A stretch of 33,898 bases of DNA, taken from contig JAFGPZ010000254.1 of NCBI GenBank assembly GCA_016935935.1, positions 1 through 33,898 on the forward strand, given 5' to 3'. Origin of the DNA: Deltaproteobacteria bacterium. GTDB taxonomy: Bacteria; Desulfobacterota; Syntrophia; Syntrophales; UBA2210. The notes under the pieces were generated by a model. That model did no database searches. It was not told where the DNA came from and worked only from the letters and a program-made list of their open reading frames with translations. The translations under genes and the position numbers were made by a program. Shown here one piece after another: positions 1 through 33,898 of the stretch; position 1 is the first letter of the stretch, and every line of letters starts with the position of its first letter.

Positions 1-54
1 CCGCCAGTAACCACGGCTGTTGCTGTCATTACCGTTTGTTATCTGTCCACCCAT
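1..54 (-). CDS. Start of an unidentified gene, cut by the window edge
   Basis: An ATG at 52-54 on the minus strand lies 7 bases after an AAGGG Shine-Dalgarno and about 48 bases past the stop of the Wzz-like gene. The 18 visible codons read MGGQITNGNDSNSRGYWR with no stop, and the frame leaves the window. The position directly after a Wzz/SLBB pair would suit a tyrosine autokinase, another chain-length protein or a further export component. The visible residues do not discriminate between these, so no function is assigned. Confidence 0.5.
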   Translation of the reverse strand, partial: MGGQITNGNDSNSRGYWR

Positions 55-101
55 AACAAAGCCCTTCTATTGACGACCGCATGCACGCATATCCGCACAC
101 C

Positions 102-1334
102 TCACCGACCTTGGCTCAGTGCCTTCATCTTCAACAGATATTCACGGAAGAAGGCAAGGAAAATAGCACCGAACAAAGCAGCCATGAAAGACATGATACA
201 TATCTGCGCTCGCTTGGGTTTAAATCTTCTTTCCGGAGGCACGGCCTTATCGATAATTTGAAATGACAAATCTTCCTTAGATTCCTCGATTTTAGCCATC
301 TCATACTGAGAGGTCAAAAGGGCATTGATCTTGGCCAAGAGCTCGCGGCGCAACATCAAATACGTGAGATAGACCTGCTGGGGAACATCCTTTACAAGAT
401 TCACCTCGGCTATTTTCTTGTCGAGCTCTGTTTTTTGCACGATGAGGCTCTCGATGCCGGAGCTCGGGATCGGAGACTCGGCATTCGACAAAACAGTGCC
501 GTTTGATATCGTCGCCGGGTTATTCATCGCAAGCAACTTCGTCTCCGATTCCCGTGTCTCAAATCCCAAATCCCTGGCTTGAATGGGAACATCAACCTTC
601 GCCTCCGAGGCCGACACGCGATTTCCCTTATAAAACTCGTTAATTTCCTTGCCCGCCTCCAGAAGATCCCGCTTGTTCTCGGCAAGCTGCCCCTCGATAA
701 AGATGCGGTTTCGCTTGGCAGTCGTAAGGGCATTGTCATTGATGAAATTCTGAAGCTCATCCAGATAGGCATTGACAACACGTGCAGCGATGAGTGGATC
801 CCGAAATTCACCCGCTATCTTTATCGTTTTGTTCTTCTTGTCATCCATTACCGAAACCAAATTCTTCATCTTAATCACGGCATCTTCCCTGTTGGGTGTT
901 TTCTTAGGATCACTGGTTTTCCACTTCCTGCTTTTCACATCCCATTTATCCTCGAATAAAATCGGCATGAGATCTTCTCGATTAATCACCTTTTCCACCA
1001 AGGTCCTGCTTTTTAAGATCGACACAAATTTCTGCGTATCATCTTGCATACCGGGAACGTTGACACCGGCAAGCGATGCAAGTCCTCCAAACTGGGATGC
1101 AAGCGCTGCCAACCCGCCACTGCCGCTTTTCGATGACACGGGTATAATCACCGCCTCCGCCTTGTAGATCTTCGTCATGAGCAGACTCGCAATAACCGCA
1201 ACTATCGACGCTGCGCCGACAATAGCCGCGATCATCTTTTTGTACTTCATAATCACGCGCCAATAGTCGAGAAGGTTGATCTCTTCGGTACCCGACGTGT
1301 GTGAAACGCGATTGGGTATATCACCATAATGCAT
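102..1334 (-). CDS. Wzz-type polysaccharide chain-length determinant
   Basis: This 410-residue protein has the Wzz/PCP layout. A short cytoplasmic N-terminus contains an LLDYWRVIMKYKK segment, followed by a first membrane helix near residues 33-55, a long polar and coiled periplasmic region, and a second membrane helix near residues 380-400 preceded by a Pro-rich PPERRFKPKRA stretch typical of the family. Such proteins oligomerise in the inner membrane and set the length of Wzy-made polymer. The length fits a PCP without a fused kinase. The ATG at 1334 is chosen because GGGAGG lies 7 bases upstream; a TTG six codons earlier would overlap that site. It follows the SLBB gene by 30 bp, the usual partner arrangement. 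The periplasmic part has strong helix-forming stretches around the ESKEDLSFQIIDKA region. Confidence 0.9.
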   Translation of the reverse strand: MHYGDIPNRVSHTSGTEEINLLDYWRVIMKYKKMIAAIVGAASIVAVIASLLMTKIYKAEAVIIPVSSKSGSGGLAALASQFGGLASLAGVNVPGMQDDTQKFVSILKSRTLVEKVINREDLMPILFEDKWDVKSRKWKTSDPKKTPNREDAVIKMKNLVSVMDDKKNKTIKIAGEFRDPLIAARVVNAYLDELQNFINDNALTTAKRNRIFIEGQLAENKRDLLEAGKEINEFYKGNRVSASEAKVDVPIQARDLGFETRESETKLLAMNNPATISNGTVLSNAESPIPSSGIESLIVQKTELDKKIAEVNLVKDVPQQVYLTYLMLRRELLAKINALLTSQYEMAKIEESKEDLSFQIIDKAVPPERRFKPKRAQICIMSFMAALFGAIFLAFFREYLLKMKALSQGR

Positions 1335-1364
1335 CGCAAACCTCCCTCTCAATGATCTTCGCGC

Positions 1365-2516
1365 TTACTTTGTAATCGCAAGAATCGTCGAACTGGCGGC
1401 AAGACCAAAACTGGCAAGACTCAATCCAAAACCTGCCCAAGCGGCGTTGCTCATCACCTTTTGCTTGACCCGTATGGTGTCGCCTGGATTCACACGGTCA
1501 TCAGGTTTCCCCCGTTTGGCCTTCCCGTCAATGGACGTAATCTTGTAGTTGTCGGTCCCTCGATCACTAAGCCCCCCCGCCAGCGTGATATACTGATTGA
1601 GTGTATAGTATGGGCTGAATGGATATGCACCTGGGAAAGCCACCCCTCCCAACACAAAGACCCGATCCTCATATGAGGGATAGAAAACCTGGTCGCCGGG
1701 AATCGCGGCAACATTGTAGTCGAACTCGGTATCCTTGGTAAGCATATTGGGAATGACCACGACATCGCCGTTTTCTATCTCGAATCTCCTGAGGGCATCG
1801 TCGGCTATTATTATCTCATTCACCTTCTTCTCACCATCCTCGAACCGTATCACCCGGATCGGCTCATTCTTTGCCACCGCCGCATTGAAGCCCCCGGCAA
1901 GCTCAATAACCTCCTTTAAGGTATTTTCGTTTTTTACCTCGTAGAAGTCAGGCCGCCTCACGGAGCCCACGACCTGAATCACGTGCTTTCTCAAAGGCAC
2001 AAAGACGACGTCGTTGTCGGTAACATAAGGATTTTGATTCAGATGCCCAAAGAGTCTATAGGAAAGCAGATCGAGCTTCGTAGTGCCGCCCCCCTTGCGG
2101 CGGAGCTCCACCCCGCGCTCAGATCCGTTCACAGCAAACCCTCCGGCCTTGCTGATAACCTCGGAAACCCTATCAGACGCGGAAACACGATAGGTGCCAG
2201 GTTTCATAACTTCACCGAGCACGTGGACCTGATACCCCATCGAAATCAGCGCCGCCTCACCAGCGGTTGTACCGCCGAGGGCGCCGCCAACACTTCCGGT
2301 AACGCTGCTCGGAATGGATAGGGTGCCCCCCGGCTGTCCCTGCACCGGGTACTGTCCCTGAATTTGCCTCTCACCCCCGCGGAAGCTTGGTGCAGGCCCC
2401 ATGTCCGGTTGGTCGGCTGCGGTGGGAACCCGATAGCGATTGGACTGCGCAAAAGACACAGAGAAAGGCAAAAAAAGTATGAACAAACTGAGAGCTAATG
2501 AAATGATGCGATACAT
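1365..2516 (-). CDS. Polysaccharide export protein with three SLBB domains
   Basis: This 383-residue protein starts with a clear signal peptide (hydrophobic residues 4-22, probable cleavage after FAQ or FA). A Gly/Pro/Gln-rich linker runs to about residue 90. Three SLBB-like beta-grasp repeats follow at roughly 98-175, 180-258 and 286-352, each with a V-x-V-x-G-x-V-x-x-P-G/D start and an AGGF or AGGL motif. A hydrophobic C-terminal helix spans 359-381. Wza-type proteins form the outer-membrane or periplasmic export channel. I cannot see the usual N-terminal PES domain in the linker, nor a lipobox Cys, so this may be an accessory or divergent Wza. An AAGGAGG site lies 7 bases before the ATG, the strongest ribosome binding site in the window. 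It pairs with the downstream Wzz gene. Confidence 0.88.
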   Translation of the reverse strand: MYRIISLALSLFILFLPFSVSFAQSNRYRVPTAADQPDMGPAPSFRGGERQIQGQYPVQGQPGGTLSIPSSVTGSVGGALGGTTAGEAALISMGYQVHVLGEVMKPGTYRVSASDRVSEVISKAGGFAVNGSERGVELRRKGGGTTKLDLLSYRLFGHLNQNPYVTDNDVVFVPLRKHVIQVVGSVRRPDFYEVKNENTLKEVIELAGGFNAAVAKNEPIRVIRFEDGEKKVNEIIIADDALRRFEIENGDVVVIPNMLTKDTEFDYNVAAIPGDQVFYPSYEDRVFVLGGVAFPGAYPFSPYYTLNQYITLAGGLSDRGTDNYKITSIDGKAKRGKPDDRVNPGDTIRVKQKVMSNAAWAGFGLSLASFGLAASSTILAITK

Positions 2517-2637
2517 GATATAACCTCCTTGATTTCAGCATTCATCACGTGGCTTATTGCCTCCCTATATCATCAGCGCTTCTCACGACCTTTCCGAGTC
2601 TTATACGTTGTCCCTCAGTTCACCAAGGCCGGATGCT
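2517..2637 (-). other. 121-bp intergenic gap before the export gene
   Basis: This is one of the few gaps in the left 27 kb. It lies between the phosphoglycosyl transferase stop and the export gene. It ends in the AAGGAGG ribosome binding site. I see no convincing stem-loop terminator and only a weak sigma-70-like candidate (TTGGTG, 15-bp spacer, TATAAG), so a separate promoter for the export genes is possible but unproven. Confidence 0.35.
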
Positions 2638-3234
2638 CTACCCCCAAAAAATACATTTAATCGTTCTGAACATTATCAAGGCATCTGTCCAAATGTTTGC
2701 ACCCTTTATATACTCCATGTTCAAACGCACCTTCTGAGGAAGAATCTCGGTCACATATTTCAAATGAGGGTTAGACGAAGAATCCAACATCTCACTTTCG
2801 TCCCTGAAGGCAATCGACGCGGGATCAGTCATGCCGGGCTTCACGCTGTATATAAACTCCTGATCAGGAATAACGCGGGCATATTCGGGTACCTCAGGCC
2901 TCGGGCCGACAAAGCTCATGTCCCCTAAAAACACATTGACAAGCTGAGGAAGCTCGTCAATCTTGTATTTGCGCAAAAGCATGCCGACTTTCGTAATCCG
3001 GCTATCGTTCCCAGCTGTGATTTTTAACCCGTTCAGCGATGCATCTGAAATCATAGTGCGAAATTTATACATTCTAAAATGTTTGCGATTCAATCCGACC
3101 CGCACCTGTCTAAAAAAAACGCCCCCAGGAGAATCAATAATAATGAATAAAGCAATTACTGTAAAAAAAGGCGTAAAAACCACAAGGGCCATCGATGAAA
3201 TTATTATATCTATAAGGCGCTTCATGAACATCAT
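2638..3234 (-). CDS. Minimal phosphoglycosyl transferase (initiating sugar-1-phosphate transferase)
   Basis: This 198-residue enzyme is of the bacterial sugar transferase family (WcaJ C-terminal domain, PglC-like). It would transfer a sugar-1-phosphate from a nucleotide sugar to undecaprenyl phosphate at the inner leaflet, the first step of repeat-unit assembly. It has one N-terminal membrane segment (about 5-28), the [20 protein letters not shown] block, the [21 protein letters not shown] signature and the [10 protein letters not shown] block. It lacks the four-helix N-terminal domain of long WcaJ/WbaP proteins, so it is the small monotopic form. Its ATG overlaps the TGA of the aminotransferase (ATGA), which implies translational coupling. 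The specific sugar cannot be read from the sequence; an acetamido-deoxy sugar from the neighbouring dehydratase/aminotransferase path is a reasonable guess. Confidence 0.92.
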
Positions 3235-4403
3235 AATATCAAAGTTTTGATCGCAGTCACGACTCTTGCGACATCATCATCAGTCATTTTGCTATAAATG
3301 GGTAGAGAAACCACATTACGATATAAACTCTCGGCAATAGGAAAATCACCATCGCGATATCCAAGTGTGTTCCGCCAGTACGGATGCATATGAAGAGGTA
3401 TAAAGTGAACACTCGTCCCTATGCCATTCAAGGCCATTTTTTCTATAAAGGCATCACGCAACATCCAGTCCGAATTTATGGACACTAGATACAAATGCCA
3501 CGCATGCTCGCCAGACAGGGCCTTTCTCTTTTCACCGGTGACATCAGCATAAGGAATCGTAATACGATCCCTAAAATCAGCCAGTTCTCTATCATAAATC
3601 TCAGCTATCCTAGCGCGCCTCTCCCTGAACCGCTCGGCTTTCTTCAATTGATGGATGCCAATGGCCGCTGCTATGTCGGCCATATTGTACTTGTAGCCTG
3701 GGGCAATCACCTCATATTGCCAGGATGCTTTCTCAGACCTGTAGCGATTAAACACATCACGATCGATGCCATGAAGCCTCATTATCCTACATCTTTTTGC
3801 AACATCATCCTTATCTGTAACGATCATACCACCTTCACCCGTTGTAATCGTCTTCGTAGCATAAAAGCTAAAAACAGTAACATCACTCGAAAGAGAACCG
3901 ATAAGCTTACCATTGTAACGTGCTGGGAACGAATGCGCCGCATCCTCGACCACGGATAGACCCTTCTCACGAGCGACCTTGTGAATTGCATCCATGTCGC
4001 ATGAAAGTCCAGCAACATGAACGGGAATGATGGCTTTTGTCCTCGGAGATATTGAACTCTCTACACAAGCGGGATCAATGTTGTAGCTGGATTGATCTAC
4101 ATCCACAAAGATTGGTTTCGCGCCAAGATAGTTGATAACTTCAGCGGTGGCTGTAAAAGTGTATGTCGTTGTAATCACCTCATCACCCGGGCCTATTCCC
4201 AGAGCATCGAGAGCGAGATGAAGGCCCGCCGTTGCTGAGTTGACAGCCACAGCATGTTTTGTGCCGATGCATTTACCGAATTCCTGCTCGAACAACCTGG
4301 ATTTCGGCCCCGTAGTGACCCACCCAGACTTCAGTGAATCAACGACCTCGGCAATTTCCTCTTCGCCTATTTCAGGGAGGGCAAATGGAAGGAAAGCTGA
4401 CAT
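3231..4403 (-). CDS. DegT/DnrJ/EryC1/StrS-type sugar aminotransferase
   Basis: This 390-residue PLP enzyme should aminate a keto nucleotide sugar, typically the 4-keto product of a 4,6-dehydratase, using glutamate. Seen directly: the substrate and cofactor motifs WVTTGP (about 28-33) and [12 protein letters not shown], an EDAAHS block with Asp154, and the Schiff-base Lys184 in the [11 protein letters not shown] signature. Length matches the family. The ATG at 4403 is preferred because GAGGAG lies just upstream and the protein then begins with the usual [13 protein letters not shown] start; an upstream start at 4442 would add 13 unconserved residues inside the preceding gene. It is coupled to the phosphoglycosyl transferase by an ATGA overlap. 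The dehydratase encoded at 7605-8825 is the obvious source of its substrate. Confidence 0.93.
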
Positions 4404-4407
4404 CGCG

Positions 4408-5145
4408 TCACTCCTCTTCTTTCTGAATCCAGCACAGCACATGAGTTCTCAAAAAAGGCAGCATATTAAAAATCGTGTAAAAAGAAGGGTGCAACCTTGT
4501 AACAAGCCTGGCAATCGGTGGCGCAAGCGTGACGCGCCAGTGCTTCATCCTGGACTCAGGAAAAAGGTCACGCACGCGCGACAATGGTATGCCCCCGACA
4601 TCCTTATTCCTAGGATTATTATAGACAAAATCATACCAGAGAATTCCGCCCCCTGGTTTGACCCAGTGCCACATCTTTTTTGCCAATTTTATTTGGAAGC
4701 TACTATCTAAAATCGAAGAAAAGACCGTTGACTGCATCACAACATTATACACCACATGCTCGTTACGCATTTGCATGGCGTCACCGGCAACAAGATTTAC
4801 TCCCGATGGCAACAACCGTCTCGCCTCTTGCACTCGCTCATCCAATAGATCATTTCCCACTAAGTTCTCGGGCATAAAACCAAGCCGAACCATTTGAAGA
4901 AGATTGTTACCCTTACCACATCCTATTTCGAGCAACTTCTTATCACCCAAAGGCTCAAGCCGTGAATACTTAATCCACTTGATTAATGCCCTCTCTTTCT
5001 CTTGCGCCCACATATAGTTCCAGGGGCTCAATAAACTGTAAATTGAATCCAGCAAGGCCCCCTTCCTCCTGGAATAGCGGTCGCGGATTGCATCAACTTC
5101 ATCGAGATGATCTCGGCTTTTTACTTCAACGTGCGCATTCATCAT
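4408..5145 (-). CDS. Class I SAM-dependent methyltransferase
   Basis: This 245-residue protein has a Rossmann methyltransferase core. The SAM-binding motif I is [15 protein letters not shown] (about residues 74-88). An acidic strand end ([11 protein letters not shown]) and [11 protein letters not shown] follow, and the [15 protein letters not shown] block is typical of post-core strands in class I enzymes. In polysaccharide loci such proteins methylate sugar hydroxyls or carboxyls of the repeat unit or its terminus. The acceptor cannot be told here. The gene starts with ATGATG overlapping the stop of the GT2 gene by four bases and ends five bases before the aminotransferase start, so it is firmly inside the operon. 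Confidence 0.85.
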
Positions 5146-6188
5146 CGTGTTATTGGCATATCATCGATCTTTCCACCATTCTGCTTAGATAGGGTGAAGT
5201 CGAAAATCCCTTTCAGGTAGCCCATGCCGTAACCCAAATGGAGCACCAAAAAAACAATCGGCAAAATAGGCAATATCTTCCAACCCTTTTTTCTAGCGCT
5301 CTGAGACGATACATATATATTTACAACCATATACGTGCCGACATAACCAACAATATACTTCCACGTCAGTGGATCGTACACAAATGATAACACTGATGCA
5401 AATAAACCAATAACAAAGAATGCAGGGATCATTTGACGCCATGTTCTTCTTATACCCACCTTCTTGGCGACTAAAGGTTTGAAATACCCGTACTGGTAAA
5501 ACATCATCCACAGCTTCTTCAAGGAGCCTCGTGCGTAATATTTTGAAATTATCTGTGGCACTAACAATAATTTACCGCCGCGATTGAACAGCCTCAAATT
5601 AAATTCGTCATCCTGATTCCTAACAAGATCTTCATCAAACATTCCAATTTTTTCAAAAACTCCCTTTCTATAGCAACCGTAAGGCACAGTATTTACATAC
5701 CGCTCTTGTCTCATGCCTATCCTGAAATATGATCTCCCCACCCCAAAAGGATGGGACAAGGCCAATGCGATCGCGTTCGCAACCACGGTGCTGTCCCCAG
5801 GCAGCGTCTTGATAAGGCCGCCGATACAATCCGCTTTCTTATCTCGATACTTATCGGCAATAATTCTAAGAACACCATCACCAAGCTCCGAATGGCTGCC
5901 TAGGATCAAAATATATTCTCCCCTCGCATTTTTGACACCAACGTTGAGTGCCGCAGGCGTCACTCTCTTATAATTATCAAGCATCCTGATGAAGCTATAT
6001 TTTTTCAAATACTCTCGGACAATTTCCCTCGTTCCATCTTCGCTCATACCATCCACAACTATAACATCAAGTCTGTCGTCCCCATATCCCTGATTCAAGA
6101 CTGAATCAAGGCAGGCGCCGATATAATTCCTCTCGTTCCTAGAAGGTATCACTATTGATATGATTGGATTATTATTTTTGCAATTCAT
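5142..6188 (-). CDS. Family 2 glycosyltransferase, ExoA-like, with C-terminal membrane helices
   Basis: This 348-residue enzyme has a GT-A fold start (ISIVIPSRNERNYIGACLDSVLNQ), the DVIVVDGMSEDGT block, and the acceptor motif NQDDEFNLRL seen in ExoA-like succinoglycan glucosyltransferases. About three hydrophobic helices follow from residue 265 to 335. It should add one sugar to the undecaprenyl-linked unit on the cytoplasmic face. Where many family members have a DAH or DxD-type motif, this one reads ILILGSHSE, so the first metal-binding Asp is Gly; I cannot tell whether that is normal for its subfamily. The ATG at 6188 is chosen because the GT2 core starts there; upstream codons to 6221 overlap the CapK-like gene. 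It overlaps that gene by 17 bases. Confidence 0.87.
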   Translation of the reverse strand: MNCKNNNPIISIVIPSRNERNYIGACLDSVLNQGYGDDRLDVIVVDGMSEDGTREIVREYLKKYSFIRMLDNYKRVTPAALNVGVKNARGEYILILGSHSELGDGVLRIIADKYRDKKADCIGGLIKTLPGDSTVVANAIALALSHPFGVGRSYFRIGMRQERYVNTVPYGCYRKGVFEKIGMFDEDLVRNQDDEFNLRLFNRGGKLLLVPQIISKYYARGSLKKLWMMFYQYGYFKPLVAKKVGIRRTWRQMIPAFFVIGLFASVLSFVYDPLTWKYIVGYVGTYMVVNIYVSSQSARKKGWKILPILPIVFLVLHLGYGMGYLKGIFDFTLSKQNGGKIDDMPITR

Positions 6189-7608
6189 GATCACACTTCT
6201 CACCGGACCGATGAGAAGCAACCCTCATATTGTTGATTACACCTTTATATTTGCCATTACTCTGCCTCTGTATTTCATGAACCCTCTCTATTATAATCTT
6301 CGCGGGTCCCACTCGTTCTTGCAGTCGCTGCGAAATCAACCGCCCCACATTCTCGGAGTAGCCCGATGAGGGAACCAAAAGAACGCGGATTGAGTCGAAG
6401 GAATCCTGAATTATCTGAGCATTTTTGATTGGCAATTCCCCCTTGAATACCGGATCGAGCCGCCCCACTCTTTTGCCGTCAACGGTGTATATCAAGTCAT
6501 CCGATCGACCTTCCACCGATTTCAAAATCGGCATCCTCCGGCCACACCCACATACGTCACCGGATTCAGACAAGGTTCCTGAATCCCCGATGCGGTAGCG
6601 AATGAGCGGCATATCCGAATTGAGCAGACCGGTACATACCAGATCGCCGCTTCGCTCGTCTTCGACATTCTCTTCCCCATTACATACTTCGACCATGCCA
6701 AGATCCGGCCAGAGATGCATCCGTCCACACATACATTCGCTCGCCGTGGCCACAATTTCCGCCATGCCATACGTCTGGCGCACAGGACATCTGAATGCCC
6801 TTGAAATAACATCCCGCTGATAATCATAAAGCGGCTCGGCATTAGTCACTACTACCCGTGGCGTCAAGCACTTGCCTGACTTAAGCACTCCCTGAGCAAG
6901 CTCATACAGCGATGATGAATATCCGAATAGGAAGTGTATTCGATAATCATCAAGTGCCCTCAAATAATGATCTATAAGATCCGGGGCGAGATGGTACGAT
7001 GACATGTAGAGTTGATTCATGGCCCAATTCCACACCCAGAAAGGCGGGTCCCTCTTATCTACAGACGTAACCAGCTGGCCGCCGATGATAGCCCACCGAT
7101 CGTGTAGGGACACCCCATACCATCGCCGACATCTGGCCTCGAATAACGCATACCACTTTCTCACAGTCTCAAGGCTCCACCAGAGGCTCAGCGGCTTGCC
7201 GGTTGTTCCGCTCGTATGCTCCCTGAACATCCATCTGGTGTCACAGTCATCCGCAACAAACGAACGCGGATTATTCCTGACACACTCTTTTTCAAGAACG
7301 GGCCAGTTCTCCAAGTATTCATGCGATCTTTTGTCACCCGCTACCCTGCGTCTCCGCCACATATTTCGGTAGTATGGCACCCTCGTAGCAGCTCTGTGCA
7401 ACACGAACGCCAGCCTCTCCCTCTGCCAATTGTCCCAACGCTCAGAACTCCAGCTTTCGCGCTCGAGCGCTTCTTGGACATATTTCTCGGTCTCAGCGCC
7501 ATAGCGCCACATTCTCAGGTAGTAACCGCGCAGGCTTGCCATCAAGACTCTCAACGAGTATGGTGCCCTATGATATATATTTTGCAGACAAGAACGCATT
7601 AAACTCAC
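6172..7608 (-). CDS. CapK/PaaK-like adenylate-forming enzyme
   Basis: This 478-residue protein belongs to the phenylacetate-CoA ligase-like branch of AMP-forming enzymes often found in capsule clusters (CapK). Visible motifs are the P-loop-like REHTSGTTGKPLSLWW near residue 130, the adenine-binding QTYGMAEIVA block, a CGCGRRMP cysteine-rich turn and YRIGDSG. CapK-type proteins are thought to activate an acyl or amino-acid group for attachment to polysaccharide, but substrates are largely unknown. The reading frame opens with a GTG that overlaps the dehydratase stop (GTGA); an ATG three codons on (7599) is an equally good start. An AGAGG site sits just upstream of both. The methyltransferase, acetyltransferase and FemAB-like genes nearby suggest a heavily decorated polymer. 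Confidence 0.86.
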   Translation of the reverse strand: MSLMRSCLQNIYHRAPYSLRVLMASLRGYYLRMWRYGAETEKYVQEALERESWSSERWDNWQRERLAFVLHRAATRVPYYRNMWRRRRVAGDKRSHEYLENWPVLEKECVRNNPRSFVADDCDTRWMFREHTSGTTGKPLSLWWSLETVRKWYALFEARCRRWYGVSLHDRWAIIGGQLVTSVDKRDPPFWVWNWAMNQLYMSSYHLAPDLIDHYLRALDDYRIHFLFGYSSSLYELAQGVLKSGKCLTPRVVVTNAEPLYDYQRDVISRAFRCPVRQTYGMAEIVATASECMCGRMHLWPDLGMVEVCNGEENVEDERSGDLVCTGLLNSDMPLIRYRIGDSGTLSESGDVCGCGRRMPILKSVEGRSDDLIYTVDGKRVGRLDPVFKGELPIKNAQIIQDSFDSIRVLLVPSSGYSENVGRLISQRLQERVGPAKIIIERVHEIQRQSNGKYKGVINNMRVASHRSGEKCDHELQK

Positions 7609-8825
7609 ATCCTCTGGTCCAAGTTAATACCCGTCTCTATGTGTTTGAATTCTGGCAAGACCTTCGAGATCGCCTCGACTAGATGCTCTTTGCTCACCGC
7701 ATCTTTGTTAGACGATACGACCAACTCTAGATAATTGACAATATCTGAAATCATACCCTTCGCAACCGACTTGTACTCCACGCCCATCAGATGTCTGAAA
7801 CCAATATCGACTGCGATTTCCTCTGATCCCACGAACTCCTCGTAAGGTTTCTCGCCGCTCGTATTGAGCTCTGTCAAGAACAGGGGATAGTAACCATGAT
7901 CGCAATCGGTCGCTACTCGCCTCCTCGCCTCATGTTCGTCATCATAGATTCGCGGCTTCATTCCATAGTACTTGAGCACCATCCTTGCTGCGTCTTCCAT
8001 GGTGCACATGTCCGCCGAAGGATCGAGCTTGGGTATGAGGATCAATCGGTCGAATCCACAGAACGCCGAAAGCAAGCATATCTGCCCGGCTTCTTCAAGC
8101 GAAATAAAATAACGCCGTGTCGCGCGAGGCAGGGCCATCGGCTGCCTCTTTTCATAGCGCTTCAGAAAACTCTGCAGCAAACTGCCATCGGAAAAAGCAA
8201 CGTTTGCAAACCGGGCAGAGGTCGTATTAAATTTCTTCCCTGGTCGTATGTCGTCAGAAAACATCACGTGTTCCATGAGCCTCTTGCTAGCCCCCATCAT
8301 ATTCGCTGGATTTGCCGCCTTGTCAGTAGATACACTGAAGAAGCAGCTCGTTCCATCCTGGGCACCCAACCACTTGAAGATTCTGGCCGTCTTCACGACG
8401 TTAGTATCGATCATCTGGAGAAGGCTATAGGAATCCTTCTCTGACCTGACATGCTTGAGCGCAGCAAAATTAAGCACTACGTCATACGGACGCTGCTCGA
8501 CGATGAACTGATGCATTATCTGTGAACCGTAATCAAGAGGCAGCGTACGGAAATCGTCTATAGTCAAACCGTCAACACCGCTTCGCAGCCATCGCACAAG
8601 CTCGGCAAGGCCATTCTCGCTCTGGTCCACGACATGAAGTGAGCGAGGCCGGTACTTGAGGATCTGCTCAACAGTAGCTGAACCTATGCTGCCTGCCCCT
8701 CCGATCACCAGTATCCTGCTGCCTTTGATCTCGGAGTTTATCTCGCGCATATGGGTCTCAATGTCTTCCACAAACAATGACTGCGACCTTCTTGTAATAA
8801 GTCTTGTAAGGTTGTCGATCGTCAT
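7605..8825 (-). CDS. Nucleotide-sugar 4,6-dehydratase, PglF/FlaA1 (CapD) type, soluble form
   Basis: This 406-residue extended SDR begins MTIDNLTRL, has a short N-terminal helical region and an NAD-binding GGAGSIGS at residues 42-49. An FAALKHVRSEKD block (about 120-131) and VSTDKAANP (165-173) follow. MGASK at 177-181 has Met where classical SDRs have the catalytic Tyr. That substitution, with the TDK motif, is characteristic of UDP-GlcNAc 4,6-dehydratases of the PglF/WbpM/FlaA1 group. The reaction would give a 4-keto-6-deoxy nucleotide sugar for the DegT aminotransferase. It lacks the membrane domain of WbpM. The frame stays open to 9101, but the ATG at 8825 is preferred: it follows a purine-rich AAGGAAAGGG and AGGA region, and the family starts there. 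The upstream GT4 stop lies 26 bp before it. Confidence 0.9.
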   Translation of the reverse strand: MTIDNLTRLITRRSQSLFVEDIETHMREINSEIKGSRILVIGGAGSIGSATVEQILKYRPRSLHVVDQSENGLAELVRWLRSGVDGLTIDDFRTLPLDYGSQIMHQFIVEQRPYDVVLNFAALKHVRSEKDSYSLLQMIDTNVVKTARIFKWLGAQDGTSCFFSVSTDKAANPANMMGASKRLMEHVMFSDDIRPGKKFNTTSARFANVAFSDGSLLQSFLKRYEKRQPMALPRATRRYFISLEEAGQICLLSAFCGFDRLILIPKLDPSADMCTMEDAARMVLKYYGMKPRIYDDEHEARRRVATDCDHGYYPLFLTELNTSGEKPYEEFVGSEEIAVDIGFRHLMGVEYKSVAKGMISDIVNYLELVVSSNKDAVSKEHLVEAISKVLPEFKHIETGINLDQRM

Positions 8826-8851
8826 CTGTATATGTCCTATCTGCCCTTTCC

Positions 8852-9961
8852 TTAACTGATAAAACTCTCCAGCTTCGACGTGAGGATCTGCATATTCTTG
8901 CGGCCGTCGGCTCGTTCGAGGATCAACCCGCGATTGGCTGCACGTGCTCTGTGCCGAAGTTCGACTGACCTGATCGCCTTCGCAAGCGCTTCGCTGAGGT
9001 CTGCCGGACTGTCGAGCGGAACCAGTAGGCCGTTTTCGCGCAACGGGTTGACCCATTCCCGGTTTTGCGGAATGTCGGACAACACGGGAAAGAGGCCGCA
9101 TGAAAGGGCCTCGAGTAGACTTATCGACGTGCCGTCGTAACGCGATAATGATACATAAATATTAGAATTTTGAAGGATATCGAGCATCTCATCGTCCGTT
9201 ACGCCATTTCTGAACATGACCCGATCACGTATCTCGGCGGGCAGCAGGCGGTCTGCCTTCTCCATCGTTTCAGCCAAGAGCCGGCCAGGAGACGTGAAGA
9301 CGACTTCGATATTTTGAATTTCCTTATCCAGATTGGCCATACCCTCTATGAGATACCCGTTGTTATAAACTTCGGAGAAACCCCTTGTACAAACAATCCT
9401 CAGGTAATCTGCAGATGAATCGATGGGTTTAAATCGATCCGGATCGACGCCGTAGTAGAGCGGAACGACATTGGCTTTAGGTGCGAAAGCTCTAGTACGC
9501 TCCGCAAAGTATTGTCCGTTTGCAAAAACAACACGTGCCTCCGTCAGAGCATAGTGGCTCACCAGCTTCTGCCAGCCGCTCACCCTCAAGATGTCCCCCC
9601 CTCCCACAAAGACGGCATAAGGGCGAAACCCGCTCAGATAACTCATGACCGCCCATCCCCCGCCCCAAAGCGTCAATAACACATCCGCATCTATATCTCT
9701 GCATATCCTTCCAAGCTTCCTTGCATAAACAATGTATCGCAATCGCGATCCAGATGCATTGCGTATGAGATGTACTCCTGCGATTCTCCTCCTCATGTAA
9801 GCGATGTCCCTGCCGAACACCTCGCTTCTCTCGTGCAGGTAATCGTGCTGTCCCTGGGTCGAAAAATCGATCACATGGACCTCATTGCCGAGCTCTACGA
9901 GCCGTAAAACCGCCTGCCTAGACCACGGAGACAATATCGAGCAGAAGACCGCTAGGCGCAT
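8852..9961 (-). CDS. Family 4 (GT-B) glycosyltransferase
   Basis: This 369-residue GT-B enzyme has an N-terminal Rossmann domain with glycine-rich loop features (GNEVHVIDF, LLTLWGGGW). Its C-terminal domain carries VVPLYYGVDPDRFKP, and the donor-binding EX7E-like motif reads RYDGTSISLLEALSCG, with Asp in place of the first Glu. It probably adds a sugar from a nucleotide donor to the growing lipid-linked oligosaccharide with retention. Its ATG shares a base with the TAA of the SDR gene upstream (TAATG), which implies coupling. The donor cannot be assigned. Confidence 0.88.
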   Translation of the reverse strand: MRLAVFCSILSPWSRQAVLRLVELGNEVHVIDFSTQGQHDYLHERSEVFGRDIAYMRRRIAGVHLIRNASGSRLRYIVYARKLGRICRDIDADVLLTLWGGGWAVMSYLSGFRPYAVFVGGGDILRVSGWQKLVSHYALTEARVVFANGQYFAERTRAFAPKANVVPLYYGVDPDRFKPIDSSADYLRIVCTRGFSEVYNNGYLIEGMANLDKEIQNIEVVFTSPGRLLAETMEKADRLLPAEIRDRVMFRNGVTDDEMLDILQNSNIYVSLSRYDGTSISLLEALSCGLFPVLSDIPQNREWVNPLRENGLLVPLDSPADLSEALAKAIRSVELRHRARAANRGLILERADGRKNMQILTSKLESFIS

Positions 9962-10890
9962 TATTTTCCCCCCAGTTCATATAGCCATGCTTTGTGGAGG
10001 ACTTCTTTGAAATCGAGATTAGGCTTAAAACCGAATGCCTTACTGGCTTTTTGACAGGAGCCGTATATCGCCTTTACCTCGGAGTTGCGCATCAAAGACG
10101 GATCCTGCCTTACGCGGATCGGTCGATCTGAATTCGCCAAAAGTGCTTCGACTATCCAACCGATAGCAATGGGCCTACCCGAACATATATTGAAAATCTC
10201 ACCCCACAGCTCTCGCTGCATGATCCTAACGTAGGCGTCGACAACATCGTCCACATCCACGAAATCGCGCTCATCATCGAGATTTCCCACGCGAATCTCT
10301 GCCTCCCCATCGACTCTCATCGCCGTTTTTATCCTTCCCAAGAAAGCCCCCACGACGAGATCGGAAGGAACTCCCGAGCCTATGATGTTGAAAGGCCGCA
10401 CGACAACAACCTTCAGGCCGTATTGCCTCACAAAATCCAATGCGATCGAAGTGAGCGCATACTTGCTCAGCGCGTATGGACCCGTGGGATTGCATTGCCG
10501 GTCCTCAGTGAGCGGCATCGCCTCAGGCAGCTGGTGACCGTACTCAGCTGCCGATCCGACCACAAGCGTGCGCGCCCGGGGAAGGCGATCCCTGATGGCC
10601 TCCAGCAGTCGAATTCCACAGGACAGGTTTATGTCATTTATATCCGAAGGAGAACCCTGCTTGGTGCCCACCAGATGAAATACGAGGTCAGGCGAAATTT
10701 CTCCGATTATGTTCGATGCCAGCGAATCATCGAGCAGGTCTGCTGAAATATAACCCTCGAGCGCCAACCCTTCGGGGCACTCGTCTTTGATATCGACGCC
10801 GTAGATCTTTATGCCGGTCTCGCGGCGCAAACGCCGGATCAGATGCCTGCCGCAGAAACCGGCTGCCCCTGTAATTAGTGCTACAGCCAT
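9961..10890 (-). CDS. NAD-dependent epimerase/dehydratase, GDP-4-keto-6-deoxymannose reductase-like
   Basis: This 309-residue extended SDR has GAAGFCGRHL as its nucleotide-binding loop (residues 8-17), the VGSAAEYG block with catalytic Ser, GPYALSKYA giving the YxxxK pair, and VVRPFNIIGSG. The VGSAAEYG and P-L-T-E-D spacing resembles RMD-type reductases that make GDP-D-rhamnose, though closely related epimerases share it. It overlaps the sugar nucleotidyltransferase gene by ten bases, so the two likely act on the same nucleotide sugar. No GMD-type 4,6-dehydratase is present in the window, so either it lies elsewhere or this is a different C4 or C3/C5 enzyme. Confident for the superfamily, moderate for the reaction. 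Confidence 0.87.
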   Translation of the reverse strand: MAVALITGAAGFCGRHLIRRLRRETGIKIYGVDIKDECPEGLALEGYISADLLDDSLASNIIGEISPDLVFHLVGTKQGSPSDINDINLSCGIRLLEAIRDRLPRARTLVVGSAAEYGHQLPEAMPLTEDRQCNPTGPYALSKYALTSIALDFVRQYGLKVVVVRPFNIIGSGVPSDLVVGAFLGRIKTAMRVDGEAEIRVGNLDDERDFVDVDDVVDAYVRIMQRELWGEIFNICSGRPIAIGWIVEALLANSDRPIRVRQDPSLMRNSEVKAIYGSCQKASKAFGFKPNLDFKEVLHKAWLYELGGK

Positions 10891-11609
10891 GGTCTCTTGA
10901 AGTTTCCCCCTAGAAAGCGAGACGGATCCTCGGCAAAATCCGCACTCGCCTTCTGGTAATCGTCGAATCGACCAATGTCCTGCCAGTAGCAGTCAGTCTC
11001 ATAGCACAGTATGAGCCTGCCGTCCCTCTTCATCGACATCATCAGATCCGGCATGTCGAATCTCTGGTCCGGTGGAATATAACCAAGGCATTTCTTGGAC
11101 AGAACATTTATCCCCATGCTCACGTTATAGGGTATCGTAGGCTTCTCTATATAGGCATTGAGGACACCAGACTGCCCCATCTCGACTACACCATAATCGA
11201 TACCTACCTCTCTTCTATGCACAGCCAATGTGCCCCAAGCCTCCCTCCTGCAATGAGCATCATAGAGCGCTCCATAATCGATCGTGGTGAGAATATCGCC
11301 GTTCATAACCAGGAAATTATCATCAAGATCCGGGATCATGGACAATGAGCCTGCGGTGCCACGGGGGTCGTCTTCGCGAAGGTATTCGACCTTGATGTTC
11401 CAGCGCGAACCGTCTCCGATCGAGGCAACGAACAAATGCGTCATATGACCAAGTGTTATTACGACACGCCCTACTCCGGCCCTCGCCAACTGTGACAGCA
11501 CCACCTCGAGTATAGGCACATTGTCCAGGGGCAACAGAGGCTTCGGAATCACCATCGTGTAAGGTTTGAGACGTTTGCCCTTCCCACCAGCCAGTATCAC
11601 CGCTTCCAT
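10881..11609 (-). CDS. Sugar-1-phosphate nucleotidyltransferase (GDP-mannose pyrophosphorylase/RmlA-like)
   Basis: This 242-residue protein opens with the diagnostic VILAGGKGKRLKPYT signature (residues 4-18) and IPKPLLPLDN carrying the catalytic Lys. It then has DPRGTAGSL, the metal-site Asp in FLVMNGDILT, and YIEKPTIPYNVSMGINV. It should couple a sugar-1-phosphate with an NTP to make a nucleotide sugar. The short length without a C-terminal left-handed beta-helix is like HddC or WcbM heptose/mannose guanylyltransferases. The start has GGAGATAAACC directly before the ATG and overlaps the GT4 gene by 13 bases. It pairs with the following reductase. The nucleotide and sugar are inferred only. 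Confidence 0.9.
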   Translation of the reverse strand: MEAVILAGGKGKRLKPYTMVIPKPLLPLDNVPILEVVLSQLARAGVGRVVITLGHMTHLFVASIGDGSRWNIKVEYLREDDPRGTAGSLSMIPDLDDNFLVMNGDILTTIDYGALYDAHCRREAWGTLAVHRREVGIDYGVVEMGQSGVLNAYIEKPTIPYNVSMGINVLSKKCLGYIPPDQRFDMPDLMMSMKRDGRLILCYETDCYWQDIGRFDDYQKASADFAEDPSRFLGGNFKRPWL

Positions 11610-12733
11610 GGTTTATCTCCGTAACGGTTTTTGTTTATGAGTCGGTCATATGCGGCTTCCGTCTCCATGACCATCTTGTCAACTGTGAAGACCTCTTCGA
11701 TCCTCCTCCGTCCCGATCTCCCCATCCGGTCGCGCAGTTCTTCATCGGACAGAATCTTCCCGACCGCATCGGCCAAAACGACCGGATCGCCGGGGGTAAC
11801 CAGCAGCCCTGTCTCGCCATCGACCACCACCTCGGGACTGCCACCGACCCTCGTTGCTACAACGGGTTTGCTACAGGCCATGGCCTCGAGTATCACGTTG
11901 GGCATTCCCTCCCACCTCGAAGACAGGACGAAGACATCCATCGCCTTCAAAACATCTGGGACATCCGTACATGTGCCTAAGAGGTGCACTTTACGAGAAA
12001 TACCCAGCTCATGTGACAGTTTTTCCACATCGTTTTTCATAACGCCATCACCTGCGAGCAAACATTCTACATCGATACCTCGCGAACACAATTCACTGAC
12101 CGCCTTAATCAACGTCCTATGATCCTTCTGCGGAAAGAAACGCGCAACACTTCCAATGACCATCGCCGTTTTACTAAGACCCAAACGCGCTCTTACCTCA
12201 TCTGTTGAAGGCAAATCTTCAAAACGATCTAATGAAACGCCATTTGGTATGACTTGAATCATTCCAGAATGAAGCCCATCGCGTTGAACAAGGATATCTC
12301 TCATTAACACAGTATTCGATATCATAAGATGGTTGAAGACTCCGGCAAATTTATTGATGACCCTGTACCGAATTGCATCATTGGGATCCGCAAGGCGCCA
12401 CCCCCCGACAATAAACGGAACACCTGCAATTTTTGCCGCTAGCGTACCCCACAAAACACCAGTTGAGAGATATCCGTGAACGATGCAAGGCTTTATCCTC
12501 CTGAATATGCGAATTAGTCTAGGCAATCTTGTAATGTCATACCGCATCCCCTTTTTAACGATAATCACTTCACAGACTTTTTCATACTCACTTTGCATTC
12601 CTGCACCTTCAGACAAACAAACTACGGTAGGTTCATACTTTGCCCTATCTAACCGCTGTACTAACTCCAAAAGCTGTCGCTCAGCTCCACCAAACCCTAG
12701 CTGGCCAATTACATAGATAATTCTTTTGTGCAT
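11597..12733 (-). CDS. Family 4 (GT-B) glycosyltransferase
   Basis: This 378-residue enzyme starts with IIYVIGQLGFGGAERQLLEL, the nucleotide-sugar GT-B N-terminal motif with GGAE. Its C-terminal domain has GSVARFFPQKDH, LLGTCTDVPDVLKAMDVFVLSS, the EX7E motif in EGMPNVILEAMACSKPVVAT, and GGSPEVVVDGETGLLV. This is a canonical GT4. The ATG at 12733 is used because GAGGGATAC precedes it; the longer frame to 12769 would overlap the polymerase gene. Base composition changes inside it: the C-terminal half is G+C richer than the N-terminal half, which lies toward the A+T-rich middle block. Confidence 0.91.
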   Translation of the reverse strand: MHKRIIYVIGQLGFGGAERQLLELVQRLDRAKYEPTVVCLSEGAGMQSEYEKVCEVIIVKKGMRYDITRLPRLIRIFRRIKPCIVHGYLSTGVLWGTLAAKIAGVPFIVGGWRLADPNDAIRYRVINKFAGVFNHLMISNTVLMRDILVQRDGLHSGMIQVIPNGVSLDRFEDLPSTDEVRARLGLSKTAMVIGSVARFFPQKDHRTLIKAVSELCSRGIDVECLLAGDGVMKNDVEKLSHELGISRKVHLLGTCTDVPDVLKAMDVFVLSSRWEGMPNVILEAMACSKPVVATRVGGSPEVVVDGETGLLVTPGDPVVLADAVGKILSDEELRDRMGRSGRRRIEEVFTVDKMVMETEAAYDRLINKNRYGDKPWKR

Positions 12734-12762
12734 GTATCCCTCAATACAAGTCTGATGGATTC

Positions 12763-14289
12763 TCAACACCTTCTATGACGAAAAACAATAAATGCTGTAT
12801 AGAAGGGTACTGAAAAAAAAGTAAAATACGGAGGTATGTAATTCAAATTAGCAATGACTAAGAAATGAGCGGTAAATGCGGTATAGATCGTAATCATTGC
12901 GCCGTACACATTCCGAGCGCTACCTGCACGAACATATGCCCTCGAGAAAACGCTAACTAACAATCCCATCAAGACAAATCCAATTACGACGCCCCACATC
13001 CCAAAGTTAAAATATAGCTCGCCCGGAGGGCCGTAGCGCGGGTTGCCTATGGTCAATTCAGTCGACAAGCGCTGAAACACTTCTTGTTGGGTCGTTAATG
13101 GCGTCGCGCCCCCAAGCAATCCCGTCAATCCGGCAAACGCCGTTTTGCCATAAATGATTCCGGAAGCCATCGTTTCATCAGCTAAAACAAGTGTTCCCAT
13201 CGTATTTGTGAGATATTTGACGATGAAATCACCAATCCTCGCGCTTTCTCCCAATATCTCCAAAAACTCACCCCGATCAAAAGTATCATAAAAGGCCATG
13301 CCCCGTAGTATGCCAAGCAGAAATGAAAACGAGACTACCAACAAGAAATAGAGAACCAACCTTTTTAGAGTGAATTTACTGACGTACTTGTTAATAAGAA
13401 TCACTGAGAAGAAAAAAACCGTCAGTGACCTGCCGCGTCCACCAGTAGCGCAATTCAGAATGACATTCGCGAGCGATGCAAGCATGAGATAGACAACGAA
13501 TCTCTTATTACTGATATTATTTCTTACCCATGTACCCAGCACAAGGATTACCAATCCTACTGGAAGAAATTTAAGCATTATCGACCACTTCATACCGCCA
13601 TGTATATTCGCATCAATCCACTGCGTGGATCGCGAGTAGAAATGCAACATCTTCCCCAGATATGCCGACAATCCCTCCATAATGCCATAATTAGCTATCC
13701 AACCTATGAGTACAAAACAGATACCAAGCATAAGAAATATATCTGTCGTATCACCATTGACCTCCTTGAAGCAAAGATGACGGTCATCACGTGACAATAA
13801 CCGATAGCCCGCAATGAACGAAATCCAGGAAACAATGAGCACCAGATAGGATCGAACCGCAACGTTATACAGCGAGAATGCTGGACCAAGATCCCGACCG
13901 ATGCCAATCTGTGTAACTTCAGGAATCTCACGCAAACCATAAATGACGATCGGATTCATTAAAACGTGAAACACTGCAAATGTCATTGCTGCGATCAAAT
14001 AAGGATTAAAAAAATCTTTATGCCTTCTATATGCCGACATGCACGATCTGACTGGCAATAGCAAACATGCAAATTGGAGGACGCCTATGGTCAGGACTCT
14101 ATCAGTCGTGAAATAGTCTGATGATGACCATGATGGAATCAGCATCACAGCAGTTGTTGCAACGAGCGCAATAAGTGCAGCAACGCCGGTTTCGCCATGG
14201 AGCAATGCCCGAAGTTGGTCAACGCACTCACCGCCTTCGCATGCATGAACCGCTTCGGATTTTCTATTTACGAGTTCTCTGGTGGGCAT
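12763..14289 (-). CDS. O-unit polymerase, Wzy-like integral membrane protein
   Basis: This 508-residue, highly hydrophobic protein has roughly 12 predicted membrane helices. A C-terminal IGNPRYGPPGELYFNFGMWGV region matches the oligosaccharide repeat-unit polymerase family, in which a P-P-G-E-x-Y-x-N-F-G motif precedes the last helices. A larger extracytoplasmic loop near residues 375-430 contains the GLLGGATPLTTQQEVFQRLS stretch. Wzy joins flipped O-units in the periplasm. A polar 30-residue N-terminus (VHACEGGECVDQL) precedes the first helix. It overlaps the upstream GT4 by 22 bases. It is the best and only clear polymerase candidate in the window, although the 617-residue protein at 19138 should be kept as a second, weaker one. 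Confidence 0.83.
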   Translation of the reverse strand: MPTRELVNRKSEAVHACEGGECVDQLRALLHGETGVAALIALVATTAVMLIPSWSSSDYFTTDRVLTIGVLQFACLLLPVRSCMSAYRRHKDFFNPYLIAAMTFAVFHVLMNPIVIYGLREIPEVTQIGIGRDLGPAFSLYNVAVRSYLVLIVSWISFIAGYRLLSRDDRHLCFKEVNGDTTDIFLMLGICFVLIGWIANYGIMEGLSAYLGKMLHFYSRSTQWIDANIHGGMKWSIMLKFLPVGLVILVLGTWVRNNISNKRFVVYLMLASLANVILNCATGGRGRSLTVFFFSVILINKYVSKFTLKRLVLYFLLVVSFSFLLGILRGMAFYDTFDRGEFLEILGESARIGDFIVKYLTNTMGTLVLADETMASGIIYGKTAFAGLTGLLGGATPLTTQQEVFQRLSTELTIGNPRYGPPGELYFNFGMWGVVIGFVLMGLLVSVFSRAYVRAGSARNVYGAMITIYTAFTAHFLVIANLNYIPPYFTFFSVPFYTAFIVFRHRRC

Positions 14290-15398
14290 TTACCTGACTC
14301 GCCCATTATATAATCGTAAATACGGGCATATCTCTCTACATATCGCTCATAGGAAAAACTGGCAATAATGCGCTCTCGAGCGGCCTTGCCCATCGCAGCC
14401 CTCAACTCAGAACTTTCTGCAAGCTTAGTCATTGCCTTTTCCCAAGCGTCAACATCCTTCTCTTCCACATACCCTTCCAAACCGCTCTCAACCAACTGTT
14501 CAACACCCTCTGCGTTTTGAACTATAACAGGTAGCCCCCTCCCCATTGCCTCAAGGAGGGCATAATTTACGTAAACTATGTCAGAGGGTAATAGAAATAC
14601 ATTTGCTTCGCGAAAGAAAGCTGCTGGGTCATTTGTCCAGGAATGCAATTCGACGGGAACATTGCACCCCTTTATCATCTGCCGTAATTTTTCTTCTTTT
14701 CTTCGAGTGGCTGGAGATGAGACCGAACTCGACATACCAACAATGAGCAACTTTATATTACTTTTGTTATCGAGCCCCATTTTTGTGCACATCCTCAAGA
14801 AAGCTTCGAGGCATAATTCTGGATGTCTAAAAGGCTTAATAGAATTCATGTAGAGGAACGTGCATCCCTCCCTATCCGCAGAATGTGCCTCGTCGGGAGG
14901 CTGAATCGCGTTGGGCACATGCCACCGCAGCCGTTTACCCATACCATCCAGCATCTTTGGCATATATAATTCCTTATAAACCACGCCGCTAGCAAGTGTG
15001 TATGTCGCCCTAAAAAACTTCCGTCTCCACCATGGCATGGATCTTTGTAAATACTTTAATTCCTCGCCTCGAGCTATAATAAGGATGGGAACACGATTGA
15101 TCCTAGATATGAGGGCAGCAAAAAACGAAAAATAAGAGTGCGGGTATATCTCTACGACCGATGGGCGATGTACCCAAAAAACTCGCACTAAACAGGCAAG
15201 CATAGAAAAAACGACATAACGCGGATTAGACTTGTAAAGAGTCACACATGCATCATCACCGATAGTTTCCGATGAAGCACCAGTCGAATCTGTCGTGAGT
15301 ATCACGTAGTTATAGCCACAAGGACATAAACCACGGATCTGATGCATATTCTTATCTTTTACGGCATCGATGCCACAGATAAAGACTGTTTTATTCAT
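14268..15398 (-). CDS. Family 4 (GT-B) glycosyltransferase, divergent
   Basis: This 376-residue protein has the GT-B C-terminal pattern: LLIVGMSSS, CNVPVELHSWTNDPAAFFREANVFLLPS, LLEAMGRGLPVIVQNAEGVEQLVESGLEGYV, and a terminal ERYVERYARIYDYI. The EX7E motif is degenerate (SDIVYVNYALLEAMG, first Glu replaced). The N-terminal domain carries VEIYPHSYFSFF and ILIIARGEELKYL. It probably transfers one sugar of the repeat unit. The ATG lies eight bases after the acetyltransferase stop, without a strong ribosome binding site, so reinitiation after the upstream gene is likely. Confidence 0.85.
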   Translation of the reverse strand: MNKTVFICGIDAVKDKNMHQIRGLCPCGYNYVILTTDSTGASSETIGDDACVTLYKSNPRYVVFSMLACLVRVFWVHRPSVVEIYPHSYFSFFAALISRINRVPILIIARGEELKYLQRSMPWWRRKFFRATYTLASGVVYKELYMPKMLDGMGKRLRWHVPNAIQPPDEAHSADREGCTFLYMNSIKPFRHPELCLEAFLRMCTKMGLDNKSNIKLLIVGMSSSVSSPATRRKEEKLRQMIKGCNVPVELHSWTNDPAAFFREANVFLLPSDIVYVNYALLEAMGRGLPVIVQNAEGVEQLVESGLEGYVEEKDVDAWEKAMTKLAESSELRAAMGKAARERIIASFSYERYVERYARIYDYIMGESGKCPPENS

Positions 15399-15406
15399 GG
15401 ACGTGA

Positions 15407-15988
15407 TTATTCTAGATCATCAAGTTTCCTTATAAGACGAGCCGGGACTCCCGCAATCACACAATTTCCTTCGGGATAGCTTCTGTTCACTACTGACCCC
15501 GCACCGACTGTCGTATTAGGTCCAAGAACCACACCTGGCAAGACAACCGCATTCATGCCAATCCAGCAATTATCACCTATATGTATATCTTCTCCTGGCA
15601 AGTGCCTGTCGGGTTCTTCCGGCTCATGATTTGAGGTGATTATACCTACGTTTGGCCCAATCCAGACACCTTTGCCCAAAAAAATACGTGCATCCTGATT
15701 TTGAAAGTAACATCCAAACGACTGAAAATTCTTTATACTGTCCACATGAAACTGAATATTTTTTGCGTTCAAAATAACGATGTTAGGACTTACAGGCCAC
15801 GGTATATGCCTATTAAAACCAAAAAGTTTCTGAGTAAAAATCGACCGCCAAACCCACCGCCACCCCGTCAAACTATTATCAAAATACTTTCCCTTCAGAT
15901 ACTTACCATCAAAGAATATTTGTCCGACAAATCTCCACCACGCTATATAGATTCCCTTCAGCATCGACTTAAGTCTGCAATTTATCAC
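15407..15988 (-). CDS. Left-handed beta-helix sugar O-acetyltransferase (CysE/LacA/WcaF-like)
   Basis: This 193-residue protein has hexapeptide-repeat character in its C-terminal half. IFLGKGVWIGPNVGIITSN is followed by a catalytic-type His (NHEP) and then by IHIGDNCWIGMNAVVLPGVVLG and TTVGAGSVVN, ending with the usual CVIAGVPARLIRKL cap. The N-terminal third is aromatic and basic (IYIAWWRFVGQIFF, GWRWVWRSIF), as in membrane-associated WcaF-like enzymes. It should O-acetylate a sugar from acetyl-CoA. The start is a GTG overlapping the flippase stop as GTGA; an ATG eight codons on is possible. Confidence 0.87.
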   Translation of the reverse strand: MINCRLKSMLKGIYIAWWRFVGQIFFDGKYLKGKYFDNSLTGWRWVWRSIFTQKLFGFNRHIPWPVSPNIVILNAKNIQFHVDSIKNFQSFGCYFQNQDARIFLGKGVWIGPNVGIITSNHEPEEPDRHLPGEDIHIGDNCWIGMNAVVLPGVVLGPNTTVGAGSVVNRSYPEGNCVIAGVPARLIRKLDDLE

Positions 15989-17484
15989 GCCAATCCCTCC
16001 TGCCGAACGGTCTTCCTCCCACCCATCTGTTTAAAATAGGACATCAACGTGCCATCACGTAGAAAAACGACAGCTTCGTACAAAATCGCTATTGCTACGG
16101 CTGCTAACAAATAGGTTACTGAAGTGGGTTTGAACAAAATCTTTAGAGTAAGCATTCCAAGAGCAGCAATAAGAAAAATGAGACAACTTCTCAATAGCGG
16201 CAGGACGAACACTTTCAGCGACTGACCAGACATGCGTATACTCCACGCAGACAATCCCCCGTAAACAATAACCCCGGTTATTGAGAACAGTCCAAGTGCC
16301 AAATATACATTCCCAAGAATGCCGCCTATGAAAAGAGAAAGCAACCTTGTCATAAATATTACCATGTTCAGATAAAGAGACCATTCCTGCTTTTCATAAA
16401 TAGAAAATAATGTGCTCATAGGCGACGAAATGAAATTGAAAAAAACAAAAGGGGCCAGTATCTGAATATAGACACCTGCTTCCGGCCAGTTTTTCCCAAA
16501 TGCAACCAAGAATAAATCCCGACCAACAAGACAAAGCATCATAACTGGGAATAAGCCAATCACCACAAGGCGGTCATATACATTCTTTACTACATTCCCG
16601 ACTTCTCCCTGATTTTTCGCATCCGATACTCTTTGGTAGAAGACGCGCGCCACGGATTTTCCCACTACATTCATCGGAAGACGTACAACAGCTAGGCCAA
16701 GAGCATAATAGCCAACTACGACCGGATTGAAAAAAACGGCAAGCAAAACCGTTGGGAGCTGCCAAGACGCGGCATTGAGCAGGCCACTCCATATGTCGTA
16801 CTTGGGAAATTTGCTGTATTTCCTGAATCCAGCGATCATACTTTTCCATTTTATGCTTGCTACAAAGATTTTATTATCATCGCCCCATATATTTCGCCCG
16901 AGCATCGCTGTAGCCGTGCCTTGCCCGATAATGCCAGCTGCTATCATCGCTCCACTGCTAGTAATTCCGGCAAATCCTGCGCCGAGCTTGGTTAACTGAG
17001 TGGTAACAGAGGATAATACTTCTGCTACGGATTGTCGGCCAAAGTGTTTCGTTCGCGAATTCCAGTAATTGAGGGCAAGGAAAATGCCGTTGATCGCAAC
17101 CGTTATCGGGATCAGCCACAGGTATGCCTTCAACGCCGTGTCATGAACACGCTCAATGATCCATTCATTTCCAAAATACACCATTATGCCGCTTACCAGC
17201 GAAACCAACATCACCAAAAACAAGCTTACAGCCAGAAGATTTGCAGCCTCACCATCATCTTTCGGTAATACAATTGAAAATTCATACCTCATACAAGCCA
17301 CAACACCAATAATACCAACAATTGAACCGAATAATGCTGCGGTTCCAAACGACGCTGGCATGAACATTCTTGCTACGAGAGGGGCAACGACAATTCCCAG
17401 ACCCTGAGCAAGCGCACTTCCCGTCGCCAGTTTCAAAACGTTGCCAATAAATGACGATGATGATTTCACAGCCCTTTGAGACAC
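15985..17484 (-). CDS. Polysaccharide flippase, Wzx-like (MOP superfamily), first of two
   Basis: This 499-residue polytopic protein has about 12-14 membrane helices and the typical Wzx opening (FIGNVLKLATGSALAQGLGIVVAPLVARMFMPASFG). Mid-protein there is PKYDIWSGLLNAASWQLPTV, and a LAVVRLPMNVVGKSVARVFYQ block is shared with lipopolysaccharide flippases. It should move the undecaprenyl-linked O-unit across the inner membrane. The start is GTG with AAAGG five bases upstream. It lies 16 bp after a second, unrelated-looking flippase gene, which is unusual because one Wzx normally suffices. It overlaps the acetyltransferase by four bases. Confidence 0.88.
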   Translation of the reverse strand: MSQRAVKSSSSFIGNVLKLATGSALAQGLGIVVAPLVARMFMPASFGTAALFGSIVGIIGVVACMRYEFSIVLPKDDGEAANLLAVSLFLVMLVSLVSGIMVYFGNEWIIERVHDTALKAYLWLIPITVAINGIFLALNYWNSRTKHFGRQSVAEVLSSVTTQLTKLGAGFAGITSSGAMIAAGIIGQGTATAMLGRNIWGDDNKIFVASIKWKSMIAGFRKYSKFPKYDIWSGLLNAASWQLPTVLLAVFFNPVVVGYYALGLAVVRLPMNVVGKSVARVFYQRVSDAKNQGEVGNVVKNVYDRLVVIGLFPVMMLCLVGRDLFLVAFGKNWPEAGVYIQILAPFVFFNFISSPMSTLFSIYEKQEWSLYLNMVIFMTRLLSLFIGGILGNVYLALGLFSITGVIVYGGLSAWSIRMSGQSLKVFVLPLLRSCLIFLIAALGMLTLKILFKPTSVTYLLAAVAIAILYEAVVFLRDGTLMSYFKQMGGRKTVRQEGLA

Positions 17485-17499
17485 ATTACCTTTAAAGAT

Positions 17500-19050
17500 T
17501 TACTGCCCCGGAGGGGATTCGGAGATCTGCCTATCATCAAAACCCCTCTTAATCGTGGGGACCAGAGAGACGATAGATTGCGTCATCTTCCTGGCCCATA
17601 CAGCGCCTGATTTCCCTAACAGATACATATATACGAGAAACAGCGTTATCTCCAAAGAGCTGACTACTCCAAATGAAGTATACGGAGACAATTCAACGCT
17701 TCTCACAAGCACTACGATAAATGCTGAGATGCCACTATATAATACCGCTATGACAAGATCCTTAATCTTTAGTGAAATACTATAGTGTCTCACAAGACAA
17801 TACACGAGAGCAAAACCAAGCAGCACAAAACCAACACTACAAGCTACACACATCCAACTCAGGGATTTTATTCCGAAAACATAATAACCAACTGAGAATA
17901 GCAATAATGATATCGCTATAGCAGCTGCAACCAGATAAGTATTGATGGGTCGCGTACTCATGCCATCCGCCATATGTCTATTACCTACATATAGAATATA
18001 CCCAAACAACATCGGACTCATTAACCTAACACAGCCCGCCGCATTCGCATATTCACCGCCACCAAGCCACCATCGAATAATAAAGGGTGCAAGAACGGCA
18101 ACATGGAGCGCAACATAAAAAGCCAGGTTCATTGAGCATTGCAATGCATTATAAACTAAACCCGAAGATAATGGTTTTGTATCAATAGATTGCAAACGAC
18201 GCATTACGGGCAACAGAACTATTTCAAATGGTACTGTAATAATCCCTAAAGCACCGATCATATTCAAGCCAACAGATACGTATCCAACCGAATTATAATC
18301 ATATAGATGTGCAGCCAAAACCAACCAACAACTTATGAATGTCATGAACAAAAGATCCCCGGGAATACGATAGAAACAGTATCGCCAGATAGTCTTTAAG
18401 CCCGTAATAGAACCTCGAAAGCTTGCTTTTGATATCCACTTAACATAAATCTCAACAATTGGAACTATGAGAACCAAAAGACTGGCGGCTGCAATAACGA
18501 ACACTAATCTTCTAAGATCCACCTCTGGATATGCAAGGATAACTGCGAGAGGTATGAAACCAACTATAATCAATTTATATATATTGAGAGTCGTTATTTT
18601 AAAACTTCCCCGCTTCACCGCTATGACATACTGATAAAGCGCATCTACAACAATCATCGCAATGAGGGGCCCCAGCCAGCTACCTGCCTTTTTCTCTCCA
18701 AAGAACAAATTCAATGTCATCTCAGGAAATATTGCCAATAGCACTGTGATTATCAGTAGTACCGAAATAACGAGGATACTTGACGAAGATATTATCTCTG
18801 CTCCCTTTTTCTCTCCCTGTACTGGAGGCAAATAATATGAAAGGCCTATATACGTACCGAAAGTTGCCACTGGGCAGAACCACGCTGCGATCTTTCTAAT
18901 AAGAACATATCCGCCAAATATGGCGGGGGATACATTTCGCGCTAATAACGAATAGAACAATACTGTTGCCATCAGCTTAACAAGTTCAAAAGCAGCAGAT
19001 ACCAACATCGGCTTTGTCACTTTCATATCGATGTGCTGTTGAACAGTCAT
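17500..19050 (-). CDS. Polysaccharide transporter, Wzx-like, second of two
   Basis: This 516-residue polytopic protein has about 14 hydrophobic segments and a MOP-type N-terminus (VSAAFELVKLMATVLFYSLLARNVSPAIFGGYVLIRK). Its sequence shows no obvious close similarity to the adjacent flippase beyond the shared fold. The ATG at 19050 is taken from several weak candidates (TTG 19059, ATG 19026), none with a good ribosome binding site. A 87-bp gap separates it from the upstream membrane-protein gene, one of the larger gaps here. It may flip a different lipid-linked intermediate, such as a modified or accessory glycan, or it may be a redundant copy. The composition is A+T rich like its right-hand neighbours. 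Confidence 0.82.
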   Translation of the reverse strand: MTVQQHIDMKVTKPMLVSAAFELVKLMATVLFYSLLARNVSPAIFGGYVLIRKIAAWFCPVATFGTYIGLSYYLPPVQGEKKGAEIISSSSILVISVLLIITVLLAIFPEMTLNLFFGEKKAGSWLGPLIAMIVVDALYQYVIAVKRGSFKITTLNIYKLIIVGFIPLAVILAYPEVDLRRLVFVIAAASLLVLIVPIVEIYVKWISKASFRGSITGLKTIWRYCFYRIPGDLLFMTFISCWLVLAAHLYDYNSVGYVSVGLNMIGALGIITVPFEIVLLPVMRRLQSIDTKPLSSGLVYNALQCSMNLAFYVALHVAVLAPFIIRWWLGGGEYANAAGCVRLMSPMLFGYILYVGNRHMADGMSTRPINTYLVAAAIAISLLLFSVGYYVFGIKSLSWMCVACSVGFVLLGFALVYCLVRHYSISLKIKDLVIAVLYSGISAFIVVLVRSVELSPYTSFGVVSSLEITLFLVYMYLLGKSGAVWARKMTQSIVSLVPTIKRGFDDRQISESPPGQ

Positions 19051-19137
19051 AAGTATCAAGCCTGATTTAATAAAGCCTCACATGCAAAATCATAATTTAA
19101 CGAGGAAACATATGAAAGAAAGGTATGCATTGAAGTG
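19051..19137 (-). other. Intergenic gap with no identified element
   Basis: An A+T-rich 87-bp spacer before the second flippase. On the minus strand it contains a TATGAT hexamer that could serve as a -10 box, but there is no matching -35 at the right distance. No hairpin was seen. Confidence 0.25.
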
Positions 19138-20991
19138 TTAGAACAACCTTGAGTCATACACACTGAAATATCCGTCACCATACAACTTCGTGGAATCAAG
19201 CTTTTCATTGACACCAACGACTATATATCTACATCCAGACTTCTTCGCTAACGCCTTAAATTCCTTCCTACCCCACGACTCATACGCGCCATTCATCCTA
19301 TCGGACAATTCGATGCTATTGTGAATAGCGGAAATATTTGGCACATAATCACTTAACCTCTTCAACACTTCAGGCAATAGATACCCTGCATATACAGGAT
19401 ACCCTACGTCACTATATGCATAATAGTAAGCTCGCTCGGAAATACCACTCGAAATGCCTGCCGAGGGAGGAGCAATGAAACATTCATCACGCTCCATGTT
19501 ATTTCTAAGCCATAATTGCAGATTCCACGCAGATTTATAGTATTGCTGATCCTTCAATGAGTAGTACACACTTGAAAACAATGCTGTAATTGACACCATC
19601 AGAACTACGGCAGCATACTGAAACCATTGAAATCTCTTCTCACTTATATAAAGCGCAACAAATATCGCCATCAAAACAACAACGAAATACTTGATATTAA
19701 GATACCTGTTAATTGTGACGATGTCGTATTCATACACCCCATACAGCAAGACTAGAGTGCATACTGCAGCAACAGCAACCATAACATCTTTGCGCATATG
19801 CCGCGTATTAGAAAAATATAGCACGCCGGTCATTACATAGAGCATAGGTATAGATCCTGAAATTACCGCTGCCAATAACAACATATAGACAACATTATGA
19901 TAAACACTTTTTTCTCTCAGATTGTTTACGAATGATATCGTGGCGATGACAGATATTATAACAAAAAAACGCGTACTTCTGAACAAGGTCAACTTCATAA
20001 TACTCGCAACAGGATAAAACTCAGCAAATACAATACCAACAATACACATAACTACTATTCCAGCACTCAAGCCCAATAGCTTCCTGTTGATTATTCTGGA
20101 TCGATGTGGAAATTCTTTGGAAGAATAATACAAAGCTAGGATAAACAACAATACATATGGAAGAAATCTGGCATATTTACCCACTGCCCAATGCAAAGGC
20201 AATAAATGCTCAGACGACCGTACAATCATGAGCTGATACCAAGTACTTTTCAACATAGGGCTCACGCTAGAAGCAAGTAATTGACTAGAAAACATATATA
20301 TTACGAGCGGGAGTACAATAAGTGTGGCAATTACACTACCTTTTATCAACATCCTCCATTTTCTCTCCACTAACAACGATATACTAAGCATTATGAGCAC
20401 AAATACCGAGAATGAGGCATGTACGTTGAATGTTGCGCCCGCCAAAAAATATGCGACAAATATTCTACCGCGTAAATAGTAAGCAAGCGCAAACAACAAT
20501 AATCCCGTTGCCAACTGGTCTGGAAATGGGCCAACACCCAACGGGGCACTACCACCAAGAGCATGACTCCATTGCCATTGAAGTACCAGCGCAAAAACAG
20601 ATAAATATGATGCGGTAATATTCTTTGTTATGGCGTGTGCAAGATAGAACAGCCCGCATACGCATAAGCAATTAATGAAAATAAAACAGCCATATAATCC
20701 CCAATAAGGGTCAACTATCATTCCAATTAAACCTGAAACTATATAGTATAGCGAAAAGAGATGGATCTGATAGATCTGTTTCAATAGAAACGAATCCGGA
20801 TAAAGATTCGGATCACGAAACATATTCATGAATGTCAAAGTCTCGGAGTTGTCGATCTGACTGATCTCGAAATTCTGATACCAGACAAGACTCAAAACAA
20901 CTCCAAAAGCAATGAGCAATAACCAATGCTTCAACAGAAGCATATCACCTTGCGATAAACTATGCCGAACATCCGTGTTCATCATCACCAT
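19138..20991 (-). CDS. Large polytopic membrane protein of unknown function, GT-C-like
   Basis: This 617-residue protein has about 12 membrane helices over residues 20-470 and a soluble C-terminal tail of about 130 residues. An extracytoplasmic loop after the first helix carries acidic residues (NSETLTFMNMFRDPNLYPD), and GGSAPLGVGPFPDQLATGLLLF lies near residue 160. The tail has ERDECFIAPPSAGISS and GCRYIVVGVN. This plan resembles GT-C glycosyltransferases and DUF6798-type membrane proteins, which often sit in polysaccharide clusters. That is a resemblance from memory, not a confirmed hit. It could transfer a sugar from a polyprenyl-phosphate donor in the periplasm, which would suit the polyprenyl-phosphate-type GT2 at 28980. 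It is among the most A+T-rich genes here. Confidence 0.7.
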   Translation of the reverse strand: MVMMNTDVRHSLSQGDMLLLKHWLLLIAFGVVLSLVWYQNFEISQIDNSETLTFMNMFRDPNLYPDSFLLKQIYQIHLFSLYYIVSGLIGMIVDPYWGLYGCFIFINCLCVCGLFYLAHAITKNITASYLSVFALVLQWQWSHALGGSAPLGVGPFPDQLATGLLLFALAYYLRGRIFVAYFLAGATFNVHASFSVFVLIMLSISLLVERKWRMLIKGSVIATLIVLPLVIYMFSSQLLASSVSPMLKSTWYQLMIVRSSEHLLPLHWAVGKYARFLPYVLLFILALYYSSKEFPHRSRIINRKLLGLSAGIVVMCIVGIVFAEFYPVASIMKLTLFRSTRFFVIISVIATISFVNNLREKSVYHNVVYMLLLAAVISGSIPMLYVMTGVLYFSNTRHMRKDVMVAVAAVCTLVLLYGVYEYDIVTINRYLNIKYFVVVLMAIFVALYISEKRFQWFQYAAVVLMVSITALFSSVYYSLKDQQYYKSAWNLQLWLRNNMERDECFIAPPSAGISSGISERAYYYAYSDVGYPVYAGYLLPEVLKRLSDYVPNISAIHNSIELSDRMNGAYESWGRKEFKALAKKSGCRYIVVGVNEKLDSTKLYGDGYFSVYDSRLF

Positions 20992-21030
20992 CGACTCTTT
21001 GCTATTCGCTTAACTATGACACACATACGG

Positions 21031-22185
21031 TCACAGACATCCCCTACACCTGCTGCAGGCAGGAAATAATTTGTGGCGTTTCAAATCACCTCTGAATTTA
21101 CGCATTTTATTTCCATTCCATATCTCAGAGAAACACGATTCGTAGATATTTCCTAATGTAACATCGAAGCATCGTGTCATCGGAATCACGTCACCATTGG
21201 CAATGATCTCTGTAACATACCATGGAATCAGACATCTATTGTTCCAAACAATTTTCTCCGGGTTATGGTAGAATTGCCACAGCTCTTGCAAATTGAGATC
21301 TGGAGAAAACACTACTCGATTACCAAAATCTCTCTTTATCTTATTAATCTCTCTAAAGAGCACCCCAACATCGACCTTTGAGGGATCCGCCCCTCCTGCC
21401 ATACTTGTTGTGCTTGCACTGCCTACATATGAATAAAGCGAGTTATGTTTCTCTGCAATGTCATCGCTCACGTAGTTGAATTGGCTTACACTGATATAAT
21501 CTATTGATTCTAACTCGAGGGCACAGAACAATTCATAGAGATGACCATAGTTAAAATTGCTGATCGTAGAAGCAATATTCACTCTGGGATATTCCAGATT
21601 TTTCTTCTTCCTTAACCTTGTTAAAGCTCTTATCCCTACCAATGCCTGCTCAAATGCACCTTCTACACATCGTATACCATCATGAACTTCAGCGGGACCA
21701 TCCAATGAGATACATAACGATTTTAGTCCCGCATCAATAAGCTCCTCCGCTCTCTGTTCTAAAAGATAACCATTCGTAGTAATCAGCGTCTGCATATTAC
21801 AAACTGTTGCATAATTAATGACCTTTCCAATTGGCTTATATAGAAGAGGTTCAGTCGTCGTAATGGCCAAGAACGGATTAAATGATGATATTTCATCAAT
21901 AAGATCTTTAACTCGGTCATAATCAAGCTCAGTTCTTCGTGAACCTCCCGGGTTCAGATTCTTATAAAATGTTGATTGCTCATTCTGTTGGCCTATATCG
22001 CATGTCTTGCACTTAAAATTACAAACACTATTAACGGAAAGGAACACCGTAAGTGGATTGTAGCTATATCCATCACGTCTAAAAAAATAAGGAAGCAACT
22101 GGCGAAACATACGAAAAATGGTCGCGTTACTACCTGTTCCGGTATGTCTAAAAGAATCACGAATTATACGATATTTCTTAAACAT
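21031..22185 (-). CDS. Radical SAM protein with SPASM-like C-terminal cysteines
   Basis: This 384-residue protein has a CxxxCxxC cluster site at Cys55, Cys59 and Cys62 (VCNFKCKTCD) for the [4Fe-4S] that cleaves SAM. ITTTEPLLY follows in the position of the usual GGEP motif, then TLITTNGYLL and SLCISLDGPAEVHDGIR, the standard radical SAM strand motifs. The C-terminus has GNIYESCFSEIWN and a Cys-rich end (ACSRCRGC) suggesting an auxiliary cluster of SPASM type. Substrate unknown; in polysaccharide loci such proteins may modify sugars or lipid-linked intermediates. The ATG at 22185 is supported by GAGG seven bases upstream; it overlaps the preceding gene by eight bases. I see no small peptide gene nearby that would make it a RiPP maturase. 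Confidence 0.88.
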   Translation of the reverse strand: MFKKYRIIRDSFRHTGTGSNATIFRMFRQLLPYFFRRDGYSYNPLTVFLSVNSVCNFKCKTCDIGQQNEQSTFYKNLNPGGSRRTELDYDRVKDLIDEISSFNPFLAITTTEPLLYKPIGKVINYATVCNMQTLITTNGYLLEQRAEELIDAGLKSLCISLDGPAEVHDGIRCVEGAFEQALVGIRALTRLRKKKNLEYPRVNIASTISNFNYGHLYELFCALELESIDYISVSQFNYVSDDIAEKHNSLYSYVGSASTTSMAGGADPSKVDVGVLFREINKIKRDFGNRVVFSPDLNLQELWQFYHNPEKIVWNNRCLIPWYVTEIIANGDVIPMTRCFDVTLGNIYESCFSEIWNGNKMRKFRGDLKRHKLFPACSRCRGCL

Positions 22186-23854
22186 CTTTAACCTCAATAT
22201 TCATTTTTCTTTGAAAGGTTCCATTTCTTATAGCAAAAGACTTCAATGGGTAATTGTTAATCGTCCAGCCAGAGAAGTCCTCACTCAAATGTGATACCAC
22301 ACTATGAAACGGCACTATATTTCTCGCGTCATGTATCGTGATATCTACACCACTAATGCCTGATATGGAATCGTTCACCTGAACCATAGTATCATCAAAT
22401 GTAATCGAACGCGTGTGGAGCATCTTTGACTTACCGCCACATTTATTTGTATATCTTACAAGCCTTTTTTTGAACAACTCGGATAGGAAAGGAATTCTTA
22501 ATATACTCAATGTCAGACATCGTATAATTAAATTTACCAGCGGCGTAATGGAAAGTGATTTAACCCCTTCCAACTGCTTCTTAACGCACAAGACATTTCC
22601 ATTCTTTTCAAAAAAAAGATTACCGTTTATACCATTTGTTGAATACCATTTTCCAGTGTGTACCCGAATCGCATAGCCATATACGCCGTGACGGATTTTG
22701 GCCATTTTATCCCAGACAAGAACACACCCTCCTCTTCGTAAAGATGTTATACTATAATATTGCCGATTCCCTTTCACATAATAACCGCCTCGCTTAAAGA
22801 AGCGCTCTACTGAATCTAGCTGATACGGCAGTTCTGTTTCCTCAGACTCCTCATCTTGTGCCGCCTTTGACTGTTGATCCACAATGTTGATTAAGTAGCG
22901 AATCTTATTGTCTACATCAAGATTCAATACCCATTTTGAAGACTTAGAATAGCATCTTTCCATGCTACGCGCATTCGGATTACGCGACGCAAGGTAAGAA
23001 ATGCCTGCGGGATAAAAAATAATATTATTTCGCCGTGTATAATTCCCTCCAATAGTCCCGTCAGGATGACACAGATATCTCAAAAACTGATCGATACACA
23101 ATTCACATCTCTCCAATACACGTACATCTCCACTCTTTATTGCATATTGCGTCAGATGCCAGAGCGTCTGCGTCTCGTAAGCAGGATCAGGTTGCCCATA
23201 TTCAGCAAACCATCCTTCCTCGTCCTGCATTGAGAGCGCCCTCTGAAGAAAATACTCACCCCGAACTTCGAACCTCGCATCGTCGAGCAATATATTTAAC
23301 AACGAACAAACATGGGCACAAAGCGCTATATGATTGCAGATATTGCCATAGCGCTCATCATTCACCAGAATAAACTCTCCCGCTTTCTCAAACATCGACT
23401 CGATCTGAGCTCTATCGGCATCGCAAAGAGTTTCTCTGCAAAGCGCATACGCCTTTAATGGCCCCAAAATCGCATATGCCGTGGTCCCCACATTGTTTTC
23501 ATTCGGGTAAACCTGATCGAAGGCGCCATTCTTTCGTTGGCATCTGCGCAAGAAAAGCAGTCCGCTTCTGATCACTTCAGATATTATTTCACCGATCGGG
23601 CCTAGTCGCATGACATCTGTGGAAGCAAGATATGCCAACGGATAAATGGCATTCTGGCGCGTACTATTCGGCATATCCTTCGACTTCCAAGCCCAGTAAT
23701 CCCTATCAAAACACCCATACGTTCGCGAAGTAGGATCCTTATCCTGCAGATTCACTAGTGACTGAGTACTATCGACCAGCAACTGGATATCATCCTGCTT
23801 CACGGCATCACATCCATTGTGGCCATACTCATGCATAGACTGATCGATAACCAT
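22178..23854 (-). CDS. Unidentified protein, alpha/alpha-toroid-like N-terminus with beta-rich C-terminus
   Basis: This 558-residue soluble protein I do not recognise. Residues 1-300 look helical and repeat-like, with blocks reminiscent of alpha/alpha-toroid enzymes: FDRDYWAWK (49-57), QRKNGAFDQVYPNE (106-119), NICNHIALCAH (171-181) and EEGWFAEYGQPDPAYETQTL (212-231). Residues about 310-558 look beta-rich (GGYYVKGNRQYYSITSLRRG, SEDFSGW near the end). Together this recalls the toroid plus beta-sandwich plan of heparinase and alginate-lyase-like proteins. No signal peptide is visible, so it would act in the cytoplasm, which is odd for a lyase. The start is uncertain (ATG 23854, ATG 23836 or GTG 23869). 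It overlaps the formyltransferase upstream and the radical SAM gene downstream, making a tightly coupled trio. Confidence 0.75.
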   Translation of the reverse strand: MVIDQSMHEYGHNGCDAVKQDDIQLLVDSTQSLVNLQDKDPTSRTYGCFDRDYWAWKSKDMPNSTRQNAIYPLAYLASTDVMRLGPIGEIISEVIRSGLLFLRRCQRKNGAFDQVYPNENNVGTTAYAILGPLKAYALCRETLCDADRAQIESMFEKAGEFILVNDERYGNICNHIALCAHVCSLLNILLDDARFEVRGEYFLQRALSMQDEEGWFAEYGQPDPAYETQTLWHLTQYAIKSGDVRVLERCELCIDQFLRYLCHPDGTIGGNYTRRNNIIFYPAGISYLASRNPNARSMERCYSKSSKWVLNLDVDNKIRYLINIVDQQSKAAQDEESEETELPYQLDSVERFFKRGGYYVKGNRQYYSITSLRRGGCVLVWDKMAKIRHGVYGYAIRVHTGKWYSTNGINGNLFFEKNGNVLCVKKQLEGVKSLSITPLVNLIIRCLTLSILRIPFLSELFKKRLVRYTNKCGGKSKMLHTRSITFDDTMVQVNDSISGISGVDITIHDARNIVPFHSVVSHLSEDFSGWTINNYPLKSFAIRNGTFQRKMNIEVKDV

Positions 23855-24590
23855 AATAGGTCGCCGCACTTGCGTCCTGCGGACGCGCGTTTACACAACC
23901 CTTATCGATGGACTCCAAAACTTCCAATAAGAGCTTCGCTCCAAGAGCATCGGTGATCCTGATGATATCTCGCTCTTTATGAGATGGGTTCAGCGTAAAC
24001 TGCTCTTGGGCAATTACATCTCCTCCATCAATATCCGCTGTCAGATAGTGCACGCTCACTCCTGCAATCTCCTCCTTATTTTTCAGCTGCCAATATATCG
24101 GATCAGGACCTCTATATTTTGGCAACAACGAAGGATGAATGTTTATTGCCACCATGCGTGGCAATTCAAGCCATCGTTGATTAAGGACTAAATTTGTACC
24201 TGCTGTGATCACGACATCAGGTGCAAATGCTTTAACGATGGCAAGAGCATGTTCGTCGTTAACCCCATTTGGAACAATATAATTCCAGGACTGATATGAA
24301 AGACACTCAAGCACTGAATTAAAATGATCTTCAGGTATTTTCATAAATCCACGAGCAAAGCGAAACACAAAGGCCATCGTCCGCACTGAAAGTACTCTAT
24401 AGCAAAGTGACACAAAACCACAGAAACCATAGCGACGCAGCAATGCAAATACAGTCTCTCGGAATGACTTATTGCCATAGCGAATTTTAGGCAGAACAAC
24501 CAAAATCTCACAGTTCGTCACAGAGCGGAGCGCCTTCAAGCAGGCGGCACCTCTAGAACTGTAAACATTTGAAATCAGAACAAGCTTCAT
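23829..24590 (-). CDS. Formyltransferase-family enzyme, probable sugar N-formyltransferase
   Basis: This 253-residue protein has the catalytic core of 10-formyl-THF-dependent formyltransferases: Asn150 and His152 in AINIHPSLLPKYRGPDPIYW, and Asp188 in DIDGGDV, matching the N-H-D triad of methionyl-tRNA formyltransferase. It is single-domain and shorter than Fmt, so a sugar role such as VioF/WlaRD-like formylation of a 4-amino-6-deoxy sugar is more likely than translation initiation. The 4,6-dehydratase and DegT aminotransferase in the same cluster could make the amino-sugar substrate; that link is inference. The ATG follows immediately on the TAA of the acyltransferase gene (TAAATG). Confidence 0.87.
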   Translation of the reverse strand: MKLVLISNVYSSRGAACLKALRSVTNCEILVVLPKIRYGNKSFRETVFALLRRYGFCGFVSLCYRVLSVRTMAFVFRFARGFMKIPEDHFNSVLECLSYQSWNYIVPNGVNDEHALAIVKAFAPDVVITAGTNLVLNQRWLELPRMVAINIHPSLLPKYRGPDPIYWQLKNKEEIAGVSVHYLTADIDGGDVIAQEQFTLNPSHKERDIIRITDALGAKLLLEVLESIDKGCVNARPQDASAATYYGYRSVYA

Positions 24591-25628
24591 TTAATCAGCC
24601 AGAAGACGTGGAATCCATGAGGTCCTGCGAAACAGAGACATTGGAAGGTTTCGTATTATAATTCGACCCACGCGTGTCATGGGATTTTCCATATCCTGCC
24701 AAGAACGCTCATATTTTCCCATAAAGAACTGTGATACAGGTTCAACTCGTGCACCCCATTTATTTTTGAACGAGATTAGATTTTGCTGTGATGGATGATC
24801 TGCACCCAGATCCATTAGACGCATCTTGCTACATATCGCCCTCTGTATGGCTTCATAAAATAGTCTGTCATTTGGTCGGCAGTGTAAACTATGCTTGTCA
24901 GATGCACCATACGCAAACGTCATCTTATCACGATACATAAACAACAGCATGCCCGCAATAACACTCCGTTCTTTTCGTGCAAGCAGGAGAAATGCAAACC
25001 TTCGTGGAACCATAGCATTCTTAATCGAATCAAATAATTTATACTCGAAGGGGGGAATACCAAGACGCTTTCTCGTTCTTAGAAAAATTAAATAGAATTC
25101 ACGCCACTCTTCATCCGAAGCTGCTTCTGATACTATAACATTCATTTTCATAGATTTCTTAATGGCACGCCATACAGCCTTACCTCTCAATATATTATCA
25201 TAGTCCGATTTATTGGCCGGGATATCTATGACTGATCTTAGGTGTGTTTTTCTTATACAACCCTCTTCATATACACTCTTCGGAAAATATTGGGATTTCA
25301 ATATTATTTGATATTCAGACTGAAGACTATCAAGATACGATTTAATTGCCCTCTCGGACTCACGAGTCTCAGCAAGTATGCCACCATAATCCCTCAATGG
25401 CATACTTATCAAAAAACGTTTTCTAAAACGTGGAACTATAAAAGCAGGTAACACCCCCAATATTCGCCCGTTTTGTCTTGCTACCATATAGTATGGTTGA
25501 TAACCAAAGGTCCTTTCAATTACCGCTTTCCACTCAATCGTATGATATACAGTTGAATTTGGATGACCCAAGACAAAATGAGTCCAGGAAGAATATTGTT
25601 TTTCAGCGTCTATCACAGCTACTTCCAT
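24591..25628 (-). CDS. FemAB/GNAT-like acyltransferase
   Basis: This 345-residue protein fits the FemAB-like tandem GNAT architecture. WTHFVLGHPNSTVYHTIEW and YQPYYMVARQNGRILGVLPAF appear in the first GNAT fold. In the second are LLARKERSVIAGMLLFMYRDKMTFAYGAS, NDRLFYEAIQRAI and GADHPSQQNLISFKNKWGA. Relatives transfer amino acids from aminoacyl-tRNA in peptidoglycan bridge formation, or acyl groups in exopolysaccharide clusters, where such genes accompany deacetylase and asparagine-synthase-like genes as here. The acceptor may be the polysaccharide. It is cytoplasmic by sequence, with no signal peptide. It starts 35 bp after the deacetylase-like gene. Confidence 0.83.
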   Translation of the reverse strand: MEVAVIDAEKQYSSWTHFVLGHPNSTVYHTIEWKAVIERTFGYQPYYMVARQNGRILGVLPAFIVPRFRKRFLISMPLRDYGGILAETRESERAIKSYLDSLQSEYQIILKSQYFPKSVYEEGCIRKTHLRSVIDIPANKSDYDNILRGKAVWRAIKKSMKMNVIVSEAASDEEWREFYLIFLRTRKRLGIPPFEYKLFDSIKNAMVPRRFAFLLLARKERSVIAGMLLFMYRDKMTFAYGASDKHSLHCRPNDRLFYEAIQRAICSKMRLMDLGADHPSQQNLISFKNKWGARVEPVSQFFMGKYERSWQDMENPMTRVGRIIIRNLPMSLFRRTSWIPRLLAD

Positions 25629-25663
25629 ATCTAAAACCTCAAGTATATCTATTGAATCTCGGG

Positions 25664-26986
25664 TTAATGGAAAAAATTATGACCTAATTTGAGCAATTGT
25701 TTGAATCCAACCGACCAACCATAATCATCGCTTAATGTATGCTGATGCCATATTATACTTGCCTCACCGCAAACTGCCTTAATTTCCTCAATCCACTTCT
25801 CGATCTCAACGATACACGCTTGATCATCAAGATTACAATAGTCATATAAATGTGAATCCATCAGCACAGTCGGCATGATTCTAATGTCAAGTTCACCATT
25901 AACGCTTTTGCTCCAGGGATGAACAGAAAGAGCTGCACCATTACGAAAACCTGGACGATTATTGAAACCAAGAGTCATATCACACGCAATACCTGCTTCA
26001 TTAAGAGAGAGCCACGTATGCTCCCACGAGAAACGCAGCCAGTGAATTCGCGCAAATTCCAAGTCTGTATTTAAAATATCCTCAATTGCGTTTTTTTCAC
26101 TTTTTAAAAGCGCTGAATTATTATAATTCATACACGAATGATGCACTCCTACAATCCACCCGCCCTCCATAAGTTGTTTCGCCATCTTTTGAACCCGTTC
26201 CTCCCTCACTGAGTATCCAGGATCAAGCAGAAGCGCCCTCGGATGACGCATAATTCCCGTGCAACCACTATAAAAATTGAATATGCTTTTAACGCCGTAC
26301 TGTTCCTCAAGTTTCAGAATCTCATCAAAACACCAATAGTCATCGTTGCTGGTAAAAAAACTCAGCGCCTTACCAAATTTTTTAAGACCTCTGAGGGGCC
26401 TACCCGTAATAATAGATTTACCTGCATTATAGGCATGAAACACAGCCTGCTTACATCGAATCGCAAAAGTTTTTCGTATAGCATCAACATCATGAGTAAG
26501 CACAATTTTAGTACTAGGCAATGGGCCAAACAGATCGTCTTCACTCGCATCGTTTATTCTAGCCGCCCAGCGTCTTAGAAACAGTGCAATCCTATTGACC
26601 CAAGCTCGCTCCCACATACATGGATTCCACCTCTTGAGACGAAATGAATATGAATGAATAGGTCCGTGTTTTTGCTCAAAAAACCGTTCGGCAACACCAT
26701 CCAAGTACCATATAATCGCCGCAATCCAATCGGTCCGCATCCATTCTGGGTCATTGCCATCTAAAACAGCAGCTTTTGGAATGAGAAGGTAACCGTCTGG
26801 CGCCAGATCTTCAGCCCATTCAGGTATTGCAATTTCAATCAACTTTGGTGCTTTTGCATCTTCAGTAAACAAGTCAACTGAAGGGATTGCCAATTTTTCA
26901 ATAAGCTTCTGACCTTTACTCCAATAGCGATTGAGTGATTCTACTGCCCATTTTCTTTGATTCCTATCAATCAGATATTGCATCAT
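25664..26986 (-). CDS. Polysaccharide deacetylase-like (NodB-homology) protein
   Basis: This 440-residue protein carries a NodB-like domain in its C-terminal two thirds. IVLTHDVDAIRK takes the place of the TFDDG metal/base motif, YGVKSIFNFY follows, and GWIVGVHHSCMNYNN corresponds to the His-x(3)-His motif region. Further on are RIHWLRFSWEHTW and a late MPTVLMDSHLYD block, with IIWHQHTLSDDYGW near the end. The N-terminal 130 residues are not recognised. No signal peptide is seen, so it may act on a cytoplasmic lipid-linked or nucleotide-sugar substrate, removing an N-acetyl group. Its start overlaps the asparagine-synthase stop (ATGA), giving coupling. Confidence 0.83.
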   Translation of the reverse strand: MMQYLIDRNQRKWAVESLNRYWSKGQKLIEKLAIPSVDLFTEDAKAPKLIEIAIPEWAEDLAPDGYLLIPKAAVLDGNDPEWMRTDWIAAIIWYLDGVAERFFEQKHGPIHSYSFRLKRWNPCMWERAWVNRIALFLRRWAARINDASEDDLFGPLPSTKIVLTHDVDAIRKTFAIRCKQAVFHAYNAGKSIITGRPLRGLKKFGKALSFFTSNDDYWCFDEILKLEEQYGVKSIFNFYSGCTGIMRHPRALLLDPGYSVREERVQKMAKQLMEGGWIVGVHHSCMNYNNSALLKSEKNAIEDILNTDLEFARIHWLRFSWEHTWLSLNEAGIACDMTLGFNNRPGFRNGAALSVHPWSKSVNGELDIRIMPTVLMDSHLYDYCNLDDQACIVEIEKWIEEIKAVCGEASIIWHQHTLSDDYGWSVGFKQLLKLGHNFFH

Positions 26987-28920
26987 GCATCCACAAACTT
27001 CCTATGCCACAACTCAACACAGAGAGCTCCCCATAAGCTCCTGTCGAAAGGCCGGGAACCGGGATCCGGAACTCGGGACCGGGAACCGCTAAACAAGGCT
27101 TGATCATAAAGGCCGCGCTCACACGCACGCTTTGAAGTCATTATCTCATGTACATACCCCTTAAGCGGACCATTAAACCATTCAGCGATGGGTGTTGGGA
27201 AACCACGCTTATCCTTTCGGTTCCAAATCATTTTAGGGACAATGTTTTTTACCGCTTCCCTAAACACATGCTTAGGCCTACCGCCTTTCCACTTGACGGT
27301 CGGCGGCATTTTCGCGGCCAATTCTATGATGCGGTGATCTAGCAACGGCACGCGCGACTCAAGCGAAACCGCCATGCTAGTGCGATCCTCAACTTGGAGA
27401 AGAGCTGGAATAAAAATTGTGAGATCAAACGCAAGCATGCGGTTCAAGAGCGACTTTGCCTTCGAAGCGTTGAACATCGCGATGAAGCGCTCCTCTGCTC
27501 CTCCAAGGGATTCTTCCCCTTCGACTCGCTGCTTTCGCTCAGGGTCAGAATGACAGATATTGAAATACTTGTTTCCGATGTCGCGACGCATAAGCCGCAA
27601 ATAACGCTTTGCCGGGTCTTCAAAAAGACCATGATGCCAAAACATTCTCATAAGAGGCTGATATTCTTTTAATAATGGTAGACTTGGAAGTAGAGATTCA
27701 AAAGAAACTACAAATCGAGCGTCGTGTTCTCGCTGTGTCTCGTTAATGGCGCCTTTCAGACATTCTTCAAGATAGGCCAAATAATATCGTGCATATCCAC
27801 CAAAAGTTTCGTCTCCACCCAAACCGCTCAGAACAACCTTCACATGTTCGCGAGCCAATACGGAAACGGAATATTGCGGCACAAGACCCGGACCGGCCTG
27901 CGGTTCATCCATAAAATAAATCAGTCTTTCCAGTTCATCAGCAATTCCTTCACAATTAACCTCTTGAAAAAACCCTTGAGTACCAAGCGTGTCGTTAACT
28001 GCCCGCGCATATTGACTTTCATCATAAATACCACCCTCCGAAAAATAACCGGTAAACGTCTTAAGCGAAGAACCAATGTTTTTCGAGGATAGACAGCAAA
28101 CCGCCGAAGAGTCGAGTCCACCGCTTAAATGCGCCCCCACGGGGACATCGCTGCGCACCTGCAGGCGAACGGCATCCTCAAGCAAAAGTTGAAGCATATC
28201 GACATATGCAGACTCATCGCATTCAGCAGACTCATCAACCGTAAAATCGAGATCCCAGTACCGCTCGATACGGCATGATCCATTCTTGAGTGTGAGGGTG
28301 TGTCCGGGCAGAATCTTCTTGACGCCCTTGAAAAACGTTCCGTCCGTGAGGCTCATCTGGAGAAGGATGTAGTCCTCCAGCGCTGTCATATTAAGTTCCG
28401 GCTTCACTAGCTTTGCGGCCGTAAACGCCTTGATTTCCGAGGCAAAGGCAAGTCGTTCCTTATCAACGATATAATATAGCGGTTTAATTCCAATCCTATC
28501 CCTGCAGAGTATAAGAGAACGATCGCCCGCATTCCAAACGGCAAATGCGAACATGCCGTTGAGTTTTTCAAGACAGGTGACGCCTTCTCTTTGGAAAAGC
28601 TTAAGCAACACTTCAGTATCCGACTGAGTGCGAAAACAAACGCCTTGATTCGCAAGCTCTGTCCTGAGTTCAAGATAATTATAAATTTCACCGTTGAGTA
28701 CGATAGTGAATGTTCCGTCATCAGTCGTCATCGGCTGATGACCGCCTTCAAGATCGATGATACTCAGGCGCTTGTGGCCAAGCGCAACTGGCCCCGAGGA
28801 ATAAAAGCCTTCATCATCCGGTCCGCGGTGATGCAGCGCGTCCATCATAAGGCGAACTGCACGTCTATCGCTATCCGTAGCCAGGCCATCTGTTCTAAGT
28901 AAACCTGCTATACCGCACAT
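26983..28920 (-). CDS. asnB: Asparagine synthase-like glutamine amidotransferase
   Basis: This 645-residue class II amidotransferase has Cys2 as N-terminal nucleophile (MCGIAGLL), the GATase-2 motifs HHRGPDDEG, LGHKRLSIIDLEGGHQP and LNGEIYNY, then the ATP-pyrophosphatase P-loop SGGLDSSAV near residue 265 and GLGGDETFGGY. Paralogues of this type in polysaccharide loci are thought to amidate sugar carboxylates. Two stretches look foreign. Residues encoded at about 27504-27556 (HSDPERKQRVEGEES) derive from an interspersed repeat, and GSRSRVPDPGSR near the C-terminus derives from a heptanucleotide array. The frame is intact through both. The ATG has no visible ribosome binding site because another heptad array lies directly upstream. 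The product may be active if both segments are surface loops. Confidence 0.9.
   Translation of the reverse strand: MCGIAGLLRTDGLATDSDRRAVRLMMDALHHRGPDDEGFYSSGPVALGHKRLSIIDLEGGHQPMTTDDGTFTIVLNGEIYNYLELRTELANQGVCFRTQSDTEVLLKLFQREGVTCLEKLNGMFAFAVWNAGDRSLILCRDRIGIKPLYYIVDKERLAFASEIKAFTAAKLVKPELNMTALEDYILLQMSLTDGTFFKGVKKILPGHTLTLKNGSCRIERYWDLDFTVDESAECDESAYVDMLQLLLEDAVRLQVRSDVPVGAHLSGGLDSSAVCCLSSKNIGSSLKTFTGYFSEGGIYDESQYARAVNDTLGTQGFFQEVNCEGIADELERLIYFMDEPQAGPGLVPQYSVSVLAREHVKVVLSGLGGDETFGGYARYYLAYLEECLKGAINETQREHDARFVVSFESLLPSLPLLKEYQPLMRMFWHHGLFEDPAKRYLRLMRRDIGNKYFNICHSDPERKQRVEGEESLGGAEERFIAMFNASKAKSLLNRMLAFDLTIFIPALLQVEDRTSMAVSLESRVPLLDHRIIELAAKMPPTVKWKGGRPKHVFREAVKNIVPKMIWNRKDKRGFPTPIAEWFNGPLKGYVHEIMTSKRACERGLYDQALFSGSRSRVPDPGSRPFDRSLWGALCVELWHRKFVDA
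27053..27087. repeat. Heptanucleotide array inside asnB
   Basis: About five 7-bp units (cgggaac, cgggatc, cggaact, cgggac, cgggaac) with one base missing near the end. It is read in frame by asnB on the minus strand as part of SGSRSRVPDPGSRPF, close to the C-terminus. Confidence 0.85.
27504..27556. repeat. REP-like interspersed element inside asnB
   Basis: The minus strand reads tgtcattctgaccctgagcg and continues into a purine-rich gaagggg/gaatccctt end. This matches a dispersed element I know from many bacterial genomes, where it leaves HSDPERSEGEES-like peptides in predicted proteins. Here it encodes HSDPERKQRVEGEESL in frame within the synthase domain. Assignment is from memory of the peptide signature. 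Confidence 0.6.
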
Positions 28921-28928
28921 AAAAGATT

Positions 28929-28949
28929 GGTTAAAGGTAAAGGGTTAAT
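28929..28949. repeat. Heptad array upstream of asnB
   Basis: Three units (ggttaaa, ggtaaag, ggttaat), ending eight bases before the asnB ATG and taking the place where a ribosome binding site should be. Confidence 0.55.
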
Positions 28950-28979
28950 TAAGATGCAATATTAAAGATAAATGACAAT

Positions 28980-29810
28980 TCATGATTCCTGGGCTGCAAG
29001 TTCAGGCCGCGCCTTCATCGTTTTTCGATACTGCCGGGCCTCGTTGCGCCATTTCTTGGTCATGGCGCCCCATGGATAGATATTCAATAATGCGAGAGTA
29101 AGATAACCAAGCGTGGTAACGCTGGTAAGCATTTTGCTTCCACCTGATTTCTGGTTGTACTTAAGGATGAACGGCACCTCGGTCATCCTGCAACCCAGAT
29201 GCCTAAGTTTGACAAGTTTTTCCAGCGTGCACGTAAATCCAAGCCCTTTCAAGGCTACAAATTCATTGCCGTATATCCTGATGGCCACCTGAATAATCTC
29301 AGCCCTGTATGCCCTGAAGCCGCATGAGTACTCTCTCACACCCTTGATGGGAAACATACATTTCATGAACAGATTCGCGCACAAGCTAATAAAAGTGCGA
29401 TATGCGTTTACACCTTCCATCCCTCCGCCTTTCTGGAAGCGGGATGCAATCACCACATCATACCCCCGTTCGATTTTTTCCACCATTGAGGGAATATAAT
29501 CCGGCTCGTGCGTATTATCGGCATCCATTCTAACAATCACGTCATCTGGATTGGCCAGCTCAGCCGCAGTTTCAAAACCATCGCGCGAAGTCTCGCCAAG
29601 TCCGCGATTGATCTTGTGATTTATTATGGTCATGGGAACTTGGACTGACCACTGCCTGAGCACCGCCTCGGTAAAATCCTTGCTGCCATCATTGACCGCA
29701 ACGATGTGAATCGGATGGCCTGTCCTCTCCTTCATGGTCACGACTTTGGATAGCAGGGGCTGCAGTGATTTTTCTTCGTTGTAACAAGGAAGGATTATAA
29801 AGATGGTCAT
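28980..29810 (-). CDS. Family 2 glycosyltransferase, polyprenyl-phosphate sugar transferase-like
   Basis: This 276-residue GT-A enzyme has FIILPCYNEEKSLQPLL, HIVAVNDGSKDFT, the NRGLGETSRDGFETA block typical of dolichyl/polyprenyl-phosphate mannosyl- or glucosyltransferases, and the metal-binding DADNTH with the following EPDYIPSMVEKIERGYDVV. GVREYSCGFRAYRAEII follows. No strong C-terminal membrane pair is visible, only a hydrophobic LGYLTLALLNIYPWG stretch. It may make a polyprenyl-phosphate-linked sugar for a GT-C enzyme (candidate at 19138) or add a sugar directly. AGGA lies six bases before its ATG. Confidence 0.9.
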   Translation of the reverse strand: MTIFIILPCYNEEKSLQPLLSKVVTMKERTGHPIHIVAVNDGSKDFTEAVLRQWSVQVPMTIINHKINRGLGETSRDGFETAAELANPDDVIVRMDADNTHEPDYIPSMVEKIERGYDVVIASRFQKGGGMEGVNAYRTFISLCANLFMKCMFPIKGVREYSCGFRAYRAEIIQVAIRIYGNEFVALKGLGFTCTLEKLVKLRHLGCRMTEVPFILKYNQKSGGSKMLTSVTTLGYLTLALLNIYPWGAMTKKWRNEARQYRKTMKARPELAAQES

Positions 29811-29820
29811 GTGAAGTCCT

Positions 29821-29871
29821 GGTTAACGGTTAAGGGCAATTGAGAAACTGGAAGCTAGAAGCTAGATGCAA
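29821..29871. repeat. Compound heptad array between the HEPN gene and the GT2 gene
   Basis: Two ggttaac/ggttaag units at 29821-29834, two degenerate units, then gaagcta twice (29851-29864) and gatgcaa. Two heptad families sit side by side in one 78-bp intergenic gap. Confidence 0.75.
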
Positions 29872-29888
29872 GAAAACAGGGGCCTGGT

Positions 29889-30359
29889 TTATTTTGCCAC
29901 TTTTTTAAGAAACGCGGATATCTGCGAGACAACTGTTTTTTTGTGTTTTTTCCACTTGATAACAATCAATTCGATTCTATCAGCATCCAGACTGAACATA
30001 TACGACTGTCTGAATACGTGTCTGAAAGACCTCAGTTCATCTAAAAAAACAAACGATTCGTTATCAATAACTGCCGGCCTGATCCCGTCTATATCGAGCC
30101 GCATCCGCAATAAAAGTTCGCTATGCCACACTGCTGGGTTCTCTATATGATTTTCGAATACCTTGGCTATTTTTTCAAAAATATTCTCAAGACAGGAGTA
30201 GACACCGTTCAAATAATATGCGGTCAAAACGCGGTTCTGTTCCAGCTGCAGATTGGAAGAAAAGTTTGCTATATTCGCGTCCAGATCGGAGAGCTTCTTC
30301 AGGTGGAACTCCGCTTCATTCTTCAATGTCTGCCTTGCTTCAAACGACAGTTTTTTCAT
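29889..30359 (-). CDS. HEPN-domain toxin, HepT-like, with altered active-site motif
   Basis: This 156-residue all-helical protein pairs with the upstream nucleotidyltransferase. Family relatives (HepT) are RNases with a conserved RX4HXY motif. Tyr in that motif is AMPylated by the partner to neutralise the toxin. Here the motif reads RHVFRQSY, so the catalytic His is Gln. The codon is CAG, one base from CAC or CAT. The rest of the domain, including VYSCLENIFEKIAKVFENHIE and FVFLDELRSFRHVFRQSYMFSLD, is intact, and the frame is open. The protein is either a dead toxin kept with its partner or a variant with another function. The ATG overlaps the partner gene by 20 bases, as usual for this pair. 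Confidence 0.85.
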   Translation of the reverse strand: MKKLSFEARQTLKNEAEFHLKKLSDLDANIANFSSNLQLEQNRVLTAYYLNGVYSCLENIFEKIAKVFENHIENPAVWHSELLLRMRLDIDGIRPAVIDNESFVFLDELRSFRHVFRQSYMFSLDADRIELIVIKWKKHKKTVVSQISAFLKKVAK

Positions 30360-30687
30360 AAATCACCACCTTTTTATCGAGAATGCTTTTGTCTTCTTCC
30401 GTTATATCGCTGAGGAGGATCAAATCGATCTTCGAGCTCATCCTGCCTTCCAGAAACCTGAAGAGATCGAAATAGTTTTCCTTGGGAAGCCCGTCGACCA
30501 CGATGTCCATATCCGAACGCATGTCAAACATAAGCGGCTTGGCCACAGAACCTATGATCCATATTTTTGATATGCCAGGAAACCGCTGCAGCACTTCCGC
30601 AACCGACCCGCGCAATTCCGCAATCAACGCGCTTCTGCGCTGCTCCCGCTTCGGATCGATTTGCATCTTTGTATTTTCCGTGTTCAC
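30340..30687 (-). CDS. Minimal nucleotidyltransferase, MntA-like antitoxin
   Basis: This 115-residue MNT-type nucleotidyltransferase has the catalytic GS motif in IWIIGSVAKPL, the metal-binding DMDIVVDG pair eleven residues on, and a third acidic position in KIDLILL. In MNT/HEPN modules this enzyme AMPylates the HEPN toxin. The start is GTG at 30687 with GGAG eight bases upstream; an internal ATG at 30666 is possible but has no such site. It precedes and overlaps the HEPN gene. The catalytic residues look intact, in contrast with its partner. Confidence 0.85.
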   Translation of the reverse strand: MNTENTKMQIDPKREQRRSALIAELRGSVAEVLQRFPGISKIWIIGSVAKPLMFDMRSDMDIVVDGLPKENYFDLFRFLEGRMSSKIDLILLSDITEEDKSILDKKVVIYEKTVV

Positions 30688-30717
30688 GCGACAAACTCCA
30701 GAATTGCCGGATAGGGT

Positions 30718-30915
30718 CTATAAACTGACGGAATTATACATAATACGGTCACAAATAAACTGAAAGGCAGAAGCTAGAAGCCACTCCCAGACCGGGATGC
30801 AATCGATCTCCACGTCATCCACATGCTCCACCCCTCTGTAGCCGTACGTCAAGATCATGGGCCTGCTCTTTTTAAACACACCCAAGGCATGACGAAGCGC
30901 CTTGAGCGGTACATT
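30718..30915 (-). pseudogene. C-terminal remnant of a DUF4143-type ATP-binding protein
   Basis: The 66 codons after the AlbA_2-type gene's TGA are open in the same frame and read like a protein end: PLKALRHALGVFKKSRPMIL, TYGYRGVEHVDDVEIDCIPV and WEWLL, then a tail to a TAG at 30718. The alkyl-helix, LTY, and I-x-x-x-P-x-W-x-WLL pattern resembles the C-terminus of AAA-type ATPases with a DUF4143 domain (COG1373). There is no start codon with a ribosome binding site and no ATPase part, so this is a truncated relic. The residues after WEWLL come from a heptad array. Confidence 0.6.
30760..30780. repeat. Degenerate heptad array at the end of the ATPase relic
   Basis: Three units (ctgaaag, gcagaag, ctagaag) of the gaagcta family. 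They are read within the relic's tail as LLASAF. Confidence 0.6.
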
Positions 30916-32325
30916 TCACGAGTCCTTTGTCTTGACCTTCCAATACCCGCCCCTGGCGGGGCCGATGCGCTCTAAACAACCCTTCAACTTCAATTTTTTG
31001 ATATTTTCCTCGATCTTTCTCTGAGATATCCCGATTTTTCCTGCCAGCTCCTCCGCCGAAATGGTTTCATTTTCTTTAATAAAATCAATTATTTTAGACT
31101 GATTCGGCGTCAGTTTTTCTCCGACCTTTTCTCCGACCTTTTCTCCGACCTTTTCTCCGACCTTTTCTCCCTCCTCCATATCTCCCTTTTTCAAAACAAG
31201 TATAAACAATTCACCAAAATCAAACTCCGGCTCCGGCAATCCTGCCTTTTCAAGCTCATCCCTCATCCTCTTGATACCCGAACCGATCTTCTCAACCAGC
31301 CCCGCCCTGTGAAAGATATCGAATATCAAAGGGTTCCCCGGAAAGCTCAACTCCCCAAACCTTCTCTTTACCGCTTCCGGCATCGAACAGGGATTATAGA
31401 TCACGATGCGATCGTCAAAGACATCCACCATGATACCCAATCTGCTCTCATAGTAATCCCTGTGGACAATTGCGTTTACCAGGGCTTCGCGCAGGACAGC
31501 TTCAGGGATTTCCCGTATCTCTTCCCGCTTCTTTGTCTTTATGACATACCGAACGGCCGTGTACTGTTTCAGAAATGCCAGCGAATCGCTGTAATTGGTG
31601 AGCAGATCGCTGTTGAAGTCCTTGCGGTCTATAACCTCATATTTCGTCGTCCCCTTGTAACGAACACAAGTCACAGTACTGTGCCTGATGTGCCTCACAG
31701 GTTCCCTGGCAAATAAAAGGACACAGGCGTTATTGACGGTCATAGCGTCGTCGTCCTTAACCGCCAATCCGAGGTTTTCCATCAGCAGACCATAGGATTT
31801 TTTGTCCTGATCTATGCCGGCTTCGTCCGTGAAGTGTTTTATCTTCTTGAAATCGATGTCATCAGGCCATCTGCATTTGGCACTTATCTGTTCATCGAAG
31901 CGGACCCTACCCTGAGCAGCTGCAAAAGACAGAATCTCCTTTCTGCTCAATTTTTCAGTACTCGGTCCGACTCTCATAAAAAAACCGGCGCTGCAGGAAT
32001 ATGGCTTATCTGCCCCCTCAGGAACATCCACCAGCAATACCGTCCGCCCGATGTGCTCGATGGAAGATACGGAAACATTCACGGCTGGATCGCAATTCCG
32101 TGCATGATCCATAACAAGAGCCTTGTTTCTGTTCACATCGGCGATCCCGACTACATCGGCCATGTCATCGACACCGACCAAAACACGCCCACCGGATGCG
32201 TTGGCAAAGGCCACGATGCTTTTGGATAGGGATTTATCGACGGACTTTTTGAATTCGAGATTGTATCCCTCGTCCTCCTTCAAGAGGGAATCAATTTCTC
32301 GATTGGAATACTCTTTATGGCTCAT
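30916..32325 (-). CDS. AlbA_2/HATPase_c_4-type ATP-binding regulator with C-terminal winged helix
   Basis: This 469-residue protein is of the COG2865 type. The N-terminal AlbA_2 (former AAA_4) domain has NLEFKKS, IVAFANASGGRVLVGVDD and LVDVPEGADKPYS. The HATPase_c_4-like part has EAVLREALVNAIVHRDYYE and GLVEKIGSGIKRMRDELEKAGLP. A (GEKV)n linker follows, then a winged helix (TPNQSKIIDFIKENETISAEELAGKIGIS). Members act as transcriptional regulators, sometimes near defence genes. The ATG at 32325 is chosen because the AlbA_2 domain starts there; the 24-residue extension to 32397 begins with TTG and runs through a heptad array. It is unrelated to sugar metabolism and likely a passenger. Confidence 0.88.
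   Translation of the reverse strand: MSHKEYSNREIDSLLKEDEGYNLEFKKSVDKSLSKSIVAFANASGGRVLVGVDDMADVVGIADVNRNKALVMDHARNCDPAVNVSVSSIEHIGRTVLLVDVPEGADKPYSCSAGFFMRVGPSTEKLSRKEILSFAAAQGRVRFDEQISAKCRWPDDIDFKKIKHFTDEAGIDQDKKSYGLLMENLGLAVKDDDAMTVNNACVLLFAREPVRHIRHSTVTCVRYKGTTKYEVIDRKDFNSDLLTNYSDSLAFLKQYTAVRYVIKTKKREEIREIPEAVLREALVNAIVHRDYYESRLGIMVDVFDDRIVIYNPCSMPEAVKRRFGELSFPGNPLIFDIFHRAGLVEKIGSGIKRMRDELEKAGLPEPEFDFGELFILVLKKGDMEEGEKVGEKVGEKVGEKVGEKLTPNQSKIIDFIKENETISAEELAGKIGISQRKIEENIKKLKLKGCLERIGPARGGYWKVKTKDS
31115..31174. repeat. 12-bp tandem repeat in the regulator gene
   Basis: Five in-frame 12-bp units (ttttctccgacc, last one changed to ttttctccctcc) encode the GEKVGEKVGEKV linker between the ATPase-like and winged-helix parts. 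Four units are identical, so the copy number may vary between isolates. Confidence 0.95.
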
Positions 32326-32358
32326 GATCCGTAATGTTTTTTTCGCGGCAGTTCTTTT

Positions 32359-32379
32359 CGGTAAACGGTTAACGCCGAA
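32359..32379. repeat. Heptad array upstream of the regulator
   Basis: Three units (cggtaaa, cggttaa, cgccgaa), the last degenerate, located 34 bases upstream of the preferred ATG. Confidence 0.55.
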
Positions 32380-32397
32380 GCGTGTAAACTTTGGCAA

Positions 32398-32711
32398 TCA
32401 CTGAATACAATATTCTGCCCTCATGATTCTATGGACCGGATGCCACTGAATATGTTTTATCGAGTCAGGGCGATATTTCACCATATCGTCGCCTGCCGGA
32501 GAACCCATGCCCAGAAAAACTCGTTGCAGTAGAGATGGTCCTTGTACAGGAGAAAACGAGTCGGATGCCATTTTTTCGGACGAGATATGAAATAGGGGCC
32601 TGCCCATACGGTATCGAACTCATCGGAAACCGGCTGCGTCTTTTTGAGCAGCACAAACGCCTTTTTCAAGAGTTGCGCGATATCTTTTCGGGCATTTTCC
32701 GTCTTCTTCAT
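32398..32711 (-). pseudogene. Unrecognised short ORF, possibly frameshifted
   Basis: From an ATG at 32711 one frame encodes MKKTENARKDIAQLLKKAFV and continues to WAGPYFISRPKKWHP and FFWAWVLRQ, stopping at 32478. Next to that stop another frame stays open to 32398 and reads GDDMVKYRPDSIKHIQWHPV. The two together could be one protein of roughly 110 residues broken by a single frameshift near 32490-32500. I do not recognise either part, the ribosome binding site is poor, and neither half shows a known motif. It may be decaying or not a gene. Confidence 0.35.
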
Positions 32712-32775
32712 CTGTGCGATCAGCCTTGCGGCGCAGCCCAACAGCGCTGTGTTGGTTCAAACCATTTTATCAGCC

Positions 32776-33898
32776 TTAAATACCTTCTGTCCGGGACGGA
32801 TCTGCAACCGAAGCCAAAAGCTGGATGCGAGAAGCTAGAATATTTAGAATCGATGCAAAGGCTAAGGCGGAGTCTGGTTGTGTCGCAGCCCTGACCATAG
32901 ACGCACTGCAATATTCCTTAGACGCACGGATGATGGCACCGGCGTCGGCGCCCGTGACTTTATTCCATCCGACTTCCACAGTTTCGATCCACTCCGTCTC
33001 GTCCCGCATCGTAATGCAGGGGACGCCCAACCAGAAGGCCTCTTTTTGAATGCCGCCGGAGTCGGTCAGAATAATTGATGCGGAGCCTTCGAGCCTTAGC
33101 ATATCTATATAAGATACGGGATCGATTGCCTTAATGCCGCTTTTTCGGAACTCGGGACCCGGGACCCGGGACCCGGAACTACCAATCAAGTCCGTCAGCC
33201 CTGCATCCTTGATAGCCTTTTGAGTTCTTGGGTGAACAGGGAACACGACGGGCATGTCCTTTGAGATTTCGGCAAGCGCCTCGAGAATATTGCGGAGGCG
33301 CGCGGGGTCGTCGGTGTTTTCGGCGCGGTGGACAGTGCACAATGCGTAACTCGTGACCCGTGACCCGTGACCCGATTCAGGCAACAAACCCAGGTCAGAC
33401 AATATTGTGGATTTCTCGGATGCAATACCCTTGTACAGCATAACGGCATCGTACATTACGTCGCCGACGAGGTGGACCTCTTCTGTGATGCCTTCGTTTT
33501 TGAGGTTCTTGACCGCCGTCTCGGTGGCGCAGAAGTGCCACTTGGCGACGTGGTCGGTGAGCACCCGGTTGATCTCCTCGGGCATGCGACGGTTGAATGA
33601 ACGCATGCCTCCCTCGACGTGGCCGACGGGGATATGGAGCTTGGCGGCGGCCAGGGCGCCTGCCAGCGTGGAGTTCGTATCGCCATACACGAGGACAGCA
33701 TCAGGTTTTTCGCCAAGCAGCACCTCTTCGATCGCAGAAAGCATGCGGCCGGTTTGATCGCCGTGGGAACCCGAACCGACATCCAGATGATACTTCGGTT
33801 CCGGAATATCCATCTGGTCAAAGAACGACCGGCTCATGGCATAATCGTAATGTTGGCCGGTGTGAACCAATACTTCCGTGATCAGTGACTCGTGACCC
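32776..33898 (-). CDS. wecB: UDP-N-acetylglucosamine 2-epimerase (non-hydrolysing), N-terminus outside window
   Basis: This interconverts UDP-GlcNAc and UDP-ManNAc. The frame is open through the right edge; the 364-residue stretch from a TTG at 33870 is not the true start, since VLVHTGQHYDYAMS normally lies about 40 residues in. Family motifs visible: YGDTNSTLAGALAAAKLHIP, GHVEGGMRSFNRRMPEEINR, CTVHRAENTDDP, PVHPRTQKAI, SYIDMLRL and LTDSGGIQKEAFWLGVPCIT. Three insertions are made of heptanucleotide arrays read in frame: upstream of TGQHYD (33884 to the edge), GHGSRVTS before the HRAENTDDP block, and SGSRVPGPEF before the SYIDM block. The C-terminal tail (LASRIQLLASVAD) is a fourth, degenerate one. 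No stop or frameshift is present. Whether the protein is functional with these loops is open. Confidence 0.92.
   Translation of the reverse strand, partial: GHESLITEVLVHTGQHYDYAMSRSFFDQMDIPEPKYHLDVGSGSHGDQTGRMLSAIEEVLLGEKPDAVLVYGDTNSTLAGALAAAKLHIPVGHVEGGMRSFNRRMPEEINRVLTDHVAKWHFCATETAVKNLKNEGITEEVHLVGDVMYDAVMLYKGIASEKSTILSDLGLLPESGHGSRVTSYALCTVHRAENTDDPARLRNILEALAEISKDMPVVFPVHPRTQKAIKDAGLTDLIGSSGSRVPGPEFRKSGIKAIDPVSYIDMLRLEGSASIILTDSGGIQKEAFWLGVPCITMRDETEWIETVEVGWNKVTGADAGAIIRASKEYCSASMVRAATQPDSALAFASILNILASRIQLLASVADPSRTEGI
32813..32840. repeat. Degenerate heptad array in the 3' end of wecB
   Basis: Four units of the gaagcta family (gccaaaa, gctggat, gcgagaa, gctagaa) encode the last residues of the WecB tail. 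Confidence 0.65.
33146..33180. repeat. Perfect-period heptad array in wecB
   Basis: Exactly five 7-bp units: cggaact, then cgggacc three times, then cggaact. It is read on the minus strand as SSGSRVPGPEF without a stop. Confidence 0.95.
33345..33379. repeat. Second heptad array in wecB
   Basis: cgtaact, then cgtgacc three times, then a degenerate cgattca. Same edge-core-edge layout as the array at 33146, but with T in place of G at the third base of each unit. Read in frame as SGHGSRVTSY. Confidence 0.95.
33884..33898. repeat. Heptad array at the window edge, in wecB
   Basis: agtgact, cgtgacc and a further c are visible before the sequence ends; the array probably continues. It lies in the wecB frame just upstream of the TGQHYD block. 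Confidence 0.75.

What the first reader, a model, noticed from the sequence alone, without database searches (positions are those of the whole stretch)
27053..33898. A family of 7-bp-period arrays clustered in the right 7 kb
At least nine short arrays share a strict seven-base period but use different unit families: cgggacc, cgtgacc, gaagcta and ggttaac types. They lie at 27053, 28929, 29821, 30760, 32359, 32813, 33146, 33345 and 33884. I noticed none in the left 27 kb. Fixed period with variable sequence suggests the generating process recognises length rather than sequence, similar in form to the STRR heptamers of heterocystous cyanobacteria. They are absent from the A+T-rich cluster genes, so they may mark the resident chromosome.
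Basis: partly seen in the sequence, partly recalled or inferred. Interest (0 to 1): 0.8.

Follow-up and report, generated by a model that had tools for sequence, protein, structure and literature searches.

The report
Seven-base repeat arrays of fixed length
Short DNA arrays repeating every seven bases, often about 32 bases long, sit in gaps between genes and in-frame in enzyme genes, and in related bacteria one such spot keeps the seven-base rhythm while the repeated letters change; such repeats are known, but this turnover in one place looks new.

Summary
In the right 7 kb period 7 is enriched: 4 clear arrays against 0.02-0.04 expected, none in the left 27 kb. The other five sites are weak; three gain support from shared units. 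CGGGACC, CGTGACC and GGTTAAC can be read as variants of one unit (GGKTMMC); GAAGCTA is separate. Three of the four strong arrays are in-frame inserts in AsnB and WecB.

Relatives give the main result. Units differ by species (AATCCGC, ACTCCGA, ACTCAAA, GACACGA; window GTCACGG): 87% alike within arrays, 54% between species, 3' flanks 71% (10 sequences). Array lengths peak at 31-33 nt, also without G-runs (bin chosen after seeing the histogram). Open-ended slippage alone and G-quadruplexes fit this poorly.

Heptamer repeats are a known class (Xanthomonas, Nostoc, Geobacter, Beggiatoaceae), and a 7-nt slippage idea is in print. So "length, not sequence" is supported but not new; "marks the resident chromosome" is not shown. 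New variant of a known kind.

The parts
27052..27088 (.). Period-7 array (CCGGGAA type, imperfect) inside the asnB gene, encoding the in-frame C-terminal stretch GSRSRVPDPGSRP
   Evidence: P0001 carries extra residues here against nine of ten aligned AsnB relatives, and P0004 (70% identical) has GSRFTVHGSR at the same place
28929..28948 (.). Weak GGTTAAA-type run upstream of asnB; not above chance by itself
   Evidence: score 5.5; 14/25 in a 32-nt frame
29821..29836 (.). GGTTAAC GGTTAAG run in the spacer next to the glycosyltransferase gene; ends 7 bases before the next array
   Evidence: GGTTAANGGTTAA 1 found, 0.0 expected
29844..29875 (.). GAAGCTA-type array read as five boxes GAAA-GAAG-GAAG-GATG-GAAA with three-base spacers
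   Evidence: 19/25 matches; score 13
30757..30788 (.). Degenerate GAAGCTA-type array on the other side of the HepT/MNT gene pair
   Evidence: 13/25; exact GAAGCTAGAAGC at 30770, 0.0 expected
32359..32374 (.). CGGTAAACGGTTAACG run upstream of the AlbA_2-type gene; weak
   Evidence: score 6.5
32811..32842 (.). Degenerate GAAGC-type array in the C-terminal tail of the wecB reading frame (ILASRIQLLAS)
   Evidence: 15/25, 12/16 in boxes
33145..33179 (.). CGGGACC array, in-frame insert in WecB loop 3 (GSSGSRVPGPEFRKSG)
   Evidence: alignment; coil, pLDDT < 50 at residues 241-251 of the model
33345..33376 (.). CGTGACC array, in-frame insert in WecB loop 2 (PESGHGSRVTS)
   Evidence: the same slot is filled in 11 of 11 WecB genes found in one order
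33885..33898 (.). GTGACTCGTGACCC, cut by the window end, in WecB loop 1
   Evidence: relatives carry array-like peptides in loop 1
26983..28920 (-). asnB (asparagine synthase, glutamine-hydrolysing), host of one array
   Evidence: PF00733 and PF13537
32776..33898 (-). wecB (UDP-GlcNAc 2-epimerase), runs off the window; host of two clear arrays (loops 2 and 3), one cut by the window end and one degenerate; frame open throughout
   Evidence: PF02350, E 4.1e-104; translation

Best explanation
These are members of the dispersed heptamer-repeat class. They arise and grow by local copying in 7-nt steps: each new unit copies its neighbour. Many settle at a preferred total length near 32 nt, which can be read as five four-base boxes separated by four three-base spacers. 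They survive where they do little harm: in spacers, sometimes as inverted pairs, and in-frame in enzyme loops. At such a place the array stays while its unit is overwritten, so between species the period and often the length persist and the letters do not. Shown: the period, the shared slot, unit differences between species, the fall of similarity with distance between units, the length peak, the open frames. Inferred: that copying is replication slippage or template switching, that overwriting happens in place rather than by reinsertion, and that loops and spacers are merely tolerated sites.
For: Period 7 leads in stretches not chosen for arrays: 34 vs 0.4 shuffled in 439,581 bases of one order (period 8: 17, period 12: 12, period 6: 7; 21 of the 34 from genome G471); 22 vs 1.0 in one stretch from each of 40 genomes (period 6: 12, period 12: 10). 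WecB loop 2 of all 11 genes found in that order (E <= 1e-90, 11 of 17 genomes), and of the window, holds an array ending just before Y[YA]L[AC]T. In 10 of these sequences, window included, units are 0.87 alike within an array (60 unit pairs) and 0.54 between species, with 3' flanks 0.71 (45 pairs; L116, degenerate, and L117, interrupted, left out; the outgroup L120 had no anchor). L115 (ACTCAAA) and L117 (ACTCCGA) are sisters (100/98), 86.5% identical over the gene, yet two positions differ through the units. Unit similarity falls with distance: 0.816, 0.746, 0.688, 0.629, 0.611 at lags 1 to 5 in 30 heterogeneous arrays. Lengths 31-33 nt: 23 arrays against 7 at the six neighbouring lengths, p = 1.5e-6; without GGG/CCC 18 against 5. 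One orthologous spacer holds AACTCCG-type, AATCCGC-type or period-8 runs in different genomes (period 8 read by eye).
Against: Independent reinsertion at a tolerated loop is not excluded: in the window's closer relatives the same loops hold other repeat-like peptides too (P0126, P0128, P0133). With unit families compared in the register fixed by the flanks, that register was best in 9 of 15 family pairs, but in 4 of these only as a tie. Single-unit slippage in wecB would pass through frameshifts. The 31-33 nt bin was chosen after seeing the histogram; 9 of the 23 arrays in it come from genome G471, and shuffled sequence gave 9 arrays of that length in 30 rounds. No shuffle control was run for the inverted pairs. 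The window's own genome and taxon are unknown.
Confidence: 0.5

Rival explanations
1. Repeated independent insertion of pre-formed arrays or array-bearing mobile elements at the few loops and spacers that tolerate them, in the manner of Rickettsia palindromic elements.
For: The same WecB loops in relatives hold different kinds of repeat-like peptides. A ~220-bp element with two inverted heptamer arrays matches many places in the G471 genome and its order. One orthologous spacer holds unlike sequences in different genomes.
Against: Nearly constant array end point and 30-nt slot in the order, with some unit families closely related in register (AATCCGC/ACTCCGA 5 of 7, ACTCAAA/ACTCCGA 5 of 7, GACACGA/GTCACGG 5 of 7). 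Transposases and target duplications were not searched for.
Confidence: 0.22
2. Ordinary neutral simple-sequence repeats: open-ended polymerase slippage of 7 nt plus point mutation, with no length control.
For: Neighbour units are most alike; slippage proposal for 7 nt reported in PMC4679880 and PMC4692102 (passages).
Against: Length peak at 31-33 nt instead of a smooth decline, seen again in a second, pattern-selected set after removing the seed arrays (39 at 31-33 against 30 at the six neighbours among 127 arrays); unit change at near-constant in-frame length.
Confidence: 0.2
3. Phase-variable contingency locus: wecB is switched on and off by gain or loss of heptamers, as neuO is.
For: Polysaccharide-type gene with in-frame heptamers. 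NeuO carries AAGACTC repeats encoding RLKTQDS (PMC3046976, passages); the G471 loop has AAAACTC encoding KLKTQNS.
Against: The arrays lie in the middle of the gene and have about four units; the 11 genes of the order and the window's are all in frame. Arrays also fill spacers.
Confidence: 0.06
4. The arrays work as G-quadruplex (or sequence-specific protein-binding) elements, and four to five units are needed for that structure.
For: Proposed for GGGAATC repeats with a four-unit preference (PMC4692102, abstract passage).
Against: The length peak is also there in arrays without any GGG or CCC (18 against 5), and units such as ACTCAAA cannot supply G-tracts.
Confidence: 0.02

Closest known systems
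GGGAATC / GGGGA(C/T)T heptameric repeats of Xanthomonas and Nostoc (PMC4692102)
   Same: Heptamers with perfect or heterogeneous units, preference for four units, inverted pairs, places within 50 bp of stop codons, places mostly kept between two Xanthomonas species while length and sequence vary (passages)
   Different: That study treats G-rich units, rare inside genes in Xanthomonas (11% and 7%); here several unit families occur in one genome, many without G-runs, and one in-frame enzyme slot shows unit exchange across an order
Geobacter metallireducens four-heptanucleotide elements, GGGACCG/GGACCGG (PMC2700814)
   Same: Four tandem heptamers, 49 copies, within and between genes, unit close to CGGGACC; a second heptamer class MTYCTGA (passages)
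   Different: Described as putative regulatory elements with one consensus; no comparison of units at orthologous sites in the passages seen
TAACTGA repeats of marine Beggiatoaceae (PMC4679880)
   Same: Dispersed heptamer arrays of two to six units, patchy over distant phyla (abstract and passages)
   Different: One fixed unit, related heptamers rarely or never repeated, particularly upstream of start codons
neuO poly-psi heptanucleotide tract of E. coli K1 (PMC3046976, passages)
   Same: In-frame heptamers in a surface-polysaccharide gene; unit one base from the AAAACTC loop of G471
   Different: At the 5' end, 2 to 93 copies, frequent gain or loss of copies
Rickettsia palindromic elements (PMC10969869, passages)
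   Same: Dispersed repeats inserted in-frame in protein genes
   Different: About 150 bp with a conserved peptide

Membership tests
Heptameric long simple sequence repeats | Tandem units of 7 bp beyond chance | tested here: met
   4 vs 0.02-0.04 expected in the window; 34 vs 0.4 in one order of relatives
Heptameric long simple sequence repeats | Dispersed, mainly intergenic | tested here: met
   In relatives 27 of 44 arrays lie outside ORFs of 120 aa or more (wecB stretches included); in the window itself 3 of 4 strong arrays are coding
Xanthomonas/Nostoc G-rich heptamers | G-rich unit with a GGG run able to form G-quadruplexes | tested here: not met
   82 of 108 arrays in relatives have no GGG/CCC. 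Window GAAGCTA and GGTTAAC units have none; the CGGGACC unit does
Xanthomonas/Nostoc G-rich heptamers | Preference for four units; inverted pairs | tested here: inconclusive
   31-33 nt peak in relatives; inverted partner within 160 bp for 18 of 69 arrays against direct for 11 of 69, no shuffle control. No inverted pair was shown in the window
STRR of heterocystous cyanobacteria | Defined STRR units in cyanobacterial genomes | not tested
   Recalled only; the window's taxon is unknown
Phase-variable heptanucleotide tracts (neuO type) | Copy number varies and off-frame alleles occur | tested here: inconclusive
   11 genes of the order and the window's are in frame; no strain series available
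Rickettsia palindromic elements | ~150 bp element with conserved peptide, in-frame in genes | tested here: not met
   Slot of about 30 nt, peptides differ by species

The most novel reading that the evidence does not exclude
A dedicated cellular process writes and rewrites short arrays by measure: 7-nt steps, about 32 nt in total (five boxes), indifferent to the letters copied. It acts repeatedly on the same sites, so that the rhythm is inherited and the text is replaced.
Probability: 0.17. Interest if true: 0.85.

Novelty: new variant of a known kind. Interest (0 to 1): 0.58.

Why it matters
Why seven is a favoured repeat length in bacterial genomes is, to my knowledge, unsettled. A single gene slot where many species keep the seven-base rhythm but exchange the unit makes the question testable, because it separates length from sequence. 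The length peak in units without G-runs also argues against G-quadruplex formation as the general reason for the published four-unit preference.

Tried and rejected
Resident-chromosome marker: not supported, because the left cluster has nearly no spacers and the genome is not held. A+T content as the cause of absence: the left 12 kb has G+C 0.45-0.53, like the right, and is also array-free. Plasmid origin: no near match of window 28900-33898 in the plasmid collection. Virus origin: the pattern found in 70 stretches of genome contigs has 0 in viral contigs; collection sizes were not normalised. Placing the window: in the genomes searched, long WecB matches reached at most 63% identity and partial ones 67%, so its lineage was not found. 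AsnB in the order: 4 of 17 genomes, 37-38% identical, not usable for the tail slot. Fixed-register test: mixed, best or tied best in 9 of 15 family pairs. Box/spacer contrast in middle unit pairs of 31-33 nt arrays: 0.85 vs 0.72; in the pattern-selected set 0.92 vs 0.87; in arrays of 22-28 nt, as control, 0.88 vs 0.85. Structure model: pLDDT 78, used only to place arrays in coils; surface exposure was not computed and no fold search was made. Papers: 8 searches; no listed title or abstract start reports unit exchange at orthologous heptamer arrays, but most subscription papers are not held. The original repeat survey behind the 7-nt proposal was not seen, only reports of it in the two papers named.
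Full report
Observation. A scan of the window for s[i]=s[i+7] found four clear period-7 arrays in the right 7 kb (0.04 expected in 100 shuffles; 0.02 in 60) and none in the left 27 kb. They are at 27052, 29844, 33145 and 33345. The remaining five sites are weak. Read on one strand, the CGGGACC, CGTGACC, CCGGGAA and GGTTAAC units look like variants of GGKTMMC; GAAGCTA is a second family.

Place in genes. Array 27052 is an in-frame stretch near the C-terminus of AsnB. A 70% identical relative (P0004) has GSRFTVHGSR in the same place, a peptide that a GGTTCAC repeat would encode (inference from protein only). WecB (PF02350) carries arrays in loop 3 (33145) and loop 2 (33345), probably one in loop 1 (window end), and a degenerate one in its tail. 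The reading frame is open throughout. Against the best-matching solved epimerases loops 2 and 3 are insertions, and in a model (pLDDT 78) they are coils. The twelve nearest relatives listed (62-77% identical), nearly all from metagenomes, carry other array-like peptides in many of the same loops, and some have short loops.

One slot, many units. In the 30 nt before the next strand the units are AATCCGC (L118, L147, L148, L149), AATCCAC/AATCCGC (L151), ACTCCGA (L122, L150, L117), ACTCAAA (L115), GACACGA (L121); the window has GTCACGG. In ten sequences, window included, units are 0.87 alike within an array and 0.54 between species; 3' flanks are 0.71. L115 and L117 are sisters (100/98) with 86.5% gene identity but different units. 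Because 7 is not a multiple of 3, successive units are read in different frames, so selection on the peptide cannot by itself keep units alike. I infer that copying between units does.

How common. Stretches not chosen for arrays: 34 period-7 arrays in 439,581 bases of the order against 0.4 shuffled, 21 of them in G471, with 17 of period 8 and 12 of period 12. In one stretch from each of 40 further genomes of the phylum, 22 in 588,605 bases against 1.0, in 9 of 40 stretches; period 6 had 12 and period 12 had 10. In 17 stretches from a second phylum (that of a Nitrospirae MAG, most taken around WecB), 1 in 321,853 bases. Among 70 pattern-selected stretches, Xanthomonadaceae dominate, but Geobacter, Bacteroidales, Chloroflexi, FCPU426, Acidobacteria and others occur.

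Length and build. Of 108 arrays with score >= 9, 23 are 31-33 nt long and 7 fall on the six neighbouring lengths (p = 1.5e-6; the bin was chosen after the histogram, and 9 of the 23 are from G471). The peak holds without GGG/CCC (18 against 5) and in the pattern-selected set after removing the seed arrays (39 against 30). Thirty-two nucleotides equal five boxes of four and four spacers of three. Within middle units, box positions agree more than spacer positions (156/184 against 100/138), less so in the second set (360/392 against 256/294), and hardly in 22-28 nt arrays (200/228 against 97/114). Some of the stretches come from two genomes that the pattern search had found (G010, G011). Units grow less alike with distance. 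Inverted partners occur within 160 bp for 18 of 69 arrays, direct ones for 11 of 69, without a shuffle control. One orthologous operon spacer holds heptamers of two unit types, a period-8 run (read by eye) or another element, depending on the genome; in G471 it folds into a hairpin.

Reading. The best account is local copying in 7-nt steps, a preferred length, tolerance in spacers and loops, and overwriting of units in place. Reinsertion at tolerated sites is the main rival. Published relatives are the heptamers of Xanthomonas/Nostoc, Geobacter metallireducens and Beggiatoaceae, and neuO for in-frame heptamers.

Noticed in passing
27500-27556: AsnB carries a second insert (around HSDPERKQRVEGEESLGG) where the other ten aligned rows have a gap; the DNA resembles a dispersed repeat of the GTCATTCTGAGC kind (recalled).
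   Followed up: partly
31115-31170: Perfect 12-bp array of 4.7 copies in the AlbA_2/HATPase gene, encoding GEKV repeats before its C-terminal winged helix.
   Followed up: no
29889-30687: HepT-like and nucleotidyltransferase genes side by side (PF20797, PF18765), possibly a toxin-antitoxin pair, with GAAGCTA-type arrays on both sides in the same orientation.
   Followed up: no
L157:19088-19310: A ~220-bp dispersed element with two inverted TTTAGAG-type arrays; a ~56-bp stretch beside it matches at dozens of listed places in the order, mostly 88-98% identical.
   Followed up: partly
L208, L217 (orthologues of L161:4540-4680): A period-8 run (read by eye) takes the place of the heptamers; period 8 is the second commonest short period (17 arrays) in the order, but none was found in the 40 other genomes' stretches.
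   Followed up: partly
L013:5013-5547: About 31-bp heptamer arrays repeat about every 72 bp, eight times, in Pseudoxanthomonas spadix.
   Followed up: no
L117, wecB loop 2: A 21-nt GC-rich palindrome-like insert lies inside the heptamer array and keeps the frame.
   Followed up: no
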